This document shows positions 1 through 64,000 of a stretch of 64,000 bases of DNA, piece by piece. The position numbers and the translations under genes are program-made. The notes below the pieces were generated by a model. The model saw only the letters and a list, made by a program, of their open reading frames with translations. It did not search any database and was not told the origin of the DNA. This DNA is from Thermoanaerobaculum sp. Lineage in GTDB: Bacteria > Acidobacteriota > Thermoanaerobaculia > Multivoradales > UBA5704. How positions within the stretch are numbered: the stretch's first letter is position 1; each line of letters starts with the position of its first letter. The stretch spans positions 1-64,000 of the forward strand of contig JAJKHS010000116.1 in assembly GCA_021154885.1 (NCBI GenBank), written 5' to 3'.

Positions 1-51
1 CAAAAGCACAGAGAGTATCGAGGTCACACTCAAGAGATCGTTCTGCTTCAC
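1..51 (-). CDS. Start of a possible cassette gene, cut by the window edge
   Basis: A GTG at 49-51 is preceded by AAGGAG at good spacing and opens a frame that stays open to the window edge (17 codons, beginning VKQNDLLSVTSILSVLL). The run of hydrophobic residues hints at an N-terminal membrane segment or signal peptide. It lies downstream of the attC at 183-260, so it would be the next cassette. The 130-nt gap between the attC core and this start is longer than usual. Function cannot be judged. Confidence 0.4.
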   Translation of the reverse strand, partial: MKQNDLLSVTSILSVLL

Positions 52-182
52 GGGAGGCGCTCCTTGGAGGTAAATGATATACCGATGCACGATCAATGTG
101 GTTTGGCGTCACGTGCAGCGCGCTCGAGGCGTGGTGATAGTGGCCCCTTCTTCCTGATACGCGAGACGGGGCCGCCCCGGTC

Positions 183-260
183 GCCGAACGTTTGACATGA
201 GGGGCGGCCGCAAACAGGCGAAGCCTGATTGTGGACGTCCCCTCGATGGAAGGGTTAGGT
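183..260 (-). repeat. attC site 3 of the cassette array
   Basis: Read on the minus strand, R'' is ACCTAAC (260-254) and the core is GTTCGGC (189-183), 78 bp overall. Between them, ATCGAGGGGACG (L'') faces GCCGCCCCTCATG (L'), and the central hairpin is CAGGCTTCGCCTG. This matches the attC layout of two imperfect paired boxes around a variable stem-loop. The core departs from GTTRRRY at one base. The stop codon of the upstream gene is within R''. Confidence 0.75.
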
Positions 261-680
261 TGCATCGCGCAGCACCGCGATCTGACCTACGTTGACCTGC
301 ATGCGCTGAAGCTCTTCGACAAATGAGTCGATTGATGCTGGGACCGTCTCGAGTTGAACAGTTGCTGATTCGGCCACAGCGGGTTGACCGGCAGCGTTCA
401 TGTAGATCGTTGCCTGCACGACCAAGTGACCGCTTCCATCCTTGCAGGCAATGCGGATGTTCGCGCCCCCGTAGCCTTGCAGGTTGGTGTTACCAAACTC
501 GTATTCCCGGACATCCTCTCTCGACCGAGGAAAGCCCGAAAGCTGTGCTGCAAACGCCGCCGGTTCATCGAGTGCGGCATAGAAATTGGCTTGCCCCGCG
601 AACCCAGCGCTGGAAGCGGTTAAGCGCAACTCCAGCATGTCTTGATCGAACCAGACGACTTCGAGTGCGAACTTGGGCAT
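255..680 (-). CDS. Cassette gene, hypothetical 141-aa protein
   Basis: Begins MPKFALEVVWFDQDMLELRL and ends with TAA inside the following attC. The start at 678-680 was chosen because it lies just 16 nt after the upstream attC core (696-702); a longer frame would run back through the attC. No strong Shine-Dalgarno is visible, which is common in cassettes. The protein is acidic, soluble-looking, without a signal peptide or membrane segment, and predicted to be mostly beta strands and short helices. The pattern (FxAxL, then a strand pair and a C-terminal helix FVEELQRM) is loosely like small DUF6228-type proteins found in cassettes, but that is a weak resemblance. Function unknown. Confidence 0.7.
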   Translation of the reverse strand: MPKFALEVVWFDQDMLELRLTASSAGFAGQANFYAALDEPAAFAAQLSGFPRSREDVREYEFGNTNLQGYGGANIRIACKDGSGHLVVQATIYMNAAGQPAVAESATVQLETVPASIDSFVEELQRMQVNVGQIAVLRDAT

Positions 681-695
681 GGTGGAGTTTCTGCA

Positions 696-772
696 ACCTA
701 ACGCTGATGGCGGTGAGCGCGCGGGAACCGCGCTGTTTGCGGTTTCCGTCCGCTCGACCGCCGGGGTTGGCC
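696..772 (-). repeat. attC site 2 of the cassette array
   Basis: Minus strand: R'' GGCCAAC (772-766), core GTTAGGT (702-696), which fits GTTRRRY exactly. TCGAGCGGACGG and the facing GCGCTCACCGCC form the L''/L' pair, and the centre GGAAACCGC/GCGGTTCCC makes the apical stem. Total 77 bp. It separates the 876-1406 and 255-680 genes. Confidence 0.75.
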
Positions 773-875
773 GCACTACCGATGCGTTGCAATATTTGTA
801 TGCAGCTTCTCCTCTGCAGCGTCTGCTCCAATTGTACCCCGAGCACCACGCTATTGCTAGACGTTCCGGTCTCGA

Positions 876-1406
876 CTACTTGCCCGTGCCAATAACCCTG
901 GACCGGATCGCTTCATTGTTCTCCAAAACCCACGCTGCAGGGTTTGATTCCTCAGGTGACACAAGATTCACACGTCCGAGACTCGTTATGATCTCTTCGC
1001 CAGGCCTATCAACATGCTCGACGAGGACCACGTTCACCTTCGCAAGGTCAATTGAGTGACCGAAGACACTCAACATGTGTGTGGTGGGGTCTACTTCCGC
1101 ACGTAAGGTCACAAGATCGCAGGAGAACTCTATGAAGAAGGGCTTCGAGTTCCACTGCTGCTTCGACTCCCACTTTCTATTGTGCCAGCCGTCGTCACCG
1201 CGAAAGTAGATTATGAAGGTCAACGGTTTCTGGCCCGGCACCACGAGCTCATCCACCGCGCCCCACATCGAGGTCACAGATGCCGTCAAAGGGAATCCTC
1301 CGCCACCCGACATGCGAACGGGCCTGTCGGCCGACCAGGACGCTACTGCTGCGACGGTGGCGATGATGACTCCGAGCAGGAGTGCCAGCTTCGTTCGCGA
1401 TTTCAT
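876..1406 (-). CDS. Cassette gene, hypothetical 176-aa exported or anchored protein
   Basis: Start at 1404-1406 (MKSRTKLALLLGVIIATVAA) with AGGAGAG 7 nt upstream; a longer frame to 1436 would enter the attC. Residues 5-24 form an N-terminal hydrophobic segment after a basic start, a signal peptide or membrane anchor with no clear cleavage or lipobox. The rest (about 150 residues) looks like a beta-rich extracytoplasmic domain with several aromatic residues (GWHNRKW, KQQWN). No known domain recognised. It lies between two attC sites on the same strand, so it is one integron cassette. Export is predicted from sequence; role unknown. Confidence 0.7.
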   Translation of the reverse strand: MKSRTKLALLLGVIIATVAAVASWSADRPVRMSGGGGFPLTASVTSMWGAVDELVVPGQKPLTFIIYFRGDDGWHNRKWESKQQWNSKPFFIEFSCDLVTLRAEVDPTTHMLSVFGHSIDLAKVNVVLVEHVDRPGEEIITSLGRVNLVSPEESNPAAWVLENNEAIRSRVIGTGK

Positions 1407-1430
1407 CAGGTCTCTCCTATTGTTCCCGGC

Positions 1431-1506
1431 GGCCAACGCCTTCGGGCCTAAGCGCGCGGGACTGCGCGAAGCGCGGTATCCGTCCGCTTGAGGCCTAGGG
1501 TTGGGC
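1431..1506 (-). repeat. attC site 1 of the cassette array (best-formed)
   Basis: Minus strand: R'' GCCCAAC (1506-1500), core GTTGGCC (1437-1431). The L'' box CTCAAGCGGACG is nearly the textbook version, and the facing strand carries CGCGCTTAGG. The arms GGCCTAAGCG and CGCTTGAGGCC pair except for one extra G, the extrahelical base expected of folded attC bottom strands. The apex is CGCGCTTCGCG. Length 76 bp. Confidence 0.85.
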
Positions 1507-1578
1507 GTCGAATCCGAATCCCCTTCCTCTTGGATCGAGCGCTATACGCACGTTCTTGTCTGTTCGTATGCCCTGACA

Positions 1579-2043
1579 TTACGCTGCCACCAGCATTGAA
1601 ATTGTTAATAGAAGCCAAGCCAAGGTTATAGTAATCGCGATCAGAATACGAAGTTTGCGAACGGAAAACAAATAACCAGTGCGTGGCACAAGTTCAACTA
1701 ATCCGCGATTCAACCTCAGTGGATCAAGCTTGAGCAAAATGCTCTCGATAGCTGCATAGACGGTCCAGTCTTGGTCGAGGCGCGAGCGGATACTCTGACT
1801 TATCCAATACCAAATCCAGATTAAAACTATGGAGAAGAACGCTATGCCCGAAGTACGTATAGGACTTCCGAAGGGCACTACCACACCGGAGAGAGAAAGT
1901 GGGATAAAGATCACACCAATAGACCAGATCTGAGTAGCGCTGTGCTTCCAGCGTTGTCCATATTCGTCGAGCAAGGCCAATAATAGATCAGAATCTTGCC
2001 CCTCTAGCGCCCTCCTAAGGTGTACGAGTCCATCAGAACTCAC
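1579..2043 (-). CDS. Cassette gene, hypothetical 154-aa membrane protein
   Basis: GTG start at 2041-2043 with a very strong purine-rich ribosome site (GAGGAGGAGGAGAG) just upstream, and an attC-type core GTTGGGC at 2084-2090 before that. Predicted membrane segments lie at about residues 40-60, 65-86 and 130-152, with a charged loop (RSRLDQDWTVY) between the second and third. A soluble helical N-terminus (VHLRRALEGQDSDLLLALL) precedes them. Base composition is visibly more A+T-rich than in the genes beyond 2687, which suggests transfer. No family recognised. A small membrane effector or immunity-type protein is possible but unsupported. Confidence 0.7.
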   Translation of the reverse strand: MSSDGLVHLRRALEGQDSDLLLALLDEYGQRWKHSATQIWSIGVIFIPLSLSGVVVPFGSPIRTSGIAFFSIVLIWIWYWISQSIRSRLDQDWTVYAAIESILLKLDPLRLNRGLVELVPRTGYLFSVRKLRILIAITITLAWLLLTISMLVAA

Positions 2044-2083
2044 GATCTCTCCTCCTCCTCATCGAGTAATACTCCTCTGCAAC

Positions 2084-2167
2084 GCCCAACCTCAAAGGTG
2101 AACTGTATCCGTCCCTACCCCAGCGCCATGCCGACAGTCTCAGTACCAGGTCATCCTGCTGTTGGCC
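2084..2167 (-). repeat. Degenerate attC-like site (upstream end of the array)
   Basis: Minus strand: GGCCAAC (2167-2161) and GTTGGGC (2090-2084) lie 84 bp apart as inverted ends. Inner boxes AGGATGACCTG and CAGTTCACCT pair only partly. The core is good but the stem is poor. It could be a decayed attC, or part of an attI-like site. No gene ends at its upstream side. Confidence 0.45.
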
Positions 2168-2686
2168 AAGCTGTATGTCGTTCATTCTATGGAACGTAGG
2201 TAGTATACACTGATCCCTAATTCTCGTCAACGCACAGGGTCTCGTCGGGTTGGCAGTTGGACGCCCTGATTCGCTCTCAACTTAGCCAGACGGGCTTCCT
2301 GGCGGGCTATCCTACTGACACGGAGCAGGTTAACACCGTCGGCTGTCGGCTCAGCGATGCCAAGTGCGGGCGAGTAGAGCGTTATCCGACATGGCGGTGT
2401 CGGGTTGGCAGCTCACGGGGACGGCAGTGAATGCTACTAACTGCAATGGGATCAGATTCTTGTAGCTCCTCAGCCGCTGAGCGGGCATGACGCGTATACG
2501 ACACGGCGCTGTCGGCTAAGAGGTCGTCGCAATGCCGACAGAGGACGGACTCCGGGACGTTCACTCGACCCCGACGCTCGTCTTGGGATCGTGGAAGGAG
2601 CGCTGGAGGCTTGGCCCGTAGTCGCGTCGGCACGGCTCCCAAAACGGCGTAGACCTTGGTGCGGAGGACGTGGAGCCCGGCGATTC
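2168..2686. other. Gene-free stretch with short palindromes
   Basis: About 520 bp without a convincing gene. It holds a palindrome CCGACA-N6-TGTCGG (2386-2403), an inverted pair CTGTCGGC/GCCGACAG (2510-2517 and 2535-2542, 17-nt loop), and extra copies of CTGTCGGCT at 2343 and GCCGACAG near 2130. No integrase remnant, tRNA or clear promoter was recognised. It forms the border between the cassette array and the glycan cluster. Confidence 0.5.
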
Positions 2687-4357
2687 CTACCGCCGGTCCG
2701 GAAACTCCCTCCGCGCGCGCTCCAGCAGGGGGCGGGCCGCGTCCGGCCGCCCCTGCTGGAGCCAGAGCGCGGCCCGCTCGGTCAGCGCATCGTAGCTCTC
2801 CCCTCCGGCGGCGAAGAGGGCGTCCAGGTGTTTCGCCGCCCCGGCCCGGTTCCCCTCGCGCAGGGCGAGGCGGGCGAGGTGGACGGCGGCCACGGCGTGG
2901 GTGGGCAGGCGCCGCAGGGTCTCCTCGAAGGCCGCCTTCGCCCCAGGAAGGTCGCCGCGTCGCTCCCGCAGCAGGGCGAGGTTGGCCAGCGGTGCCACGG
3001 CGGCCGGCTGCAACCTGAGGGCTTCCCGGTACTCCCGCTCGGCCTCCGCGAGATGGCCGGCGGCGTAGAGCGCCATCCCCAGGTTGTTGCGGGCGATCTC
3101 GGACCGCGGATTCTCCCGCACCGCCACGGTGAAGAGGGTGCGGTCGTCCCGGTAGATCGCGGCACGGACCGCGGCGGCCGTTCCCAGCGCGACGATTCCG
3201 ACAGTCGCGGCGAGACCGGCGACGACGAGCACCCGCCGTGCCCGGGACCGCGCCAGCCGGCTCGCCACCAGCCCCGCCAGCCAGGCCCCTCCCACCGACG
3301 GCAGGTAGAGATAGCGTTCCGCAAAGTTGGCGCCGCCGATGGCGTCGGCCCGCAGGACGGGCAGCAGGAACGCGAAGACGAAGGCCAGGGGGAGGACGAT
3401 CTCCCGCCGTCCCGAGCCCCGCCAGGCGACGAGGGCGAGCCCTGCCAGCGCCAGGCCGGCCGCCGCCAGTCCCGCGAGGACGGCGAAGGACAGGAGCGGC
3501 GGCACCGGCACCACGGCCAGCACCCGCGCCGGGAAGGGGACGACGAGAAAGCCCAGATACCGCGCCAGCAGGGCCCCGGCGTAGCCCACGGCGCCGGCAG
3601 CCGAGGAGGTGACGCCGTAGTCCCGCGGCGCGAAGCCCCCCAGGGCGTGGACGCGCAGGGCGAGATAGACGGCCAGCACCAGCCCGTAGGGAGCGAGCCG
3701 CGCCGCCGCCCGCCGGAGGGCCACCGCCGGCGAGCCCTCCCGGCGCCATTCCGTAATCTCTACTGCGACGAGGACCAGCAGCGTCGCGACCCCCGTCTCC
3801 TTGGCGAGGCAGGCCAGGAGATAGGCGACGGCGCCGAGCGCATTCCTGCGGGCGAGACAGGCGAACACCGCGGTCAGGGCGAAGAGGGCCGCCAGCAGGT
3901 CCGGCTGGCCTCCCACCCAGGCCACGGCTTCGGCGTGGGCGGGGTGGACGGCGAAGAGCAGCCCGGCCGCCAAGGCTGCGGCGTCCTCTCCCTCACCCCG
4001 GAACAGGCGGCGGGCGGCGAGAGCCACCAGCAGGCAGACGGCGAGGTGCAGCGCCACCGACGCGCCGTGGAACGCCGTGGGATCGAGCCCCCAGATGCGG
4101 GCCAGCAGCGAGTCGAAGGCCCCGAAGGCGGGCCGGTAATAGTTCGACGGCAGCGGTCCCTGCTCGCGGTTGAAGCCCCAGAAGGGACGGGTGAGGAAGA
4201 GGCGCAGGCCGTCGGGCGCCTGCAGCCACGGGTTGCGCTCGATCTGCACGTGATCGTCGAACACGAAGCCGAAACCGAGCGTGAAGCCGTAGACGGCCAG
4301 CACGGCCGCGGCGAGGAGCGCGGCCACGATCCAGGGGTAGCGTGGCGAGGGCTTCAA
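2687..4357 (-). CDS. GT-C-type membrane protein with C-terminal TPRs (TMTC/DUF1736-like)
   Basis: 556 aa. The N-terminal ~400 residues are a multi-pass membrane region with the FDDHVQIERNPW loop and SNYYRP motif typical of the DUF1736/TMTC group of lipid-linked-sugar (GT-C) transferases. The acidic FDDH pair in the first extracytoplasmic loop is the expected catalytic position. The C-terminal ~150 residues are TPR repeats (for example NLGMALYAAGHLAEAEREYR, then ANLALLRERRGDLPGAKAAF). The chosen start is TTG (4355-4357), which overlaps the stop of the upstream methyltransferase as TTGA, implying translational coupling. Likely transfers sugars from polyprenyl carriers to protein or glycan at the membrane. 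The substrate is unknown. Confidence 0.75.
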   Translation of the reverse strand: MKPSPRYPWIVAALLAAAVLAVYGFTLGFGFVFDDHVQIERNPWLQAPDGLRLFLTRPFWGFNREQGPLPSNYYRPAFGAFDSLLARIWGLDPTAFHGASVALHLAVCLLVALAARRLFRGEGEDAAALAAGLLFAVHPAHAEAVAWVGGQPDLLAALFALTAVFACLARRNALGAVAYLLACLAKETGVATLLVLVAVEITEWRREGSPAVALRRAAARLAPYGLVLAVYLALRVHALGGFAPRDYGVTSSAAGAVGYAGALLARYLGFLVVPFPARVLAVVPVPPLLSFAVLAGLAAAGLALAGLALVAWRGSGRREIVLPLAFVFAFLLPVLRADAIGGANFAERYLYLPSVGGAWLAGLVASRLARSRARRVLVVAGLAATVGIVALGTAAAVRAAIYRDDRTLFTVAVRENPRSEIARNNLGMALYAAGHLAEAEREYREALRLQPAAVAPLANLALLRERRGDLPGAKAAFEETLRRLPTHAVAAVHLARLALREGNRAGAAKHLDALFAAGGESYDALTERAALWLQQGRPDAARPLLERARREFPDRR

Positions 4358-5115
4358 CTGCCCCGCTTCTGCAGGCCCCGGTCCATCGTCACCCAGCGCC
4401 GCGTCACCGGATCGTCCACCGGCCGGGCATGGACCAGGGCCCGATCCCCCCAGGTGTGGGCGGGGCCCGGAGCGAACAGGGCGTCCGCCAGCAGGGCTCG
4501 CAGGGCGGCGACGTTGGGCACCCACTTGTTGGTGGCGTCGGAGTGGAAGCGGCCCACGGGGAGGAACTGGGCGACCGGCAGGTCGGCGAGGCGCGGCGCC
4601 AAGAGGGTCAGCGGCTCGCTCGTCTCGAAGCCGGTGAAGAACCGCGCGTCGCAGACCAGCGACTCGACGACGAGCAGGGAGCGGCAGAGGGGGCGCAGCC
4701 GGTCGAGGGCCAGCAGCGGGTGACGCAGATGATAGAGGACGCCCAGGAATAGGACCACGTCGAAGGCGCCGAGCCGGTCCGGATCGAGATCGTAGACGTT
4801 GGCCTGCACGTACTCGACCTGCGAGCCGTAGATCCGCCGGGCGGCGCCGAAGCCGGTCAGCTCCATGTCGGCGTAATCGACGGCCACCACCTCGGCGCCC
4901 CGCCGCTCGCACTCGAAGGCGAAGAAGCCGTCCCGCGTGCCCACGTCGAGCACCCGCTTCCCCCGCAGGTCGGGGGGCAGGTCGAGATGAGAGAACAGCT
5001 CGCGAGGATCGTAGGCGCCCGGCGAGACGACGCCGTGCGGGAACCGCATGACGTGGTGCCAGTGCGGCACGGCGTCGACCAGGGCGCGCACTTCGGCGGC
5101 GGTGAGATCGGGCAT
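4354..5115 (-). CDS. SAM-dependent methyltransferase, CmoB-like (DUF1698 type)
   Basis: 253 aa from the ATG at 5113-5115 (an ATG at 5145 is also possible). It has the class I methyltransferase glycine motif (VLDVGTRDGFFAFECERRGA), an acidic residue ending strand 2 (VAVDYAD) and motif LFLGVLYHLRHPLLAL. The block FHSDATNKWVPN resembles the carboxy-SAM/CmoB-related family, members of which also occur in polysaccharide clusters. Because it is coupled to a GT-C gene inside a glycan region, a sugar or lipid substrate seems more likely than tRNA, but that is inference. It is divergent from the GT2-methyltransferase fusion at 5196. Confidence 0.75.
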   Translation of the reverse strand: MPDLTAAEVRALVDAVPHWHHVMRFPHGVVSPGAYDPRELFSHLDLPPDLRGKRVLDVGTRDGFFAFECERRGAEVVAVDYADMELTGFGAARRIYGSQVEYVQANVYDLDPDRLGAFDVVLFLGVLYHLRHPLLALDRLRPLCRSLLVVESLVCDARFFTGFETSEPLTLLAPRLADLPVAQFLPVGRFHSDATNKWVPNVAALRALLADALFAPGPAHTWGDRALVHARPVDDPVTRRWVTMDRGLQKRGS

Positions 5116-5195
5116 GGGGCTGGCCTGTGGCGGCGATGGTATCATCCGACGCCCAGTCCGCGCTGGACCCGAATTTATCCTGAGGAGCCGTGTCT

Positions 5196-6632
5196 GTGAG
5201 CCAACAGGTCCCCCCGGCCGGGGTCAAGCTGAGCGTCGTCATCCCGGTCTACAACGAGCGTTTCCTGGTCGGCGAGCTCGTCCGCCGGGTGCTGGCGGTG
5301 TCGGCGCCCGAGATCCGCGAGATGGAGGTCCTGCTGGTCGACGACGGCTCGAAGGACGGCAGCCTGGAGATCCTCCGCCGGCTCGCGGCCGACCATCCGG
5401 ACCGCATCCGCCTGCTGGAGCAGGGGAAGAACCAGGGCAAGGGCTCGGCCATCCGCCGCGGCATCGCCGAGGCCACCGGCGACCTCATCCTGTTCCAGGA
5501 CGCCGACCTGGAGTACGACCCCCGGGACTATCCGCGCCTCATCCGCCCGTTCCTGGAGGACGGCGCCGACGTCGTCTACGGCTCGCGCTTCCTGCCCAGC
5601 GAGCGCCGCCGCGTCCTCAACCACCGCCACACGCTGGGCAACAAGCTGCTCACCGGCTTGAGCAACTGGTTCACCGACCTCAACCTGACGGACATGGAGA
5701 CCTGCTACAAGACCTTCCGGGCGCCGCTCCTGAAGTCGATCCCCATCCGCTCCAACGACTTCGCCATGGAGCCGGAGATCACCGCCAAGGTCGCCAAGCG
5801 CGAATGCCGGATCTTCGAAGTGCCCATCTCCTATCTCGGCCGCACCTACCGCGAGGGGAAGAAGATCGGCTTCAAGGACGCCTTCAAGGCGCTGCGCACG
5901 ATGCTCAAGTACAGCCTGATCGACGACCTCTACGCCGAGGACGAGTACGGCTCGCACATCCTCCACAGCCTGGAGAAGGCGAACCGGTTCAACCGCTGGA
6001 TGGCCGACGCCATCGCCCCTCACGTCGGCGCCCGCGTGCTGGAGATCGGCGCCGGCATCGGCAACATCACGTCCTGGCTGCTGCCGCGCGACCTCTACGT
6101 CGCGAGCGACATCAACCCCCATTATCTCGACTACCTGAAGAACCTCGCGCTGGGCAAGCCCTATCTGCAGGTGGACCGCATCGACCTCGAGGATCCACGG
6201 TGCTTCGACCAGTGGCAGGGGGTGTTCGACACCGTGGTCTGCCTCAACGTGCTGGAGCACGTGGGCGATCCACTGATCGCGCTGCGCAACATGAACAGCG
6301 CCCTGGCCCCCGGCGGCCGGGTGGTGCTCTACGTGCCGCAGGGCCAGAGCCTCTACTCCAGCCTCGACGAGGTGCTGGGCCACCGTTGCCGCTACGAGAA
6401 GCCGGCGCTCGCCGAGGAGCTGCGGACGACCGGCTTCGAGCTGGAGTCGATGCGCGACTTCAACCACTTCGGCATTCCCGGCTGGTACTGGAACGGCAAG
6501 ATCCTCAAGCGGCGCCACTTCAGCCGCTTCCAGCTCAAGGTGTTCAACAATCTGGTGCCGCTGTTCCGGCCGCTCGACTCTCTCATTCCGGGCCGCGGGC
6601 TGGGGATCATCGCCGTGGCGCGGAAGATGTAA
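5196..6632 (+). CDS. Fusion: family-2 glycosyltransferase + C-terminal methyltransferase
   Basis: 478 aa. Residues ~10-235 form a GT2 domain of the DPM1/dolichol-phosphate-sugar type: SVVIPVYNE, LLVDDGSKDGS, then QDADLEYDP (the DXD-type metal site) and an acceptor region with METCYKTFR. Residues ~265-475 form a class I methyltransferase: VLEIGAGIGNITSWLL, ASDINPHYL, VCLNVLEHVGD. GTG at 5196 is preferred over GTG at 5190 because GAGGAG (5182-5187) sits 8 nt before it. Predicted to make a polyprenyl-phosphate sugar or extend a glycan and methylate the product. It is divergently transcribed from the 4354-5115 gene, and a 9-bp-repeat hairpin follows its stop. Confidence 0.85.
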   Translation: MSQQVPPAGVKLSVVIPVYNERFLVGELVRRVLAVSAPEIREMEVLLVDDGSKDGSLEILRRLAADHPDRIRLLEQGKNQGKGSAIRRGIAEATGDLILFQDADLEYDPRDYPRLIRPFLEDGADVVYGSRFLPSERRRVLNHRHTLGNKLLTGLSNWFTDLNLTDMETCYKTFRAPLLKSIPIRSNDFAMEPEITAKVAKRECRIFEVPISYLGRTYREGKKIGFKDAFKALRTMLKYSLIDDLYAEDEYGSHILHSLEKANRFNRWMADAIAPHVGARVLEIGAGIGNITSWLLPRDLYVASDINPHYLDYLKNLALGKPYLQVDRIDLEDPRCFDQWQGVFDTVVCLNVLEHVGDPLIALRNMNSALAPGGRVVLYVPQGQSLYSSLDEVLGHRCRYEKPALAEELRTTGFELESMRDFNHFGIPGWYWNGKILKRRHFSRFQLKVFNNLVPLFRPLDSLIPGRGLGIIAVARKM

Positions 6633-6638
6633 CCGAAA

Positions 6639-6745
6639 CAGGGACAACAGGGACAACAGGGACGGCAGGGACAACAGGGACAGCAAGGACGAGGAAAGCG
6701 TCAGCCCGGTGATTCTTCGGTCCCTGCCGTCCCTGTTGTCTCTGC
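6639..6745. repeat. 9-bp-unit repeat hairpin, copy 1
   Basis: Tandem units of CAGGGACNN (at least five, starting 6639) are followed, after a spacer containing GAGGAAAG, by the reverse complement (TCCCTGCCGTCCCTGTTGT). The transcript of either strand would form a long stem with 9-nt periodicity. It lies between two converging genes. Same family at 14187, 33789 and 52711. Confidence 0.8.
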
Positions 6746-6763
6746 CCACCTCTTTCAGCGCAT

Positions 6764-8116
6764 TCAGAACGGGCTCGTGATCGCCGAACCCCGCTGCCAG
6801 GCCTGGAAGTCCTCCCACATCTCGAAGTGATGCCACTCCCACGCCGCCTGCTCGGTGTGCTCGCTCATGCGCGGGTCCCAGCGTGAGGCCGGGTAGCAGA
6901 ACGCGCCGTTCATCTGCACCAGGACCGACCATGCCAGGGCCACGGCGAGGACGGCGCGGCTGGCCCGTGAGAGGCGGGGCAACTCGCCAATGGCGCCGAG
7001 GAAGAGGATGGGCAGCAAGTCCGTAAGGTAGCGCGGCCCGAAGCTCCAGCCACCCGTCCAGTCCTTATACGAGGCGATGGCGAGGAAGTAGATCAGTGCG
7101 GCGAGGCCCAGGACCGAGAGCAGCGGGTCCCGGCGCGGCCTGCGTAGTGCGCGAGCGATGCCGGCGATCCCCACGGCGGCGACCGGTGTGAAGATCAGCA
7201 GGCCCCGGTTGGGGCTCACCAGGAGGCCGGCGGCCCTGCCGGCGAAGCCCGCCGGCTGGAAGCGCCCCAGGGCGAGCGAGTAGCCGCCCAGCAGCGAGCC
7301 GTAATAGAAGAGGTTGTAGGCCGCGGCCGCTGCCAGGATGGGCGCTCCGGCTGCCACGAACGCCGCCGCCCGCCGCCAGCGCAGCGACCACGGCCCGCTT
7401 CCGGCGAGCAGGCTGGCGAGGCCGGCGAGCCAGAACACGCCGGCGGTAGGACGCGAGAGAGCGGCCAGGGCGAGGGCGAAGCCCGCGAGGGCGGCGCTCC
7501 GCCGTGTCTCGCCGGACGCAGTGAGAAAGAAGATGCCGGCGGCGAGCGAGAGGGCGACCGGCCCGTGCTGCCAGAGCATCTGGCTCGCCGTCGCCCACAG
7601 CGAGGTGCCCAGGCCCAGGCCGAGGGCGGCCCAGGCCGCCGCGGCGGCGGGCAGGCGCCGCCGCGCCGTGAGATAGGACAGGGACACCGCCAGCGCCGCG
7701 AGCCCGCAGGCGGCCAACTTTTCGAGCTCCTCGCTGGCGCCGAAGAGGGCCGCGTGGCCGCCCCTCCCGGTGACGGCCAGACCGAGGTAGGCCGGGACGT
7801 AGACGGGCAGAGCCAGCAAGGCCGGTCCGATCGGGTAGAAAGAGACCAGGTGACCGCGCCGCTCCTGGACGTACCAGCGGTAGCCTCCCGCGGCGGCGAA
7901 GTCCTGGCGGAAAGGGTCCAGCGTCAGGGTGCCGAAGGCGATCATCGAGAAGGGCAGGAGACGGGTGGGGATCGTGTCCCCGCCCCTGGCGAAGGGAACC
8001 GTCCGGCCGTTGGCCAGGTAGCAGGCCAGGCAGACCAGGAAGACCGCGAAGGCCGCTCTCCCGGGCGGGCTCCCGCGGCGGGACGGGACCGGCCGGCCCG
8101 CTTTCATCCGAGCCAT
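6764..8116 (-). CDS. GT-C membrane glycosyltransferase (PMT/ArnT-like)
   Basis: 450 aa with about ten membrane segments. The first long extracytoplasmic loop contains GGDTIPTRLLP and the acidic pair seen in lipid-carrier-dependent glycosyltransferases, and a later loop carries WTGGWSFGPRYLTDLLP, a motif I associate with this group of bacterial GT-C proteins. The start at 8114-8116 has GAGGA 5 nt upstream and overlaps the preceding GT2 gene by 13 bp. Last gene of a six-gene minus-strand operon. It probably transfers the sugar loaded onto a polyprenyl phosphate by the overlapping GT2 enzyme. Donor and acceptor are not deducible. Confidence 0.75.
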   Translation of the reverse strand: MARMKAGRPVPSRRGSPPGRAAFAVFLVCLACYLANGRTVPFARGGDTIPTRLLPFSMIAFGTLTLDPFRQDFAAAGGYRWYVQERRGHLVSFYPIGPALLALPVYVPAYLGLAVTGRGGHAALFGASEELEKLAACGLAALAVSLSYLTARRRLPAAAAAWAALGLGLGTSLWATASQMLWQHGPVALSLAAGIFFLTASGETRRSAALAGFALALAALSRPTAGVFWLAGLASLLAGSGPWSLRWRRAAAFVAAGAPILAAAAAYNLFYYGSLLGGYSLALGRFQPAGFAGRAAGLLVSPNRGLLIFTPVAAVGIAGIARALRRPRRDPLLSVLGLAALIYFLAIASYKDWTGGWSFGPRYLTDLLPILFLGAIGELPRLSRASRAVLAVALAWSVLVQMNGAFCYPASRWDPRMSEHTEQAAWEWHHFEMWEDFQAWQRGSAITSPF

Positions 8117-8829
8117 CGTTTCCTCAGCGCCCAGAGATACCAACGCAGGTAGAGAGGCAGCCAGGCCGTGAGGCGGAAGCGGCTCTCGCCCGCCGTGCGG
8201 TCGCGCCAGGTGGCGGGGAGCTCCTCGACGCGCTCGCCCGCGAAGTGGGCCTTCACCGTCAGCTCCAGGCCGAGGCTGAAGCCCGCCGCGCTCTCGATGG
8301 GGGTGTGCTCCAGGAAGTCGCGGCGGTAGGCCTTGAAGCTGTTGGTGGGATCGCGGGTCGGGAGGCCGGCCAGCCAGTGCAGGGAGAGCCCGGCCACCCG
8401 GCTGAGCAGACCTTTCAGCCACGGTCCCCCGAGCTGCCGTCCTCCCGGCATGTAGCGGCTGGGGCAGACGACCGCGGCCCCCGCCTCGGCGCGCGCCACC
8501 ATCTCCTCGACCAGCCGGTAGTCGTCCGACAGATCCACCATGGTGACGATCACCACCGGCCCCCGCGCCGCCCGCAGGCCGGCCTCGATCGCCCAGCGCA
8601 CCCCGCGGCCGAGGCTGTTGTGGACGAGGCGCACGACGGGCGGCTTGTCCGTGGCCGGCAGCGCGGCCAGGGCCGGCAGGGTGCGATCGTCCGGCACGTC
8701 GTAGCACACCAGCAGCTCGTAGCCGGGCGGAAAGGCGTCGCGCACGGCGCGGCAGAAGGGGCCGATGGTCTCCGCCTCGTGGAAGACCGGCACCACCACG
8801 GAGTAACGGGGGAGATCCTCGGCATTCAT
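8104..8829 (-). CDS. Family-2 glycosyltransferase (polyprenyl-phosphate sugar synthase type)
   Basis: 241 aa. Starts MNAEDLPRYSVVVPVFHEAE, the usual GT2 opening. The metal/nucleotide site is VTMVDLSDDYRLV (D-x-S-D-D in place of DAD), and the acceptor region has DPTNSFKAYRRDFL. There are no C-terminal membrane segments, so it is likely peripheral like DPM1. Its ATG overlaps the upstream methyltransferase stop (ATGA) and its end overlaps the GT-C gene, so the three are translationally coupled. Probable role: charge a lipid carrier with a sugar for the GT-C partner. Confidence 0.8.
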   Translation of the reverse strand: MNAEDLPRYSVVVPVFHEAETIGPFCRAVRDAFPPGYELLVCYDVPDDRTLPALAALPATDKPPVVRLVHNSLGRGVRWAIEAGLRAARGPVVIVTMVDLSDDYRLVEEMVARAEAGAAVVCPSRYMPGGRQLGGPWLKGLLSRVAGLSLHWLAGLPTRDPTNSFKAYRRDFLEHTPIESAAGFSLGLELTVKAHFAGERVEELPATWRDRTAGESRFRLTAWLPLYLRWYLWALRKRWLG

Positions 8830-9551
8830 GGCCGGCGGGCCCAGGTGACGACGAAGGTGCCGAGCCAGCGGCCGAGGCCGGTCTTCTCCCACAGCCAGTC
8901 GGCGCGGTTGTAGAGCGGCAGCAGGGCGTCGAACCCGCGCGGCGCCACGGCGCGGTAGGGGAGGTCGGACTGGCACCGCTGGCCGATGGCGGTGAAGCCG
9001 GCCGCCGCGAAGTCCGCCCGCAGCGTCCGTGGCAGCAGCGGTCGCTCGTCCGGGCTCACGCCCTCGGGGTTGTAGAGCGGGCTCCGGGGATGGCGGAACA
9101 GCAGCATCGCCGGATGGAGGAGGTTGGGATCGAAGGCGAACGCCCAGCCCCCGGGCCGCAGCACCCGCGCGGCCTCGGCGAGGGCGGCGCGGCGGTCCGG
9201 CAGGTGGTGGAGGACGCTGCTGAAGGCGACGACGTCGAAGCTGGCGGCGCGCACGGGGAGGCGGAGGGCGTCCGCCTGGAGCCACGCGGCGTCCGCAAAG
9301 CGTTGCCGAGCGAGCCGCAGGGCCCCCAGCGAGAGGTCGAGCCCGGCGTAGCGCTCGCTGCGGTCCTGGTAGACGCGCCGGGACCGGCCGGTGCCGCAGC
9401 CGACGTCCAGGACACGGAATCCGGTGCCGGGGATAGCGGCAGCGAAGCGCCGGGCGAGCGTCTCCCAGCCGTGGTCGGTGAATGGATTGAAGTCGCCAGC
9501 CTCCTCGACGAGCCGGTCGAAGTATGGCCCGTCGCCCCTGGCGGACGTCAA
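8826..9551 (-). CDS. Class I SAM-dependent methyltransferase
   Basis: 241 aa, UbiE/COQ5-type fold: VLDVGCGTGRSRRVY (SAM glycine loop), AGLDLSLGAL, then FDVVAFSSVLHHLPDRRAAL and VLRPGGWAFAF. The start assigned is TTG at 9549-9551, overlapping the stop of the upstream epimerase as TTGA. The first GTG or ATG further in would remove the conserved N-terminus YFDRLVEEAGDFNPFTDHGW. Inside a glycan operon, so likely O- or N-methylates a sugar or lipid intermediate (inference). Confidence 0.8.
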   Translation of the reverse strand: MTSARGDGPYFDRLVEEAGDFNPFTDHGWETLARRFAAAIPGTGFRVLDVGCGTGRSRRVYQDRSERYAGLDLSLGALRLARQRFADAAWLQADALRLPVRAASFDVVAFSSVLHHLPDRRAALAEAARVLRPGGWAFAFDPNLLHPAMLLFRHPRSPLYNPEGVSPDERPLLPRTLRADFAAAGFTAIGQRCQSDLPYRAVAPRGFDALLPLYNRADWLWEKTGLGRWLGTFVVTWARRP

Positions 9552-10570
9552 ATCCGCCCCTCCGCGATCTCCTGCTCGACCCAGGGGATGACCTCGTCGA
9601 GCACGCCGGAGAGCGAGGTCGTGGCCTCGAAGCCCAGCACCTCCCGCGCCTTGCGGGTGTCGGGGATGCGCATCTGCACGTCGTGCGGATAGGGCGGATC
9701 GGAGACCCAGCGAAAAGGTTTCGAATCGCCATGGACCTTGCGCCAGATCAGCTCCGCCAGCTCGAGCACCGTGGTGGCCACCGGCGTCGAGAGGTTGAAG
9801 TCCTCGTTGGTGGCCGCCGGATGGAGCATGGCGGCGAGGATGCCGCGCGCCAGGTCGCCGCCGTAGGTGTAGCAGCGCACCTGGTTGCCGGCGCCCAGGA
9901 GGTGGAGGGGGTCCTGGCCCTTGAGCACCTTCTGCACCAGGTCGGGCACCACGTGACTCATCGCCAGCTTGATGTTGCCGCTGGGGACGTCCTTGTCGCC
10001 CAGGGCTCGCCGCTCGCCGGTGCCGACGCAGTTGAACGGCCGGCAGATCGTGTAGGGCAGCTTGTGCTGCTCCCAGGCGCCACGGGCGAAATATTCGCAG
10101 GCGAGTTTCTGGAAACCGTAGGTGCTGGAGGGGGGCGGGCACTGCCGCTCGTGCCCCTCGGGACTGGGAAAGACGGTGGCGTTCTCGTACACCATGCTGC
10201 TCGACAGGACGGTGATCTTCTGCAACCGGTGGTGGCGGTGGGCGTGGAGGGCGGCGTCGAAGGCCGCGGCCGTGATGCGCTCGTTCTCCGCCAGCAGGTC
10301 GTAGGCGTACTCGTGGAAGTAGGTGATGCCGCCGATGCGCGCGGCGCAGGCGATGAAGTGGTCGCACTCGGCGGCCAGCTCTTTCATCAGCGGCACATCG
10401 CGGGCGTCCGCCTCCAGGAAGCGGTAGCGCGGATGGTCCTGGAAGCTGCGCTCCACGGCGCCGTACTTCGAGAAGTTGTCGAGGCCGACCACCTCGTGGC
10501 CCCCTTCCAGGAGCTGCTGCACCAGGTAGCCGGCGATGAAGCCGGCGGACCCCGTGACCAGGATTTTCAC
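9548..10570 (-). CDS. NAD-dependent sugar epimerase/dehydratase (extended SDR)
   Basis: 340 aa. The Rossmann motif TGSAGFIAGYL is at residues 6-16, and the catalytic pair is STYGFQK (YxxxK), with SSSMVYEN before it. The C-terminal part has the usual substrate motif (RCYTYGGDLARGI). Length fits GDP- or UDP-sugar epimerases. 13 bp downstream of the UDP-sugar dehydrogenase in the same operon, so the two probably act in series to make a modified nucleotide sugar. The exact reaction cannot be told from sequence alone. Confidence 0.85.
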   Translation of the reverse strand: MKILVTGSAGFIAGYLVQQLLEGGHEVVGLDNFSKYGAVERSFQDHPRYRFLEADARDVPLMKELAAECDHFIACAARIGGITYFHEYAYDLLAENERITAAAFDAALHAHRHHRLQKITVLSSSMVYENATVFPSPEGHERQCPPPSSTYGFQKLACEYFARGAWEQHKLPYTICRPFNCVGTGERRALGDKDVPSGNIKLAMSHVVPDLVQKVLKGQDPLHLLGAGNQVRCYTYGGDLARGILAAMLHPAATNEDFNLSTPVATTVLELAELIWRKVHGDSKPFRWVSDPPYPHDVQMRIPDTRKAREVLGFEATTSLSGVLDEVIPWVEQEIAEGRI

Positions 10571-10583
10571 GTCGTTGGCTCCG

Positions 10584-11792
10584 TCACTGCGAGAGAGAGG
10601 GTTTCTGCAGACAGCTCCACACGTCGATCACCCGCTTGCCGGTGATTGGCGGCAGCCGGCGGTATGCGGCGTGGGGCGTCGCCACGAACAGGACGTCCGA
10701 CTCGGCGAGGACGCGCTCCAGGGGCACCAGGCCGGGATCGCGCACGAAGGGATCGGTGCACAGCACCTGCCGGGCTTCGAGGACGAGCAGCTTGCGCAGC
10801 TTGTAGGCGAGCGAGTCGCGGGAGTCGTCGCTCTCGGCCTTGAAGGCCATGCCGAGGATGCCCACGGTTGCCGCGGCGAGATCGCCGTCGCGGCGGGCGA
10901 GCTCGATCAGGTGGCTCGGCAGCCCCTCGTTGACCAGCATGGCCGAGTGGCCCAGCATGAAATGGTTGTGGCTGAAGGCGGCGAGCTGCATCGTGTCCTT
11001 CACCAGGCAGGGGCCGGCCGCGAAGCCCGGACCGGGCATGCCCGCCATGCGCGGGTACTCGTGGCGGCAGCCGTGGAGGATGCGCTCGAAGTCGACGCCG
11101 TGGGCCGTCGCCAGCATGTAGAACTGGTTGACGGTGGCGAACTGGATGTAGCGCCAGGCGTTGGTCATCAGCTTGCACAGCTCGGCCTCGGCCGGAGTCA
11201 TCTCGACGAAGTCGCGGGCGAAGCGGCCGAACAGCTCGCGCACGGCGGCGAGGGCCTCATCGTCGAAGGACGAGAGGATCTGCGGCAGCTCGCGGAACTC
11301 GCGCAGGCTGTGCCCCTGCGCCACCCGCTCCGGGCAGCAGGCGACCTGGATGCGCAGCCCGGCGGCGTCCAGGAAGCGCTGGATGCGCTGGCTGGTGCCG
11401 GGGAAGACGGTGCTGCGCAGGATCAGGACCTGCCCGTCCCGCAGGTGCTCGCGGGCCGCGCGCAGAGCGCGATCGATGGCGCCGAAGGTCGGGTTCAGGT
11501 GCTCGTCGACCGGCGTGCCGATGATCATCACCAGGAAGCGGCAGGAGCTGATGAGACAAGGCTGGTCCTCGACCACCAGCCGGCCGGAGGCGAGGACGCG
11601 GGTGAGCATCTCCTCCGCCCCCTCCTCGCAGAACGGCATGACGCCCGCGCGGATCTGCTCCACCCTGTTGCGGTCGACGTCGTAGATGACGGTGCGCAGC
11701 CCCGAGTCGGCGCAGATCAGGGCGAACGGCAGCCCCACGTGGCCGCCGCCGCCGATCACGCACACGTCCTGGGAGAAAATCTGGCTGTCCAT
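10584..11792 (-). CDS. UDP-sugar (UDP-glucose/UDP-ManNAc type) dehydrogenase
   Basis: 402 aa. N-terminal NAD site CVIGGGGHVGLPFAL, middle domain with STVFPGTSQRI and CCPERVAQG, and the catalytic cysteine in GFAAGPCLVKDT. The C-terminal domain has VGILGMAFKAESDDSRDS. This order is that of the UDP-glucose/GDP-mannose dehydrogenase family, which oxidises C6 of a nucleotide sugar to a uronic acid in two steps. WecC/WbpA-like members are closest in feel. The start at 11790-11792 has GAGGG 5 nt upstream. Supplies acidic sugar to the cluster. 27 bp downstream of the large membrane protein gene. Confidence 0.85.
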   Translation of the reverse strand: MDSQIFSQDVCVIGGGGHVGLPFALICADSGLRTVIYDVDRNRVEQIRAGVMPFCEEGAEEMLTRVLASGRLVVEDQPCLISSCRFLVMIIGTPVDEHLNPTFGAIDRALRAAREHLRDGQVLILRSTVFPGTSQRIQRFLDAAGLRIQVACCPERVAQGHSLREFRELPQILSSFDDEALAAVRELFGRFARDFVEMTPAEAELCKLMTNAWRYIQFATVNQFYMLATAHGVDFERILHGCRHEYPRMAGMPGPGFAAGPCLVKDTMQLAAFSHNHFMLGHSAMLVNEGLPSHLIELARRDGDLAAATVGILGMAFKAESDDSRDSLAYKLRKLLVLEARQVLCTDPFVRDPGLVPLERVLAESDVLFVATPHAAYRRLPPITGKRVIDVWSCLQKPSLSQ

Positions 11793-11819
11793 CGAACCCT
11801 CGGAGGATACCACGCGGCC

Positions 11820-14123
11820 TCACGGCGCCCAGGGTGCCCAGTCGAGGCGGCGGACCTCGGCGGCGAGGCGCCCCCGCGGCTCCAGCCGCACTATCGCCGG
11901 CATCGCCGGCCGGCCGGGGTCTGAGGCTGCGAGCGTCACCGTCCGCCACTCCGGAGTCTTGGTGTCGCCGAAACGGAGGATCTGGACCGGACCGCCTTCG
12001 ACGCTGGCGGCGAGGTCGCGGCCCGGCTCGGCCAGCACGTCCAGGCGGATAGTGCAGGCGCCCTGCGGGCACGGGGCGAGCGGCAGGTCGGCCGGCACCT
12101 CGACGAAGAAGGCGGGAAACGGGCGGACGATCCAGCTCAGGAACGGCGCCGACTCCGGCGTGTAGGCCGCGGGCGGCGAGAAGGACCAGACGCCGGCCAG
12201 CCAGACCTCCGTCCTGGGTTGGATGGTGACGGCCACCGGCCCGGCGCCCCTCGCGGACGACAACGGCAGGATGGCCATGGGCCAGCTCGGGGCGGCCCCG
12301 GAAAGCGCGGCGAATTGGACCGGCGGCAGGCCGCCCGCCTGTATGGCGAAGTCGGTCTTCGCCTCGCGCAGATACTTGATCGCCACCCAGGTGGAGCCGT
12401 CGCGGGTGGCGAGCGGCAGCTCCAGAGGCTGGCCCGCATAGACCCGCAACCACGGCCAGGCCCCGGGCAGCCAGTCGAGGTAGGGCGCGGACGTGGCCGT
12501 GTACTCCGCCGGCAACCGCCAGTTGGCGCGGTTGAGCTCCTGCACCGTCGTCTCCCGGGCGTCGAACATCAGCACCTGGGTCTCTGGATCGGCGGCCAGC
12601 CGGTCGAGCTCGGCGAACGAGATGGGCAGACTGCCGTTGGCGAACCGGCCTTCGGGAGCCAAGGCGTAGGTGTGGGCGAGCCGCGGCTGGCTCACCCCGC
12701 CGCCGGTCTTCAGGGCGAGCTCTTCCGTGAGCCCGTTGACGAACACGAAGGAGCTCATGCCGTCGCGCGCCAGGGTGGCGGGGAAGTTGACGAGCACGAC
12801 GTGGCCGGCGCCGGCGGCGAGCCCGACGCGGGCCAGATCGACCGTTCGCCGGGAGACGTCGGTGGCCTCGCGGTGGATCCGCGCCGCCAGGTCGAGATCC
12901 GTGGTCGCGCCGGAGACCAGGAGGGCGAGGGCGAAGAAGGCCAGCCCCACCATCACGCCCTCGCTGGACGGGAGGGCGAGCCGGCGTCCGAGGGCTGCGG
13001 CGGCGATCTCCGCTCCCCGCCATAGCAGCCACGAGGACAGCAGGGCCGCCGGGATCGCTCCCAGGTAGAACATCCGGGAGACGATGCCCGACGCCGCCGA
13101 GACGATGAGCATGTGCACCGCGAACCAGGCCACCAGGAAGCGCACGGCGGGAGTGCGCGACCGCCACGCCAGGAGCGCCGCCGCCATCGTCAGCGCCACC
13201 GCCCAGAGCGCCACCAGCAGCCGGTGGAGGATCGTGCCGCTCCCCGGCGTCAGGCCGAAAGAGAGCAGGGAGTAGAGCTTGGAGTCCGCGCCGCGGAGGG
13301 TGAAGATGGCGATGCAGCCGCGGACCAGGAGGTAGATCCGGAAGTCCAGGTCCGCCAGGGTCTTGGGCAGGAACATCGCATTGTGGCCGGTGGCCGAGGT
13401 GAGCGCCTTGCTGATTCCCACCACCAGGGCCACCGCCACTGCGGGCAAAAGGAACGGCCGCAGACGGCGGACGAGGACGGCGATCCTCGCGGTCGGGTCC
13501 CCCTCGGCCGGCATCAGCACGGCCTGGAGCAGGCCCACGGGCAGCAGCGACACCGCCGGCTCGTAGGTGAAGAAGCCGGCGAGCACGCAGAGGGAGAAGA
13601 GCACGGCCCAGCCGGCCGGCCGGGGCGAGCGCATGGCGCGGTGGACGGCGAAGATGCCGCCCAGGTAGAACATCGCCGCCAGCGATTGGAAATTTCCCAC
13701 CACCGACCAGAACGGCACCTCGTAGAAGCTGCTGTTGGCCAGGAACAGCAGCGCCGCCAGCAGGCCGACGCGGGGGCGCCCGAAGAGGACGCAGCCCAGC
13801 CGGTAGACCAGCCAGCCGACGAGGCCCATCTCGGCGAGGTTGACGAGCTGGTACGGCGTCTCGTGCAGGTGGAAGATCTTCCACATCACCGCATCGAAGA
13901 GATGGGTGACCGGAATCGTGTGGTAGCCCAGCAGCGCGAGCGGCGCCCGGCGCAGGCCCCGGCTGCCGATCTCCAGCAGCACCCAGCCGTCGGAGAGCAC
14001 GCCCAGGGTGAGCGCCTTGCGATAGAGGACGAGAACCCAGATCGCGAGGAGCGCCAGCACGGGCAGGGCGTGATCGGCGCGCCGCAGCAGACGGCCGGCG
14101 AGGGGGGGAGAGGGGGCTGGCAT
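11820..14123 (-). CDS. Large multi-pass membrane protein, GT-C-like, with C-terminal beta domain
   Basis: 767 aa. About ten to eleven membrane segments occupy residues ~18-425. An extracytoplasmic loop after segment 1 includes LSDGWVLLEIGSRG, with an acidic residue where GT-C enzymes have one. Residues ~440-767 are soluble and beta-rich, with repeated strands around RLDVLAEPGRDLAASV and SWVAIKYL-like patches, probably extracytoplasmic. First gene of the six-gene glycan operon. Either a glycosyltransferase or a polysaccharide-handling membrane protein; no exact family is recognised. Confidence 0.65.
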   Translation of the reverse strand: MPAPSPPLAGRLLRRADHALPVLALLAIWVLVLYRKALTLGVLSDGWVLLEIGSRGLRRAPLALLGYHTIPVTHLFDAVMWKIFHLHETPYQLVNLAEMGLVGWLVYRLGCVLFGRPRVGLLAALLFLANSSFYEVPFWSVVGNFQSLAAMFYLGGIFAVHRAMRSPRPAGWAVLFSLCVLAGFFTYEPAVSLLPVGLLQAVLMPAEGDPTARIAVLVRRLRPFLLPAVAVALVVGISKALTSATGHNAMFLPKTLADLDFRIYLLVRGCIAIFTLRGADSKLYSLLSFGLTPGSGTILHRLLVALWAVALTMAAALLAWRSRTPAVRFLVAWFAVHMLIVSAASGIVSRMFYLGAIPAALLSSWLLWRGAEIAAAALGRRLALPSSEGVMVGLAFFALALLVSGATTDLDLAARIHREATDVSRRTVDLARVGLAAGAGHVVLVNFPATLARDGMSSFVFVNGLTEELALKTGGGVSQPRLAHTYALAPEGRFANGSLPISFAELDRLAADPETQVLMFDARETTVQELNRANWRLPAEYTATSAPYLDWLPGAWPWLRVYAGQPLELPLATRDGSTWVAIKYLREAKTDFAIQAGGLPPVQFAALSGAAPSWPMAILPLSSARGAGPVAVTIQPRTEVWLAGVWSFSPPAAYTPESAPFLSWIVRPFPAFFVEVPADLPLAPCPQGACTIRLDVLAEPGRDLAASVEGGPVQILRFGDTKTPEWRTVTLAASDPGRPAMPAIVRLEPRGRLAAEVRRLDWAPWAP

Positions 14124-14186
14124 GGCGGGCTGAAGGAACGCAGAATCTTAGTCTGGCCGGCCCCCTTGCCGCAATTCCAGCCGGAG

Positions 14187-14282
14187 CAGGACTTCAGGGA
14201 CGGCAGGGACTCCAGGGACGCCAGGGACAAGGGATTTTCCTTTGTTGTCCCCTGTTGTCCCTGAAGTCCCTGCTGTCCCTGA
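14187..14282. repeat. 9-bp-unit repeat hairpin, copy 2
   Basis: Units of CAGGGACNN (14194 onward: CTTCAGGGACGGCAGGGACT and so on) face TTGTCCC, CTGTTGTCCCTGAAGTCCC and CTGCTGTCCCTG on the right. The spacer is AAGGGATTTTCCTTTG. It sits in the gap between the divergent genes starting at 14123 and 14324. Confidence 0.8.
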
Positions 14283-14323
14283 TCCCCCGGCCTGGCCCGC
14301 CTCTTGCTATAAGCTCCGGTGCC

Positions 14324-15271
14324 ATGAGTGACAGCCAGGGCAAGCAAACCATCTGCATCACGGGCGGGGCCGGCTTCATCGGCTCCCATCTCGCCGACGC
14401 CTTCCTGTCCCGGGGCGACCGGGTGCTGGTGATCGACAACCTCTCCGGCGGCCGGCGGGAGAACGTGCCCCCGGGCGCCGAGCTGCACGTGCTGGACATC
14501 CGTTCCAAGGAGGCCGCCGCCCTGGTGCGCGAGGCGGGGGTGGACGTCCTCGTTCATCACGCGGCGCAGATGGACGTGCGGCGCTCGGTCGAGGACCCGG
14601 TCTTCGACGCCGACGTCAACGTCCTCGGCAGCCTCAACCTGGCCGAGGCGGCGCGCCACGGCGGCGTGCGCCAGATCCTCTTCGCCTCGACCGGCGGCGC
14701 CATCTACGGCGAGCAGGACTTCTTCCCGGCCACCGAGGACCACCCGGCGCGTCCGCTGTCGCCCTACGGCGTCTCCAAGCTGGCCTTCGAGCGCTACCTT
14801 TACTTCTACCACGTCACCTACGGGCTGGACGTCGCCTGCATGCGCTACGCGAACGTCTACGGCGAGCGGCAGAATCCCCACGGCGAGGCTGGAGTGGTGG
14901 CCATCTTCCTGAACCGCCTGCTCGCGGGCCAGGCGCCCACCATCAACGGCGACGGCCTCCAGACCCGCGACTACGTCCACGTCTCCGACGTCGTGAGGGC
15001 CAACCTCGCGGTGGTGGGGAAGCCGGGCTTTCACGTCTACAACGTGGGCACGGGCGTCGAGACCACCGTCGTCGAGCTCTACGACGAGCTGGCCCGCGCC
15101 GTGGGCAGCCCGCTGAAGGCCCGGCACGGCCCGGGCAAGCCCGGCGAGCAGCGCCGCTCGGTGATCGACGCCAGCCGCTTGCGGCACGACCTGGGAGTCC
15201 CTCCGCCCCTCTCCCTTGCCGAGGGACTGGAGCGCACCGCCTCCTGGTTCCGGGAGAAGGCTGCGGCCTGA
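14324..15271 (+). CDS. NAD-dependent UDP-glucose 4-epimerase-like protein (SDR)
   Basis: 315 aa. Rossmann motif TGGAGFIGSHLADAF, then the catalytic block ASTGGAIYG and SPYGVSKLAFE (Tyr and Lys of YxxxK). The C-terminal DYVHVSDVVRANL and YNVGTGVETTV motifs are those of GalE/WbpP-like epimerases. Start ATG 14324; a longer frame upstream would run into the repeat hairpin. Ends the glycan region on the plus strand, followed by a strong terminator at 15416. Likely interconverts UDP-Glc/UDP-Gal or their N-acetyl forms. Confidence 0.85.
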   Translation: MSDSQGKQTICITGGAGFIGSHLADAFLSRGDRVLVIDNLSGGRRENVPPGAELHVLDIRSKEAAALVREAGVDVLVHHAAQMDVRRSVEDPVFDADVNVLGSLNLAEAARHGGVRQILFASTGGAIYGEQDFFPATEDHPARPLSPYGVSKLAFERYLYFYHVTYGLDVACMRYANVYGERQNPHGEAGVVAIFLNRLLAGQAPTINGDGLQTRDYVHVSDVVRANLAVVGKPGFHVYNVGTGVETTVVELYDELARAVGSPLKARHGPGKPGEQRRSVIDASRLRHDLGVPPPLSLAEGLERTASWFREKAAA

Positions 15272-15415
15272 TCGCGAAATTTCGTTGTCCCGCTTTTCCT
15301 CGGCTGCCGCACTTTTGATCGTGCGCCGGGGATCGTTCGGTCTCCGGCTCCGAGAACCGAAGAGATTCCCCCAGTTCCCCCGGGTGCGAGATCCTCTCAA
15401 ACCCTTTTACGCGTC

Positions 15416-15457
15416 CGCCGGCCATGGCGCACGCCGCGGCCGGCGGCGTCTTTTTTT
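15416..15457 (+). terminator. Rho-independent terminator after the epimerase
   Basis: CGCCGGCC (15416-15423) pairs with GGCCGGCG (15438-15445), extended by a few bases, and a run of seven T follows GCGTC (15451-15457). Stem, loop and U-tract are all present. On the opposite strand the 15471-15983 gene ends just beyond it. Confidence 0.85.
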
Positions 15458-15470
15458 CCGCCCTACAATC

Positions 15471-15983
15471 TCATCCCTTCCCTGACAGAGCCCCCTGCAA
15501 CGGCTTGCCGTCGAGGAAGAACTGGACGTGCCGGACATCGTGGAACTGGAGGACCGTCTCGGTGAGTTGGGAGAGGGTGCGCGGGCCGTCGCAGTCGCCG
15601 CCGAGCTCGACGTAGCCCGAGAGGTAGACGCGCACCTCCGGCCCCGTGCGGTCGATGCGGTCGACCTTGAGGGGGGAGTGGGCGAGGGCATTGTAGAGGC
15701 CCTTGGCTTCGGCACCGTCCTGCAAGGTGAGGAGGGCGGAGAGCGCCCCTTCGAGGGCGGGCGCCGGCTCCGGCAGGTCCACCTCCAGGGGGACGGCGCT
15801 GTCGCCGCAGCCCGTGGCCCGGCCGGTGGCGCCGTGGTCGTTCAGGGCGATCACGTAGACGTTGACCTTGATGGTGCGGGTGCCGGCCTCCAGGCCTTGA
15901 GCGGAGTCGCGACGGGCGCAGCAGGCGAGACCCGCCAGCAGCACCAGCGGCAGCAGCCAGGGAAACGGCCGCCGCGGGCTCAT
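15471..15983 (-). CDS. GerMN-domain lipoprotein-like protein
   Basis: 170 aa. The N-terminus ([20 protein letters not shown]) is a signal sequence ending in LACC, compatible with lipidation but not an ideal lipobox. The mature part has a GerMN-type layout: VNVYVIALND, LEGALSALLTL, then VYLSGYVELGGD and LTETVLQFHDVRHVQFFLDG. GerMN domains occur in envelope lipoproteins and spore germination proteins; here an envelope role is likely. Start overlaps the folA stop (ATGA), so it is co-translated with folA and thyA although not functionally linked in any known way. Confidence 0.7.
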   Translation of the reverse strand: MSPRRPFPWLLPLVLLAGLACCARRDSAQGLEAGTRTIKVNVYVIALNDHGATGRATGCGDSAVPLEVDLPEPAPALEGALSALLTLQDGAEAKGLYNALAHSPLKVDRIDRTGPEVRVYLSGYVELGGDCDGPRTLSQLTETVLQFHDVRHVQFFLDGKPLQGALSGKG

Positions 15984-16477
15984 TCGTCCTTCTTCTTTCG
16001 GTCCAGCACGAGGAAGCTGTAGGAGAACGGCGTCTCCTGCGTGGGCCCGTGGTCTTCGCGCTCGACGAGCTGCCAATCGTCCTCCGCGTACTCGGGGAAG
16101 AAGGTGTCGCCGGGGAAGTCCTGGTCGATCCGCGTCAGTTGGATGCGGTCAGCACGGGCCAGGGCCAGGCGGAAGATCTCCTCGCCGCCGGCCACGAAAA
16201 CCTCCTCCCCTTGCGCCTTGGCCAGCGCTTCGTCCAGCGAATGGGCCACCTCCACGCCGGGGGCGGACCAGGCGGGGTCGCGGGTGACCACGATCGTGGG
16301 CCGGCCATAGAGGGGCTGGCCGCCGATGGAGTCGAAGGTCCTGCGGCCCATGATCATGGTATGGCCCAGGGTCAGCGCCTTGAAGCGCCGCAGGTCGGCG
16401 GGGAGGCGCCAGGGGAGGCGGCCGTCGAGCCCGATCGTGCGGTTGGCCGCCATCGCGGCGATCAGCGTGATCCTCAT
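15980..16477 (-). CDS. folA: Dihydrofolate reductase
   Basis: 165 aa. Starts [16 protein letters not shown], with the canonical [16 protein letters not shown] (substrate-binding acidic residue in LPAD) and [13 protein letters not shown], then VTRDPAW and [10 protein letters not shown]. Length is typical of bacterial type I DHFR. It reduces dihydrofolate to tetrahydrofolate with NADPH, regenerating the cofactor oxidised by ThyA. ATGA overlaps on both sides join it to thyA upstream and the GerMN gene downstream. Confidence 0.95.
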
Positions 16478-17277
16478 ACGGCGATCGGCGCTTTGATCGC
16501 CGGGTGGGGATCATAGCCGGCGAGGGTGAAGTCCTCGTACTGAAAGTCGAAGAGGGAGGTCCGCGCCGGGTTGAGGGTCATGGTGGGCAGCGGCCGGGGC
16601 TCGCGGCTGAGCTGCAGACGGGCCTGCTCCAGGTGGTTGCGGTAGAGGTGGGCGTCGCCCAGGGTGTGGACGAAATCGCCGGGCGCCAAGCCGCAGACCT
16701 GGGCCGTCATCAGGGTGAGCAGGGCGTAGGAGGCGATGTTGAAGGGGACGCCCAGGAAGACGTCGGCGCTCCGCTGGTAGAGCTGGCAGGAGAGGCGGCC
16801 GCGGGCCACCCAGAACTGGAACAGGGCATGGCACGGGGAGAGGGCCATGGCGTCGAGCTCCGCCACGTTCCAGGCGCTGACGACGTGGCGCCGGGAGTCC
16901 GGATCGGTGCGGATCTGCTCGACGACGCGGGCGATCTGGTCGATATTGGCGCCATTGCCGCCGTCCGGCGTGGGCCAGGAGCGCCACTGGGCGCCGTAGA
17001 TGGGCCCCAGGTCGCCGTGGGCGTCCGCCCACTCGTCCCAGATGGTGACGCCGTGCTCGTGCAGCCAGGCGACGTTGGTGTCGCCGCGCAGGAACCAGAG
17101 CAGCTCGTAGACGATGGAGCGCAGGTGGAGCTTCTTGGTGGTGAGCAGGGGGAAGCCTGCCGCGAGGTCGAAGCGCATCTGGTGGCCGAAGACCGAGAGC
17201 GTCCCCGTGCCCGTGCGGTCGGGCTTCTCGACGCCGTGGTCCAGGATGTGCCGGAGCAGGTCCAGGTAGGGCCTCAT
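16474..17277 (-). CDS. thyA: Thymidylate synthase
   Basis: 267 aa, near the usual 264. Recognised by [46 protein letters not shown], the catalytic cysteine in [33 protein letters not shown] and the C-terminal [14 protein letters not shown]. Converts dUMP to dTMP using methylene-tetrahydrofolate. First gene of the thyA-folA-GerMN operon. A promoter should lie in 17278-17334, but no convincing -35/-10 was picked out. Confidence 0.97.
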
Positions 17278-17334
17278 CGGGGGGAATCTAGCATGGGCGC
17301 GCTCCCAGGCGGCTGCCCCTGAAAGCGTGCCCGG

Positions 17335-17407
17335 GTGCCCTTCGAAGCCTCACCCCCGGCCCCTCTCCCTCCGGAAGAGGGGCCGGGGGTGAGGCTTCGA
17401 AGGGCAC
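17335..17407. repeat. Perfect palindrome, 32-bp arms, 9-nt loop (REP-like)
   Basis: Arm 17335-17366 is the exact reverse complement of 17376-17407; the loop is 17367-17375. The core CCTCACCCCCGGCCCCTCT type of sequence is common in dispersed REP/BIME-like palindromes of many GC-rich bacteria. It lies between divergent thyA and lemA. A weaker relative is at 61397-61441. Confidence 0.9.
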
Positions 17408-17668
17408 GAGGACCCGAAGGCCGGGAACCGATTGAACCTTATGGGGTGAGAGGGGAAGGCTCATCCAGCAGGTCTAGAACTTCCTGCTCGACCCGCCGGG
17501 AGCGGGACAGATCGTGAACGTCGAGGTCGGCGTGAACGACCATACGACCCCTACGATAAGGTTCGCTTCGCCTACAGGTCAAGGGAAAGCCGTGGAGGCG
17601 CGGACGCGGACGGAGGACGACGCGCTATGATCCCTCTGCGCTCAGCCGGGCGCCACAAGGAGAGAGCG
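17408..17668. other. Intergenic stretch with a 9-bp inverted pair around a tiny ORF
   Basis: GAACCTTAT (17434-17442) and ATAAGGTTC (17556-17564) bracket a 131-bp segment. Inside it, on the minus strand, a 34-codon frame (17439-17543, beginning MVVHADLDVHDLSRSRRVEQ) has AGGGGT before its ATG. It may be a gene remnant or chance. Otherwise only the lemA leader, with AAGGAGAG before its ATG, is visible. Confidence 0.3.
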
Positions 17669-18298
17669 ATGAACAAGATCGGTTGCCTGATCGCGGCCGT
17701 GGTGGTGATCGTGCTGGTGGGGCTGTTTGCGATGAGCACCTACAACGGCCTGGTGACCGCCGAGCAGGCGGTGGAGGCGCAGTGGGGACAGGTGCAGAAC
17801 GTCTACCAGCGGCGGGCGGACCTGGTGCCCAACCTGGTGGCGAGCGTCAAGGGCGCCGCCAACTTCGAGCAGTCGACGCTGGCCCAGGTGATCGAGGCGC
17901 GCAGCCGCGTCGGTCAGGTCAGCGCCCAGGCGACGCAGCAGATCCTCAACGATCCGCAGAAGTTCCAGCAGTTCCAGCAGGCCCAGGACAGCCTCTCCTC
18001 GGCCCTCAATCGCTTGATGGTGGTGGTGGAGCGCTACCCGGACCTCAAGGCCGTGGCCGCCTTCCGCGACCTGATGACGCAGCTCGAGGGGACGGAGAAC
18101 CGCATCGCCGTCGAGCGCCGCGCCTTCAACCAGGTGGCGCAGGACTACAACACCCGCGTCCGCAAGTTCCCGGCAGCCCTCTTCGCGGGGATGTTCGGCT
18201 TCCAGCCGAAGCCCTACTTCTCGGCCCAGGCCGGCGCCGAGACCGCGCCCAAGGTGGACTTCGGGGGGGCCACGCCAGCGCCGACGCCCGGGCGGTAG
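17669..18298 (+). CDS. lemA: LemA family protein
   Basis: 209 aa. A single N-terminal membrane helix (residues 5-25, CLIAAVVVIVLVGLFAM) is followed by the LemA helical domain: YNGLVTAEQAVEAQWGQVQN, VYQRRADLVPNLVASVKG and LQEL-like helices, ending with YNTRVRKFPAALFAGMFGFQPKPYF, the family signature. LemA proteins are anchored helical-bundle proteins with the C-terminal domain outside; their molecular role is poorly defined. AAGGAGAG lies 6 nt before the ATG. A frequent partner (TPM-domain protein) is not beside it. Confidence 0.93.
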   Translation: MNKIGCLIAAVVVIVLVGLFAMSTYNGLVTAEQAVEAQWGQVQNVYQRRADLVPNLVASVKGAANFEQSTLAQVIEARSRVGQVSAQATQQILNDPQKFQQFQQAQDSLSSALNRLMVVVERYPDLKAVAAFRDLMTQLEGTENRIAVERRAFNQVAQDYNTRVRKFPAALFAGMFGFQPKPYFSAQAGAETAPKVDFGGATPAPTPGR

Positions 18299-18315
18299 CG
18301 GCGCGAAAGAGGCAC

Positions 18316-18345
18316 TTGACACCCCGGGTCGTTTCTTTGTAGGAT
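18316..18345 (+). promoter_or_regulatory. Sigma-70-type promoter
   Basis: TTGACA (18316-18321), 18-bp spacer, TAGGAT (18340-18345). This is the cleanest -35 in the window. It reads toward the two small membrane ORFs at 18476 and 18638. Confidence 0.65.
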
Positions 18346-18475
18346 CTTTACATGATCAGGGGGAACCCAGGAGATGCCCATGCCCATGGCAGTCGCTGGT
18401 AGCAGAGTCCGCGAGTGTGGTAGCCTTCAATTGGTGGACGACCCGTTCCACCGGCGTAGCGGAAAGGAGGAACCT

Positions 18476-18631
18476 GTGAGCAGCTTGGCAGAGATGGACA
18501 GGCATGGAACCAGTCTGCGGTCCTTGAGGTTCGCGGTCTTCGGGAGCATCGGTGCGCTGTATCTGGCCTCCCTCGTCTCGCCTCCCCTGCGGCAGGCCCT
18601 GGCCACGATCTTCTCGTATTTCCCCCGGTAA
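18476..18631 (+). CDS. Small hypothetical membrane protein, 51 aa
   Basis: GTG start at 18476 preceded by AAAGGAGG (18463-18470), a near-perfect ribosome site, which decides this start over in-frame ATGs further up (18374). One predicted membrane helix at residues ~18-36 (FAVFGSIGALYLASLVSP). The C-terminus is short and amphipathic (LRQALATIFSYFPR). It lies downstream of a strong promoter. The small hydrophobic form resembles leader or toxin-like peptides, but no family is recognised. Confidence 0.5.
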   Translation: MSSLAEMDRHGTSLRSLRFAVFGSIGALYLASLVSPPLRQALATIFSYFPR

Positions 18632-18637
18632 TCGTCC

Positions 18638-18946
18638 TTGAGCGCGGGGAGAAAGGAGCTCGGCAGCGCGGGCCAGAGCCTCTGGGGAGGCCTCGGCGGG
18701 CTCACTCCCTACGCTGTCGCCGCCCTGAGGGCTGTCGGCAATCAGACGAGCTTCCCCCTACCCAGCTTCAGCCTGGGGTTCTGTCTGGTGCTCGTCCTGT
18801 CGGCTGCGCTCGGGGTCCTCGGCTCAATCCTGCTGGAGTCCCACACCCGGTTCGCCGCCTGGTTCCACGGCGGGTCCTTCCCCATCATGTTGAATTTCCT
18901 GTTCGGGGAGTCCCTGCACCAGGCCAGCCATCCGCCTCCGCACTGA
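18638..18946 (+). CDS. Small hypothetical membrane protein, 102 aa
   Basis: TTG start at 18638, 6 bp after the previous stop; no clear ribosome site precedes it, so it may depend on coupling. A predicted membrane helix lies at residues ~47-66 (LGFCLVLVLSAALGVLGSIL), and a second hydrophobic patch is FPIMLNFLFG. A histidine/proline-rich tail (LHQASHPPPH) ends it. Probably in an operon with the 51-aa ORF. Unknown function. Confidence 0.4.
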   Translation: MSAGRKELGSAGQSLWGGLGGLTPYAVAALRAVGNQTSFPLPSFSLGFCLVLVLSAALGVLGSILLESHTRFAAWFHGGSFPIMLNFLFGESLHQASHPPPH

Positions 18947-19021
18947 AGGGCGTCCCGCCCGCTTTCCCCGCTTGGGGACTAGACAAGGAATTCCTCTCTG
19001 CCGTATACGTTGTTGAAGGAA

Positions 19022-20275
19022 ATGGTGGAGTTGAGAGTTCTCCCGTCGCTGCTCCTCGGTCTCGCCTTCGCCGCCGCCCTCTCGGGCTGCTCGGGGGAGG
19101 GTGCGCACGCCGCGGCGCAGGGAGAGAGGGGGGCGCTGGTCGCCCATCGCGGGGCGTTCCGCCAGCGGCTGCTGCTCTCCGGCGAGCTGGAGGCGGAACG
19201 GGCCGATCCCCTCGCCGTGCCCCGCACCAACGCCTTCCAGCTCCAGGTCCGCTGGCTGGCCGAGGACGGCACCCTGGTCAAGGCCGGCGATCGGGTGGTG
19301 GAGTTCGACAATTCCCAGTTCGCCTCCGAGCTCGAGGAGAAGCGCCTCGCCGCCTCCGATGCCGGCAGCGAACTCCAGCGCACGGCCGCCGAGTCCAAGA
19401 CCTCGACGGCCGACAAGCAGTTCGCGGTGGACAAGGCGCGCTCGGAGGTGGAGAAGGCCCGCATCGCCGCCGCGGTGCCGAAGGAGCTCCTCGCCCTGCG
19501 CGAGTACCAGGATCGCCAACTCGCCCTCAAGCGCGCCGAGACCGAGCTCGCCAAGGCTCGGGAGGACCTCGACGCCGCCACCCGAGGGAGCGCCCGCGAC
19601 GTCGACGTCAAGAAGATCTCGCTCGAAAAGTCGCAGCGCGAGATCCACAACGCCGAGGAGGCCATCGACGCCCTCACCCTGCGCGCCCCGCGGGCGGGCA
19701 TGGTGCTGATCGGCGATCACCCCTGGGAGGGGAGGAAGCTGCGGCTGGGCGATACGGTGTGGGTGGGCATGACGGTGGCCTCGCTGCCGGACCTCTCGAC
19801 GATGAGCGTCCAGGCCAGTCTGTCGGACGTGGACGACGGCCGCGTTCAGCCCGGCATGGAGGTGCTCTGCACGCTCGACGCCTATCCCGACCAGGTCTAC
19901 AAGGGGCGGGTGACGGACGTCTCGCCGGTGGCCCGGGAACTGCGCCGCAGCCCGCTGCTGCGCTACTTCCCCGTGCACGTCAAGCTCGACCGTTCCGACC
20001 CGCAACGCATGCGTCCCGGCATGTCGGTACGGGTCGAGGTGCTGGGGCCGGAGGTGAAGAGCGCGCTGCTCGTCCCGCGGGCGGCCCTCGATTTCGCGAA
20101 TGTCGCCGGTACCCCTGGCATCGCCGGCGGCCAGCCGCGGGCCCTCTTGGCGAGCGGCGGCGCCGTGCCGGTGAAGCTCGGGGCCTGCTCGGCCCTGGAG
20201 TGCGTGGTGGAGTCGGGCCTCGCCGAGGGTACCCGGCTGCGCTCCCACCAGGAGCGGGGCGGGGGGCGCGGATGA
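19022..20275 (+). CDS. HlyD/MacA-type periplasmic adaptor lipoprotein 1
   Basis: 417 aa. The signal peptide ends in a lipobox (ALSGC). Then a membrane-fusion layout: a lipoyl half-motif (VRWLAEDGTLVKAGDRVVEFD), a long coiled-coil (residues ~100-215, many E/K/A heptads), the second lipoyl half (LRAPRAGMVLI) and a beta-barrel region (GMEVLCTLDAYPDQVYKGRV). The ATG at 19022 has a purine run directly adjacent, so TTG at 19010 or 19031 is possible. The downstream gene overlaps by ATGA. Expected to link an inner-membrane permease to an outer-membrane factor. Confidence 0.8.
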   Translation: MVELRVLPSLLLGLAFAAALSGCSGEGAHAAAQGERGALVAHRGAFRQRLLLSGELEAERADPLAVPRTNAFQLQVRWLAEDGTLVKAGDRVVEFDNSQFASELEEKRLAASDAGSELQRTAAESKTSTADKQFAVDKARSEVEKARIAAAVPKELLALREYQDRQLALKRAETELAKAREDLDAATRGSARDVDVKKISLEKSQREIHNAEEAIDALTLRAPRAGMVLIGDHPWEGRKLRLGDTVWVGMTVASLPDLSTMSVQASLSDVDDGRVQPGMEVLCTLDAYPDQVYKGRVTDVSPVARELRRSPLLRYFPVHVKLDRSDPQRMRPGMSVRVEVLGPEVKSALLVPRAALDFANVAGTPGIAGGQPRALLASGGAVPVKLGACSALECVVESGLAEGTRLRSHQERGGGRG

Positions 20276-21549
20276 GCCCACGCCAGCGCAGGATGGCCCG
20301 TTTCGCGGCGAGCGGCGCGGTGCTCGCGGCCGTGGTCCCGGTCCTCTGGCTGGCGTCCACCCGGGCCGGTGCCGGCATTTCCGGCATCTCTGGCAACAAG
20401 GGCGGTTGGGTGGAGGTGAGGCGGGAGGACCTGGTGATCGGCGTGCCGGTCTCCGGCACCCTGTCGTCGACCCAGGCGGTGAGCATCGGTCCGCCGCAGA
20501 TCGAGGACGTCTGGGACTACAAGATCGCCTTCATGGCCCCCGAGGGGGTGCCCGTCAAGGCGGGCCAGCCGGTGCTCGGCTTCGACACCTCGGAGCTGCA
20601 GCAGAAGCTGCAGGAGAAGGTGGCCGAGCGGGACTCGGCGCAGAAGGAGTTGGAGAAGCGCCAGACCAACGCCGAGATCTCCCGCCACGACGCCGTGCTG
20701 CAGCTCGCCGAGGCCGAGGCCCGGCAGCGCCGCGCACAGCTCAAGGTGCAGGTGCCGCCCGAACTCGTGGCCTCCAAGGAGCTGGCCAAGTCGCGCGAGG
20801 ACCTGGCGCTCGCCAACCGCGAGATCGCCTACCTCAAGGAGAAGGCGAGGCTCGAGGACCTCCAGGGGAAGACGGAGATCGGCGCTCTCGCCAGACGGCG
20901 GGACCGCGCCGCCGCCCGCGTCCAGGAGATGCAGGACGCCATCCAGCACATGACGGTGCCGGCTCCTCGCGCCGGCACCGTGGTCTACGTGGCCACCGAC
21001 AACGGCGAGAAGAAGAAGATCGGCGACTCGTGCTGGCGCGGCCAGTCGGTGCTGGAGATCCCGGACCTGAAACAGATGCGGGCCGAGGGTGAGGTCGACG
21101 AGGCCGACGCCGGGCGCGTGGCCGCGGGCCAGCGGGTGACGCTGCGCCTGGACGCCCATCCGGACGACGTCTTCGCCGGCCGCGTGCGCGCCATCGGCGG
21201 CGCGGTGCGCAGCCGTTCGGACGTCAACCTCCTCAAGGTGGTGAAGCTGGAGATCGACCTCGACCGCACCGATCCCCAGCGCATGAGCCCCGGCATGCGC
21301 TTCCTGGGCACGGTGGAGATCGAGCGGGCGGCCCGGGTCCTGGTGGCTCCCGCCGAAGCGGTGTTCACCCGCGCCGAGGGCCCCGTGGCCTACCGCCGCG
21401 CGGGGTGGGGGAGCGAGCCGGTGCACCCCGTGCTCGGCCGGCGCAACGACCGGCTGGTGGAGATCAGGAGCGGGCTTGCCCCCGGGGACATGATCTCGCG
21501 CCGCGACCTCGCCGGAGACCGCAACGGCGGCGGAGGGGCGGGCCAATGA
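20272..21549 (+). CDS. HlyD/MacA-type adaptor 2
   Basis: 425 aa. N-terminal membrane anchor (residues ~10-32), then lipoyl half FMAPEGVPVKAGQPVLGFD, a coiled coil with regular E/K/A helices (LQQKLQEKVAERDSAQKELE), second lipoyl half VPAPRAGTVVYVA and a barrel domain with GQRVTLRLDAHPDDVFAGRV. Closely parallel in layout and in motifs (HPDDVFAGRV against YPDQVYKGRV) to the first adaptor, so the two are paralogues. ATGA overlaps on both sides imply coupled translation. Confidence 0.82.
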   Translation: MSPRQRRMARFAASGAVLAAVVPVLWLASTRAGAGISGISGNKGGWVEVRREDLVIGVPVSGTLSSTQAVSIGPPQIEDVWDYKIAFMAPEGVPVKAGQPVLGFDTSELQQKLQEKVAERDSAQKELEKRQTNAEISRHDAVLQLAEAEARQRRAQLKVQVPPELVASKELAKSREDLALANREIAYLKEKARLEDLQGKTEIGALARRRDRAAARVQEMQDAIQHMTVPAPRAGTVVYVATDNGEKKKIGDSCWRGQSVLEIPDLKQMRAEGEVDEADAGRVAAGQRVTLRLDAHPDDVFAGRVRAIGGAVRSRSDVNLLKVVKLEIDLDRTDPQRMSPGMRFLGTVEIERAARVLVAPAEAVFTRAEGPVAYRRAGWGSEPVHPVLGRRNDRLVEIRSGLAPGDMISRRDLAGDRNGGGGAGQ

Positions 21550-22871
21550 GGCCGATCCGCGGTGCCCGCCTGGGATTCGGCCTGGCCGCGGTGGCCGTGC
21601 TGGTGGCCCTGGCGGCGTTCCTCCCCCCGGTCGGCTCGGGCACGGCGGGGGACGTGCCGGTGTTGCGCCTCGAGCCCCAGGACTTCGAGCGGCGGGTGCC
21701 GGCGCAAGGCAACCTCCAGGCCGTGATGGCGACGCCCGTCTCCGTGCCCGCGGGCGTGCCCGGACCGTTCCGCATCGGCTGGATCGCCCAGGACGGCTCG
21801 CGGGTCAAGCAGGGTGACGTGGTCATCCGCTTCGATCCCAGCGCCATCGAAAAGCGGCTGGTCGACGCCGGGGACGACCTGAAGGAGACTCGCCTGACGA
21901 TGGAGAAGAAGCAGATCGAGGGCACGGCCGAGCTGCGCAAGCTGGAGCGGGACGCGGCCCTGGCCCGCCTCGAGCTGGAGGATGCGAAGCAGTTCCAGAA
22001 GAAGGATGCGACGCTCTTCTCCCGCGCCGACATCATCGAGTCGGAGATCGATCAGGGCCTGGCCCAGGAGCGGGAGGGGCATGCCCGGGCCACGCGGCAG
22101 ACCCGGGAGAGGCTCTCGGGCACCGAGGCCGCTCTGCTGCAGATCAAGATCCGCCAGGCCGACGCCAAGATCAGCCAGGCCCGCGCCGGCCTTCAGGCGC
22201 TGACGGTGACGGCCCCCCACGACGGCGTCCTCATCCTCAAGCGCAACTGGCGAGGGGAGTCCACCCGCGTGGGCGACAGCGTGTGGAACGGCCAGCCGCT
22301 GGCCGAGATCCCGGACCTGGCGCGGATGGAGGCCCAGGTCTTCGTGCTGGAGGCGGACGCCGGCGGCCTGACGCCCGGGCGGGCGGCGACGGTGACGGTG
22401 GAGTCCGCCCCCGGGGTCTCCTGGCCGGCGAAGATCTCCCGCGTCGACTCGCTGGCCAAGCCGCGGATCCTGGGCTCGCCGGTGCAGTACTTCGCCGTCA
22501 CCCTGGCTCTCGACCGCACCGATCCGCAGGTGATGAAGCCGGGGCAGCGGGTGCAGGCGACGCTCTTCCTGGAGCAGCGCAAGGGCGCCCTGCTGGTGCC
22601 GCGCCAGGCCCTCTTCGACCGCGAGGGGCGCACGGTGGTCTATCGCCGGGACCCCCGGGGCGGCCGCGGCTTCGCGCCGGTGGAGGTCAAGCTCGGGCCG
22701 TCATCTCTCGGCCGGGTGGTGGTGGAGTCCGGCCTCCGGCGGGGGGACGTGCTGGCGATGCGCGACCCGACGCGGCCGGCGGGCGCCCCGCCGCCGAAGA
22801 AGGACACCGGGCACAAGGCGCCGCCGGTCGCTTCGCGGGGACGGCGCGGCGGCATGATCACGATCCGATGA
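21546..22871 (+). CDS. HlyD/MacA-type adaptor 3
   Basis: 441 aa. N-terminal anchor (residues ~9-28), lipoyl half WIAQDGSRVKQGDVVIRFD, coiled coil with a break (DAKQFQKKDATLFSRADIIE), second lipoyl half VTAPHDGVLIL, then a barrel region (VTVESAPGVSWPAKISRV) and a membrane-proximal part ending SGLRRGDVL. The C-terminus has a proline/lysine-rich tail (PPPKKDTGHKAPP). Third adaptor in a row, overlapping its predecessor by ATGA. Having three adaptors before one permease is unusual. Confidence 0.82.
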   Translation: MRPIRGARLGFGLAAVAVLVALAAFLPPVGSGTAGDVPVLRLEPQDFERRVPAQGNLQAVMATPVSVPAGVPGPFRIGWIAQDGSRVKQGDVVIRFDPSAIEKRLVDAGDDLKETRLTMEKKQIEGTAELRKLERDAALARLELEDAKQFQKKDATLFSRADIIESEIDQGLAQEREGHARATRQTRERLSGTEAALLQIKIRQADAKISQARAGLQALTVTAPHDGVLILKRNWRGESTRVGDSVWNGQPLAEIPDLARMEAQVFVLEADAGGLTPGRAATVTVESAPGVSWPAKISRVDSLAKPRILGSPVQYFAVTLALDRTDPQVMKPGQRVQATLFLEQRKGALLVPRQALFDREGRTVVYRRDPRGGRGFAPVEVKLGPSSLGRVVVESGLRRGDVLAMRDPTRPAGAPPPKKDTGHKAPPVASRGRRGGMITIR

Positions 22872-22881
22872 GCCGGCGGCG

Positions 22882-24147
22882 ATGACCCCCCAGGAAGCCA
22901 TCCGCTCGGCGCTCGACAACCTGGCGGCGCACAAGCTGCGCTCCGCCCTCACCATGCTCGGCATGATCTTCGGCGTCGGCGCCGTGATCGCCATGATGTC
23001 GATCGGCGCCGGGGCGGAGCGCCAGGCCCTGGCCTCCATCGAGCGGCTGGGGCTGCGCAACGTCCTGGTGCGCGCCAAGACCCTCAAGGACGACGAGGCG
23101 CAGGAGATCCGCCAGAAGTCGCTGGGCGTCTCGCAGCGCGACGCAGCGGCGATCGCCGAGGCCGTCCCCGGCGTCGAGATCGTGGCCCCCCGCATCCGCG
23201 TCGATCCCTACAAGGTGCTCTCCGCCACCGGCAAGAGCGACGGCGCCGCGGCCTACGGCGTCGCTCCCCGCCACCGCGAGCTGGCCCACCTGAACGTGGC
23301 CGAGGGACGCTTCCTGGACGAGATGGACGATGCCAACCACGCTCAGGTGTGCGTCATCGGGCCGGCGGTGCGCCGCGACCTCTTCGGCTACGGGCCGGCC
23401 GTGGGGCAGCTCGTGAAGGTCGACGAGGTCTGGCTGGAGGTGGTGGGCGTGCTGGCGGACGACGCCGCGCCGGCGCCGGGGGGCGGCGGCGGCCCGGGCG
23501 CCCCGGGAGGTGACGCGGTGGCCTCGGGCGCGGCGTCGCGGGAGATCTATCTGCCGGTATCCACGGCCGAGCGCAAGTTCGGGCACCCGGCCCTGGCCTC
23601 GCCGCTGGACGAGATTGTCGTCCGCCTGAAGCCGGGAGCGAGCGGCGAAGAGGCGTCGGGGTCCATCCGCGAGTTGCTCGACCGCCTGCACGCCGGCGCC
23701 GCCGACTATGAGCTGGTGGTGCCCGAGGCGCTGCTGGCGGAGAGCCGGCGCACCCAGCGGCTGTTCAACATGGTGATGGGAGCCATCGCCGGGATCTCGC
23801 TGCTGGTGGGTGGCATCGGCATCATGAACATCATGCTGGCCACGGTGCTGGAGCGGACGCGCGAAATCGGCGTCCGCCGGGCGGTGGGGGCCAGGAGCCG
23901 CGACATCCGCTTCCAGTTCATCGTCGAGTCGTTCGCCATCAGCCTGATCGGCGGCGTCACCGGCATCGTGGCAGGGCTCGCCCTGGCGCGCGGTGTCGCG
24001 GCGGTGGCCGGCTGGGAAACCATCGTCACGGGGTCGTCCATTCTCCTGTCGACCGGCGTCGCCATGGCGGTGGGGCTGGCCTCGGGGATCTACCCGGCCT
24101 CGCGGGCGGCGGGCCTGGACCCCATCGAAGCCCTGCGCTACGAGTGA
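22882..24147 (+). CDS. FtsX/MacB-type ABC transporter permease
   Basis: 421 aa. The layout is typical: first membrane helix (MLGMIFGVGAVIAMMSIGAG), a large periplasmic domain of about 240 residues (MacB_PCD), then three helices including LVGGIGIMNIMLATVLERTREIGVRRAVGA, the hallmark FtsX-family motif. A glycine-rich insertion (GGGGGPGAPGG) sits in the periplasmic domain. The ATP-binding half is not fused and no ATPase gene is next to it. With the three adaptors it should form an efflux or export pump, with an ATPase supplied from elsewhere. It starts 10 bp after adaptor 3. Confidence 0.88.
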   Translation: MTPQEAIRSALDNLAAHKLRSALTMLGMIFGVGAVIAMMSIGAGAERQALASIERLGLRNVLVRAKTLKDDEAQEIRQKSLGVSQRDAAAIAEAVPGVEIVAPRIRVDPYKVLSATGKSDGAAAYGVAPRHRELAHLNVAEGRFLDEMDDANHAQVCVIGPAVRRDLFGYGPAVGQLVKVDEVWLEVVGVLADDAAPAPGGGGGPGAPGGDAVASGAASREIYLPVSTAERKFGHPALASPLDEIVVRLKPGASGEEASGSIRELLDRLHAGAADYELVVPEALLAESRRTQRLFNMVMGAIAGISLLVGGIGIMNIMLATVLERTREIGVRRAVGARSRDIRFQFIVESFAISLIGGVTGIVAGLALARGVAAVAGWETIVTGSSILLSTGVAMAVGLASGIYPASRAAGLDPIEALRYE

Positions 24148-24232
24148 GCCCGCTCATCCTGGGCGGCGCCCTTTCGTGGGTTGCCTGTGCGGTTGAAGTG
24201 TGATGCTCTGGGAATTTCTTCTCTCAGCTCGT

Positions 24233-24292
24233 CTAAGAGGGTGATTGGAAGGGGGTTGCCAATGTAGAGACGCCGAGCGGGAGCGCTCTTAG
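24233..24292. promoter_or_regulatory. Inverted pair upstream of the 1122-aa membrane protein
   Basis: CTAAGAG (24233-24239) and CTCTTAG (24286-24292) face each other 46 nt apart in the 188-bp gap 24148-24335. It may be an operator or the base of an RNA fold. No convincing -35/-10 pair or ribosome site was found before the ATG at 24336. Confidence 0.25.
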
Positions 24293-24335
24293 AGTCTGAT
24301 AACATTCTTCTGTCCTCCTGTCCAACGGGTTCCCG

Positions 24336-27300
24336 ATGAAGAACGCACTTCCTTGGCTGGCGCTGGCGCTCAGTCTGATGATTGGCTTCCCGGCAGCCCG
24401 CCTGGTGATGTCACCCCAGGAGAGGCCGGCGCCCGAAGTCGCCTCGGCTCAGGCTCCATCTCCAGTAGCGACTCCTGCCGTTACGGCGCCTGCCGGTGAT
24501 ACCTATGCATCCTGCAAGGCACCGCCGCCGCTGCCGGCCCCTTGTTGCTCATTGCCGCCGCCTCCTCCTCCAGCCTGGTGCGAGCCCGTGCGCCTGCTGG
24601 GCGAGTTCTTTGGCAAGTCGCTGGACTCCACAGCAAAACGCGACGACCTAATGACGATGCTGAAGCAAGCGGCTCTCGACGCGAGGTATGACCTCCACCT
24701 CATGGTGGCCCTGGTGCCGGCACCGCCTGATCCGCGGCTGGACCAGGCGCTGGAGGCCGTGCAGCGCGGCTTCGCACAGTCCGAATACTTGGCGGACCGC
24801 TTCTGGCTGCCGTGGGCCGGCGGGGATTCCAAGGACGCTGGCAGCAAGACGGCGCCGGGCCTCCTTCTCTTCCGCGGCCACGAGAAGCACGGAGCCTTCC
24901 TGAACAGCTTGGCTGTCGTCTTCGTCGTCGGGGAGACACCGAAGGCAGGGATTCAGAAAGTCGCCTTCCGCGAGGCTTTGAAATTGGAGTCCGTGCTGCA
25001 GGGAGCGGCCACCGATCCGACGATAGCGATCCTCGGTCCAACCTTCTCGGGCTCGATCGAGTCGCTGCGGCTGGCGGTGAGCTCCTGGCAGCGGCAGGAG
25101 ATTGGCCAGCAGGCCCCCCCGCCGCTCCTGTTTCGCGCCGCCACGGGCTCGGCGACGGCGACGGCGAAAGCCGTTGAGAAGCCGCTGGAGGGCGTGAGAG
25201 TCAAGATCTGCCGCACGGTGCTGCCGGACGAGATGCTGCAAGAGCAGACTCTCGGCTATCTGAGCAAAGAGATGGGGTGGGACTTGCGCCAGGTCGCCCT
25301 GCTCACCGAGGCGGACACGGCCTATGGCCGCAGCGTACTGACCACGGAAGGCCACAGCGTGCCGGTATTGCTCTCGTCGATCGTCAGTGTGCCATTTCCC
25401 AGCCACATCTCCGAGTTGCGGACCGCCACCGAAAAAGAGAAGGCTGCACAGGCCAAGGCCGCGGCAGCCACTCAGCCTGCGATCCCCGCCAATCGTCCGG
25501 AGCTCTCACTCGATCTCGCCGATCCTGGCCGGCCGGCCGATCTCGTTCCGACTTTCGACGCGTCCACTGTGCTCAGTAATGAGTTGGTGCTGGAGAACCT
25601 GTTGCGGGCGGTTTCCCGGGAAGGGATACGCTATGTCGGTATCCTGGCGACGGACGTTAAAGACAAGCTTTTCCTGGCTGAGCAGGTGCGGGCCCGGGCG
25701 CCTGACGCCATCCTCTTCACATTCGACAACAATCTGCTTTATGCCCATCCCCAGTACAACCAGACCATGGACGGTATGATCGTCCTTTCCAGCGCCCCTC
25801 TTTTCACCGAGGGGGCGCCCTGGCAACCGGGGTCGCTCTCGCCACCCGGTGGAGGAATGCGCCGGCAGTTCTCCAGCGAGCTCCAGCAGGGGCTCTTCGA
25901 GGCCGTACGCTACCTGCTGGGAAAGCGCGTCACGCGGCCCCGCGCCTGGATCATGGCCGTAGGCAACGGCTCATTGTGGCCTATCGCCCGCTTGAAAACG
26001 CCCCAGCCGCCGAGCGACTACCACTTGTGCAGCGAGATGGCGCTCAAGCCGGCCAGGCAGGGACCTATGCCGGAGCCCGGCCCTCCAGCCCCAGGGACTG
26101 GCTTCGCCAGCCGCGACGACCTCCAGGTGCTGCTGGTGGCGGTCGTGCTGTCGCTCTTCGCCGTGCGGCTGCGGCAGGTTGCCTTGCTCGCTCGCGTGGC
26201 GGGAGAACGGCCCAAGGGGTATACAGGGAACCGGCTCCTGCTGGTGCTCGGCACGGTGCTGCTGGCTCTCGCCGCCGGAGCGCTGCTGGCCGTGGGGAGC
26301 CTGCCCGCCTGGGGGCGCGGAATCGGCATCGATCGGCACGACGTGGATTGGCAATGGCCGCAGGTTGCCTACCTGGGCATGCTGGCCTTGGCCTATGCGT
26401 CGCTGGTAGTTGCCGCTGCCAGGGCGGCCCATTCACGGCTCGCGCCAGCGCGGACCGTGATCTGGATGTCAGGAGGCGTGGCGGCGCTGCTCCTCCTGGC
26501 TCTCGGCATGCGGTTCACCTGCATGCCGGGAGATCAGGTCGAGCTCTTTCATCTGCGGGCGCGGGCCATCTCGTCGGGGCTGTCGCCACTGATCTCGCTC
26601 GCCGCCATCGGCGGGGCCATCTACTCCTGGATACTCTGGGAGCTCAAACGACGCCGGTTGACCGCACGGCTGTCCATGGACTGCCCGGTGGCGACTCTAG
26701 GTGATCCGGCGATGGCAGGATCGGTCAAGACCCTCCGGGCGATCAACGGCCTCTTGGTCCATACTTTGCCGCGCGATCCTCGGCTTTGGCTAGCACCGGC
26801 TGTAGCTTTCCTGCCGCCGGTCTCACTGCTCTGGGCCACTGTACAGCCGGTCGCAGAGTCCCAAGGATATGGCCGCTTCTTCATCCTTTTCGTGACCCTG
26901 GCTCTGGCGCTCGCCGCCCTCTCCTATTACCGGTTCTTCCGCCTCTGGGTATGGACCTTGCGGATACTCCACCGGCTCGACAACGCCTCGCCGCGGGTGG
27001 CCGAGGCGTTTCAGGCGGTCTCCAAAGACCTCGGCTGGCGCCCCATCCAATCGTTCGGCTGGCAGATTCCGCCGTTCAAGTCGCTCACCCTCTCCCGGGG
27101 ACGGCTGCGGGCCCTGGTTGCCGCCGGCAAGCTCAAGCTGCCGGACGGGATGACGCCGCTGGAGAACTCCTTCAAGGACATCTTTGCCTACGAGACCGAC
27201 GACGGCTCACCGCAGGAGATCGACGCCCGCAACCGGCTGGAACGAATTTTTAGCGAGGTCTGCGAGAGCTTCGAAGGGCATGCCGGCGATTCCGAGGTGC

Positions 27301-27704
27301 GGCAGTTCGTGGCGCTGCGGGTGGCGGCCTGGCTGCGCTACGTCTTCGCCCACATGCGCAGTTGTCTGATCGGCGCCCTGACCTGCGCCCTGCTTTCGTT
27401 GATCGGAGTCACCGCCTACGCCTTCCAGCCGCGGCACTTCGTCTCCCTGGGGATCTGGCTCGCCCTGGCGGCTGCCATTGGGCTGACGCTGCTGGTCTTC
27501 GTGCAGATGGACCGCAACGCCACCCTGAGCTACATCGGCGGCACCACGGCGGGCAAGGTCAATTTCGACCGCACTTTCTTCTCCAAGCTCTTCACCTTTG
27601 TGGGCATCCCTCTGCTGGGCCTCATCGCCACCCAGTTCCCCGAGGTGGGGCACCTCCTCGGGCTGCTCGCCAGCCAACTCCTGCGCATCGCCGGCGGTGG
27701 GTAG
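24336..27704 (+). CDS. Large membrane protein with periplasmic-binding-protein-like (PBP1) receptor domain
   Basis: 1122 aa. N-terminal membrane anchor (residues 5-25), a Pro/Ala-rich linker with CCSLPPPPPPAWCE, then a soluble region (~residues 90-590) whose strands and turns resemble type-1 periplasmic binding proteins: TIAILGPTFSGSIESLRLA, YLSKEMGWDLRQVALLTE, YVGILATDVKDKLFLAEQV and DAILFTFDNNLLY. About seven membrane helices follow (residues ~600-880), then a soluble stretch (~900-1010; KSLTLSRGRLRALVAAGK, FEGHAGDSEVRQFVALR) and three C-terminal helices. No enzymatic domain is recognised. It could sense a small ligand outside and signal through the membrane. Unknown family to me. Confidence 0.6.
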   Translation: MKNALPWLALALSLMIGFPAARLVMSPQERPAPEVASAQAPSPVATPAVTAPAGDTYASCKAPPPLPAPCCSLPPPPPPAWCEPVRLLGEFFGKSLDSTAKRDDLMTMLKQAALDARYDLHLMVALVPAPPDPRLDQALEAVQRGFAQSEYLADRFWLPWAGGDSKDAGSKTAPGLLLFRGHEKHGAFLNSLAVVFVVGETPKAGIQKVAFREALKLESVLQGAATDPTIAILGPTFSGSIESLRLAVSSWQRQEIGQQAPPPLLFRAATGSATATAKAVEKPLEGVRVKICRTVLPDEMLQEQTLGYLSKEMGWDLRQVALLTEADTAYGRSVLTTEGHSVPVLLSSIVSVPFPSHISELRTATEKEKAAQAKAAAATQPAIPANRPELSLDLADPGRPADLVPTFDASTVLSNELVLENLLRAVSREGIRYVGILATDVKDKLFLAEQVRARAPDAILFTFDNNLLYAHPQYNQTMDGMIVLSSAPLFTEGAPWQPGSLSPPGGGMRRQFSSELQQGLFEAVRYLLGKRVTRPRAWIMAVGNGSLWPIARLKTPQPPSDYHLCSEMALKPARQGPMPEPGPPAPGTGFASRDDLQVLLVAVVLSLFAVRLRQVALLARVAGERPKGYTGNRLLLVLGTVLLALAAGALLAVGSLPAWGRGIGIDRHDVDWQWPQVAYLGMLALAYASLVVAAARAAHSRLAPARTVIWMSGGVAALLLLALGMRFTCMPGDQVELFHLRARAISSGLSPLISLAAIGGAIYSWILWELKRRRLTARLSMDCPVATLGDPAMAGSVKTLRAINGLLVHTLPRDPRLWLAPAVAFLPPVSLLWATVQPVAESQGYGRFFILFVTLALALAALSYYRFFRLWVWTLRILHRLDNASPRVAEAFQAVSKDLGWRPIQSFGWQIPPFKSLTLSRGRLRALVAAGKLKLPDGMTPLENSFKDIFAYETDDGSPQEIDARNRLERIFSEVCESFEGHAGDSEVRQFVALRVAAWLRYVFAHMRSCLIGALTCALLSLIGVTAYAFQPRHFVSLGIWLALAAAIGLTLLVFVQMDRNATLSYIGGTTAGKVNFDRTFFSKLFTFVGIPLLGLIATQFPEVGHLLGLLASQLLRIAGGG

Positions 27705-27768
27705 GGCGGCGGGTGAGCCGTGTTAGAGTTCCCCGCGCAGCTCGATCGACTATTCCAGGAGGATTCCC

Positions 27769-28698
27769 ATGACGAGAGCGAAGTGCGTCCGGCTGTGCGC
27801 CGGAATGGTGCTGGCCGTTCTGGCCGCCATGCCGGCGATGGCGCAGCAGCAGGACTTTTCGAAGGTGGAGATCAAGGCGATCCCGGCCGCCGGCAACGTC
27901 TACATGTTGCTGGGGTCGGGGGGGAACATCGGGGTCTCGGCCGGCCCCGACGGCGTCCTGATCGTGGACGACCAGTTCGCGCCGCTGGCCGACAAGATCC
28001 GGGAGGCCGTCAAGGGGATCAACCCCGGCAGGCTCAAGTTCGTGCTCAACACCCACTTCCACGGCGATCACACGGGGGGCAACCCGGTCTTCGGCACCGA
28101 GTCCACCATCATCGCCCACGACAACGTACGCCAGCGGCTGGCGGCCGGTTCCGTCGTCCGCGGCAACAAGACGGAGCCGATGGCGGCGGCGGGCCTGCCG
28201 GTGATCACCTTCGCGGACGCGGTCTCCGTCCACTTCAACGGCGAAGAGATCAAGGTGGTCCACTTCCCCCACGGCCACACGGACGGCGACAGCATCGTCT
28301 TCTTCACCAAGTCCAACGTGGTGCACATGGGCGACGACTTCTTCAACGGCCTCTTTCCCTTCGTCGACCTGGAGAGCGGCGGCAGCGTCCAGGGGTTGAC
28401 GGACGCCGTGGCCAAGGTGCTCTCTCAGATCCCGGCCGATGCCAAGGTCATCCCCGGCCACGGCCCGCTGTCGGACGTCGAGGGGCTCAAGAAGTTCCAC
28501 CGCATGCTGGTGGAGACCACGGCGGTCGTGCGCAAGGGGATGGCGGCCGGCAAGACCCTGGAGCAACTCCAGGCCGCCGGCCTGCCCGACGAGTGGAAGA
28601 GCTGGAGCTCCTTCATCGACACCAAGGGCTGGATCGCCACCATCCACGACAGCTTCGGAGCGGCGAAGAAGAACCCGGCGGGATCGAAGCACCACTAG
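27769..28698 (+). CDS. Exported metallo-beta-lactamase-fold hydrolase
   Basis: 309 aa with a signal peptide ending in MPAMAQQ. Zinc motif THFHGDHTGG (HxHxDH), then FPHGHTDGDSIVFF (third His) and KVIPGHGPLSD (last His) follow in the expected order. This is the subclass B3-like/SoxH-type periplasmic MBL-fold group rather than a proven antibiotic hydrolase; no specific substrate is deducible. The stop overlaps the convergent hemE stop by 4 bp. Confidence 0.88.
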   Translation: MTRAKCVRLCAGMVLAVLAAMPAMAQQQDFSKVEIKAIPAAGNVYMLLGSGGNIGVSAGPDGVLIVDDQFAPLADKIREAVKGINPGRLKFVLNTHFHGDHTGGNPVFGTESTIIAHDNVRQRLAAGSVVRGNKTEPMAAAGLPVITFADAVSVHFNGEEIKVVHFPHGHTDGDSIVFFTKSNVVHMGDDFFNGLFPFVDLESGGSVQGLTDAVAKVLSQIPADAKVIPGHGPLSDVEGLKKFHRMLVETTAVVRKGMAAGKTLEQLQAAGLPDEWKSWSSFIDTKGWIATIHDSFGAAKKNPAGSKHH

Positions 28699-29735
28699 GG
28701 GTTGAGGGACAACCGCTTCACCGCCTCCACGAACGCCTTCGCGTTCTCGACCGGGACCATGGGCAGGATGCCGTGGCCGAGGTTGACCACGTGGGGGCCA
28801 CCGCTCCCCTCCCGGAGGAGGTCCGCCGTGCGGCGCTCGATCTCCGGGATGGGGGCGAGCAGGGCCGCCGGGTCGAGGTTCCCTTGCAGGACGCGTGGAC
28901 CCACGATCCGGCGCACGGTGGAGAGCGGCTGGCGCCAGTCGACCGACAGCACGTCCACGGGCAGCTCCGCCAGGGCGGGGAGCAGGTGCGAGCCGCCGTT
29001 GACGTAGTAGATGAGCGGCACTTCACCTTTCAGCGCGTCGACGATCCTGCGCAGCGGCGGGAGGGCGACGGCGCGCCAGCGCTCCAGGTCCAGCAGGCCG
29101 CCCCAGGTGTCGAAGAGCTGGAGGGCTTGAGCGCCGGCGGCGATCTGGCCTTTCAGGTAGGCGATCGAGGTGCCGGCGACGCGGTCGAGGAGCAGGGCGA
29201 GCCCCTCGGGGTCGCCATAGCTCCAGGCCAGGAGGTGCTCGAAGTGCTTCGAGCCGCCGCCCTCGACGAGATAGGCGGCGAGCGTCCACGGTGTGCCGCC
29301 GAAGCCGAGGACGGGTACCCGGCCGTCGAGCTCGCGACGGACGAGGCGCAGGGCGGCGAAGACATAGCCCAGGGTCTCGTCCACCTCCGGGTTGCGCAGG
29401 CGGGCGACGTCCTCGCGGGTGCGCACCGGGTGAGGGAAGCTGGGGCCGTCCCCCTTGACGAACTGCAACTCGGCGCCCATGGCCTCCAGCGGCAGCAGGA
29501 TGTCGGCGAAGAGGATGGCCGCGTCGACGCCGAGGATATCGACCGGCTGGATCGTCACCTCGGCGGCCAGCTCGGGGGTCTTGCACAGGGTGAGGAAGTC
29601 CACCTTCTGGCGGATCGCCCGGTATTCGGGGAGGTAGCGGCCGGCCTGGCGCATGATCCATACGGGCCGGCGCTCCGTGGCCTCGCCACGGCAGGTGCGG
29701 AGAAAGAGATCGTTCACGGCCCGGGAGGATAGCAT
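28695..29735 (-). CDS. hemE: Uroporphyrinogen decarboxylase
   Basis: 346 aa. The UroD signature WIMRQAGRYLPEYR is at residues 26-39, and GFGGTPWTLAAYLVEG and LIYYVNGGSHLLPAL follow; the conserved Asp lies in LFADILLPLEAMG. Decarboxylates uroporphyrinogen III to coproporphyrinogen III in heme synthesis, in the cytoplasm. Convergent with the MBL-fold gene. The ATG at 29735 was kept; an alternative GTG lies seven codons on. Confidence 0.97.
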   Translation of the reverse strand: MLSSRAVNDLFLRTCRGEATERRPVWIMRQAGRYLPEYRAIRQKVDFLTLCKTPELAAEVTIQPVDILGVDAAILFADILLPLEAMGAELQFVKGDGPSFPHPVRTREDVARLRNPEVDETLGYVFAALRLVRRELDGRVPVLGFGGTPWTLAAYLVEGGGSKHFEHLLAWSYGDPEGLALLLDRVAGTSIAYLKGQIAAGAQALQLFDTWGGLLDLERWRAVALPPLRRIVDALKGEVPLIYYVNGGSHLLPALAELPVDVLSVDWRQPLSTVRRIVGPRVLQGNLDPAALLAPIPEIERRTADLLREGSGGPHVVNLGHGILPMVPVENAKAFVEAVKRLSLNP

Positions 29736-29796
29736 TCCCTCTGCAAGAGGAGGGGGTCGGGGTGACGAGGGTTCGCGTGGAGTACACTGGCAGTCG

Positions 29797-31602
29797 ATGT
29801 TGAGACTCGTCGCTTATGCCCCCGATGGTGTCCGGCGCTTTCCCGTTCACCGCAGTGAGCTGATCATCGGGAGCTTCCCCGAGTGCGACATCTGCCTCCC
29901 CTACACCGGCGTGGCGCAGCGGCACGCGCGGCTGCTCTACGACGGCAACCAGTTGCGGATCGAGGATCTGGGCAGCCGCCGCGGCCTCCTGGTGAGCGGC
30001 CGCAAGGTGAAGGAGGCGTCGCTGGAGGTGCTGGACGAGATCCGGCTGGGCGGGGTGACCCTGCTGGTCGAAGACGTGGTCCCCGGACCGGAGAAGCCCC
30101 CGCCGCCGACACCCGCGGAGCCGATCGGACCGCCGCGCATCACCCCGGAGCGCATGATCGAGCACCTGAACCGGATCTCCGAGTGGGTGCTGGCCGACGC
30201 CGAGAGCCGTACCACCTCCGAAGCCCTGGTCCAGGAGGTGCTCGCCGACTTCGGCGGCGGCGCCCTCTTCCTCCTCCTGGGCGATGAGGAGAACGCCGGC
30301 GTCAAGCTGGTGGTGGCAACCGATCAGGCGTGGCTGGCCAGCGGCGAGGGGTTGCTCGAGCAGATCCTCCGCCGTCGCGCTGCCGAACCCGCCGCAGCGG
30401 CGAACCGCTGCTTCGAGGGCGAGCTGGCCGGCGCGCCGGCCTGGATCTGCCATCTCACCTTCGGCGCCATGGACCGCAAGTACGCGATGATGGTCGCCTT
30501 CCCCCGTTTCCGGCCGGAGGAGCTGGGGTGGTCGCCGATGGCGGCCCTGAGCGGCCTCGGCCACCTCCTGGTGCTGGGCCTGGTGCACCACGTGGGGTGG
30601 TACGAGCCCATCCTGCCGGGCCACCCGGGACAGCAGGACCTGACCCTGGACCCGAACCTCGTGGTGGGCGAGTCGCTGGCCATGAAGCAGGTCGTGGAGC
30701 AGCTCCGGGCCGCGGTCGATCCCCCGGTCCACGTGCTCCTCTCCGGCGAGCCGGGGGTGGGCAAGGACCTCCTTGCCCGCTCCCTCCATCTCTCGGGGCC
30801 GCGGCGGCATGGGCCGTTCGTGATCGCGAGCTGCGGCGGCGCGCGTCCCTTGCAGATCGAGGCCGACCTCTTCGGCGCCGAGGTGCCCGGCAAGGGCGGT
30901 CCCGTCCGGCGCGAGGGCAAGCTCCTGCTGGCCCACGGCGGCACCCTCTTCCTCGACGAGGTGGAGCAGCTTCCCATGGAGCTTCAGGCCCGGCTGGTCC
31001 GCTTCCTGCGCTCGGGCGCGGTGGAGCCCGCGGGGAGCACCGAGGCCCACGCCGTCGACGTGCGCCTGGTGGTGGGGAGCCGCGGCACGCTCGACTCGGT
31101 GGTGACCCGCGACCTCTTCCGGGTCGATCTCGCCTACCGGCTGTCGCAGCTCGTCATCGACGTGCCGCCGCTGCGCGACCGCCGGGAGGATCTGCCGCTG
31201 CTCATTCAGTCCTACATCAACCGGTTCTGCCACGAAACGGGCAAGCGTATGCAGGGGATCACAGTCAAGGCCATGTCCGCCCTGCTGAGCTACGACTACC
31301 CGGGCAACCTGGCGGAGCTGGAGAACATCGCCCGCCAGCTCGTCTACATGGCGCCGGCCAAGGGGCCGGTGGACGTCAACCTGCTGCCGGACCGGGTGCG
31401 CAACGGTACCCTCATGGCCACGACGCGGGTGGACGCCGCCTCGGACCTGGAGCTGGAGCACCTGGTCAGCGGCACCGAGCAGAGCGCCATCCGCGAGGCC
31501 TTGCGCCGCACCAACGGCAACAAGTCCCAGGCCGCCCGCCTCCTGGGCTTGTCGCGCAACGGCCTGGCGATCAAGATGGAGCGCTACGGGCTGAAAGCCT
31601 GA
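29797..31602 (+). CDS. FHA + AAA + Fis-type regulator lacking GAFTGA
   Basis: 601 aa. An FHA domain (residues ~5-95; ELIIGSFPECDICLP, HARLLYDGNQLRIEDLGSRRG) comes first, then a GAF-like sensor (~110-270), an AAA+ core with Walker A GEPGVGKD (~317) and Walker B GGTLFLDEVEQLP (~381), and a C-terminal Fis HTH (NGNKSQAARLLGLSRNG). Bacterial enhancer-binding proteins carry GAFTGA after DLFG; here that place reads DLFGAEVPGKGG, so sigma-54 contact may be lost. FHA points to phosphothreonine input from a Ser/Thr kinase not in the window. The gene is divergent from hemE. Confidence 0.85.
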   Translation: MLRLVAYAPDGVRRFPVHRSELIIGSFPECDICLPYTGVAQRHARLLYDGNQLRIEDLGSRRGLLVSGRKVKEASLEVLDEIRLGGVTLLVEDVVPGPEKPPPPTPAEPIGPPRITPERMIEHLNRISEWVLADAESRTTSEALVQEVLADFGGGALFLLLGDEENAGVKLVVATDQAWLASGEGLLEQILRRRAAEPAAAANRCFEGELAGAPAWICHLTFGAMDRKYAMMVAFPRFRPEELGWSPMAALSGLGHLLVLGLVHHVGWYEPILPGHPGQQDLTLDPNLVVGESLAMKQVVEQLRAAVDPPVHVLLSGEPGVGKDLLARSLHLSGPRRHGPFVIASCGGARPLQIEADLFGAEVPGKGGPVRREGKLLLAHGGTLFLDEVEQLPMELQARLVRFLRSGAVEPAGSTEAHAVDVRLVVGSRGTLDSVVTRDLFRVDLAYRLSQLVIDVPPLRDRREDLPLLIQSYINRFCHETGKRMQGITVKAMSALLSYDYPGNLAELENIARQLVYMAPAKGPVDVNLLPDRVRNGTLMATTRVDAASDLELEHLVSGTEQSAIREALRRTNGNKSQAARLLGLSRNGLAIKMERYGLKA

Positions 31603-31617
31603 CCGGTTGATCCCCCT

Positions 31618-33768
31618 TTAGTCCGTCGCCGCGGCCACGATCAGGTCCACCAGCGATTCCAGATCCCGCAGGTCCGCCACCTCGACGGGGGAGTGGGAGT
31701 AGCGGCCCGGCCAGGAGAAGGGGAGCATGGCCGGCCCGTCCGCCAGGAAGGCCATGCCGTCCGTGGCGCCGCCGGTGAAGCCCACCTGCACGGGGATCTG
31801 ATGGTGGGCGGCCAGGCCGAGGAAACGATCGATCAGCTCGCGGGGCGCGAGGTAGCCGTTGTCCATGGCGCGCAGCACGGGCCCGGCGCCGAGGCGCTCG
31901 TCGGCGAAGCGCCGGGACTCGATGGGCGAATCGGCCGAAACGAAGGTGTCCACCGCGTGGACCTCCGCTAGGTCCTTGAACCGCTCCGCCAGCACCTTGG
32001 CGCCGTCGAGCCCCGACTCCTCCTCGACCGACCAGGCGAAGATCACCGGGCGCTTCAGCTTCGCCGGATCGATGCGCCGCAGGGCGAGGAGGAGGGCCGT
32101 CGAGCCCGCCCGGTCGTCGAAGCTGCGGGCCAGGACGCGGTGACGGCCGAGCCGGAACATCCGCTTCGGCATGGTGACGGTGCTGCCGGCGTGCATGCCC
32201 AGAGCCTCGGCCTCCCGGGCCGAGGCGACGCCGAGCCAGGCGATGAGGGCGCCCGGCGGCGCGAAGCGCTCGGCCGTGCGCCAATCCTCCCGCGGCTCGA
32301 ACACGGCGGGGACCGGGCCGCGGTCGCCGTGGACCAAGGCCGCCTGGGCCTCCCACACCGAGGCGAGGAGACCGCCCCGCTTCTGGAGGCGGAGGCGGCC
32401 GTCCGGCAGCACCTCCTCGACCCGCCAGCCTACCTCGTCCTGATGGGCCACGAAGAGAACGGGCTTGCCGCCACTTCCTATCGTGACGATCACGTTCCCT
32501 TTGGCGTCCACCTCGGGCTTCGCCCACGCCGGCAGGTGACGAAGGATCTCCTCGCGGACCGGCGCTTCGGCGCCGCTCACCCCGTAGCGGGCGATGAGCT
32601 CGCGGAGCACGGCGGCGGCCTCCTCGTGCCCCTCGGTGGTTTCCACGATGGCCGGCGCGGCGGGCAGGGCCGGCCCCGAGGCCGAGGCAGAGGCTGCGGC
32701 AGCCTCGCCCAGGGCGGAGAGGAGGCCGGCGGAGAGCGCCTCCACGTCCCGCACGGCGATCGTCTCGACGGGTGTCCCCGGGTAGCGGACCGGCAGCCCG
32801 AGGAACCCCAGGCGCACGCCTTTCAAATCCGGAGAGCCGGCCATGCCGCCGCCGGCCGCGTAATGGGGTGCCGCGGTCAGCCCGGCGAGCGTCGCCGGCA
32901 GCTCGCCTGACCGGATGGGGCCGGTCCCGGTAGCCGGCAGCGCCTGCGGCTTCGGCGGGCCGCTCTGGTTGCCCTCCCAGCCGAAGCCGGCGTCGAGGAG
33001 GACCACCTCCCGGAAGGGGCCCTGGCGACGGAAGACGTGGATCAGCCCCGCACGGTTGAGCAGGTCGTGGGCCGTCCAGGCGAAGACGACGGTGCCCGAG
33101 CCCGGCCTCGGCCGGTACCGGCGCGCCGCGTCCGCCAGGGCCACGCAGGCCCCCTTCCGGGCGGCGGCCGGCGCGGCCAGGAATCCGCCCGCCAAGCGCA
33201 TAGGCCGGCGAATGAGCGCCACGGGATCCATCAGGCGGATCCCCAGCGCGGCCACCTCGCCGGCGTTCTCGGCGCCGGCGTCAAGATAGAGGTCCTCCAC
33301 CTGGAAGGGGCGGTCCGGCGGCGCGGCCGACCCCTGCTGGAGGTGCACCGAGGGGAGCGCCACGGCTCCCGGCAGCCACCCTCGGGCGCCGCCGATCATC
33401 ACCGTCTGCCCCTGGAAGCCTTGCGTCCACAGCGCCCCCGTGAGCCCGGCGCCGGCCGGGACGACGCGCAGGTAGCCGTCCTCCCGGATGCCGCTGACGA
33501 CGAATCCCGGCTCGCCCAGCTCGCAGGCCACCAGCCGCCGCGGCTCGCCCGAGCCCACCGTGAGGACGACGTCGCCGAGGGCGTCCCGCTGCGCCGGCCG
33601 GCCCGCCAGCCGGCCCTGGATGAAGTCCGCCGCGGGGGCCTCCCGGCCGGCCACGGCGATGACGTTCAGGAACGCCTCGGTCTCCTCGCCCAGGGTGGCG
33701 GCGGGGAGGAGGCTGGGGTGGAGGAGGGACAAGAGGGCGAGGCCAGCGAAGGCGCGCAGGTCGATCAC
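31618..33768 (-). CDS. Tandem M42-family aminopeptidase, N-terminal half degenerate
   Basis: 716 aa with a signal peptide (residues 1-24). Two M42-like domains lie in tandem (~25-355 and ~365-716). The C-terminal one keeps every metal and catalytic residue: LFVAHQDEVGW (His), RSFDDRAGS (Asp), WSVEEESG (Glu pair), SADSP (Asp) and GRYSHSP (His). In the N-terminal copy the matching sites read LVACELGEPGF, FAWTAHDLL and VVLLDAGFGW, so ligands are lost. M42 enzymes cleave peptides from the N-terminus; the first half may serve as a scaffold or inhibitor domain. Both flanking genes converge or diverge with short gaps. Confidence 0.82.
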   Translation of the reverse strand: MIDLRAFAGLALLSLLHPSLLPAATLGEETEAFLNVIAVAGREAPAADFIQGRLAGRPAQRDALGDVVLTVGSGEPRRLVACELGEPGFVVSGIREDGYLRVVPAGAGLTGALWTQGFQGQTVMIGGARGWLPGAVALPSVHLQQGSAAPPDRPFQVEDLYLDAGAENAGEVAALGIRLMDPVALIRRPMRLAGGFLAAPAAARKGACVALADAARRYRPRPGSGTVVFAWTAHDLLNRAGLIHVFRRQGPFREVVLLDAGFGWEGNQSGPPKPQALPATGTGPIRSGELPATLAGLTAAPHYAAGGGMAGSPDLKGVRLGFLGLPVRYPGTPVETIAVRDVEALSAGLLSALGEAAAASASASGPALPAAPAIVETTEGHEEAAAVLRELIARYGVSGAEAPVREEILRHLPAWAKPEVDAKGNVIVTIGSGGKPVLFVAHQDEVGWRVEEVLPDGRLRLQKRGGLLASVWEAQAALVHGDRGPVPAVFEPREDWRTAERFAPPGALIAWLGVASAREAEALGMHAGSTVTMPKRMFRLGRHRVLARSFDDRAGSTALLLALRRIDPAKLKRPVIFAWSVEEESGLDGAKVLAERFKDLAEVHAVDTFVSADSPIESRRFADERLGAGPVLRAMDNGYLAPRELIDRFLGLAAHHQIPVQVGFTGGATDGMAFLADGPAMLPFSWPGRYSHSPVEVADLRDLESLVDLIVAAATD

Positions 33769-33788
33769 TTGCGGGATTGTAACGCGCC

Positions 33789-33873
33789 TCAGGGACAGCA
33801 GGGACTTCAGGGACGGCAGGGACGAGGAAAGACTTCGCGTCTCTGAAGTCCCTGCTGTCCCTGAGGTCCCTGC
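33789..33873. repeat. 9-bp-unit repeat hairpin, copy 3
   Basis: Units CAGGGACAG, CAGGGACTT, CAGGGACGG and CAGGGACGA are followed by GGAAAG and then by the reverse complement (CTGAAGTCC, CTGCTGTCC, CTGAGGTCC). Arms are nearly perfect. Located between divergent genes (33768 minus; 33912 plus). Confidence 0.85.
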
Positions 33874-33911
33874 TTCGGCTTCTGTGGCCGGCGCGGCGTA
33901 GAATACCCGCC

Positions 33912-35600
33912 ATGAGCCCGACCACCATCGCTCCTGCCTCCACCGCCCGACCCCGCACCGTGCGCGCGCCGCGCGGCACGGAGATCTCCTGCCGCAGCTG
34001 GCAGCAGGAGGCCGCCCTGCGGATGCTGATGAACAACCTCGATCCGGAGGTCGCCGAGCGGCCGCAGGAGCTGGTGGTCTACGGCGGCTCGGGCAAGGCG
34101 GCCCGCAACTGGGAGTGCTTCGAGGCGATCGTGGCCACCCTGAAGCGGCTGGGCGACGACGAGACGCTCCTCGTCCAGTCCGGCAAGCCGGTGGCCGTCT
34201 TCCGCACCCACGCCGAGGCCCCGCGGGTGCTGATCGCCAACTCGCTGCTGGTCCCTCACTGGGCCACGGCGGACGAGTTCCGCCGGCTGGAGGGGCTCGG
34301 GCTCACCATGTACGGCCAGATGACCGCCGGCTCATGGATCTACATCGGCACCCAGGGCATCCTCCAGGGGACCTACGAGACCCTCGCCGAGTGCGCCCGC
34401 CAGCGCTTCGGCGGCTCGCTCGCCGGCCGCCTCGCCGTCACCGCCGGCCTCGGCGGCATGGGCGGCGCCCAGCCGCTCGCCGTCACCATGAACGAGGGGG
34501 TCTGCCTGGTGGCCGAGGTGGACCCCAGCCGCATCGAGCGCCGCCTCGCCACCCGCTATCTCGACCGTGTGGCGCCGGACGTTCCCACCGCCGTGGCCCA
34601 GGCGCTCGCGGCCCGCGACCGCCGCGAGGCCGTCTCCATCGCCGTCGAGGCCAACGCCGTGGACCTGCTGGAGCACCTGGTGGCCACCGGCCTGGTGCCC
34701 GACGTGCTCACGGATCAGACCTCGGCCCACGACGCCCTTCAGGGCTACGTCCCCCACGGCCTGCCCTTCGCAGAGGCGCTGCGCCTGCGCCAGGACGACC
34801 CCGCAGGCTACATCGCCCGCGCCATGGCCTCGATGGCGGTCCACGTGCGGGCCATGCTGGCCCTGCAGGAGCGCGGCGCCGTCACCTTCGATTACGGCAA
34901 CAACCTGCGCGGCCAGGCCCTCCAGGCTGGGGAGGGGCGGGCCTTCGACATCGGCGGCTTCGTGCCGCTGTTCATCCGGCCGCTGTTCTGCGAAGGCAAG
35001 GGGCCGTTCCGCTGGGCCGTGCTCTCCGGCGACCCACAAGACCTCGCGGCCACGGACGAGGCCATCCTCGACACCTTCCCGCACGACGCGGCGCTGGCGC
35101 GGTGGCTCCGCATGGCCCGCGAGCGCGTCGCCTTCCAGGGGTTGCCGGCGCGCATCTGCTGGCTCGGATACGGCGAGCGGGCGAAGGCCGGCCGGGTGTT
35201 CAACGAGCTGGTGGCCTCCGGCCGCGTCAAGGCGCCCATCGTCATCGGCCGTGACCACCTCGACTGCGGCTCCGTGGCCTCGCCCAACCGCGAGACCGAG
35301 GCGATGCGCGACGGCTCGGACGCCATCGGCGACTGGCCCATCCTCAACGCCCTCCTCAACGCCGTCAACGGCGCCACCTGGGTCTCGGTCCACCACGGCG
35401 GCGGCGTGGGCATCGGCTACTCCCTCCATGCCGGCATGGTCATCGTGGCCGACGGCACCGAAGCGGCGGCCCGGCGGCTGGAGCGGGTCCTCACCGGCGA
35501 TCCCGGCATGGGCGTGGTTCGCCACGCCGACGCCGGCTATCCGGAGGCCCTCGCCTGCGCCCGCGAGCGCGGGGTGGACCTGCCGATGCTGCCGCGGTGA
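33912..35600 (+). CDS. hutU: Urocanate hydratase
   Basis: 562 aa, the family length. Recognised by [55 protein letters not shown] (NAD+ site), [22 protein letters not shown] and the C-terminal [20 protein letters not shown]. Catalyses the second step of histidine degradation, urocanate to imidazolone propionate, with tightly bound NAD+. Other hut genes are not next to it. The stop lies 4 bp before the start of the sensor kinase gene, so the two are co-transcribed. Confidence 0.97.
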
Positions 35601-35604
35601 GAGA

Positions 35605-38600
35605 GTGAGCGAGCCGCTCCGCGCCTCTCGCGAGCCCTGGCGGCGGGCGCTGCTCGAGATCGTGCTGGTGGCCGCCCTGGTGGCGGCGCCGCTGCTGCCC
35701 GCGCCCGGGTCGGCTCTCGCCGCCCTCGTCCTCTCCGTCGCCTGGCTTGCGTTGCGCGATCACCGGGAGCGGCTGATCGCCGGTCCCCTGCTCATCGTGG
35801 CGGTGGTCTCCCTGATCGCGGGGTGGGCCCTGAGCCGCGGCGAGCGGGCCGCCCGGACCGAGTGGGCGAGGGAGACACGGCAGGAGTACGAGCGCCTCTG
35901 GGACGGTCTCCAGGAGGAGGCCGAGGCCGCGGCGCACCGGGTGGAGGGGCTGCGGAAGTCCCTGGCTGCAACCCCTCCCGCGCCAGCCGTGGCCTCCCAG
36001 GCTTTCCAGCGGCTGGAAGACGTGGCGGGGCTGGGGAAGGGGCGGCGCGCCCTGCTGCTGCTCGATCCGGACGGCGCCCCCGTGGCCTGGGCCGGCGAGG
36101 GCCTGCTGCACGAGCTCCCGCAGGAGCTGCCCAGCTCCGGCCCCTACTACCGCGCCAGCTTCAGCGCCGTGACCCTGCTCGCCATCCGCCCGCTGGACGG
36201 GAGCCGCCGCCCCTGGCGCATCGCCGCTGGCGCGAGCTTCGGCACCGACGCCCTGCCGTTCCCCTCGGCCCGCGCCGCCCGCTGGGCCCTCGCGGACACG
36301 CCGCCGCAAGCCCTGCCGGGCACCGACGCCGTGACCTTGCCGGGGCTCCCCGTGCTCGTCGTCGAGCGGGCTCCCGCCGGCGGCGCGCACAAGGGCCGGC
36401 CGCTGACGGACCGCGTGGCCTGGGTGGCCCTCGGGCTCGCCCTCCTGGCGCTGGCCGTGGTGCGCGGTCTGCGCCACCTGCTGCCGGGAGGGCCGCCGCC
36501 CGGCGAGGAGCCCGCAGCCTGGCCGGTCACCCCGCTGGTGCTGGGCGGGCTGGTGGCGCTGGCCGGGGTTTTTCCTGTCCCCCTGCCGGCCCTGGTTGTG
36601 CTGCTCGCCGGCCTGGGGTTCGCGGCGCTGAGCCTCCATGTCCGCGCCACCGCCGGCGAGCGCATCCCTGTCGCCCTGAAGGGAGGGGCCGCCGTCCTGC
36701 TGTTGCTGCTGGCCGCCTGGGCGCTGCAGCGCGTCCTGGGTCCTCGCGACCTCGCCGCCGCCATCGTGGTCTCCGCCGAGTCCTCCGCCCTGCGGCTGGG
36801 CCTTGCCGGGGCGGCCTTCGGCCTTCTCGTCCTCGCCGGGCGGCGGCGAGACCGGCCGGCCACGGGGCCCGTCAGCCGCTGGGCCTGGATCGCCGTCACC
36901 CTTCTGCTCGCGGGAGCGGCCCTGTGCGACCAGCCGTTCGCCGCCGTGCCCCTGCTCGCTGCCGGGGGCGCAGCGGCCGGGGCCTGGGCCGACCTCCGGC
37001 GCTTGCAGACCGGAATGTCCCTCGTGGTGCTGATCCTGCTCTCGGCCTTCGCCGCCGCCGGCGCCTGGGAGACCGCCTACCGGCTGGCGTTGCGCGCCTA
37101 CGCCGGGGACGAGTTGCTCGTCCGCCTGGCCCCGCCCACGCGTGCCGACCTCGCGTCCGTGGCCGGCGAGCTCCGCGGTCATTTCCTGAAGTCCGACCTC
37201 CAGAGCCTGGTGCCCCGCGCTCCGGCCAACCTGGAGCGGCAGGACCTGGCCTACGCCCTCTGGAAGGACTCCCCCCTGGCTCGCCACCACTCCCTTTCCG
37301 CGCTGGTCGTGGAGACGCCGGGCGGCCCGTCGTCGTTCTCGTTCGGCATGCCGCTGACCGATCAGGGGGTGGTGGACACCGGGTCCGAGCGTTGGGGGGA
37401 CCTCCGCCTGCCGATGTGGGATGGCTTCCTGATCTCCGGCGAGACACCGCTGCGCCTGGGCGGCCGCCCCTGGGGGACCATCCGCTACTGGCTGCTGCCG
37501 CGGCCCGGCTTCGAGGTGCACGACTGGCGGCGCCTCTCCGAGGTGGACGTGGGGCTGCTCAAGGGGGGGCCGGTGGCCGGCTCCGCCGAGGGGATCGCCG
37601 ATCCGGCCCTCTACGCTCTGTATACCCCGGACGGCCGGGCCGCCCTCTCCCCCTGGGAGGAGGAGCCGCCGCTGCCTGCCAGCCTGGAGCGGTCCCGCGG
37701 CTGGCTCTCCCATACCGTGGTGGAGACCCCCTCCGGGCCGGCGCGGGCCTGGGCGCGCGTCTCGCGCCAGGGTTGGGAGGCCGTCTACCTCCCCTTCCTC
37801 GCGCCGCTCGAAGGCCTGGAGCGGACGGGCAACTGGAGCGTCGGCGTGGTGGCCCTGCTCGCCTTGGCGGCGCCGTCGATCCTGCTCCTCGCCCTCCCCC
37901 GGGCCGCGTTCCGCGACCTGCTGCGGCGTACCCTGCGCTCCTACTCCAAGCGCCTGACCCTCATCTACACGGTCCTCCTGCTCGTCCCGCTGGTGGCGCT
38001 CTACTTCGTCCTCGTGAGCGCGATGGAGGAGCGCCTGCGCCGCGACCAGCGGACGGCCGGCGAGGCGGCCCTGAGCTCCGCCCAGCAGCTCCTCGCCGAG
38101 CAGTTGCTCAAGGCGCCGCCCGGCTTCGGCGTCGACACCGCCTTCGGCGACGGGCTGCTCATCTATCTCTCCGGCGTCGTGCGCCACGAGGTGAACCTCT
38201 ACTGGGGGAGCGCCATCCACTCCTCCAGCCGCCACGAGCTGTTCACGGCGGGCCTGCTGCCCAAGCGCATTCCGGGGGAGATCTACCGCCGCCTAGCCCT
38301 GCTGGGCTACGGCCTCTCGTCGCGCACCAACCGGGTGGGCGACACCACCTACCTGGAGATGTACGCCCCCGTGCGCGTGCCGGGCAGCCCGCTGGGCAGC
38401 AAGCGCCTCTTCCTCTCCATGCCGTTGCTCGCCCAGCAGGAGGAGTCGGCCCGGCAGCTCGCCGAGCTGCGCCGCCACGGTTTTCTGGCGACGGCTGCCC
38501 TCTTCGCCCTGCTGGTGGCCGTGGGCCGGCACCTGGCGAGCAACTTCACCCGGCCGCTCATGCAGCTCGTGGAAGGGACGCGGCGGATCGCCGTGGGCGC

Positions 38601-39714
38601 GCCGTCCCTCGACCTGGCCCCCACCGAGCTCGAGCTGGCCGCCCTGGTCGAGGCCATCGACGAGATGGCCCGCCGCATCGCCGAGGGCCGCGAGCGCCTG
38701 GTGCGCGAGAAGCAGGTGGTGGAGCGCATGGTGGAGAACATCACCTCCGGCGTCGTCTCCCTCGACCGCGAGCGCCGGGTGCTGCTGCACAACCGGGTTG
38801 CCGCCGAGCTGCTGGGCACCGCCGTGGGGGAGAGCCTGGAAGAGGCCGTGGCCCGCTCCGAGTGGCTGGCCCCCATCGCCGCCTTCCTGCGCACGGCCGG
38901 CGCGGAGATGGAGCGGTCGACGGTGCGCCTGCGGGGCGCCGGCGGGGGAGGAGAGCGCGAATGGTCGCTGGTCTGGGTCCCCCTGCCGGGCGCCGGCGAG
39001 CCCTCGGCCCTGCTGGTGGTGGAGGATGCCACCGAGGTGCTGCGCGGTCAGCGCCTCCTGGCCTGGGCCGAGATGGCGCGCATGATCGCCCATGAGATCA
39101 AGAACCCGCTGACCCCCATCCGCCTCTCGGCCGAGCACATGCGGGAGGTCTACCAGCACGACCCGGACCACTTCGACCGTGTCTTCGAGCGCTGCACCCA
39201 CAACATCCTCACCCAGGTGGACGAGCTGCGCTCGATCGCCTCCGAGTTCTCGACCTACAGCTCCATCCCGCGGATCGATCCCCAGCCGGCGGACCTGGTG
39301 GCGAGCATGGGGGACCTGGTGGAGGGCTACCGCGCGGCCCCTCCCCAGGGGGTCGAGGTGGATTTCGACGCCGAGCCCGAGACCCTGGTCACCCGCTTCG
39401 ACGCCAAGCTCCTCGGCCGGGCGGTGCGCAACCTGATCGAGAACGCTCTGCGGGCGAGCGCCGGCGGCGGCCGGGTGGTGGTGCGCATCGACCAGCAGAA
39501 CGGCTTCGCGCGGATCGCCGTCCAGGACTCCGGCCCCGGCGTCCCGCCCGACCTCCTGCCGCGCATCTTCGACCCCTACTTCTCGACCCACGACACCGGC
39601 ACCGGCCTGGGGCTCCCCATCGCCCGCCGCATCGCCGAGGAGCACGGCGGCGACATCACGGCGAGGAACCGGCCGGAGGGCGGGCTGGAGGTGGTGGTGA
39701 CGCTGCCGGTGTAG
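35605..39714 (+). CDS. Giant NtrY-like sensor histidine kinase
   Basis: 1369 aa, about twice the usual length. An N-terminal membrane segment pair, a periplasmic-like domain with MxxL-rich coiled part (residues ~80-270), a second hydrophobic block of several helices (~275-500), another large extracytoplasmic part (~505-735), two helices around 745-800, a HAMP region (~985-1020, ASNFTRPLMQLVEGTRRIAVG), PAS (~1040-1150), HisKA with MIAHEIKNPLTPI (phospho-His ~1163) and HATPase (NLIENALRAS, DSGPGVPP, GTGLGLPIARRI). GTG start at 35605, 4 bp after hutU. No response regulator is adjacent. Two extra membrane/extracytoplasmic blocks make this unlike ordinary NtrY. Confidence 0.85.
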   Translation: MSEPLRASREPWRRALLEIVLVAALVAAPLLPAPGSALAALVLSVAWLALRDHRERLIAGPLLIVAVVSLIAGWALSRGERAARTEWARETRQEYERLWDGLQEEAEAAAHRVEGLRKSLAATPPAPAVASQAFQRLEDVAGLGKGRRALLLLDPDGAPVAWAGEGLLHELPQELPSSGPYYRASFSAVTLLAIRPLDGSRRPWRIAAGASFGTDALPFPSARAARWALADTPPQALPGTDAVTLPGLPVLVVERAPAGGAHKGRPLTDRVAWVALGLALLALAVVRGLRHLLPGGPPPGEEPAAWPVTPLVLGGLVALAGVFPVPLPALVVLLAGLGFAALSLHVRATAGERIPVALKGGAAVLLLLLAAWALQRVLGPRDLAAAIVVSAESSALRLGLAGAAFGLLVLAGRRRDRPATGPVSRWAWIAVTLLLAGAALCDQPFAAVPLLAAGGAAAGAWADLRRLQTGMSLVVLILLSAFAAAGAWETAYRLALRAYAGDELLVRLAPPTRADLASVAGELRGHFLKSDLQSLVPRAPANLERQDLAYALWKDSPLARHHSLSALVVETPGGPSSFSFGMPLTDQGVVDTGSERWGDLRLPMWDGFLISGETPLRLGGRPWGTIRYWLLPRPGFEVHDWRRLSEVDVGLLKGGPVAGSAEGIADPALYALYTPDGRAALSPWEEEPPLPASLERSRGWLSHTVVETPSGPARAWARVSRQGWEAVYLPFLAPLEGLERTGNWSVGVVALLALAAPSILLLALPRAAFRDLLRRTLRSYSKRLTLIYTVLLLVPLVALYFVLVSAMEERLRRDQRTAGEAALSSAQQLLAEQLLKAPPGFGVDTAFGDGLLIYLSGVVRHEVNLYWGSAIHSSSRHELFTAGLLPKRIPGEIYRRLALLGYGLSSRTNRVGDTTYLEMYAPVRVPGSPLGSKRLFLSMPLLAQQEESARQLAELRRHGFLATAALFALLVAVGRHLASNFTRPLMQLVEGTRRIAVGAPSLDLAPTELELAALVEAIDEMARRIAEGRERLVREKQVVERMVENITSGVVSLDRERRVLLHNRVAAELLGTAVGESLEEAVARSEWLAPIAAFLRTAGAEMERSTVRLRGAGGGGEREWSLVWVPLPGAGEPSALLVVEDATEVLRGQRLLAWAEMARMIAHEIKNPLTPIRLSAEHMREVYQHDPDHFDRVFERCTHNILTQVDELRSIASEFSTYSSIPRIDPQPADLVASMGDLVEGYRAAPPQGVEVDFDAEPETLVTRFDAKLLGRAVRNLIENALRASAGGGRVVVRIDQQNGFARIAVQDSGPGVPPDLLPRIFDPYFSTHDTGTGLGLPIARRIAEEHGGDITARNRPEGGLEVVVTLPV

Positions 39715-39804
39715 GCGTCATATAAGCAGGTGGGTCTTCGCTGTCGGGAAGCCAAATCTGCTACTGTCCGCAGTCGATCTCACGGCCGTTTCTGCGAGAC
39801 TTCC

Positions 39805-41598
39805 ATGATCCGTTCCCAAGGCAAGGCCTTGCTTGCGCTCGTCCTCCCTGTCGCCGCCGGGGCGGCTTCGATCGCCTTTTCCTGGCTGCGATGGATCAGC
39901 CCCTTCGTCGATTCGGGGCGCGAGATGGACGTGCCGGCCCGCCTGCTGGCCGGCGAGCGGCTGTACCGCGACGTCACCTACAACTACGGTCCCGCCGGGC
40001 CCTGGCTGAACGCGGTCGCGCTGCGCGTCTTCGGCCACCGCTTCGCTGCCCTTGAGTGGGTGGGCCTGCTGCTCTCGATCGCCATCCTCGTCCTGCTGTT
40101 CCGGCTGACGATGCGGGCCGGGAGCTTCCTCTCGGCGGTCGTCGCCACGACGGTGACGGCGACCATCTGCCTCGGCGCGCCCTGGGGAGGATCGTTCATC
40201 TTCCCCTACGCCTTCGCCAACCTCTACGGCCTCGCCGGCAGCCTGCTGGCGCTGCTGTGCTTCGGCCGCGAGCCGGCCCGCGGCCGCGACCTGGCCCTCG
40301 CCGTCCTGGGTCTCACTCTGTCGGTGACGGCGCGCCCGGAGCTGGGGACGGCCACGGTACTGATTCTCCTCATCGCCGGGATGCGTTCCAGCGACTGGCG
40401 GCGGAGCGGCCGCCAGGCCCTGCTGGTCGTCGGCACCGCCGGCGTGGTTTCAGTGGCTGTCTATGGTCTGGCCTTCGCGGGGATACCCTGGCAGACCCTC
40501 CGGCGCGAGGTGCCGTACCTGCACCTGGGATCGCTGCCGCCGGAGTGGCAGCATTTCTACAAATGGGCCGCAGGGCTCCTGCATCCGTGGCTCTCCCTGC
40601 GGATCCTGTTCGTGGGCGTGGTTGCCGACGTGCTGCTGCTGGCCGCTTTCGCCTGGCTGTTGCGGCCCCGGCCCGTTGCCGGCGAAGACGCCGCGGAACT
40701 CCGGTGGCCGCCGGTCTGGCTCGCCGCCGAGGTCCTGATCCTGGCGGCGGCCCTGGCCACCTGGCAGGTCATGGCTGGAGACAACGGCCTGCCTCCCCTC
40801 CTCTTCCCCCTGCCGGTGCTCGCTCCGATAGCAGCGGCTGTCCTTTTCCTCCGGCGGCCGCTCGGAGCGCGGGCCCGCGACCGTTTCATGCTCTGCGCCC
40901 TGGCCGCCGTCGTGGCCTCGCGGGTCCTGCTCAGCCTCGACGTCGGGCCGGCCATGGAAGCCTATGACGCCCTGGGCGTGCCCTGCGCCTTGGCCATGGC
41001 CTGCGTCCTGGGCTTCGACGTGCTGGCACCCCGTCTTCCCGATCCCGCCACCTTCCGGCGGCGGCTCGCCGTCGCCCTGCTGCTGTTCGGCGGCCTCTTC
41101 CTCTATCAGTTGCGGAGCGTCGATGCCAGGGCCGTCCGCCTCGACACCCGGGCGGGCACTCTGCGGCTGCGGGAGCGCGAGGCGCGCGCGGTGAACCAGA
41201 CCCTGGATTACCTCGCTCAGAATGCGCGCCCCGGCGATGCCCTCGCCACCTTCCCCGAAAGCGGCTTCTTCAATTTCATCACCGGCCTGCGCAACCCCCT
41301 GCGCGAGAACCTGATCCTGCCCGGCGTGCTGGACGATGCCGGCGAGGCCGAAGTCCTCCAGCGGCTGGACCGCGAGAAGCCGAGGTTCTTCCTCCTCTGT
41401 TACCGTCCCACCTGGGAGTTCGGCACCGCCCGTTTCGGCAAGGGCTACGCCGCCCATCTCTGGGGGGAGGTGGAGAAGCGGTACACGCAGGTCGCATCAT
41501 TCGGCTCGCCGCCTCACATCCCCGGGCAGAAGGGGAGCTGGTTCGTGCGGATCTATGAGCGGAGCCCGGCCCTCACCGAGGGTGCGGCCGAGCGGTGA
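39805..41598 (+). CDS. GT-C membrane glycosyltransferase-like protein
   Basis: 597 aa. About twelve membrane segments (residues ~8-460); the first loop has FVDSGREMDVPARLLAGERLY and YNYGPAGPW, the motif pattern of the PMT_2/RgtA-type GT-C group (acidic residue in the first loop, then YGPxGPW-like). The C-terminal ~150 residues (NQTLDYLAQNARPGDALATF) are soluble and face outside. The ATG at 39805 was preferred over upstream starts because the hydrophobic segment begins soon after. Predicted to transfer a lipid-linked sugar; the target is unknown. Stands alone between the kinase and dipeptidase genes. Confidence 0.7.
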   Translation: MIRSQGKALLALVLPVAAGAASIAFSWLRWISPFVDSGREMDVPARLLAGERLYRDVTYNYGPAGPWLNAVALRVFGHRFAALEWVGLLLSIAILVLLFRLTMRAGSFLSAVVATTVTATICLGAPWGGSFIFPYAFANLYGLAGSLLALLCFGREPARGRDLALAVLGLTLSVTARPELGTATVLILLIAGMRSSDWRRSGRQALLVVGTAGVVSVAVYGLAFAGIPWQTLRREVPYLHLGSLPPEWQHFYKWAAGLLHPWLSLRILFVGVVADVLLLAAFAWLLRPRPVAGEDAAELRWPPVWLAAEVLILAAALATWQVMAGDNGLPPLLFPLPVLAPIAAAVLFLRRPLGARARDRFMLCALAAVVASRVLLSLDVGPAMEAYDALGVPCALAMACVLGFDVLAPRLPDPATFRRRLAVALLLFGGLFLYQLRSVDARAVRLDTRAGTLRLREREARAVNQTLDYLAQNARPGDALATFPESGFFNFITGLRNPLRENLILPGVLDDAGEAEVLQRLDREKPRFFLLCYRPTWEFGTARFGKGYAAHLWGEVEKRYTQVASFGSPPHIPGQKGSWFVRIYERSPALTEGAAER

Positions 41599-41676
41599 CC
41601 GCCCGCAAATCTTTACGGATTCTTTGCATCTCCTCTGACCTCTCCAGTCCCCTGGCGCGCATAGAATCGCCGGGTC

Positions 41677-42882
41677 ATGGCGAGCCAACCTCCCGACCCA
41701 GGACCGCCTCCAGGCCGGAGCATGCGCAACCGGGCCTTCGACCGGCGGCAGTTCCTGCTCCTCTCGGCCATGGCGGCGGCCGGCGCGGCGGTTCCCCAGG
41801 CCGTTGCGGAGGGAGCGGCGGCAGCCGCCGGCGCCTCAGGGACCCGTTGGGCCGGCTATGACAAGGCGCTCGTCATCGATGCGTGTGGCGCGCCTGGGGG
41901 GAGCGCCACGGGGATGAACGACGCGCCCCTCTCGGCGGCCGAGATCGCCGACGTCCGCGCCTCGGGAGTGACGGCGATCAACCTCACGGTGGGCTCCGTG
42001 GGCGGCGGACCGGACGTCTTTCCGGACACCGTCGAGCGGATCGGCTTCTGGGAGCGCGAGCTCGACTCCCACCCGGACGTCCTGATGAAGGTGAAGTCGG
42101 CAGCCGACCTCGACCGTGCCAAGGCGAGCGGCCGGCTCGGCATCATCTACGGCTTCCAGGACGCGACGCCGCTCGGCGAGGACGTCAACCGGGTGAAGGT
42201 GTTCAGCCGCTTCGGCGTCCGCGCCATCCAGCTCACCTACAACCGGCGCAACCTCCTCGGCGACGGCTGCCTGGAGCCCGCCAACGCGGGTCTGAGCCGC
42301 TTCGGCCAGGAGGTGGTCCAGCGCATGAACGAGCTGGGCCTCGTGATCGATCTGAGCCACTGCGGCCACCGCACCACCACGGACGGCATCACGGCCTCGA
42401 AGCAGCCCGTGGCCATCACCCACACCGGCTGTGCCGCCCTCGCCGACCTGCCGCGCAACAAGACGGATGAGGAGCTGCGCCTGCTCGCCAAGCGGGGCGG
42501 CGTGGTGGGCATCTACCTGATGCCGCGCACCCACGGCCAGCCCACGGCCGCGGACCTCATCCGCCACGTCGAGCACGCCGTCGACGTCTGCGGCGAGGAC
42601 CACGTGGGGATCGGCACCGACGGCGTGGTGTCGCATATCGAGCTGACGCCGGAATTCGTGAAGCGCCACCGCGAGGATGTCGCCAACCGCCGCCGGCTGG
42701 GGATCTCCGCTCCGGGCGAGGAGGAGGACGTCTACACCTTCCTGCCGGACCTCAACACGCCGCGCCGCTTCGAGACCCTCGCCGGCCTGCTGCTCGCCTG
42801 TGGCCACTCCGAGAGCCGCGTGACGAAGATCCTCGGCGGCAACTTCGCCCGCCTGTTCAGTGAGGTCTGGCGCCGGGCCTGA
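41677..42882 (+). CDS. Tat-exported membrane dipeptidase (peptidase M19)
   Basis: 401 aa. A twin-arginine signal FDRRQFLLLSAMAAAGAA at residues ~20-37 precedes the mature enzyme. It has the M19 layout: VIDLSHCGHRTT (metal His) and THTGCAALADLPRN, with GIGTDGV and a final AGLLLACGHSESRVTKILGGNFARL. Renal-dipeptidase family enzymes hydrolyse dipeptides with two zinc ions. In the first metal motif the usual DGHxD is VIDACG, so one ligand may be missing; activity should not be assumed. Start at 41677 or 41722 (shorter, ATGCGC) is uncertain. Confidence 0.8.
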   Translation: MASQPPDPGPPPGRSMRNRAFDRRQFLLLSAMAAAGAAVPQAVAEGAAAAAGASGTRWAGYDKALVIDACGAPGGSATGMNDAPLSAAEIADVRASGVTAINLTVGSVGGGPDVFPDTVERIGFWERELDSHPDVLMKVKSAADLDRAKASGRLGIIYGFQDATPLGEDVNRVKVFSRFGVRAIQLTYNRRNLLGDGCLEPANAGLSRFGQEVVQRMNELGLVIDLSHCGHRTTTDGITASKQPVAITHTGCAALADLPRNKTDEELRLLAKRGGVVGIYLMPRTHGQPTAADLIRHVEHAVDVCGEDHVGIGTDGVVSHIELTPEFVKRHREDVANRRRLGISAPGEEEDVYTFLPDLNTPRRFETLAGLLLACGHSESRVTKILGGNFARLFSEVWRRA

Positions 42883-42924
42883 ACGGGCTCTGAAACGATT
42901 CTCGCTGGCTCCTCAGTGACTCTC

Positions 42925-43193
42925 AGTCACCGCTGCCCTGCCAGCGGTCGTTCCTGCCGCGGCAGCGGTCGCTGCTGCCACGCCAGCGGTCACTGCTGCC
43001 ATGCCAGCGGTCGCTGCTGCCATGCCAGCGGTCGCTGCTGCCGTGGCAGCGATGACTGCTGCCATGGCAGCGACCACTGCTGCCATGACAGCGATGACTG
43101 CTGCTGCGACAGCAATCGCCGCTGCCGCGCCAGCGATGACTGCTGCCGTGGCAGCGATCACTGCTGCCACGTCGGCGGTCGCTCACGCCGGTC
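42925..43193. repeat. 21-bp tandem repeat array (about 12 units)
   Basis: Units such as CAGCGGTCGCTGCTGCCATGC run head to tail from 42942 to 43193, each 21 bp, with a partial unit from about 42925. Middle units are near-identical, outer ones diverge. No spacers separate them. All six frames stay open because 21 is a multiple of three, giving 7-residue repeats such as DRWHGSS, but nothing marks a true coding frame. It sits in the gap before a broken CPBP gene. Confidence 0.9.
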
Positions 43194-43282
43194 TCCGAGC
43201 CGGTCGTGCCGGTTCGCGAAAACCTCTGCCTGCCGCGAGCGTATCCTCCTCATTGCGGCTGCACCGCCAGAAGCAGTCGCGT

Positions 43283-43781
43283 ATGGCAGACGACGCGAAG
43301 AAGAAGGTCCTGACCTACCTGCTCCTGGCGTTTGCCCTGAGCTCGGTCTTCTACTATCTCATCCTGTCTCCCGGCAAGGGCAAGCTCGGCACGCTCACTG
43401 TGATGGGGCTGATGTGGTGCCCGGGTGTTTCGGCGATTACCACAGTGCGACCCCGCGCTGGTGGTCGCTCCTCTTCTTCACCCTGGACATCGGCGCGGCC
43501 TCGGTGGGCTTCGCCTGGTTCCGCCTGCGCTCCGGCAGGGTGTGGACGGGGGTGATCCTCCACGCCAGTCACAACCTCTTCCTCCAGGAGGCTTCGATCC
43601 GCTGACCGTGAACCGCGGGAAGACCGAGTACTGGACCACCGAGTTCGGCCTCGGGATGACGCTGTTCTACGGGGTGGTGGCCTGGTGGTGCTGGCGGCGG
43701 CGCGGGGAGCTGGTACAGACGGAGGAGGTGCCCGTGGCGGCTAGGGAGCTGGCATGGAGAGAGATGCTGAGACGTTCTTGA
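43283..43781 (+). pseudogene. Broken CPBP (CAAX-type) intramembrane protease gene
   Basis: The frame from ATG 43283 (MADDAKKKVLTYLLLAFALS) gives the N-terminal helix of a CPBP-family protein, then shifts. Continuing in another frame is WWSLLFFTLDIGAASVGFAW and then VWTGVILHASHNLFLQ, with the family's HxxxN-type last motif. A third frame carries EFGLGMTLFYGVVAWWCWRR, the usual C-terminal helix. The EExxR active-site motif is absent, so a deletion of about 100 residues plus frameshifts has occurred. CPBP proteins are often linked to bacteriocin immunity and abortive infection. Non-functional as read. Confidence 0.75.
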
Positions 43782-43806
43782 TTAACGCGCAAAACAGGTG
43801 TATGGT
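43778..43806 (+). promoter_or_regulatory. Promoter candidate for the CHAT-HNH unit
   Basis: TTGATT (43778-43783), exactly 17 bp, TATGGT (43801-43806), each matching four of six consensus bases. It lies about 100 bp before the CHAT start. Spacing is ideal; hexamers are moderate. Confidence 0.5.
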
Positions 43807-43817
43807 AGCTTCCAGAT

Positions 43818-43870
43818 CTTGAGTGTAGGAATTCTCAAGGCGCTACAGTTGTTGTAAGCTCCTCAAGAGG
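43818..43870. promoter_or_regulatory. Nested inverted repeats in the CHAT leader
   Basis: CTTGAG (43818-43823) pairs with CTCAAG (43834-43839); TGTAG (43824-43828) pairs with CTACA (43843-43847); CCTCAAGAGG (43861-43870) is a palindrome repeating the CTCAAG core. They lie between the promoter candidate and the start codon, where a repressor or attenuating hairpin would act. No regulator gene is adjacent. Confidence 0.35.
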
Positions 43871-43906
43871 TTAGGGGAACCAGACCTCCTGCGGCAAGGG
43901 AATTTT

Positions 43907-45205
43907 ATGGATTACTCCGATTTCGCTTTGCATTTTGGACCAAGCGAGAGTCAGCAGAGCTATAGAGTCACTGCGTGCTCTGCGGCAGGAAGGGCCGCAG
44001 GTCTCTTTCGCATCCCGTCGGCGCTCCAACAAGGAGGTGAGCTGTTGGGGGAGCTGTGGCAGACCACCCCCGATCGGACGCCACGAGGATACCCTGATGG
44101 CTCTCCTTCACACACTCCACTGGCCGCCGAACGGGTGGGGATCGAGCTCTTCCGTGCCCTATTCGACGAGTCGGTCCTCCGGTTGCTCGACCGCGAGACA
44201 GGGCGAATCGAGAGCCGACCGCAGGTGGGTCTCCGTCTCCGGCTAAGTTTCGAGGTCGACGGTCAGGATTTGGTGCGGCTCTGCAGCCTCCCTTGGGAAC
44301 TTCTCTATGATCCTCGGGAAAATGGCCGACGCTCCCAGCCTATCGTCCGCTCGATCGCCGTTCCCAGGCCTGCTCGCCCTCTCACTTTTGCGGAGCCGCT
44401 GCGCGTCCTCGCCGTCGCCTCGCGGCCCTCGGGCCTTCCAGCCCTAAGTCTGGACCAGGAGCAACGCACTCTTGTGCAGTCCTGGACGCTAGAACCCAGA
44501 GTGGAATTGACTGTCCTTGACACGCCGACTCCTCATGAATTGCGTCGTGTGCTGCTAAAGAGGAATTTTCAGATTCTGCACTTCATGGGTCATGGCACCC
44601 TGGAGGCGAAAAACGGGGAAGGTTCCCTGGTGCTTGGCAGTTTCTCGAATGAGCCCCGACTGGTGACCGGGGAGGAGCTCGCCCTGCTGTTGCGTGATGC
44701 ATCGAGTCTTCGTATGGTGGTCTTGGACGCCTGCCACACAAGCCGCCTCCCCGCAGGTGAAGTCAACCCTTTCGCCGGAGTCGCCACCGCGCTAATCAAG
44801 AACGGGCTCGCGGCTGTGTTGGCCATGCAGCTCCCCATTTCGGACCGGGCAGCTCTCGCCTTCAACCACACCTTTTACCAGCGTTTGGCGGCGGGCGAAC
44901 CGGTGGAGGTTGCGGTGGGCGAAGGGCGTCTCGCGATCGCCCGAGCGGATCCTCAGGAACGGGCAATGCCAGGTCTCTATCTTCCTAACTCTGAACGGCT
45001 CGTTGACGCCGCAAGGCAGGAGCGAGACCGTTATGCAGAGCTCGTCGACAAGAAGTTCCAGTCGCCGCTAACCGTATCAGAGCAGGCCGAGCTGCTGAGG
45101 TTGCAGGAATACCTCGATGAGGCGGATGCGAAGTTCTATGAGCCGATCGAGGAAAAGTTGGAATCGGTGCTGACGAAGCTTCGTCAGCGATCACAGGCGA
45201 GGTGA
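43907..45205 (+). CDS. CHAT-domain caspase-like protease
   Basis: 432 aa. N-terminal ~150 residues: an unknown domain with LSFEVDGQDLVRLCSLPWELL, a recurring feature ahead of CHAT domains. CHAT core ~165-365: RVLAVASRPSG, then LHFMGHG with catalytic His229 and VVLDACHTSRLP with catalytic Cys276, then ALIKNGLAAVLAMQLPISDRAALAF, the usual end of the fold. A C-terminal helical tail (~370-432; LVDKKFQSPLTVSEQAELLRLQ) may bind a partner. CHAT proteases are known effectors in Craspase and gasdermin defence systems. ATG with AAGGGAA upstream. Ends 3 bp before the HNH gene, so one operon. Lower GC than the neighbours. Confidence 0.85.
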   Translation: MDYSDFALHFGPSESQQSYRVTACSAAGRAAGLFRIPSALQQGGELLGELWQTTPDRTPRGYPDGSPSHTPLAAERVGIELFRALFDESVLRLLDRETGRIESRPQVGLRLRLSFEVDGQDLVRLCSLPWELLYDPRENGRRSQPIVRSIAVPRPARPLTFAEPLRVLAVASRPSGLPALSLDQEQRTLVQSWTLEPRVELTVLDTPTPHELRRVLLKRNFQILHFMGHGTLEAKNGEGSLVLGSFSNEPRLVTGEELALLLRDASSLRMVVLDACHTSRLPAGEVNPFAGVATALIKNGLAAVLAMQLPISDRAALAFNHTFYQRLAAGEPVEVAVGEGRLAIARADPQERAMPGLYLPNSERLVDAARQERDRYAELVDKKFQSPLTVSEQAELLRLQEYLDEADAKFYEPIEEKLESVLTKLRQRSQAR

Positions 45206-45208
45206 GAG

Positions 45209-45745
45209 TTGGCGGTCTTCCGTCGGCGTGAATCACCTCCATCTCCCGTCAATCATTACTCCGAGTATCGTCCCTGCGTCCGGGACGACTTTCAGGAGTG
45301 CTGCGCGTATTGCCTCTTGCATGAGGATTGGGCGGCAGGTCGAGAGAATTTCGAGTTGGACCACTTTCGACCCAAATCTCTGTCACAGTTCGCCAGCCTT
45401 GCAAAAGAATTCTACAATCTCTACTACGCCTGTCACCCCTGTAATCACCTCAAAGGCAGTGCTTGGCCCGAGCCTTCCCTGGAAGCTGCTGGCTACGTCT
45501 TTCTGGACTTCTGTGCCGAGACGTTCTCGAGCCACTTCCATGAGAACGCCGACGGGGCCTGGCAGCCTTTGAGTCGCGGCGCGGAATACACTCTGGAGAG
45601 ACTGCGACTGAACCGGAAGCACCTCGTGAGAATCCGCTTACTACTCCGGGAGATTGCGTCGGCGAGAGGAGTCCAGGTCGTCGATTGGAATCTTCCAGCA
45701 AGGGATCAACTTCGGGAGCTTCTGGAAGGGATCGTCGACTCCTGA
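45209..45745 (+). CDS. HNH-family nuclease paired with the CHAT protease
   Basis: 178 aa. TTG start preceded by GAGGTGAGAG and 3 bp after the CHAT stop. Zinc-HNH motif in order: C32-x2-C35 (CAYC), D51-H52 (ELDHFRPKS), C75-x2-C78 with N79-H80 (YACHPCNHLKG). This is the typical Cys4-type HNH nuclease with ELDHxxP. The C-terminal ~70 residues are helical (LERLRLNRKHLVRIRLLLREIA) and may bind DNA or the protease. DNA cleavage is inferred from motif, target unknown. CHAT and HNH together suggest an effector pair, perhaps with the protease controlling the nuclease. Confidence 0.85.
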   Translation: MAVFRRRESPPSPVNHYSEYRPCVRDDFQECCAYCLLHEDWAAGRENFELDHFRPKSLSQFASLAKEFYNLYYACHPCNHLKGSAWPEPSLEAAGYVFLDFCAETFSSHFHENADGAWQPLSRGAEYTLERLRLNRKHLVRIRLLLREIASARGVQVVDWNLPARDQLRELLEGIVDS

Positions 45746-45748
45746 TAG

Positions 45749-46984
45749 CTACCGCCGCTTCACCTTCAACGCCGTCCGCCGTCCGCCGCCCATGCTGACG
45801 CGGGGCTTCATCTCGACGTAGGGCTCGACGCCGGGGACGGTGCAGCGGGGGAGGTCTTCGCCCAGGGTCGACTCGATCTCCTTGATCCGCATCTTGTCCA
45901 TCCACGAGGCGAGGGTGGAGACGATGCCGGTGGCGGTGCCGCGGGCGGTGCGGCCGGCGCGGTGGATGTAGTCCTCCACCGTCTCCGGGATGTCGAAGTT
46001 GATGATGTGACGCACGCGCGGGATGTCCAGGCCGCGGGCGGCGATGTCCGTCGCCACCAGGATGCGGTGCTCGCCCTCGCGGAACCCCTGGAGGGCCTGC
46101 ACCCGCTGCCCCTGGGAGAGGTCGGAGTGGATGCGCTCCACCGGGTGCCCCTCGCGCTCCAGCACACCGGAGAGCCACTCGGCGTCCACCTTGCGGCGAA
46201 TGAACACCAGGGTGCTCCCCAGCTCCTGGTTGAGGAGGGCGAGCAGGCAGGCCTTCTTGTTCTCCGGCTCCACCAGGTAGAGACGGTGGCTGATCCCCTG
46301 GGCGGCCCCCTTGGGGGTGATGTCGACCCGCTCCGGGTTCGACATGAACTGCTGGGCCAGCCGCTCGATGGGGGGCGGCATGGTGGCCGAGAACATCAGC
46401 GTCTGCCGCTTCGTGGGGACCTGCTGGAGGATGCGGAGGACCTGCGGCAGGAAGCCCATGTCCAGCATGTGGTCCGCCTCGTCCAGCACCAGCACGTCGA
46501 CGTCGCCCAGGCGGGCCGTGCCCTGCTCCATGTGGTCGAGGAGCCGGCCGGGGGTCGCCACGATGATGTGCGGCCGGCGGCGCAGGGCGGTGTGCTGAGG
46601 TCCCATCTTGACGCCGCCGATGAGGCAGGCCGTGCGCAGGCCGTAGTCGCCGCCGAAGAGGTCGAGGAAGGTCTGGGTCTGGAGGGCGATCTCACGGGTG
46701 GGGGAGAGGATCAGCCCGCGCGTCTTGAGCGAGTGAGTCGGCGAGTTGGCCAGCCGCTCGGCGATGGGGATGGTGAAGGCGGCCGTCTTGCCGGAGCCCG
46801 TCTCGGCCAGGCCGACCAGGTCCTTGCCGGTGAGGGCCACGGGGATGACGGCGGCCTGAATGGGGGTGGGATGCTCGAAGCCCACCAGGCGGACGCAACG
46901 CAGGATCGAGCGGCTCAATCCCAGAGATTCAAAAGTTTTTTCTGTGGTTTCAACAGGATGCTGCGGGATCGCCAGACTCTGCAT
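45749..46984 (-). CDS. DEAD-box RNA helicase
   Basis: 411 aa. Full motif set: Q motif (GFEHPTPIQ), motif I AETGSGKT, PTRE, GG, TPGR, DEAD (VLDEADHML), SAT, then HSDLSQGQR, ATDIAARGLD and YIHRAGRTAR. A short basic tail (GGGRRTALKVKRR) follows the core, as in RhlE-type proteins. Unwinds RNA in ribosome assembly or decay. Its stop faces the HNH stop at 45745, so the two genes converge with almost no gap. Confidence 0.95.
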   Translation of the reverse strand: MQSLAIPQHPVETTEKTFESLGLSRSILRCVRLVGFEHPTPIQAAVIPVALTGKDLVGLAETGSGKTAAFTIPIAERLANSPTHSLKTRGLILSPTREIALQTQTFLDLFGGDYGLRTACLIGGVKMGPQHTALRRRPHIIVATPGRLLDHMEQGTARLGDVDVLVLDEADHMLDMGFLPQVLRILQQVPTKRQTLMFSATMPPPIERLAQQFMSNPERVDITPKGAAQGISHRLYLVEPENKKACLLALLNQELGSTLVFIRRKVDAEWLSGVLEREGHPVERIHSDLSQGQRVQALQGFREGEHRILVATDIAARGLDIPRVRHIINFDIPETVEDYIHRAGRTARGTATGIVSTLASWMDKMRIKEIESTLGEDLPRCTVPGVEPYVEMKPRVSMGGGRRTALKVKRR

Positions 46985-47079
46985 GACTCTTGCTTATAGC
47001 CGATTCACGGCTCGGCAGGCAAGCGCGCCCTCAGGGGTAGGGGTGATGAGGGCCGGGGGGCATCGTCGTCGAGGGTCGG

Positions 47080-47106
47080 GCGGCCGGGGGCATGGTCCCC
47101 GGCCGC
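47080..47106. terminator. Terminator-like hairpin
   Basis: GCGGCCGGGG (47080-47089) and CCCCGGCCGC (47097-47106) make a perfect 10-bp stem with a 7-nt loop in the 139-bp gap between the helicase start and the end of the 47124-48236 gene. Only a short T run (TTT) follows on the plus side, so it is not a textbook terminator. Confidence 0.4.
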
Positions 47107-47123
47107 TTTCCTCTCCCGTGCGC

Positions 47124-48236
47124 TCAAGGAGTCTTCGGGGCGGGCCCGGGCTTCGCCTGCACGAGAGCGAGCTCGCCGAACTGATCCTCCTCCTCCGTCG
47201 CGTCATACCAGGCCTCAATCGCGCCGTTGCCCGCGTCGACGAAATCGGTGGTCAGGAAGCTCAGCTCGCCGTTGGCGATCCGCACGACCGTCAGGAGCGC
47301 GGGGTCCACCGCCGCGGGGTCGAACTCGATGCGGACGTGGGTCGGTCCCGCGACGCGCAGGCTGCTGTCGGCTACGACGGAAAAGACTTCGCCGGTGCTC
47401 AGCAGCTCAGGAGGGAGGAAGGACGGCGGGCTCAGCGGGTCTTCGAACACCAGGTCGAGGCTCCCGAGGGCAGCCACCCCGGCGACGGTCAGCCCGACCG
47501 TCCGGCCCACGTTCACGGCTCCCGGCGCCTTGACGGGAATGGCGGGCCGCGGCGGCGGTGCCGGGTTGGCCCCTCCCTGGCGCAGATCGTTGGGGAGGTT
47601 CCTGAACGCATTGTCGGTATTGATGATGACGGTTCCCCAGTCGTCGAGAGTGAAGTTGCGGCCGTTGATCTGTACGTTGAGGCGTTGGAGGCCGGCGTTG
47701 CCCAGCCCCCGGACGAAGGTGTTCAGACCGTCGTACGCCGTGATCGCGTCGTTCACGTTGCCCAGGGAGAGCGCCCGTTCCAGCGCCAGCCAGTGTTTCT
47801 GCAGTACCAGGGCGTCGTTGCGGTCCGCCGCGACCATCGGGTTGTAGCGCCCCCGGGCCGCCCCGAGAGTGAAATCCCCAGTCCGGACGTTCACCTGAAC
47901 CTGGAGGCTGGAGACGATCTGGGCCACCGAGGGGAAGTTCTCGCTGAAGACGGCAAAGATCCGCTGCGTCCGGCGCTGCACCTCGAGGCTCGGCGCGAAG
48001 GTGGGATCGAACGCGGCGCGTTGCAGGATGCCCACCTGCTGGGCTGTCAATCCGCCCGGCATGCGGGCCTGCCGCTCCAACTGGGCCTGCGCCGCGGCTC
48101 GCGTGCGGTAGACATTGCTGTCCAACTGCTGGTAGAGGCGATCGAAATCGGCCGGGGGGAGAGGTTTTGCCAAGGCCAGGGAGCTGACGGCCAGGGCCAG
48201 GATCACGCTCAGAAGGGAACGATTCCAGCGATGCAT
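47124..48236 (-). CDS. Secreted hypothetical protein, 370 aa
   Basis: Signal peptide at residues 1-23 ending in ALAKP. A helical N-terminal half follows (residues ~28-220; FDRLYQQLDSNVYRTRAAAQ, QVQVNVRTGDFTLG), then a linker PAPPPRPAIPVKAP and a C-terminal beta-sandwich-like domain (VGRTVGLTVAGVAALGSLDL, THVRIEFDPAAVDPALLTVV). No catalytic motif is seen. Possibly an extracellular matrix or adhesion-like protein. Unknown family. Confidence 0.7.
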   Translation of the reverse strand: MHRWNRSLLSVILALAVSSLALAKPLPPADFDRLYQQLDSNVYRTRAAAQAQLERQARMPGGLTAQQVGILQRAAFDPTFAPSLEVQRRTQRIFAVFSENFPSVAQIVSSLQVQVNVRTGDFTLGAARGRYNPMVAADRNDALVLQKHWLALERALSLGNVNDAITAYDGLNTFVRGLGNAGLQRLNVQINGRNFTLDDWGTVIINTDNAFRNLPNDLRQGGANPAPPPRPAIPVKAPGAVNVGRTVGLTVAGVAALGSLDLVFEDPLSPPSFLPPELLSTGEVFSVVADSSLRVAGPTHVRIEFDPAAVDPALLTVVRIANGELSFLTTDFVDAGNGAIEAWYDATEEEDQFGELALVQAKPGPAPKTP

Positions 48237-48368
48237 GGCGGACCTCCTCGCGAAGGGAGACAGAGATCTCTTCTAAGAAAGAAGGGTGCGCGGCGGCCTG
48301 TTCCCAGAGCCGGGTCGCCGCGATAAACTCCCCCCGCCTTCGGCATCTCTTCTTTTTCCGGGGAAACC

Positions 48369-50915
48369 ATGAATCCAGCTCTTCTGAAGCCCTTCGCCGC
48401 CGTCCTCCTCTGCGCCCTTCCTCTCGCCGCCGCGCCTTCCCAGGGGGAGGACAAGCCTGCGGCGGCCGAGGCGCCGGCTCCCAAGGCATTGCCCGGGATC
48501 GCCAAGCTGACCGCCAGCCTGGAGAAGCGGGAGGGGCTCCTCACCTTCTACGCCGACCGGCAGAAGGGGAAGATCTGGCTGGAGGTGCCGCCGGCCAAGG
48601 GACCGCGGGGCGAGGTGGCCAGCTATATCTATCAGGAGGGACTGGTCACGGGGCTGGGCTCCAACCCGGTGGGCCTCGATCGCGGTCAGCTCGGCGACAC
48701 CCGGATTGTCACCCTGCGCCGGGTGGGCGGGCGCGTGCTCCTGGAGCAGCCCAATCTCAAATTCCGCGCCCTCACCGAGGATCCCGCCGAGCGGCAGGCG
48801 GTGCGCGAGTCCTTCGCCACCTCGGTCCTCTGGGGTGGCGAGATCGCGGCCCTGGAGCCCGACGGCCGGGTCCTGGTGGACTTCACCTCCTTCCTGGTGC
48901 GCGACGCTCACGACATCGCGGCGCGTATGAAGATGGCCAGCCAGGGGAGCTGGTCGCTCGACGACAAGCGCAGCGCCATCGACCTCGAAGACTGCCTGGC
49001 CTTCCCCGAGAACCTGGAGTTCGAGGTGCTGCTGACCTACCAGTCGGCCGAGCCGGGGCCGCTGGTGCGCGAGACCGTCCCCAACGCGGGGAGCGTCACC
49101 CTGGTGCAGCACCACTCGCTGGTGCACCTGCCGGACGACGGCTACCAGCCGCGGCGCTTCGACCCGCGCGCCGGCTACTTCGGCGTCGAATTCATGAACT
49201 ACGCGGCGCCCCTCGCCGAGCCTCTCGAGACCCGCTGGCTGTCGCGCCACCGGCTGGAAAAGGTGGACCCCACGGCGGCCCGCTCGCGGGTGAAGAAGCC
49301 CCTCGTCTACTACGTGGACAACGCCGCTCCCGAGCCGGTGCGTAGCGCCCTGATCGAGGGTGTGAGCTGGTGGAAGGAGGCCTTCGACAAGGCCGGCTTC
49401 ATCGACGCCTTCGAGGTCAAGGTGCTGCCGAAAGACGCCCATCCGCTCGACGTCCGCTACAACGTCGTGCAGTGGGTCCACCGCTCGACCCGCGGCTGGT
49501 CCTACGGCGGCGGCGTGATCGATCCGCGCACTGGGGAGATCCTCAAGGGGCACGTCACCCTGGGCTCGCTGCGCGTGCGGCAGGACCGGTTGATCTTCGA
49601 GGGGCTGGAGGGCGCGGACAAGACCGGCACGGGGGCGCCGGACGACCCGGTCCAACTCGCGCTCGCCCGCATCCGCCAGCTCGGCGCCCACGAGGTGGGA
49701 CACAGCCTGGGGCTCTCCCACAACTTTGCCGCCTCGACCTACGGCCGCGCCTCGGTGATGGACTACCCGGCGCCCCTGGTGGGGATCACGGCGGACGGCA
49801 GGCTCGATTTCTCCAAGGTCTACGCCGTGGGTGTGGGGGCCTGGGACGTCCAGGCCATCCGCTACGGCTACAGCCAGTTTTCTCCCGGAACGGATGAGGC
49901 GCAGGCCCTGGATGCCATCGTGCGCGATGGCCTCGCCCGCGGCCTGGTCTACCTGACGGACCAGGACGCCCGCCCCGAGGGCTCGGCGAGCCCGCTCGCC
50001 CATCTCTGGGACAACGGCGCCGACGCGGCCGAGGGGCTGAAGCACGCGCTCGCCGTGCGCCGCATCGCCCTCTCTCATTTCGGCGAGCACAACATCGCCC
50101 CGGGCCAGCCTCTCGCCCTGCTGCAGGAGGTGCTGGTGCCCGTCTACTTCCATCACCGCTACGAGCTGGAGGCCGCCTCCAAGGTGGTGGGGGGGCTGCG
50201 GTACACCTACGCGGTGCGGGGCGACGGCCAGCCGTCGTCGAAGCCGGTGGATGCGGAGGCCCAGCGCCGGGCCCTGGCGGCCGTCCTGGAGGTCCTGTCG
50301 CCGGAGGCCCTGGACCTCCCGGAGCCGGTCATCGGCCTGCTGCTCCCCCGGCCCGCCGAATATCGTCCCAACGAAGAGATGTTCAAGGGGCTCACCTCGC
50401 CCGCCTTCGACCCCCTGTCGGCGGCGGCCACGGCCTCGGACATGGCCGTGCGTCTGCTGCTGCGGCCGGAGCGGACGGCCCGCCTGGTGGACTTCCACCG
50501 CCGCGATCCCGCGCTGCCGGGCCTGGAGGAGGTGATCAAGGGCCTGGAAAACAAGGCCTTCGGCGGCGCGCCTCCGAAGACGCCGCGGCTGGCCGAGATC
50601 CGCCGCTCCGTGCAGTGGGTGGTGGTGCGGCGGCTGATCGGCCTCGCCAGCGATCCCCAGGCCGCACCCGGAGTCCGCTCGCGGGTGGAGAGCGAATTGC
50701 GCTCACTCGGCCGCAAGCTCGGCACCGCGGGCGCCGGCGCCTCCGCCGAGGCGGCGCAGCGGACCTTCCTGGCCGGCGAGATCGGCCGCTACCTCGACCG
50801 CCGGCAGGACGAGACCGGCAAGCGCCCCGAGCCGCCCCCGCCGCCTCCCGGCCAGCCCATCGGCGGCGCGGAGTCCCTGCCTGAGGATCTGGGAGGATGC
50901 TCGTGGGGCGGGTAA
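48369..50915 (+). CDS. Exported zinc-dependent metalloprotease (DUF5117/DUF4953-like)
   Basis: 848 aa with signal peptide (residues 1-20). Residues ~80-390 resemble the DUF5117 region (beta-rich, VRETVPNAGSVTLVQHHSLV). The metal site HEVGHSLGLSHN (HExxHxxGxxH) lies at residues ~441-452, followed by a Met-turn-like SVMDYPAP, as in metzincin-type enzymes. The rest (~480-800) is the DUF4953-type C-terminal domain. A glycine/proline-rich tail (EPPPPPPGQPIGGAE) ends it. Likely a periplasmic or secreted protease, common in Acidobacteriota and Bacteroidota. Its last 19 bp overlap the next gene. Confidence 0.85.
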   Translation: MNPALLKPFAAVLLCALPLAAAPSQGEDKPAAAEAPAPKALPGIAKLTASLEKREGLLTFYADRQKGKIWLEVPPAKGPRGEVASYIYQEGLVTGLGSNPVGLDRGQLGDTRIVTLRRVGGRVLLEQPNLKFRALTEDPAERQAVRESFATSVLWGGEIAALEPDGRVLVDFTSFLVRDAHDIAARMKMASQGSWSLDDKRSAIDLEDCLAFPENLEFEVLLTYQSAEPGPLVRETVPNAGSVTLVQHHSLVHLPDDGYQPRRFDPRAGYFGVEFMNYAAPLAEPLETRWLSRHRLEKVDPTAARSRVKKPLVYYVDNAAPEPVRSALIEGVSWWKEAFDKAGFIDAFEVKVLPKDAHPLDVRYNVVQWVHRSTRGWSYGGGVIDPRTGEILKGHVTLGSLRVRQDRLIFEGLEGADKTGTGAPDDPVQLALARIRQLGAHEVGHSLGLSHNFAASTYGRASVMDYPAPLVGITADGRLDFSKVYAVGVGAWDVQAIRYGYSQFSPGTDEAQALDAIVRDGLARGLVYLTDQDARPEGSASPLAHLWDNGADAAEGLKHALAVRRIALSHFGEHNIAPGQPLALLQEVLVPVYFHHRYELEAASKVVGGLRYTYAVRGDGQPSSKPVDAEAQRRALAAVLEVLSPEALDLPEPVIGLLLPRPAEYRPNEEMFKGLTSPAFDPLSAAATASDMAVRLLLRPERTARLVDFHRRDPALPGLEEVIKGLENKAFGGAPPKTPRLAEIRRSVQWVVVRRLIGLASDPQAAPGVRSRVESELRSLGRKLGTAGAGASAEAAQRTFLAGEIGRYLDRRQDETGKRPEPPPPPPGQPIGGAESLPEDLGGCSWGG

Positions 50916-51763
50916 AAGGTTCGCAGCCTCTTATAATCCTTGCCGTCATGGCCGCCCTCCTCGCCGCCGCCGTCCTCGCCTGGTCTGTGCGCCACGGCGC
51001 TCCTCCCGCCCCTCGCTCGGCCCAGCCGGCAGCCGCCATGGCCTCGGCACCCAACCAGCCCGAGCGGCTCAAGGTGAAGGTCCTCGCCACGCGCCCTCAC
51101 GATCCGACGGCGTTCACCCAGGGCCTGCTCGTCCACGCCGGCTCGCTCTACGAGAGCACGGGCCTCTACGGCTCCTCCAGCGTGCGGGAGGTGGACCCGA
51201 TCACGGGCACGGTGAAACGCAAGGCGGACGTCCCCTCCCAGTATTTCGCCGAGGGGCTGGCGCTGGTGGACGACCGCCTGATCCAGCTCACCTGGAAGGA
51301 GCAGAAGGCCCTGGTGTATCAGCTCGCCGGCTTCGCGCCCGCAGGGGAGCTGCGCTACGAGGGCGAGGGCTGGGGGCTGTGCTGGGACGGCAGGCGGCTG
51401 GTGATGACCGACGGCTCCGACAAGCTGACCTTCCGCGATCCCAAGACCTTCGCCTTCCTGGGCGAGGTGACGGTCACCCGCGCTGACCGCATGGGCGAGC
51501 AGGTGGCGAACCTCAACGAGCTGGAGTGCGTGGACGGCCTGGTCTACGCCAACGTCTGGCAGACCGACGAGATCCTGCGCATCGATCCCAAGGATGGGCG
51601 GGTGTCGGCGGTGATCGATGCCTCGGGCCTGCTCACCCCTGAAGAGCGGCAGAAGACGGACGTCCTCAACGGCATCGCCTGGGACCCGCAGCGCAAGCTC
51701 TTCCTCATCACCGGCAAGCTGTGGCCGAAGCTGTTCGAGGTGACGTTCGTGCCCGCCGGCTAG
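50897..51763 (+). CDS. Glutaminyl-peptide cyclotransferase, bacterial beta-propeller type
   Basis: 288 aa. N-terminal anchor or signal (residues ~10-30), then the five-bladed propeller of the Glu_cyclase_2 family: LATRPHDPTAFTQGLLVHAG, LYESTGLYGSSSVREVDP, YFAEGLALVDDRLIQLTWKE, GEGWGLCWDG and NELECVDGLVYANVWQTD. Converts N-terminal glutamine to pyroglutamate on exported proteins. Overlaps the metalloprotease stop, so it is probably co-expressed and may protect substrate or product N-termini, though that is inference. Convergent with the small gene at 51760. Confidence 0.9.
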   Translation: MLVGRVKGSQPLIILAVMAALLAAAVLAWSVRHGAPPAPRSAQPAAAMASAPNQPERLKVKVLATRPHDPTAFTQGLLVHAGSLYESTGLYGSSSVREVDPITGTVKRKADVPSQYFAEGLALVDDRLIQLTWKEQKALVYQLAGFAPAGELRYEGEGWGLCWDGRRLVMTDGSDKLTFRDPKTFAFLGEVTVTRADRMGEQVANLNELECVDGLVYANVWQTDEILRIDPKDGRVSAVIDASGLLTPEERQKTDVLNGIAWDPQRKLFLITGKLWPKLFEVTFVPAG

Positions 51764-52047
51764 CCGACGGGCGCTTCGATCTTCAGCATCCGGCCCCAGG
51801 CCTGGCGCAGGGTCTCGGGCAGATCGAGCTCGGGGAAGATCTCCCGCACCTCGTCGCGGCTGACGTAGGTCCAGATGTCGTCCCACTGAGCGTAGCGGAG
51901 GAGATGGGAGATGACCCAGGCGCGCTGCTCGCGGGTCCCCTGGCGCAGAAGATGATGGACCTCGTCCTCGGTCACCCGCTGATCTGGGAAGAAGTAGAGG
52001 GACTCGATGCGATCAACACCATCGCGGCTGCGGCCAGATCCGTGCAT
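51760..52047 (-). CDS. Small hypothetical protein, 95 aa
   Basis: Helical protein (DEVHHLLRQGTREQRAWVISHLLRYAQWDDIWTYVS) with no signal or membrane segment. ATG at 52045-52047 is preferred over the upstream TTG. Stop overlaps the cyclotransferase stop. Just upstream (52050-52065) is a TATATA-containing segment that could be its -10. A protein-protein interaction role is possible; no family identified. Confidence 0.5.
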   Translation of the reverse strand: MHGSGRSRDGVDRIESLYFFPDQRVTEDEVHHLLRQGTREQRAWVISHLLRYAQWDDIWTYVSRDEVREIFPELDLPETLRQAWGRMLKIEAPVG

Positions 52048-52161
52048 GGACAAAGTATATAGCGCTATGCGGGATTGGCAAGGTCGGAGCTGGCCCCAAC
52101 CGGGGCAACCCCTTGACCGCGCTGCGGCGCTCGGCTAGATTCCCTCCTGCTCGACCATCGA

Positions 52162-52237
52162 GCGGGCATAACTCAGTTGGTAGAGTGCAAGCTTCCCAAG
52201 CTTGATGTCGCGGGTTCGAGTCCCGTTGCCCGCTCCA
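52162..52237 (+). tRNA. tRNA-Gly(CCC)
   Basis: A clear cloverleaf: acceptor GCGGGCA/TGCCCGC, D-arm with AACTCAGTTGGTAGAGT, anticodon stem CAAGC/GCTTG with loop TTCCCAA giving anticodon CCC, and T-arm GCGGGTTCGAGTCCCGT. The CCA end is encoded (52235-52237). It reads glycine GGG codons. Confidence 0.95.
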
Positions 52238-52261
52238 AAGCTTCCCTTTCTCCTCCGGACC

Positions 52262-52696
52262 ATGTCGATCTTCCGTCGCGAGACCCCGTCCGCAGATCTG
52301 GCCGGCTCCGTCGGAGCTTCCGACTCTGCCCCGCAGCGCCGGCTCACCCACATCGCGGCGGGCACCCGCCTGCACGGCGAGGTCAGCGGCGCCACCGAGG
52401 TGGTGGTGGAAGGGGAGGTCGTGGGCGAGCTGCGGGTGGAGGCACCCGTGGTCGTGGGGGCGGACGGGGTCGTTGAGGGGCCTATCTCGGCGCCGGTCGT
52501 GCGGGTGGGCGGCCGGGTGGTGGGGTCCATCGAGGCCACGGACCGGGTGGAGGTCCTGGCCACGGGCAGCGTCGAGGGGAACATCTCCGCCCCCCGGGTC
52601 GTCATCTCCGAGGGCGCCTTCTTCAAGGGCCGGGTCGAGATGAGGGGGGATCAGGGGCTGCTCCAACGCGGAGCGCCCGAGTTGGCGGGGCCGTAG
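52262..52696 (+). CDS. Bactofilin
   Basis: 144 aa starting MSIFRRETPSADL, 25 bp after the tRNA. The central ~90 residues are a right-handed beta-helix of short hydrophobic turns (VVVEGEVVGELRVEAPVVVG, VRVGGRVVGSIEATDRVEVL), the bactofilin (DUF583) fold, with flexible ends. Bactofilins polymerise without nucleotide on the inner membrane and shape cells or localise envelope enzymes. A longer frame from 52202 would run inside the tRNA and is not plausible. Confidence 0.9.
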   Translation: MSIFRRETPSADLAGSVGASDSAPQRRLTHIAAGTRLHGEVSGATEVVVEGEVVGELRVEAPVVVGADGVVEGPISAPVVRVGGRVVGSIEATDRVEVLATGSVEGNISAPRVVISEGAFFKGRVEMRGDQGLLQRGAPELAGP

Positions 52697-52710
52697 ATCT
52701 CCCACAGAGC

Positions 52711-52790
52711 GGGGACTGCAGGGACAACAGGGACTCCAAGGATGCCAAGGGCTCTTCGCCCCTGCTGTCCCTGCAGTCCCTGAAGTCTTT
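52711..52790. repeat. 9-bp-unit repeat hairpin, copy 4
   Basis: CAGGGACAACAGGGACTCC and degenerate units face CTGCTGTCCCTGCAGTCCC after CTCTTCG. More decayed than the other copies. Lies between the convergent bactofilin and RluD-type genes. Confidence 0.75.
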
Positions 52791-52797
52791 TGATTTC

Positions 52798-53748
52798 CTA
52801 TGCCGTTGGCAGTGCGGCCTCGCCCGTCACCGCCTGCCACAACTCCCCAAAATCCTCCGGCACCGGCGCCTCGAAGCTCAGGGGCTCGCCGGTACTTGGG
52901 TGTTTGAAGGCCAGCCGCCAGGCGTGGAGGGCGGGGCGGGGAAAGTCTCGCAACTGCGCCTGGACCGGCCGCGGCAGCCCCTTCCAGCGCGCCTCGCCGT
53001 AGACGGGATCTCCCACCAGCGGGTGTCCGAGGTGCTTGAGGTGGACGCGGATCTGGTGTGTGCGGCCGGTCGCCAGATCCATCTCCAGCAGGGAGATCCC
53101 GGCCTGGGCGGCGACGGTGCGATATCCGGTCTTCGACGGCCGGCCGCCAGGGCGCACGGTCATCTCGACGCGCCGCTGGGGGTGGCGGCCGATGGGAGCC
53201 TCTATAGTCCCTGTTGCCGGGGAAGGCGCGCCGTAGGCGATCCCCAGGTAGCGCTTGGTCACCTCACGGGCGGCGAAGGCGCGGGCGAGGCGGGCGTAGG
53301 CGCCGGCCGTGCGGGCCACCACCAGAACGCCGCTCGTCCCCTGGTCCAGCCGGTGGACGATCCCCGGCCGGCCCGGACCGCCCACGCCGGCCATCTCGGG
53401 GTAACGGTCGAGCAGCCGATGGGCCAGGGTGCCGGTCGACCGGCCGGCGCCGGGGTGGACGGTGAGCCCCGCCGGCTTGTCGATCACCACCAGGGCGGAA
53501 TCCTCATAGAGGATGTTGAGCTCGCCGGCCTCGGGGAGCACCCTCTCTTCTTTCGGCTCCGGCGGCGCGCACTCCACCCGGTCGCCGGCGGCCAGGGCGG
53601 CCGAGGGCTTGGCCGCGCGGCCATTGAGCTGGACGAGACCGTCCTCGATCCAATGCTGCACCTGGTTGCGGGGGATATCGAGGCGGGCCGCCACGTGGCG
53701 GTCGAGGCGCTCGCCGGCGGCTTCGGGGGGGACGGTCCAGCCGGTCAT
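52798..53748 (-). CDS. RluD-type 23S rRNA pseudouridine synthase
   Basis: 316 aa. An S4 RNA-binding domain at residues ~10-70 (ERLDRHVAARLDIPRNQVQHW), then the RluA/RluD catalytic domain with GIVHRLDQGTSGVLVVA (catalytic Asp in HRLD) and GRTHQIRVHLKHLGHPLVGD. Modifies large-subunit rRNA uridines. ATG overlaps the lspA stop (ATGA), so it is co-translated with lspA, a gene order seen in many bacteria. Confidence 0.93.
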   Translation of the reverse strand: MTGWTVPPEAAGERLDRHVAARLDIPRNQVQHWIEDGLVQLNGRAAKPSAALAAGDRVECAPPEPKEERVLPEAGELNILYEDSALVVIDKPAGLTVHPGAGRSTGTLAHRLLDRYPEMAGVGGPGRPGIVHRLDQGTSGVLVVARTAGAYARLARAFAAREVTKRYLGIAYGAPSPATGTIEAPIGRHPQRRVEMTVRPGGRPSKTGYRTVAAQAGISLLEMDLATGRTHQIRVHLKHLGHPLVGDPVYGEARWKGLPRPVQAQLRDFPRPALHAWRLAFKHPSTGEPLSFEAPVPEDFGELWQAVTGEAALPTA

Positions 53749-54275
53749 TCGGCCGCGGCCGGGGCGGGGACCTCCCGGTGGTGCGGCCGGAAGCTGTCGA
53801 TGGCCATCAGCACGATGCCGATCGAGATGGCGCTGTCGGCGACGTTGAACGAGGGCCAGTGGTGGATGCCCACGTAGACGTCGATGAAGTCGGTGACGGC
53901 GCCGCTGGTCACCCGGTCGATGAGGTTGCCCACCGCGCCCCCCACCACCAGGGCCAGGGCCACCAGCAGCCAGCGGTCGCGGGACGGGGCGAACCAGAAG
54001 TAGAGCGCCACGGCGGCCAGGGCCCCCAGGCCGAGGACGGTGAGCAGCCAGCCGCTGCCGCCGTCTGAGGCGAAGAGGCCGAAGGCCACGCCGGTGTTGC
54101 GCACGTGGGTCAGATTGATAAAGCCGGGGATCACCGTCTCCGCCATGTGGTGGGGAAGGTGGAGCTCCACCAGCCACTTGGACCACTGGTCGAGGACGAT
54201 CACGCCGACGGAGACCAAGAGGTAGCGCAGCTTGCGCAGGTGGCCCTCGAAGCGGGATTGGACGTCGGCTTCCAC
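53745..54275 (-). CDS. lspA: Lipoprotein signal peptidase
   Basis: 176 aa, slightly longer than usual because of a charged N-terminus. Four membrane helices. The catalytic aspartates are in GGAVGNLIDRV and FNVADSAISIG, the family motifs, and NTGVAFGLF is also conserved. Cleaves prolipoprotein signal peptides after lipidation. The window has several lipoproteins that would need it. Confidence 0.95.
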   Translation of the reverse strand: MEADVQSRFEGHLRKLRYLLVSVGVIVLDQWSKWLVELHLPHHMAETVIPGFINLTHVRNTGVAFGLFASDGGSGWLLTVLGLGALAAVALYFWFAPSRDRWLLVALALVVGGAVGNLIDRVTSGAVTDFIDVYVGIHHWPSFNVADSAISIGIVLMAIDSFRPHHREVPAPAAAE

Positions 54276-54291
54276 GATGCTCCTCCTCGAC

Positions 54292-54903
54292 TTACGGGAT
54301 CAATCCACGGCAGAAGTGCTCTCGGGCAGCGCTCGCCACCCTGTCCAGATCGATCTTGTGCTGGAACAGCCGGATGGCCGCCACTCCCGCCGCACCCGCC
54401 GCGGCCAGCTCTGCGAACCGCTCTAGTGTAACCCCTCCCAGGGCATAGACGGGAACGCCCAGGGCGGCCGCGCCGGCGAGCGCCCCGAGGCCCACCGGCT
54501 CCCCCTTGCCGGGCGTGGCGTAGACAGGGCCGAAGGCCACGTAGTCCACCCCCTCGTCGCGCGCCCGCTCCACCTCTGCCAGGGAGTGGGTGGAGCGGCC
54601 GAGCAGGACGTCCGGCCCGAAACGGGCTCGCAGCGGGGCGGCGGGCAGGCCGTCCGCCGGCAGGTGGGCGCCATCAGCCCCGGCCGCCAGGGCGACGTCG
54701 AGACGGCCGTTCACCAGTACCCGGGTCGCTGGCGGCAGCGTCTCCCGGGCGCGGCGGGCGAGGTCGTAGAGAGCCCCATCTTCCAGATCCTTCTCGCGGA
54801 TCTGGACGGCGCCGATCCCCGCCGTGCCCAGGGCCCGTAGCCAGTCCGTCATGTCGGAGGATCGGCGGTCGCTGATGGCCAGCAGGCTAAACGTCGGGGG
54901 CAC
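54292..54903 (-). CDS. thiE: Thiamine phosphate synthase
   Basis: 203 aa. TIM-barrel ThiE pattern: VQIREKDLEDGAL (pyrophosphate binding), LVNGRLDVALAAGADGAHLP, RSTHSLAEVERA, VAFGPVYATPGKG and YALGGVTLERFAELAAAGAAGVAAI. Joins HMP-pyrophosphate and thiazole phosphate to thiamine phosphate. Starts GTG and overlaps the next gene's end; no other thi gene or TPP riboswitch is visible nearby. Confidence 0.93.
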   Translation of the reverse strand: MPPTFSLLAISDRRSSDMTDWLRALGTAGIGAVQIREKDLEDGALYDLARRARETLPPATRVLVNGRLDVALAAGADGAHLPADGLPAAPLRARFGPDVLLGRSTHSLAEVERARDEGVDYVAFGPVYATPGKGEPVGLGALAGAAALGVPVYALGGVTLERFAELAAAGAAGVAAIRLFQHKIDLDRVASAAREHFCRGLIP

Positions 54904-55144
54904 GCACCCTCCGCCGGAAGATCAGCTCGTCCAGATCGTGGGCCCCCCAGATCAGGTGGATGAGCCCGAAGCCCGTGACGCTGGCGCGCAGCAGGGGATG
55001 GAGGCAGAGGAGCCGCAACGCCTCGGCGTGGATCTGGATGAGGGTCCGATCCCAGATCGGGCTCCATGGGGCCAGGACGAGGAACGTCCCCGCCTCGACG
55101 CAGTAGAGGATGAAGAGGACGCGGAACAGGAAGGTTGCACGCAT
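54887..55144 (-). CDS. Small hypothetical membrane protein, 85 aa
   Basis: Starts MRATFLFRVLFILYCVEAGT (ATG 55142-55144), one strong membrane helix at the N-terminus and a second hydrophobic stretch (LLRASVTGFGLIHLIW). It overlaps the thiE start by 17 bp and heads the thiE-lspA-rluD run. Unknown function. Confidence 0.6.
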   Translation of the reverse strand: MRATFLFRVLFILYCVEAGTFLVLAPWSPIWDRTLIQIHAEALRLLCLHPLLRASVTGFGLIHLIWGAHDLDELIFRRRVRAPDV

Positions 55145-55175
55145 GAGCGGGGGGAATTGTAGCCGCGAAATGGAA

Positions 55176-55200
55176 CGGCCGGCGGAATTTCCGCCGGCCG
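55176..55200. terminator. 25-bp near-perfect palindrome
   Basis: CGGCCGGCGGAA (55176-55187), one T, then TTCCGCCGGCCG (55189-55200). A GC-rich hairpin in the gap after the FecR-type gene stop (minus strand) and before the 85-aa gene. It has no U-run, so terminator function is not proven. Confidence 0.5.
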
Positions 55201-55226
55201 AGGGAGAGAGGATCGGAGAGCGAGCC

Positions 55227-57674
55227 CTACCCGCCGTGCTCCTTCGGCTTGGACTCATGCTGTGGCCGGCTGCTCTCGCCTTGGGACCGCTGGGGCTGGG
55301 GCGAGGACGGACGCGCCTGCGGCGCCGGCCGGGACTCTGAGCGTTGCGGCGCGGAGTAGGAGCCGCGGTCGGGCCGGGGCTCCGGCCGCGTCATCCGGGG
55401 CTGGTAGACCGGCTCGGGCTGGCTGGGCCGCTCCGGCTGCTGATAGCGGTCCGGACGCTGCGAGCGGCCGGGCTCGGGGCGAACGTAGACGTCCGGCCGG
55501 TTCTGATACTCGGAGCGCCACTGCTCCCGGCTCGGCGGCCTCCTGTCCGCGGGGGGCTGGGGGCGATCGGCCTGCGGCTGCGGCCGTTCCGGCTGTGGCT
55601 GCGGCTGGGGCCGCTCGGCTTGCGGCTGGGGCCTCTCGGCCGGCGGCTGCGGCCTCTCCGCAGGGGGATTGCTCCGCTCCGGCCGGGACGCGTCGCCGTC
55701 GGACTCGGGGCGCCGCGCGGGCCTGTCCTCGTTCGCCGGCCGCTCGGGCCGGGCCGGCCGGCCAGTCTCCACCGAGCGTCCCGGCCTGTCGTCGGAGCCG
55801 GTGCGCGGCTGGGGGGCGCCGCCATCGGTGCTGGGAGCGGGCCGTCCGGGGCGGCTCCAGGTGGAGCCGGGTTCGTTGGACCGTCCCGGCTTGCCGGTAC
55901 GTTCGGTACGATCGGCGCGATCACCCCGATCGGGCCGGTCGGGCTTGGGCGCGCCGCCGTCGGCGCTCGGGGCCGGCCGTCCGGGCCGGCTCAAGGTGCC
56001 GGTGCGGCCGTTGTCCGCCGGGCGGCCGGGATTGTCGTGGTTGTCGCGAGTGTCGCGAGTATTACCTTCGCCGATCACCACGCGTCCCGGCCTGTCGCCG
56101 GCGCGGCCGTTCCCCGCGCCGTGGGCTTCACGGCTCGGGCGGCCAAGGGTGCCCGGCTTGAGGGGCGTGCCGTCGAGCGCGGGGCCCGGACGATCGACCG
56201 CCACCCGTCGTACGACGTCGGTGGGCAGTTGCGGCTTGCGGGCGATGAACGGCGTCACGTCCGGGATCTCGCGGCCATTGCCGATCTCATGGCCATTGCG
56301 ATCCCTGCCGTTCGGGCCATTGGGGCGGACGTTGAGGGCGTTGAGCACCGAACCGTGGTTCTGCCAGGTGTTGGGGCCCAATGGTCTGGTATCCGTCGTG
56401 ATGACGCCCCGCTCCAAGCCGCGGCCGTGGTGCACGTGGTCGATGGGCACGGCGTAGCGTTGCACGTCGCGGTGGCCGTCCCAATAGCCATGGTGGTGGC
56501 CGTCTCGGTAGCCGTCCCGGAAATAGCCGGTGCCCACGAAGCTCCAGCGGTCTAAGAAATCCCAGTCGAAGAGGTCCCAGTCACCGCCGGCCCAGCCGTA
56601 GACGCCCGAGCGGAAGCCGACGCTGAAGCGGGGGCCGTAGAAGCTGGTGTAGAAGCCGGTCGGACACCAGCCGACGTAGCTCGGGCCCCAGTACCAGTAG
56701 ACCCAGGCCGGCGACCAGACGTAGCCGGGCTGCCATGCCCAGCCGTAGCCGTCCAGGTAGTTCCAGCTCCCATAGTGGGAGGGCACCCAGCCCCAGGGCT
56801 CCTGGGGGATCCAGGTCAGGCCGGCCGGGGTATAGGCCCAGCGACCGTGCCAGTAGGGGCGCCAGCCGGCCTCGACCCGCGGGCGCCAGTAGCGCGTGCC
56901 CTCGACGTCGATCCACGAGCCGTAGCTGGCGAGCGACGCCGACTGGTACTGCAGGGTTTCATCCACCCCGTTGTCGGCCAGCCGCTCCGCCGCGGCGGCC
57001 TCGTCGTCGAGGCGGCGCGCCCAGCGCTCCAGCGAGTCGGCGCCCCCCGCCTCCTGGACGTCGATGCCGGCCTCGCGGCCATTGCGGTCGTTGCCGCCGT
57101 CGTCGACTACCGCCTGCTCGTCGGCGCGTACGGTCTGCTGGCCGTGGTCGGTGACCACCTGGGCGGTGCCGCGGCGGACGACCACCTGACTGAAGCCGTC
57201 CCGCTCGGCGGTGATGCGGAAGATGCCGTAGTTCTGGACGTAGATCGTGGAGTTGGGCGTGTCGATGCGCGGCAACTGGTCGCCCAGGGAGTCCTGGGTC
57301 ACGGCGAGCTGGACGTTGCCCTCGAGCAGCCGGATCACCGTGGCCTGGTCGTCGCGGTCGGTCTCGCCGGCCTGACGCTCCAGCACGAGCTCGCTGCCGC
57401 CGTCGACGCGCAGCAGGTTGTGGTCGGCGAGGACGATCTCGATGTGCCCGTGCGCGGGCACCCAGAGGTGGTCTCCGGCCAGCACCGGCTGGTTGATCTC
57501 GGCGCTGGCGCGCTCGCCATCGGCCGGCGTCAACGCGGCCGCGCCCTCGACGACGCGCAGATAGCCATAACTTCCCGAGCTTCCCGCGACGGCGGCGGCG
57601 GGCGCCGCCAGGGCCAAAAGCAGCCCTGCGACGAGCGACAGAGTGAATGAGACGGTCTTGCTGACGGTCTTCAT
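55227..57674 (-). CDS. Secreted FecR/DUF6600-type protein with long disordered tail
   Basis: 815 aa. Signal peptide (1-30). A FecR-like beta domain (~40-200; HGHIEIVLADHNLLRVDGGSE, TIYVQNYGIFRITA) is followed by a Trp/Tyr/Gly-rich DUF6600-type region (~230-400; YWRPRVEAGWRPYWHGRWAY, WGWVPSHYGSWNYLDGYGWA). From ~460 to the end it is Pro/Arg/Gln/Asp-rich and low complexity (many RPER/QPQ units), surely disordered. FecR domains are usually anti-sigma or sensor-like, and DUF6600 proteins occur mostly in Acidobacteriota and relatives. Divergent from the TPR-cNMP gene. Probably an envelope protein of unknown role. Confidence 0.85.
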   Translation of the reverse strand: MKTVSKTVSFTLSLVAGLLLALAAPAAAVAGSSGSYGYLRVVEGAAALTPADGERASAEINQPVLAGDHLWVPAHGHIEIVLADHNLLRVDGGSELVLERQAGETDRDDQATVIRLLEGNVQLAVTQDSLGDQLPRIDTPNSTIYVQNYGIFRITAERDGFSQVVVRRGTAQVVTDHGQQTVRADEQAVVDDGGNDRNGREAGIDVQEAGGADSLERWARRLDDEAAAAERLADNGVDETLQYQSASLASYGSWIDVEGTRYWRPRVEAGWRPYWHGRWAYTPAGLTWIPQEPWGWVPSHYGSWNYLDGYGWAWQPGYVWSPAWVYWYWGPSYVGWCPTGFYTSFYGPRFSVGFRSGVYGWAGGDWDLFDWDFLDRWSFVGTGYFRDGYRDGHHHGYWDGHRDVQRYAVPIDHVHHGRGLERGVITTDTRPLGPNTWQNHGSVLNALNVRPNGPNGRDRNGHEIGNGREIPDVTPFIARKPQLPTDVVRRVAVDRPGPALDGTPLKPGTLGRPSREAHGAGNGRAGDRPGRVVIGEGNTRDTRDNHDNPGRPADNGRTGTLSRPGRPAPSADGGAPKPDRPDRGDRADRTERTGKPGRSNEPGSTWSRPGRPAPSTDGGAPQPRTGSDDRPGRSVETGRPARPERPANEDRPARRPESDGDASRPERSNPPAERPQPPAERPQPQAERPQPQPQPERPQPQADRPQPPADRRPPSREQWRSEYQNRPDVYVRPEPGRSQRPDRYQQPERPSQPEPVYQPRMTRPEPRPDRGSYSAPQRSESRPAPQARPSSPQPQRSQGESSRPQHESKPKEHGG

Positions 57675-57830
57675 GACGTTTATTCTCCTGGGTCGGAGGA
57701 CTTGCCTCGCACGTTAGAAGAGCAACTTCCATTCCAGGGCTCAAATTCTGCTGCCGGGAGGCCCGGCATGGCCGCTCCGCGGCGGTTTCTCCTTGGAGAA
57801 GAGCGCCCACACAGGGAGGCCCCTCCTGGC

Positions 57831-57836
57831 TATAAT
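57831..57836 (+). promoter_or_regulatory. TATAAT -10 box before the TPR-cNMP gene
   Basis: A perfect TATAAT at 57831-57836, about 100 bp before the GTG at 57937. No good -35 lies 17 bp upstream, so an alternate sigma or activator may be used, or it may be chance. Confidence 0.35.
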
Positions 57837-57936
57837 GGGCCGCACTCGGCAGGCGGTGGTGTCCACCTCAGGCGTCACGGGCGTCCCCCGGGCTAAGGGT
57901 GCGCCCCGGCCCGGTTTCCGTTCAGGGGGTAGCAGC

Positions 57937-58806
57937 GTGGCGATCAAGTGGTTCGGCGGCGGCAAGAAGCAGCCGGAGCTCCAGGAGCACAGCATCGACG
58001 ACCTCATCGTGCTCGAGCGGTACGACGAGGCCGGGGAGCGTCTGCGGTCGCGGCTGAAGGAGAATCCCAACGATCTTCACTCGCATCTGAAGCTGGCGGA
58101 GGTCTATACCGAGCTCCGGCAGTTCGAGAGGGCCGTGGACGAGTACGGGTTCGTAGCCGAAGAATACGCCCAGGACGGCTTCTACGACAAGGGGATCGCC
58201 CTGCTCTCGCGGGCCATGAAGCTCGCCCCGCTCGACCCGTCGCTGCGCGCGAAGGTCGAGAAGTTCCAGCGCGACAAGGACATGGAGCACGTGCGCACCC
58301 TCGCCCTGGAGGGCCTCCAGAAGGCCGGCGGCGTGGAGGCCGGCACTTCGATGCTGGAGCTGCGGCGGCTGTGGAGCTACCTCGCCGCCGGCAGCCTGGT
58401 GCAGCACCTGCCCGGCGAGCAGCTCAAGCGCCTGTTCTCCACCATGGAGCTGGTGCGCCTCGACGCGCGCGTCGAGCTGGCCCGGGAAGGAAGCCCGGAA
58501 GCCTTCCTGTTGTTGATCGTCACGGGTGTCGTCGACGCTGCCGTAGTGGAGGGGGGGCGCAACATCCTGGTTCGCAGCTTCACCTCGGGCGACGTCCTGG
58601 GCGAGGCGGTTTTCCTGGAGCGGGGCACTTGGCCTGCCGACTACCGGGTTACCGAGCCTCTGGTGGCGTTGAAGCTCACCCGCGCGGGGCTGGAGCAGGC
58701 CCTGATGGGCAACCCCGATCCCCGCGGTTTCCTCGAGACGCTGCGCGAGCAGCACAACGACCGCGACATCGCGGCCACGGTGCGGCGTCTGCGGGGCGGT
58801 TCCTGA
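57937..58806 (+). CDS. TPR and cyclic-nucleotide-binding-domain protein
   Basis: 289 aa. A GTG with AGGGGGT upstream. TPR-like helices at residues ~20-110 (DLHSHLKLAEVYTELRQFER, YDKGIALLSRAMKLAPLDPS), then a helical linker and a cNMP-type beta roll (~150-270; LVQHLPGEQLKRLFSTMELV, LVRSFTSGDVLGEAVFLERG). The latter keeps the GDVLGE phosphate-binding-cassette start; whether it binds a nucleotide is uncertain because the following Arg-Ala is not clear. No output domain is present, so it may act as an adaptor. Overlaps def by TGATG. Confidence 0.8.
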   Translation: MAIKWFGGGKKQPELQEHSIDDLIVLERYDEAGERLRSRLKENPNDLHSHLKLAEVYTELRQFERAVDEYGFVAEEYAQDGFYDKGIALLSRAMKLAPLDPSLRAKVEKFQRDKDMEHVRTLALEGLQKAGGVEAGTSMLELRRLWSYLAAGSLVQHLPGEQLKRLFSTMELVRLDARVELAREGSPEAFLLLIVTGVVDAAVVEGGRNILVRSFTSGDVLGEAVFLERGTWPADYRVTEPLVALKLTRAGLEQALMGNPDPRGFLETLREQHNDRDIAATVRRLRGGS

Positions 58807-59327
58807 TGGCCATACTTGCCATTCGCATCTATCCCGACCCCGTCCTGCGGGTGAACTGCCGCCCGGTGACGGAGTTCGACGCCCGTCTGAAGAAGCTCGC
58901 GGCGGACATGGTGGAGACCATGCACGCCGCCCCCGGAGTGGGCCTCGCGGCCCCCCAGGTGGGAGTCGAGCTGCGGCTCGCGGTAGTCGACGTCTCGGTG
59001 GGGGAGGACCCCTCGCAGGTCCGGGTGCTGGTCAACCCCGAGGTGGTCGAGCACTCGGGCGGCCTGGAGTCCGAGGTGGAGGGTTGCCTGTCGCTGCCCG
59101 GCATCAGCGACAAGGTGGAGCGTCCGCTCTTCGTCACCGTGCGGGCCCAGGATCTCGAAGCCCATCCTTTCGAGCTGCGGGCCGAGGGGTATTACGCCCG
59201 CGCCATATCCCACGAGATCGACCACCTCGATGGCATCCTGTTCACCGACCACCTGCGCGGCCTGCGGCGCGAGCGGGCCCGCCGCCAGCTCAAGAAGCTG
59301 GCGGACGAGCTGCAGGTGCGCGCTTGA
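58806..59327 (+). CDS. def: Peptide deformylase
   Basis: 173 aa. The three motifs are present: GVGLAAPQVG, EGCLSLPG (zinc Cys) and HEIDHLDG (two zinc His and catalytic Glu). Removes the formyl group from new proteins. Coupled to the TPR-cNMP gene and, through TTGA, to the lipoprotein gene behind it. The methionyl-tRNA formyltransferase gene often found beside def is not in this stretch. Confidence 0.96.
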   Translation: MAILAIRIYPDPVLRVNCRPVTEFDARLKKLAADMVETMHAAPGVGLAAPQVGVELRLAVVDVSVGEDPSQVRVLVNPEVVEHSGGLESEVEGCLSLPGISDKVERPLFVTVRAQDLEAHPFELRAEGYYARAISHEIDHLDGILFTDHLRGLRRERARRQLKKLADELQVRA

Positions 59328-59884
59328 GGAAAGGCGCCCTGGCGGTCCTCGCCGCCCTGGCGCTCCTCGCCCTGGCCTGCGGCGGCGGTGGCGGTGGTGG
59401 GGGGCCCACCGCGCCCACGCCGACTCCCACCCCGACCCCGACGCCTGCGAGCATCGTCTTCACCGGCCAGGGGACGCCGGGGGTCAACGCCATCTTCCTG
59501 GCGAGCGGCGCCGCCACCACGGCCACGACGCTGGTGCTCGAGGTGCGGGCGAACCAGGTCACCGACCTTTACGGCGTGGCGTTCGACCTCTCCTATCCGA
59601 GCGCCCTGCTCCAGTTCTCGCGCGCCACGGCCGGCCCCCTGCTGGGGAGCTCCGGCTCCGTCCAGGCGGTCGTCTCCACCCCCGGCACCCTGGTGGTGGG
59701 CGGCAGCCATCTCGGGGCCGTCCCTGGCGCCACCGGCTCCGGCGTCGTGCTGACCCTCGAATTCACCGCCACCGCCGCCGGCCAGGGGAGCTTCACCTAC
59801 GCCCGCAACTCGGCCTTCGCTTCCACCGGCCAGACCCTGAGCGGCACCTCCTGGCTGGCCGGCTCCGTGCAGGTCACCCGCTAA
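59324..59884 (+). CDS. Lipoprotein with cohesin-like domain
   Basis: 186 aa. TTG start at 59324 overlapping the def stop (TTGA). Signal LLALAC ends in the lipobox cysteine, followed by a GGGGGGGG run and a Thr-Pro linker (PTPTPTPTPTP), then a beta-sandwich resembling cohesin/type-III-like domains (TLVLEVRANQVTDLYGVAFD, VVLTLEFTATAAGQGSFTYA). Such anchored domains may bind a partner on the surface, but no dockerin is in the window. The linker is of the type that lifts a domain off the membrane. Confidence 0.75.
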   Translation: MRKGALAVLAALALLALACGGGGGGGGPTAPTPTPTPTPTPASIVFTGQGTPGVNAIFLASGAATTATTLVLEVRANQVTDLYGVAFDLSYPSALLQFSRATAGPLLGSSGSVQAVVSTPGTLVVGGSHLGAVPGATGSGVVLTLEFTATAAGQGSFTYARNSAFASTGQTLSGTSWLAGSVQVTR

Positions 59885-59917
59885 GCCCCGATCCACGACT
59901 TCCAGCGAACGAGAGAC

Positions 59918-61333
59918 ATGACGACCGAGCTCGTGCTGTTCAATACCCTCGGGCGCAAGCTCGAACCCTTCCGCTCCCAGGTCCCTGGCGAGGCCCGCAT
60001 CTATACCTGCGGCCCCACGGTCTACAACGAGGTCCACATTGGCAACCTCCGCACCTTCGCCTTCCAGGACCTGCTGCGGCGCAGCCTGCGCCATCTCGGG
60101 TACAGGGTCGTCCAGGCGATGAACCTGACCGACGTGGACGACAAGACCATCCAGGGTGCCCACCAGGCCGGCGTCTCGCTCGCCGAATACACCGAACCCT
60201 TCATCCGCACCTTCCTGCGCGACCTGGAGACCCTCCACGTCGAGCGGGTGGAGCACTTCCCCAAGGCCACCGAGCACATCCCGCCGATGATCCGGCTGAT
60301 CGAGACGCTGGTGGCGAAGGGCTACGCCTACGTCAGCGACGGCTCCGTCTTCTTCAGCATCGCCAAGGACCCGGACTACGGCCGCCTCTCCGGCTTCGAC
60401 CTCGACCAGGCCCGGCGTGGCGAGCGGGTGGCCGCCGATGAATACGGCAAGGAGGACGTCCGCGACTTCGTGCTGTGGAAGGCCGTCAAGCCCGGCGAGC
60501 CCGCGTGGGACTCCCCCTGGGGGTCCGGCCGGCCCGGCTGGCACGTCGAGTGCTCGGCCATGAGCATGGAGATCCTGGGCGAAACCTTCGATCTCCACTG
60601 CGGCGGGGTGGACCTGATCTTCCCCCACCACGAGAACGAGATCGCGCAGAGCGAGAGCGCGACGGGCAAGCCGTTCGTCCGCACCTGGCTGCACTCCGAG
60701 CACCTGCTGGTGGACGGCCAGAAGATGTCCAAGTCGCTGGGCAACCAATACACACTGCCGGACCTCCTGGCGCGGGGGCTCTCGGCGCGGGCGCTGCGCT
60801 ACCTCTTTCTCTCCGTCCATTACCGGCAGAAGCTCAACTTCACCTTCGAGTCGCTGGACGGCGCGGCCGGGGCCCTGCGCCGGGTGGACGAGATGCGCTT
60901 CCGCCTCCTGCACGCCGAGGAGAAGGGCGCCCCCGACCCGCACCTCGCCGAGGCCGCCGACCGCCTGCGCCGCGACTTCGCCGCCGGCCTCGCGGACGAC
61001 CTGAACGTGGCCGTGGCTCTCGCCGCCGTTTTCGCCTTCGTCAAGGAGGTGAACGTGGCCATCGAGGAGGGGCGGATCGGCCAGGGGGACAAGCCGCGGG
61101 TGGTGGACACCCTGGCGGACGTCGACCGCGTCCTGGGTGTGCTCGACGCCATGGCCTGGGACACCGGAGCCGGGGAGGACGACTCGGCGGAGATCGAGCG
61201 GCTGATCAAGGAGCGCAACGACGCCCGCCAGCGTCGCGACTTCGCCGCCTCCGACCGCATCCGCGGCGAGCTGGCGGCGCGGGGGATCGCCCTCGAAGAC
61301 ACGCCGCAGGGGACGCGCTGGAAGCGGAAGTGA
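59918..61333 (+). CDS. cysS: Cysteinyl-tRNA synthetase
   Basis: 471 aa, family length. Class I motifs: CGPTVYNEVHIGNLRTF (zinc Cys and HIGH-type motif), SGRPGWHVECSAMSMEILG, DLIFPHHENEIAQSE (zinc His pair) and KMSKSLGN at ~268. Charges tRNA-Cys. The start ATG at 59918 is 33 bp after the lipoprotein stop. It is followed by palindromic sequence at 61397. Confidence 0.97.
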   Translation: MTTELVLFNTLGRKLEPFRSQVPGEARIYTCGPTVYNEVHIGNLRTFAFQDLLRRSLRHLGYRVVQAMNLTDVDDKTIQGAHQAGVSLAEYTEPFIRTFLRDLETLHVERVEHFPKATEHIPPMIRLIETLVAKGYAYVSDGSVFFSIAKDPDYGRLSGFDLDQARRGERVAADEYGKEDVRDFVLWKAVKPGEPAWDSPWGSGRPGWHVECSAMSMEILGETFDLHCGGVDLIFPHHENEIAQSESATGKPFVRTWLHSEHLLVDGQKMSKSLGNQYTLPDLLARGLSARALRYLFLSVHYRQKLNFTFESLDGAAGALRRVDEMRFRLLHAEEKGAPDPHLAEAADRLRRDFAAGLADDLNVAVALAAVFAFVKEVNVAIEEGRIGQGDKPRVVDTLADVDRVLGVLDAMAWDTGAGEDDSAEIERLIKERNDARQRRDFAASDRIRGELAARGIALEDTPQGTRWKRK

Positions 61334-61396
61334 AGTCGAGATTGCCCGACCAGCCCGTTGCCAGCGCCCCTTCGGGGCGGACCCTCACTCTCCCAA

Positions 61397-61441
61397 CCCT
61401 CTCTCTCCCAGCCTCCCCCCCGGCCGCCGGGAGAGAGAGGG
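61397..61441. repeat. REP-like palindrome, 13-bp arms
   Basis: CCCTCTCTCTCCC (61397-61409) pairs exactly with GGGAGAGAGAGGG (61429-61441) around a 19-nt C-rich loop. Its style recalls the palindrome at 17335-17407. A short GC-rich hairpin (CGCCCCTTCGGGGCG) precedes it around 61365. It separates cysS from the right-hand accessory patch. Confidence 0.8.
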
Positions 61442-61536
61442 CTAAAACAGCCCCTCCCTTATTTTCTTCAGACTAACCCCTCCCTCTTCTCCCGGGGGAC
61501 GAGTTGCCCTTTTACCACCTGCGCCTAACTGCCCCG

Positions 61537-61830
61537 ATGCCGCCCCCTCGGGGGTGTCCGTGCGAGCTTCGTACCCTCGGCGACCACCTGCGGAAGGCGC
61601 GTCTCCTCCGGGGCCTCTTCCAGGATCAGGTTGCCCGCGAGCTGGGCGTCTCGGGTGCGACCCTCCTCAACTGGGAGAGAAACCACACGAGGGTTCAGGC
61701 CCGCTTCATGTCGAAGGTGGTCGCCTTCTTGGGCTACGATCCCAGGGAGGAGGCCGGGTCGCTTGGTGCCATACGGGCATTCACGGAAGCGTCAAGTCCG
61801 GAGGCGGTTGAGGAGTTCCTCGCCGGCTGA
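61537..61830 (+). CDS. XRE-type helix-turn-helix regulator
   Basis: 97 aa from ATG 61537 (a TTG at 61504 would add 11 residues). HTH: LGDHLRKARLLRGLFQDQVARELGVSGATLLNWERN, which reads as helices 1-4 of an XRE fold, with a short C-terminal helix (AVEEFLAG). Small XRE regulators often accompany mobile islands. Followed by a strong terminator at 61860. Confidence 0.75.
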   Translation: MPPPRGCPCELRTLGDHLRKARLLRGLFQDQVARELGVSGATLLNWERNHTRVQARFMSKVVAFLGYDPREEAGSLGAIRAFTEASSPEAVEEFLAG

Positions 61831-61859
61831 GGCAAACTTCATGCTTTTCTAAACATTAT

Positions 61860-61888
61860 GAGCCACCCGAGGGTGGCTCTTTTTCTTT
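61860..61888 (+). terminator. Rho-independent terminator after the XRE gene
   Basis: GAGCCACC (61860-61867) pairs with GGTGGCTC (61872-61879), followed by TTTTTCTTT. A textbook stem with U-tract. Confidence 0.9.
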
Positions 61889-61948
61889 GCAGGCTCTTCT
61901 TAGAAGGCTGCCCGGCCAGGGGTGGTCCCTGGACCGGGCTCGGGCAGG

Positions 61949-62350
61949 CTATGCGGGGAGCATGAGCGTCTTTTCGTTCGTGTCTCTCCTCTTCCTCCAG
62001 TCGCTCGCGATCCAGGAATCCGGCTTCAGGCGGGCGTGGAGGTTCCGCATCTCCTGGAGGTCCGGTCCCACGACCTCCTCCGGGATGCAGGTCCACCAGT
62101 TCACGTCACAGGCGGCATACTGCTCCGCCGCGTACTTGCAGGCGCCCTGCATGTCGAGGCTCACGATCTTCTCCTGGGAGGGCAGGTGGATGAGGTGGAA
62201 CCGCCCGCTCTCGGGCAGGCGGTAGATGGCGAAGGGGCCGGAGACGATGCCAGAGACGGCGACCGCATAGAGCCGGTCGGTAAGCCCCTTGGGCTCGAAG
62301 ACGGCGAAGTTGCGGCGCTTCCAGGTGAGGGGCGTAGGAATACGGGACAT
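61949..62350 (-). CDS. Hypothetical protein, 133 aa
   Basis: Starts MSRIPTPLTWKRRNFAVFEP, with aromatic-rich patches (FAIYRLPESGRFHLIHL, NWWTCIPEEV) and a mixed alpha/beta look, no signal or membrane segment. It lies immediately after the 62351-62791 gene with no spacer, so the two form an operon. No family recognised. Possibly of phage or island origin. Confidence 0.5.
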   Translation of the reverse strand: MSRIPTPLTWKRRNFAVFEPKGLTDRLYAVAVSGIVSGPFAIYRLPESGRFHLIHLPSQEKIVSLDMQGACKYAAEQYAACDVNWWTCIPEEVVGPDLQEMRNLHARLKPDSWIASDWRKRRDTNEKTLMLPA

Positions 62351-62791
62351 TTAGGGCTTCCTCCGCCCCTCATCCAAGCCACGCTCCAGCCGATCGGCGA
62401 GTTCGCCGAGCGCCTCGGCCACCTCGGCACCGATACCGGCGAGACGGACCTCGTAGGGATGCTCCGGGGCGGTCGCCGGACTAGTCCACTCCTGGAGCGC
62501 TCCCTGGAGGTGCCGCAGGTCGGCGACCACGGCCCGGCACTCCGCCGGGAAGATCCCCTCGGGATGCGGGGGCCACATGCGCCAGAACTCCAGGACCAAC
62601 TCATGGAGGAGCCGGCCGAAGCTCCGGAGAGTGGCGTTCGCTACGGGGTCCGTGAAGTACAGGAGAAACGTCTCCCGAAAAGCGGGCTCCTCCTCCCACT
62701 CTTCGGGCCGAATGATTGGCGGCGAGACGGCGGAATCGGACGATGGGGAAGAAGGGGGAGGGGGTGGGATAGACTCGTCGCGGTCAGGCAT
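62351..62791 (-). CDS. Hypothetical protein, 146 aa
   Basis: ATG at 62789-62791 with AAGGAG 9 nt upstream, which decides this start over a longer frame from 62878. A disordered Pro/Ser N-terminus (PPPPPSSPSSDS) precedes a helical body (LRSFGRLLHELVLEFWRMW, VADLRHLQGALQEW, VAEALGELADRLERGL). Looks like an island gene of unknown role; divergent from the RHH gene. Confidence 0.55.
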   Translation of the reverse strand: MPDRDESIPPPPPSSPSSDSAVSPPIIRPEEWEEEPAFRETFLLYFTDPVANATLRSFGRLLHELVLEFWRMWPPHPEGIFPAECRAVVADLRHLQGALQEWTSPATAPEHPYEVRLAGIGAEVAEALGELADRLERGLDEGRRKP

Positions 62792-62968
62792 GGAGTTAGC
62801 TCCTTCATGCTTGGCTAGGCTCCGGCAGCAGGTGACCGCCTCTGTCGGGGCCGCTTCCTTGTGATCGAGGAGCGACATTCGCTCCTCCTGCGGGACGGAT
62901 TCTACGACCTATGCCCATGCTGTGTCTAGCCTGGATTCAGGATAGGGCATGGGGTATCCTCTCTCGCC

Positions 62969-63154
62969 ATGAGCGACGGGAAGAAGATCTCGGGCGAGCG
63001 GAAGCGCTTCGCCGGCACGAACCTCGTCCGTGAGGTGAGCTACCTCCACGAGGACGAGGCGGAAGCGCTCGGGAAGCGCGCGAAGAAGGAGCGGTGCTCC
63101 AAGGCCGAGATCATCCGGCGGGCGCTCCGGGCCTATCTCGGGATCGAAGACTAG
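62969..63154 (+). CDS. Ribbon-helix-helix (CopG-type) DNA-binding protein, 61 aa
   Basis: After a basic arm (KKISGERKRFAG), a strand (REVSYLH) is followed by two helices (EDEAEALGKRAKKER, SKAEIIRRALRAYLG), the RHH dimer fold. Size and fold match antitoxin or plasmid-copy repressors. No toxin gene directly follows on the same strand; the SymE-like gene is on the opposite strand. It may regulate the neighbouring divergent operon. Confidence 0.75.
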   Translation: MSDGKKISGERKRFAGTNLVREVSYLHEDEAEALGKRAKKERCSKAEIIRRALRAYLGIED

Positions 63155-63324
63155 CCCGGGTTCCGTCCCACTCCATTCCCTCGCTGGAAAGAGCTGCGCA
63201 GGTCGATCGGACCACCCCTGGATGGCCGGCCTCGCTTGACTCTCTGCGAGCGCCACACGCCCCATCTGCCCGCGTGAAGTGCTCGCCCGGGAGGGCTGGA
63301 CTTCGTAGTCTGAGGAAGCCGGAC

Positions 63325-63362
63325 AAGAAAAAAGCCCCGGGCGGTGGTGTCGCCGTGGGGCT
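63325..63362 (-). terminator. Terminator after the SymE-like gene
   Basis: Read on the minus strand, AGCCCC (63362-63357) pairs with GGGGCT (63338-63333) across an 18-nt loop and is followed by TTTTTTCTTG. It ends the minus-strand unit 63369-64000. Confidence 0.8.
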
Positions 63363-63368
63363 ATGGAA

Positions 63369-63569
63369 TCAGCGCTCCTCCGGAAGGAGGATGCGGGTAG
63401 GAAGCGGATCTCCGGGCCGGGTGAGGATGAGGCGTCCTTTCCCGACCTCGATCCGCAGGACATCGCCTTCGCGGAACCCGGCATTGAGGAGCCACCGGCC
63501 GCGCAGGCGGATCATGGGGACGCTTACCCTCGTATCGAAATATGAGGTCACCGTGATTCTCCGGTGCAA
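63369..63569 (-). CDS. SymE-like toxin candidate, 66 aa
   Basis: TTG start at 63567-63569 with AAGGAG 6 nt upstream. The core VPMIRLRGRWLLNAGFREGD and VLRIEVGKGRLILTR matches the SymE family, a type I toxin fold derived from an AbrB-like beta-barrel. In E. coli SymE, an antisense RNA (SymR) represses translation and the protein cleaves RNA under SOS. Any antisense RNA here is not visible from sequence alone. It lies downstream of an unknown gene on the same strand. Confidence 0.75.
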   Translation of the reverse strand: MHRRITVTSYFDTRVSVPMIRLRGRWLLNAGFREGDVLRIEVGKGRLILTRPGDPLPTRILLPEER

Positions 63570-63596
63570 TAGGAACTCCTTCTGAGGTGATCCGCG

Positions 63597-64000
63597 CTAG
63601 GCGGAAATACCCGTTGCCGGCTGCGGGGAGAGATCCGAAACCCACCGTACCGTCGCGTAGCGCGCAAGCCGGGCGACGGTGCGGTCATGGAACTCCTCGC
63701 CCACGAGGAGGAAGCCCTCGTAGAGAGAAAGGGCGCCCACGAGCGCCTCTTCCTGCTTCGGGGAGAGCGACCCGTCGAAAAGGCCGAGCGCGGAGGCGAC
63801 TCCCTCTTCGGCAAGCCGGAGGACCCCCTCGATCTCGGGCGCAAGATGAAGCGGCCCCGTCTCCTCGGGGACCTCCATGAGGCGGTGCAGGTTGAAGACT
63901 TCGAGCGCCGGATGGAATTTCGGCGGGAAAAGATACCGGGGAGTCTCGCCCTCCCCGACCGCGAGACCGGCGTAGGCCAAGAGTTCCCCGCGGCTGCTGT
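63597..64000 (-). CDS. Hypothetical protein, 5' end beyond the window
   Basis: The frame is open to the right edge (reading SSRGELLAYAGLAVGEGET from 64000 downward), so the true start is outside. At least 134 residues, with PRYLFPPKFHPALEVFNLHR, an acidic helical middle (PEIEGVLRLAEEGVASAL) and a C-terminus VRWVSDLSPQPATGIS. No family recognised. It precedes the SymE-like gene by 27 bp, likely one transcript. Confidence 0.5.
   Translation of the reverse strand, partial: SSRGELLAYAGLAVGEGETPRYLFPPKFHPALEVFNLHRLMEVPEETGPLHLAPEIEGVLRLAEEGVASALGLFDGSLSPKQEEALVGALSLYEGFLLVGEEFHDRTVARLARYATVRWVSDLSPQPATGISA

What the first reader, a model, noticed from the sequence alone, without database searches (positions are those of the whole stretch)
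24336..27704. Receptor-like membrane protein with PBP1-type domain and about ten helices
Seen: an N-terminal anchored, PBP1-like domain followed by two groups of membrane helices and a soluble insert. I know no named family with this order. It could be a ligand sensor or a transport-associated receptor.
Basis: partly seen in the sequence, partly recalled or inferred. Interest (0 to 1): 0.6.

Follow-up and report, generated by a model that had tools for sequence, protein, structure and literature searches.

The report
Flytrap-type membrane receptor of Acidobacteriota
This gene makes a large membrane protein that appears to catch a small molecule outside the cell with a Venus-flytrap domain and pass the signal through a membrane part unlike any solved structure; it belongs to an undescribed receptor family found so far only in Acidobacteriota, sometimes encoded beside cell-lysis or toxin-injection genes.

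Summary
Residues 116-563 are predicted with good confidence to be a type-1 periplasmic-binding (PBP1, Venus flytrap) domain: best PDB matches are amino-acid and aromatic-acid binding proteins (Z 19.3, 2.9 A over 301 residues), although sequence profiles miss it. It sits behind an N-terminal anchor and is followed by ten predicted membrane helices enclosing a cytoplasmic insert; that half matches no solved fold above background. No Pfam, NCBIfam, PHROG or PADLOC family covers it. Relatives (20-56% identity) occur patchily in Acidobacteriota (24 of 396 genomes) and were not met elsewhere. Cleft-loop motifs are conserved, suggesting a shared ligand.

Most likely it is a ligand sensor, not a transporter: relatives sit beside a sigma-54 activator plus papain-like protease and endolysin (five species of one genus), an ECF sigma factor, kinase and muramidase, or a response regulator. 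In two species it is divergent from a contractile-injection (eCIS) sheath gene, and the family co-occurs with that eCIS type (9 of 27 eCIS-positive against 15 of 369 other genomes), usually unlinked. Ligand, output and any eCIS link are inferred, not shown.

The parts
24336..27704 (+). Receptor gene, 1122 aa
   Evidence: Intact ORF; end-to-end homologue in a congeneric genome, 56% identity; family alignments A2-A4
24351..24407 (+). N-terminal membrane anchor or uncleaved signal (residues 6-24)
   Evidence: Hydropathy, helix 6-24 in the model; no clear cleavage site or lipobox by eye
24414..24578 (+). Proline-rich flexible linker (residues about 27-81)
   Evidence: pLDDT under 50 for residues 1-60 and 62-66
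24681..26024 (+). Extracytoplasmic PBP1 / Venus-flytrap domain (residues 116-563)
   Evidence: AlphaFold2 pLDDT mostly 80-90; VIA-align Z 19.3 to 4evs, 19.1 to LivK 3td9, 19.0 to AmiC 1qnl
25035..25055 (+). Cleft-loop motif GPTFSGS (residues 234-240)
   Evidence: P235, S238, G239 identical in 23/23 members
25143..25157 (+). Cleft-loop motif TGSAT (residues 270-274)
   Evidence: G271 identical in 23/23
25305..25328 (+). Cleft-loop motif TEADTAYG (residues 324-331)
   Evidence: E325 23/23, T328 22/23, G331 21/23
25650..25679 (+). Cleft-loop motif TDVKDKLFLA (residues 439-448)
   Evidence: D443 23/23, F446 and L447 22/23
25725..25745 (+). Cleft-loop motif DNNLLYA (residues 464-470)
   Evidence: Family consensus DLLY; D/N466 and L468 conserved
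26112..26669 (+). First membrane group: helices TM1-TM5 (residues 593-778)
   Evidence: Hydropathy, helices in the models; pLDDT only about 45-70 for TM1-TM4
26781..26930 (+). Helices TM6-TM7 (residues about 816-865)
   Evidence: Hydropathy and models
26931..27350 (+). Soluble helical insert (residues about 866-1005), cytoplasmic by the positive-inside rule
   Evidence: Helical in the models, pLDDT mostly 75-93; little sequence conservation; location is inference
27351..27689 (+). Second membrane group TM8-TM10 with conserved Y-x-F-x-P and QMxRDxxLS motifs (residues 1006-1118)
   Evidence: Hydropathy; R1060, P1092, P1102 near invariant
27769..28698 (+). Secreted metallo-beta-lactamase-fold gene, 64 bp downstream; its place next to the receptor is kept in three genomes of the genus
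   Evidence: Lactamase_B E 8e-12; same neighbour in L008 and L009

Best explanation
The gene encodes an inner-membrane ligand receptor. An N-terminal helix anchors the chain, a proline-rich linker follows, and a PBP1 (Venus-flytrap) domain sits outside the inner membrane (fold shown by structure prediction, location inferred). A small polar molecule, probably an amino acid, peptide fragment or similar anion, closes the two lobes (inferred from the fold of the nearest structures and from conserved loops at the cleft). Closure is passed to a ten-helix membrane domain with a cytoplasmic helical insert (helices predicted, transmission inferred). That domain has no recognisable enzymatic output, so it most likely acts on a partner protein. 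In relatives the neighbours are transcription regulators or kinases together with envelope-degrading or protease genes, so the usual output is probably expression or activation of such enzymes. In the window the conserved partner is a secreted metallo-hydrolase gene directly downstream. Steps shown: ORF, fold of the ligand domain, helix count, family, neighbours, co-occurrence. Steps inferred: ligand class, direction of signal, partner, physiological role.
For: PBP1 fold with high confidence. Foldseek's best hits are class C GPCRs, which also join a flytrap to a helix bundle. Loop motifs near-identical in 23 members of 20-56% overall identity. No kinase, cyclase, MCP or ATPase domain. The N-terminal domain also occurs on a different membrane domain in L065, as expected for a modular sensor. 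Neighbours of relatives: sigma-54 activator - papain-like protease - receptor, divergent from a small winged-helix-like gene and a GH108 endolysin, in species of one genus; ECF sigma - Ser/Thr kinase - receptor - N-acetylmuramidase; OmpR-type regulator; patatin. Genome co-occurrence with one eCIS type.
Against: No ligand, partner or phenotype is known. Neighbours differ between lineages, and several relatives have only housekeeping neighbours. The membrane half is modelled at moderate confidence, and a channel or transporter activity cannot be excluded. Several copies are broken by in-frame stops or split, so the gene is dispensable in places.
Confidence: 0.62

Rival explanations
1. Transport-associated receptor or fused transporter: the PBP1 domain delivers a solute to its own membrane domain, as in PBP-permease fusions.
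For: Nearest structures of the soluble domain are ABC solute-binding proteins; the membrane half is large (ten helices); in the window a MacB/FtsX permease gene lies just upstream.
Against: No ATPase or permease partner is kept beside relatives, and the MacB gene is absent from the congeneric locus L008, where another gene precedes. The membrane half matched no transporter fold above background: best Z 8.0, to a toxin helix bundle. A lone flytrap fused to an unknown permease would itself be new.
Confidence: 0.2
2. Part of a programmed-lysis / contractile-injection (eCIS) circuit: the receptor senses a cue outside the cell and switches on lysis enzymes and eCIS production or release.
For: Receptor divergent from the eCIS sheath gene in two species of one genus, with a 658/663 bp gap, 83% identical over 186 bp next to the sheath. 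Endolysin next to the sigma-54 - protease - receptor operon in another genus, and its small regulator gene has a homologue beside an eCIS in a third lineage. Co-occurrence with one tail-tube type: 9 of 27 tube-positive vs 15 of 369 others, P 5e-6; genus level P 4e-5; 5 of 11 other receptor genomes. Other sheath types show no link: 1 of 16.
Against: Linked in only one genus; elsewhere on other contigs or hundreds of kb away. In the genus with the endolysin operon, sampled receptor-positive species lack that tube and the tube-positive one lacks the receptor. The hypothesis was formed after seeing one adjacency, and the 149 additional genomes alone give only P 0.048. A shared soil or predatory life style could explain it.
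Confidence: 0.15
3. Surface protein or immunity-type component of a conflict system (CHAT, EACC1 or similar), with the PBP1 domain as a pattern receptor.
For: CHAT-TPR gene about 1.1 kb away in one relative; one member has a weak EACC1 match, E 0.096.
Against: EACC1 match is in one of nine members and at noise level. No PADLOC match of the protein. CHAT is on the opposite strand and was seen in one genus only.
Confidence: 0.03

Closest known systems
PBP1 solute-binding proteins (LivJ/LivK, aromatic-acid binding RPA0985, UrtA) and the amide sensor AmiC
   Same: Fold of residues 116-563: Z 17-19, about 300 residues, about 3 A; the conserved motifs sit in loops that follow the strands around the interlobe cleft
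   Different: About 10% identity; no profile-level match to LivJ/LivK or to Pfam PBP1 families; tethered to the membrane and fused to ten helices; not next to ABC binding-protein transporter genes
Class C GPCRs (mGlu, GABA-B; animals)
   Same: Overall layout: extracellular flytrap joined to a polytopic helix bundle; best Foldseek hits, E 1.7e-4
   Different: About ten helices rather than seven, an extra N-terminal anchor, no cysteine-rich linker, TM-score 0.2 and rmsd over 25 A because only the flytrap really superposes; no claim of common descent of the membrane part
Flytrap sensor kinases (BvgS, EvgS; PMC4352136, PMC5573083)
   Same: Flytrap domain outside, signal passed across the membrane
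   Different: Those carry flytraps on a kinase (PMC4352136; PBP2 type from own knowledge); here PBP1-type and no kinase domain
eCIS gene clusters (PMC8213781)
   Same: Divergent neighbour in one acidobacterial genus, genome-level co-occurrence
   Different: Not a structural or cargo component; usually not in the cluster; a word search of that paper for sigma54, receptor, patatin, periplasmic and peroxidase shows no such component described there

Membership tests
PBP1 (type-1 periplasmic-binding) fold | Two alpha/beta lobes with PBP1 topology | tested here: met
   AlphaFold2 and VIA-align Z 19.3, 301 residues, 2.9 A
Pfam PBP1 families (ANF_receptor PF01094, Peripla_BP_6 PF13458) | Sequence score above the curated cut-off | tested here: not met
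   No hit for this protein; E 0.1-0.25 in single relatives only
Class C GPCR | Extracellular flytrap domain | tested here: met
Class C GPCR | Seven-helix rhodopsin-like domain | tested here: inconclusive
   About ten helices by hydropathy; membrane half alone has no match above background, but a missing match does not exclude a fold
Branched-chain amino-acid ABC transporter (Liv) | Separate binding protein with LivHM permeases and LivGF ATPases in the same cluster | tested here: not met
   Annotated neighbours in the window and in relatives carry no such genes
Sensor histidine kinase / GGDEF / chemoreceptor with a flytrap | Cytoplasmic kinase, cyclase or MCP domain | tested here: not met
   No Pfam or NCBIfam domain
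Anti-phage defence system known to PADLOC | Match to a PADLOC model | tested here: not met
   No match for the window protein or the other receptors scanned
EACC1 conflict systems | EACC1 domain with caspase/trypsin-like activation | tested here: inconclusive
   E 0.096 in one of nine members; treated as noise
eCIS component | Encoded inside eCIS clusters across lineages | tested here: not met
   Adjacent in one genus only; not found in the stretches of eCIS loci of other genomes that were searched

The most novel reading that the evidence does not exclude
A bacterial receptor class laid out like class C GPCRs (flytrap plus a new polytopic membrane domain) that reads an extracellular small molecule and triggers a lysis and contractile-injection programme in Acidobacteriota.
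Probability: 0.13. Interest if true: 0.85.

Novelty: new variant of a known kind. Interest (0 to 1): 0.55.

Why it matters
Flytrap receptors in bacteria are known mainly on kinases, cyclases and chemoreceptors or as free transport proteins. Here a PBP1 flytrap is joined to a large membrane domain without a recognisable output, in an undescribed family with a strongly conserved cleft. If the sensor reading holds, it is a way of crossing the membrane not yet described in bacteria. The neighbours in two genera would also make it testable how soil bacteria decide when to lyse or release contractile particles.

Tried and rejected
Sequence-only annotation: no match in Pfam, NCBIfam, PHROGs, PADLOC or PDB sequences. 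Profile-profile against E. coli LivJ/LivK: no detectable similarity, probability 0.2 with a two-sequence template. EACC1 and CHAT as partners: weak match in one member and one genus, rejected as general explanation. MacB and HlyD genes upstream as an operon partner: not kept in the congener. Any contractile sheath as partner: PF17482 alone gives P 0.004, but nearly all of it comes from one tube type; other sheaths show nothing. Membrane half against the PDB: top hits are helical toxin bundles and pyrophosphatases at background level, not used. Spread by plasmids or viruses: no match in plasmids or viral contigs. Reach outside Acidobacteriota: one scan of 84,980 species with two short patterns found acidobacterial genomes only; a direct profile search of another phylum was not possible. 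The eCIS sigma-54 link was considered as proof but is weak, since such activators are common. A first phylum-wide search failed for technical reasons and was replaced by profile searches.

Full report
What was checked. The window ORF 24336-27704 (+) is open, 1122 aa, starts with ATG and ends before a secreted metallo-beta-lactamase-fold gene 64 bp on. The genome is an 8.2-Mb acidobacterial assembly; the window is contig C116:1-64000. G002 carries a full-length homologue at 56% identity and G001 the C-terminal part at 59%; both keep the metallo-hydrolase gene next to it, while the upstream MacB gene is replaced in G002. Codon-position composition and the pattern of differences from G002 are those of a coding gene.

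Anatomy. Hydropathy over the family gives an N-terminal helix and about ten further helices. AlphaFold2 with 25 family members as alignment gave mean pLDDT 73 and pTM 0.70; the block 116-563 is mostly 80-90 with the strand/helix alternation of a two-lobe alpha/beta domain. VIA-align on Foldseek's candidates places this block on PBP1 proteins: 4evs Z 19.3 (2.9 A, 301 residues), LivK 3td9 Z 19.1, AmiC 1qnl Z 19.0. Foldseek's four matches under E 0.001 are class C GPCRs, E 1.7e-4 to 3.1e-4. With TM-scores near 0.2 and very large rmsd this reflects a flytrap plus helices in one chain, not proof of a shared membrane domain. The C-terminal half folded alone (pLDDT 72) matches nothing above the background for helical proteins (best Z 8.0; best Foldseek E 0.04). 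By the positive-inside rule (R/K-rich loops after TM1, TM3, TM5, TM7 and TM9) the flytrap is outside and the 866-1005 insert inside; this is inference.

Family. Sequence libraries do not know it. A scan of 84,980 species returned eight loci, all from records titled as Acidobacteriota or its lineages. Profile searches found it in 16 of 247 and then 24 of 396 genomes of the phylum and in 5 of 193 of one class, so it is patchy. No match was found in plasmids or viral contigs. Across 23 members the soluble domain keeps P159, P174, E200, G205, GPxFSGS (235, 238, 239), SGxAT (271), AxLxExxTxYG (321, 325, 328), FPxxISxLR (355, 362), TDxxDxLFLA (443) and DLLY. Several of these lie in the loops just after the predicted strands 229-233, 265-270, 320-325, 433-437 and 459-462. 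In PBP1 proteins such loops line the ligand cleft (established knowledge of the fold), so a shared ligand is likely. A 984-aa protein in another acidobacterium (L065) shares the flytrap domain on a different membrane part.

Neighbours. In species of one genus (G221, G236, G454, G559, G564) the receptor follows a sigma-54 activator on the same strand, in four of them with a papain-like cysteine protease gene between; in L060 (G221) no protease was called there. In some of these loci the run is divergent from a small gene and a GH108 endolysin (PHROG lysis family, E 2e-43). In G438 the order is ECF-like sigma factor, Ser/Thr kinase, receptor, N-acetylmuramidase, the last 5 bp away (the ECF call is by eye). 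In G272 a patatin gene follows by 5 bp, with an amidase further on. In G104 a patatin precedes. In G064 an OmpR-type regulator follows. In G256 and G507, two species of one genus, the receptor is divergent from the sheath gene of a contractile system with a 658/663-bp gap. Other copies have housekeeping neighbours.

Co-occurrence. The own genome has a contractile system of the same type as G256, on contig C133. Using its tube protein as query, 12 of 247 genomes were positive and 6 of these carry the receptor (P 2e-5). Of 11 further receptor genomes, 5 had the tube. In 396 genomes, 9 of 27 tube-positive and 15 of 369 tube-negative genomes have the receptor (P 5e-6; without the own genome 3e-5; genus level 4e-5). 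Genomes with other contractile sheaths show no excess, 1 of 16. The limits are plain: the idea came from one adjacency, the two samples overlap, relatedness is only roughly handled, the 149 additional genomes alone give P 0.048, and apart from one genus the two loci are far apart.

Mechanism and verdict. A membrane-tethered PBP1 receptor is close to shown; a sensor acting through a partner is the best reading (0.62), a transport-linked receptor the main rival (0.20), and a lysis/eCIS trigger an attractive but under-supported role (0.15). It resembles class C GPCRs in layout and PBP1 sensors in its ligand domain, but is a member of no named family tested. I rate it a new variant of a known kind.

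Noticed in passing
window 43907-45745 (+): CHAT-protease gene (Pfam E 3e-29) followed 3 bp later by an HNH-nuclease gene, in a stretch of lower G+C (0.61 against about 0.70): a possible two-gene conflict module. Not linked to the receptor.
   Followed up: partly
window 29653-31602 (+): FHA-domain sigma-54 activator two genes downstream of the receptor, beyond hemE on the other strand; relatives in another genus have a sigma-54 activator directly beside the receptor.
   Followed up: partly
L106 14824-19999 and L107 (own genome, contig C133): Contractile-injection (eCIS-type) cluster with sheath, tube, AAA ATPase and baseplate genes, of the same type as the one next to the receptor in G256 and G507. 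A second, phage-like contractile tail lies on C138 (L104).
   Followed up: partly
L065 9111-12065: 984-aa protein with the same type of flytrap domain (TDVHDK motif kept) but a different membrane part; a sister architecture.
   Followed up: partly
L052 8024-11725; L059 7722-11363; L057 9940-13049; L056 7575-9656: Receptor copies interrupted by an in-frame stop or split in two frames (two have a TAG, in genomes of different genera of one family); decay, assembly error or something else was not resolved.
   Followed up: no
L053 12428-13489; L062 12478-13533: Unnamed membrane protein of about 350 aa found near the receptor in two different families of the phylum; no Pfam or PHROG match.
   Followed up: no
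L061 4696-5091; L060 5817-6146; L109 6604-6918: Small winged-helix-like gene that lies beside a sigma-54 activator both at the receptor/endolysin locus and at an eCIS cluster.
   Followed up: partly

Follow-up and report, generated by a model that had tools for sequence, protein, structure and literature searches.

A gene at positions 29797 to 31602 of a 64,000-nucleotide stretch of Thermoanaerobaculum sp. DNA (contig JAJKHS010000116.1 of an 8.2-Mb assembly, GCA_021154885.1; the stretch is referred to here as the window) encodes a regulator that, judged by its sequence, is homologous to the activators of sigma-54 RNA polymerase yet fails the tests that define them. The sigma-54 contact loop (GAFTGA) is absent in all orthologues found, and the catalytic and sensing residues of the AAA+ domain and the phosphothreonine (pThr)-reading residues of the FHA domain have decayed across the family. 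A new conserved segment at the loop position is kept under purifying selection, together with the Fis-type helix-turn-helix (HTH), the first arginine finger, and the overall fold. We consider it probable that this protein, derived from sigma-54 activators, regulates sigma-70-type promoters independently of sigma-54, without a motor and under GAF control.

The frame at 29797-31602 is open throughout. A second in-frame ATG is located 5' of the chosen start, at 29653; the start at 29797 was preferred because the orthologue alignment begins there and a TANNNT hexamer (TACACT) lies 8 nt 5' of it. The gene and its parts are as follows.

29783 to 29788, + strand: TACACT, a sigma-70-type -10-like hexamer in a leaderless-promoter arrangement
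29797 to 31602, + strand: regulator gene (601 aa; ATG start, TGA stop), encoding FHA, GAF fold, degenerate AAA+, and Fis HTH
29797 to 30078, + strand: FHA domain (residues 1-94), lacking the Arg, Ser, and Asn that contact pThr
30139 to 30600, + strand: predicted GAF-fold sensor domain (residues about 115-268), recognized by structure only
30655 to 31173, + strand: AAA+ core (residues 287-459); the window copy has an intact Walker A (GEPGVGKD) and an intact Walker B (FLDE)
30871 to 30924, + strand: segment replacing the GAFTGA loop, FGAEVPGKGGPVRREGKL, conserved and modelled as a short beta-hairpin
31174 to 31419, + strand: AAA+ lid (residues 460-541), with Ala506 at the sensor II Arg position
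31453 to 31596, + strand: Fis-type HTH, strongly conserved, with an invariant LSRNGL

Pfam profiles matched the protein at residues 23-85 (FHA), 290-454 (Sigma54_activat), 460-541 (AAA lid), and 561-597 (HTH_8). The scores for PF00158 (Sigma54_activat; 136 bits, curated cutoff of 20.2) and the Fis HTH (48 bits, cutoff of 22) establish homology to the family. There was no Pfam match to a receiver domain and the N terminus is an FHA domain, so the protein is not a two-component response regulator by domain content. A GAF domain was not matched by Pfam either. When residues 110-286 were modelled separately with AlphaFold, a GAF-type fold was obtained (pLDDT, 85; pTM, 0.81), which resembled the GAF domains of A. 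aeolicus NLH1 (4g3k; Z of 11.3, 4.2 Å over 142 residues) and NifA (Z of 9.5). A Rag-like GTPase chain also scored a Z of 10.6 against this model, and a Foldseek search with it returned no match under an E value of 1e-3; the predicted GAF assignment is based on fold and position, not on sequence. The full-length model has a pTM of 0.47, and its domain orientation is not readable. Taken with the orthologue alignment, the Pfam matches and the AlphaFold fold bear out the preliminary description of this gene, which had proposed FHA, GAF-like, AAA+, and Fis domains without GAFTGA.

The loop position is occupied by DLFGAEVPGKGG (residues 357-368, from 30865). None of the 21 distinct orthologues has GAFTGA (two further rows are exact duplicates and stand outside this count), and each of the 21 carries [LMI]FGAE[VIL]xG[KR] in its place. 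Residues F359, G360, A361, E362, G365, R372, and G374 are invariant in an alignment of 18 sequences. An alignment with homologues had been suggested as a check in the preliminary description, and the absence of the loop in 21 of 21 distinct orthologues rules out both a sequencing error and a chance loss of the motif. The rpoN gene was found in 20 of the 21 carrier genomes, including that of the window (the remaining genome is 81% complete), so a lack of sigma-54 does not explain the loss of the loop. The earlier expectation that the regulator should be unable to activate sigma-54 RNA polymerase is supported by this family-wide loss despite the presence of rpoN. A search of the window for the sigma-54 promoter consensus gave 58 matches, compared with 86 expected by chance, and hence no signal.

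The decay extends to the AAA+ motor, for which we take the roles of the switch Asn, sensor I, sensor II, and Arg finger positions from work on PspF and NtrC. Residues were counted in the target family (n = 20), in a related group with VATGV-like loops (n = 11), and in full-length GAFTGA-type paralogues of the window's genome (n = 21), and are given here in that order. The GAFTGA-type motif itself occurs in 0, 0, and 21 sequences. The Walker A Lys is present in 13, 11, and 21; the Walker B Asp in 6, 11, and 21; and the Walker B Glu in 3, 10, and 21, such that both residues of the Walker B DE pair are found in only 3 of the 20 target proteins, compared with all 21 paralogues. The switch Asn (0, 8, and 21), the sensor I Asn (0, 9, and 16), and the sensor II Arg (2, 11, and 21) are nearly or completely lost from the target family, while the first Arg finger is universal (20, 11, and 21) and the second is frequent (14, 11, and 21). 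The window copy retains Walker A, Walker B, and both Arg fingers, and carries Ser345, Arg429, and Ala506 at the switch Asn, sensor I, and sensor II positions, respectively. The Walker A Lys and the Walker B DE pair are intact together in this copy and in two others (G002 and G040); parsimony on the tree places two changes at the Walker A Lys and two at the DE pair within the family. The ATPase activity raised as one possibility in the preliminary description is accordingly doubtful: switch, sensor, and Walker B residues have been lost across the family, and what speaks for it is the integrity of Walker A and Walker B in the window copy. This copy may bind ATP, and the retained Walker A Lys suggests that some other family members may still bind or hydrolyse it.

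The FHA domain has fared similarly. We take the pThr pocket of FHA domains to be formed by a conserved Arg, Ser, and Asn. Each of these residues is missing in all 19 orthologues that have an N terminus (G022, G083, and IP29b, which have none, and LBACB, a duplicate of G091, were left out), compared with 11 (Arg), 13 (Ser), and about 7 (Asn) of 13 other FHA domains of the same genome, as read by eye; the Asn is weak evidence, because only about half of those domains have it. The genome has 47 Pkinase matches. On the contig, which begins about 30 kb upstream of the regulator gene, the nearest Ser/Thr kinase match is 84.7 kb away, compared with 2.7 to 3.8 kb for the four other FHA activators of the genome. 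Two non-FHA activators are also near a kinase match (L018 at 0.7 kb and L006 at 7.8 kb), so proximity by itself does not demonstrate pairing. In the genomes of six relatives, no kinase lies within 25 kb of the regulator gene among the matches listed. A kinase regular expression run over 21 neighbourhoods gave one match, in L066, and carries little weight since it recovers only two of four known cases. Control by a Ser/Thr kinase through the FHA domain, which the preliminary description had put forward, is not supported by these results, and no Thr kinase that might feed this domain was found nearby.

Of 148 genomes in the class, 21 (counting the one that holds the window) have an orthologue, with one match per genome and all in one order; in an even sample of the phylum, 4 of 247 genomes had an orthologue at an E value of 1e-75, all in the same order. 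Identity to the window protein among the compared rows ranges from 46 to 83%. Database relatives are labelled Acidobacteria or Acidobacteriota, including several Thermoanaerobaculia and one member of Holophagales. No orthologue was found in G001, a genome of the window's genus (1,250 contigs; 93% complete). A 3.5-kb contig labelled as a cyanobacterium (L076; JAAUTJ010000594.1) carries the gene in two pieces and probably reflects a binning error; it was not used because of its broken frame and doubtful origin, nor was the weak match L079. Simple Nei-Gojobori estimates of dN/dS in four pairs (dS is near saturation in the pair G044/G033) were 0.03 to 0.19 for FHA, 0.05 to 0.44 for GAF, 0.01 to 0.17 for AAA+, 0.002 to 0.16 for the lid, and 0.02 to 0.15 for the HTH, with looser values of up to 0.72 in the linker. 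The gene is under purifying selection and encodes a maintained protein.

The VATGV-like group, which has VATGV or a near variant at the loop and no GAFTGA, and which keeps its motor, is closest to the target family in the tree. With the motif columns included, the target family falls among this group (98/88); without them, it is sister to the group (90/78), and the large branch that holds both also takes in the paralogues L018, L020, and L021. Without the motif columns, the data are compatible with a single VATGV-like clade (p-AU of 0.43), and we claim no nesting order between the two groups. The tree and the motor counts left out G028 (masked stretch), LBACB and IP29b (exact duplicates of G091 and G083), and the paralogues L022 and L023; weak matches from the window's own genome (L026 to L030) were not taken as paralogues. 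Members of the VATGV-like group are L019/L152 (from the window's own genome, C69:34054-35796), L050 to L060, and L153 to L159. FHA, Sigma54_activat, and Fis HTH profiles match the own-genome member, whose gene comes immediately after a Ser/Thr kinase gene (L160). Close relatives of the own-genome member were found in 5 of 199 phylum-sample genomes, all of this class (E value of 1e-85), and the loops of all eight matches read [VI]ATGV. In the FHA domains of the group, the Arg is replaced in eight of nine readable proteins and the Ser is kept.

A TANNNT hexamer occurs 3 to 13 nt 5' of the start codon in 14 of 19 loci; seven other bins of equal width have one in 0 to 2 of 19. This pattern suggests a leaderless sigma-70-type promoter for the regulator gene itself and is silent on what the protein regulates. 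Inverted repeats shared among the regions 5' of the gene in 19 loci were sought as candidate binding sites, with no result above shuffled sequences. The neighbouring genes of the window that bear on function are as follows.

28695 to 29735, - strand: hemE (uroporphyrinogen decarboxylase), divergent neighbour of the regulator gene
33912 to 35600, + strand: hutU (urocanate hydratase), interposed between the regulator and kinase genes in 5 of the 15 loci with a linked kinase
35605 to 39714, + strand: NtrY-like membrane histidine kinase (1,369 aa; PAS_4, HisKA, and HATPase_c)

The hemE gene is divergent and within 200 bp of the regulator gene in 10 of 19 loci with upstream sequence. The kinase, which we presume to be NtrY-like from its HEIKNPLTPI motif (NCBIfam gave kinase matches below the cutoff only), follows on the same strand in 15 of the 17 loci whose downstream sequence reaches 4 kb or more. 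It is the next gene in 10 of these and lies behind hutU in 4; in the window, an M42-type peptidase gene and hutU precede it. In the remaining 2 of 17 loci, it is not within 10 kb. Of 72 genomes in the order, 65 encode this kinase (about 1,350 aa; window copy and L138 to L151), many of them without the regulator, and no response regulator was noticed next to it. Among 11 regulator-less genomes examined, hutU is directly upstream of the kinase in 9, and hutH is nearby in 6 of those; the lasting link is therefore that of hutU and the kinase. In G014 and G047, two regulator-less genomes of one genus, the kinase has no hutU upstream and no activator there by crude tags. Two regulator carriers (G003 and G018) also have this kinase behind hutU on other contigs. 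Crude motif expressions run over 21 neighbourhoods found no response regulator or other sigma-54-type activator, the response-regulator expression being one without a positive control. The link between regulator and kinase is suggestive only. A role of the regulator as a substitute for NtrX beside this kinase was considered and dropped, as 9 of the 11 regulator-less genomes have hutU in that place and 2 have neither hutU nor an activator.

Other genes recur around these loci. A gene for an FHA-GAF-SpoIIE phosphatase (by Pfam on the L070 copy) or a relative of it is found just upstream of the regulator gene or hemE in five loci (L067:208-1857, L070:8315-9985, L073:7212-8861, L068, and L071). 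The window has at 24336-27704 an open reading frame for a 1,122-aa product without a Pfam match. A gene 3' of the kinase is present in many loci, for example at 39730-41598 of the window (no Pfam match) and at L070:16187-17896 (a weak DUF3142 match, below the cutoff).

The regulator shares the AAA+ fold, the lid, the first arginine finger, and the Fis HTH with sigma-54 activators such as ZraR, FleQ, LuxO, FlrC, NtrC1, and PspF (about 30 to 38% identity; TM scores by target of about 0.83 to 0.91, for chains comprising the AAA+ domain only). Unlike them, it lacks GAFTGA and the switch Asn, sensor I, and sensor II residues. Myxococcus enhancer-binding proteins with an FHA domain, reportedly described by Jelsbak in 2005, are said to have the same FHA, AAA+, and HTH design, and GAFTGA-type FHA activators are encoded in the window's genome as well (L001, L002, and L004); the regulator differs from such proteins in having an FHA domain without pThr residues and no neighbouring Ser/Thr kinase match. 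The sensor domains of TyrR presumably differ from the FHA and GAF domains of the regulator, and we take the N-terminal domain of VpsR to be receiver-like, unlike that of the regulator. The top Foldseek match of the whole regulator model was Brucella NtrX. VpsR, which binds c-di-GMP according to its PDB title, is a structural match with 28% identity (PDB 7v2b).

The sigma-54 loop is missing, as in the regulator, from Rhodobacter capsulatus NtrC, Caulobacter NtrC, and Caulobacter NtrX, and the two NtrC proteins are reported to act at sigma-70 promoters (PMC10274813, PMC12421884). Caulobacter NtrC, though devoid of GAFTGA, is reported to still need conserved AAA+ residues, and its DNA-binding mutants raise sigma-54-dependent flagellar genes (PMC10274813, PMC12421884); by analogy, loop loss alone may leave room for some sigma-54 effect. 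VpsR is described as another GAFTGA-less, sigma-70-acting relative (printed VspR in PMC10274813). Both NtrCs and NtrX are receiver-type response regulators, whereas the regulator has FHA and GAF domains in the receiver's place; the NtrCs use ATP binding or hydrolysis, whereas the target family has lost its motor residues. Enteric TyrR belongs to the activator family, has lost GAFTGA in part of its clades, and acts at sigma-70 promoters, usually as a repressor (PMC1173090). Azospirillum TyrR is reported to carry GAFTGA and is called sigma-54 dependent (PMC6375630), so TyrR is not GAFTGA-less everywhere. The repressor or sigma-70 activator role raised in the preliminary description finds precedent in the R. 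capsulatus and Caulobacter NtrCs and in TyrR, and may hold for the regulator by analogy. Searches of the open-licence PMC literature returned nothing on GAFTGA with an FHA domain, pseudo-ATPase enhancer binding proteins, or Thermoanaerobaculia enhancer-binding.

In the reading that we favour, the regulator would oligomerise through its AAA+ ring surface and bind DNA through its Fis HTH. We infer that it most likely acts in the manner of the GAFTGA-less sigma-70 regulators, with its AAA+ domain serving as a ring or dimer scaffold. It would be switched by a ligand of its GAF domain, by contact with the NtrY-like kinase encoded alongside it, or by both, and sigma-70-type promoters near the regulator's own locus would be repressed or activated without ATP-driven remodelling, the most plausible targets being its own operon and the hutU-kinase genes. 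ATP in the window copy would perhaps still be bound, as a structural ligand. A mechanism like that of R. capsulatus NtrC, in which ATP binding without hydrolysis drives oligomerisation and activation of sigma-70 promoters, is possible though unlikely. It accords with the intact Walker A and Walker B of the window copy, with the retention of the first Arg finger (20/20) and the Walker A Lys (13/20), and with the need of R. capsulatus NtrC for ATP binding but not hydrolysis, as reported in PMC10274813; the family as a whole does not depend on ATP, however, because 7 of the 20 orthologues have lost the Walker A Lys and 17 the DE pair. Somewhat more doubtful is that the regulator forms a two-component pair without a receiver domain, as the direct DNA-binding output or the scaffold of the adjacent NtrY-like kinase. 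The position of the kinase (downstream in 15 of 17 loci, next gene in 10) fits this arrangement, as does the lack of a response regulator or other activator by the crude expressions in 21 neighbourhoods. However, the regulator has no phosphoacceptor domain, the kinase is absent within 10 kb in 2 of 17 loci, and its occurrence (in 65 of 72 genomes across the order) far exceeds that of the regulator (in 21 of 148 across the class), which may be a passive neighbour given the kinases behind hutU in 9 of 11 regulator-less genomes and on other contigs of G003 and G018.

It is improbable that the regulator acts as a dominant negative, mixing into the rings of active sigma-54 activators and poisoning them. 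The retained AAA+ fold and first Arg finger, the lost motor residues, the presence of rpoN, and the 24 further matches to sigma-54-type activators that the genome contains (some of them truncated) are compatible with such a role, but a pure poison would not need the strongly conserved HTH, and identity to the nearest own-genome paralogue is only 42% over the AAA+/HTH part. Very improbable is a DNA-binding ATPase controlled by a Ser/Thr kinase, for which the presence of an FHA domain and of 47 Pkinase matches could be cited; the pThr-contacting residues are absent in 19 of 19 orthologues, and the kinase distances on the contig and in the six relatives described above argue against it. A sequencing error or decaying pseudogene, favoured by nothing except the missing motif, has a negligible probability: the same loop is found in 21 of 21 distinct orthologues, and this conservation, together with purifying selection, rules out the pseudogene reading.

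GAFTGA-less activators have so far been known one by one. Here, a series of losses is seen within one class, from GAFTGA-type FHA proteins to VATGV-like proteins, which have lost the loop and kept the motor, and to the target family, which has lost the loop and most motor residues. This series lets one ask what purpose an AAA+ ring serves once ATP-driven remodelling is gone. It also carries a warning for annotation, since PF00158 names such proteins sigma-54 activators despite the missing defining residues. A tentative, rather doubtful extension of these observations is that the family comprises catalytically dead AAA+ regulators in which the loop was rebuilt as a conserved contact hairpin, GAE[VIL]xG[KR]xGPVRREGKL, that serves a different partner, for instance sigma-70 RNA polymerase or the NtrY-like kinase. 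If so, the NtrY-like kinase would signal to DNA without any receiver domain.
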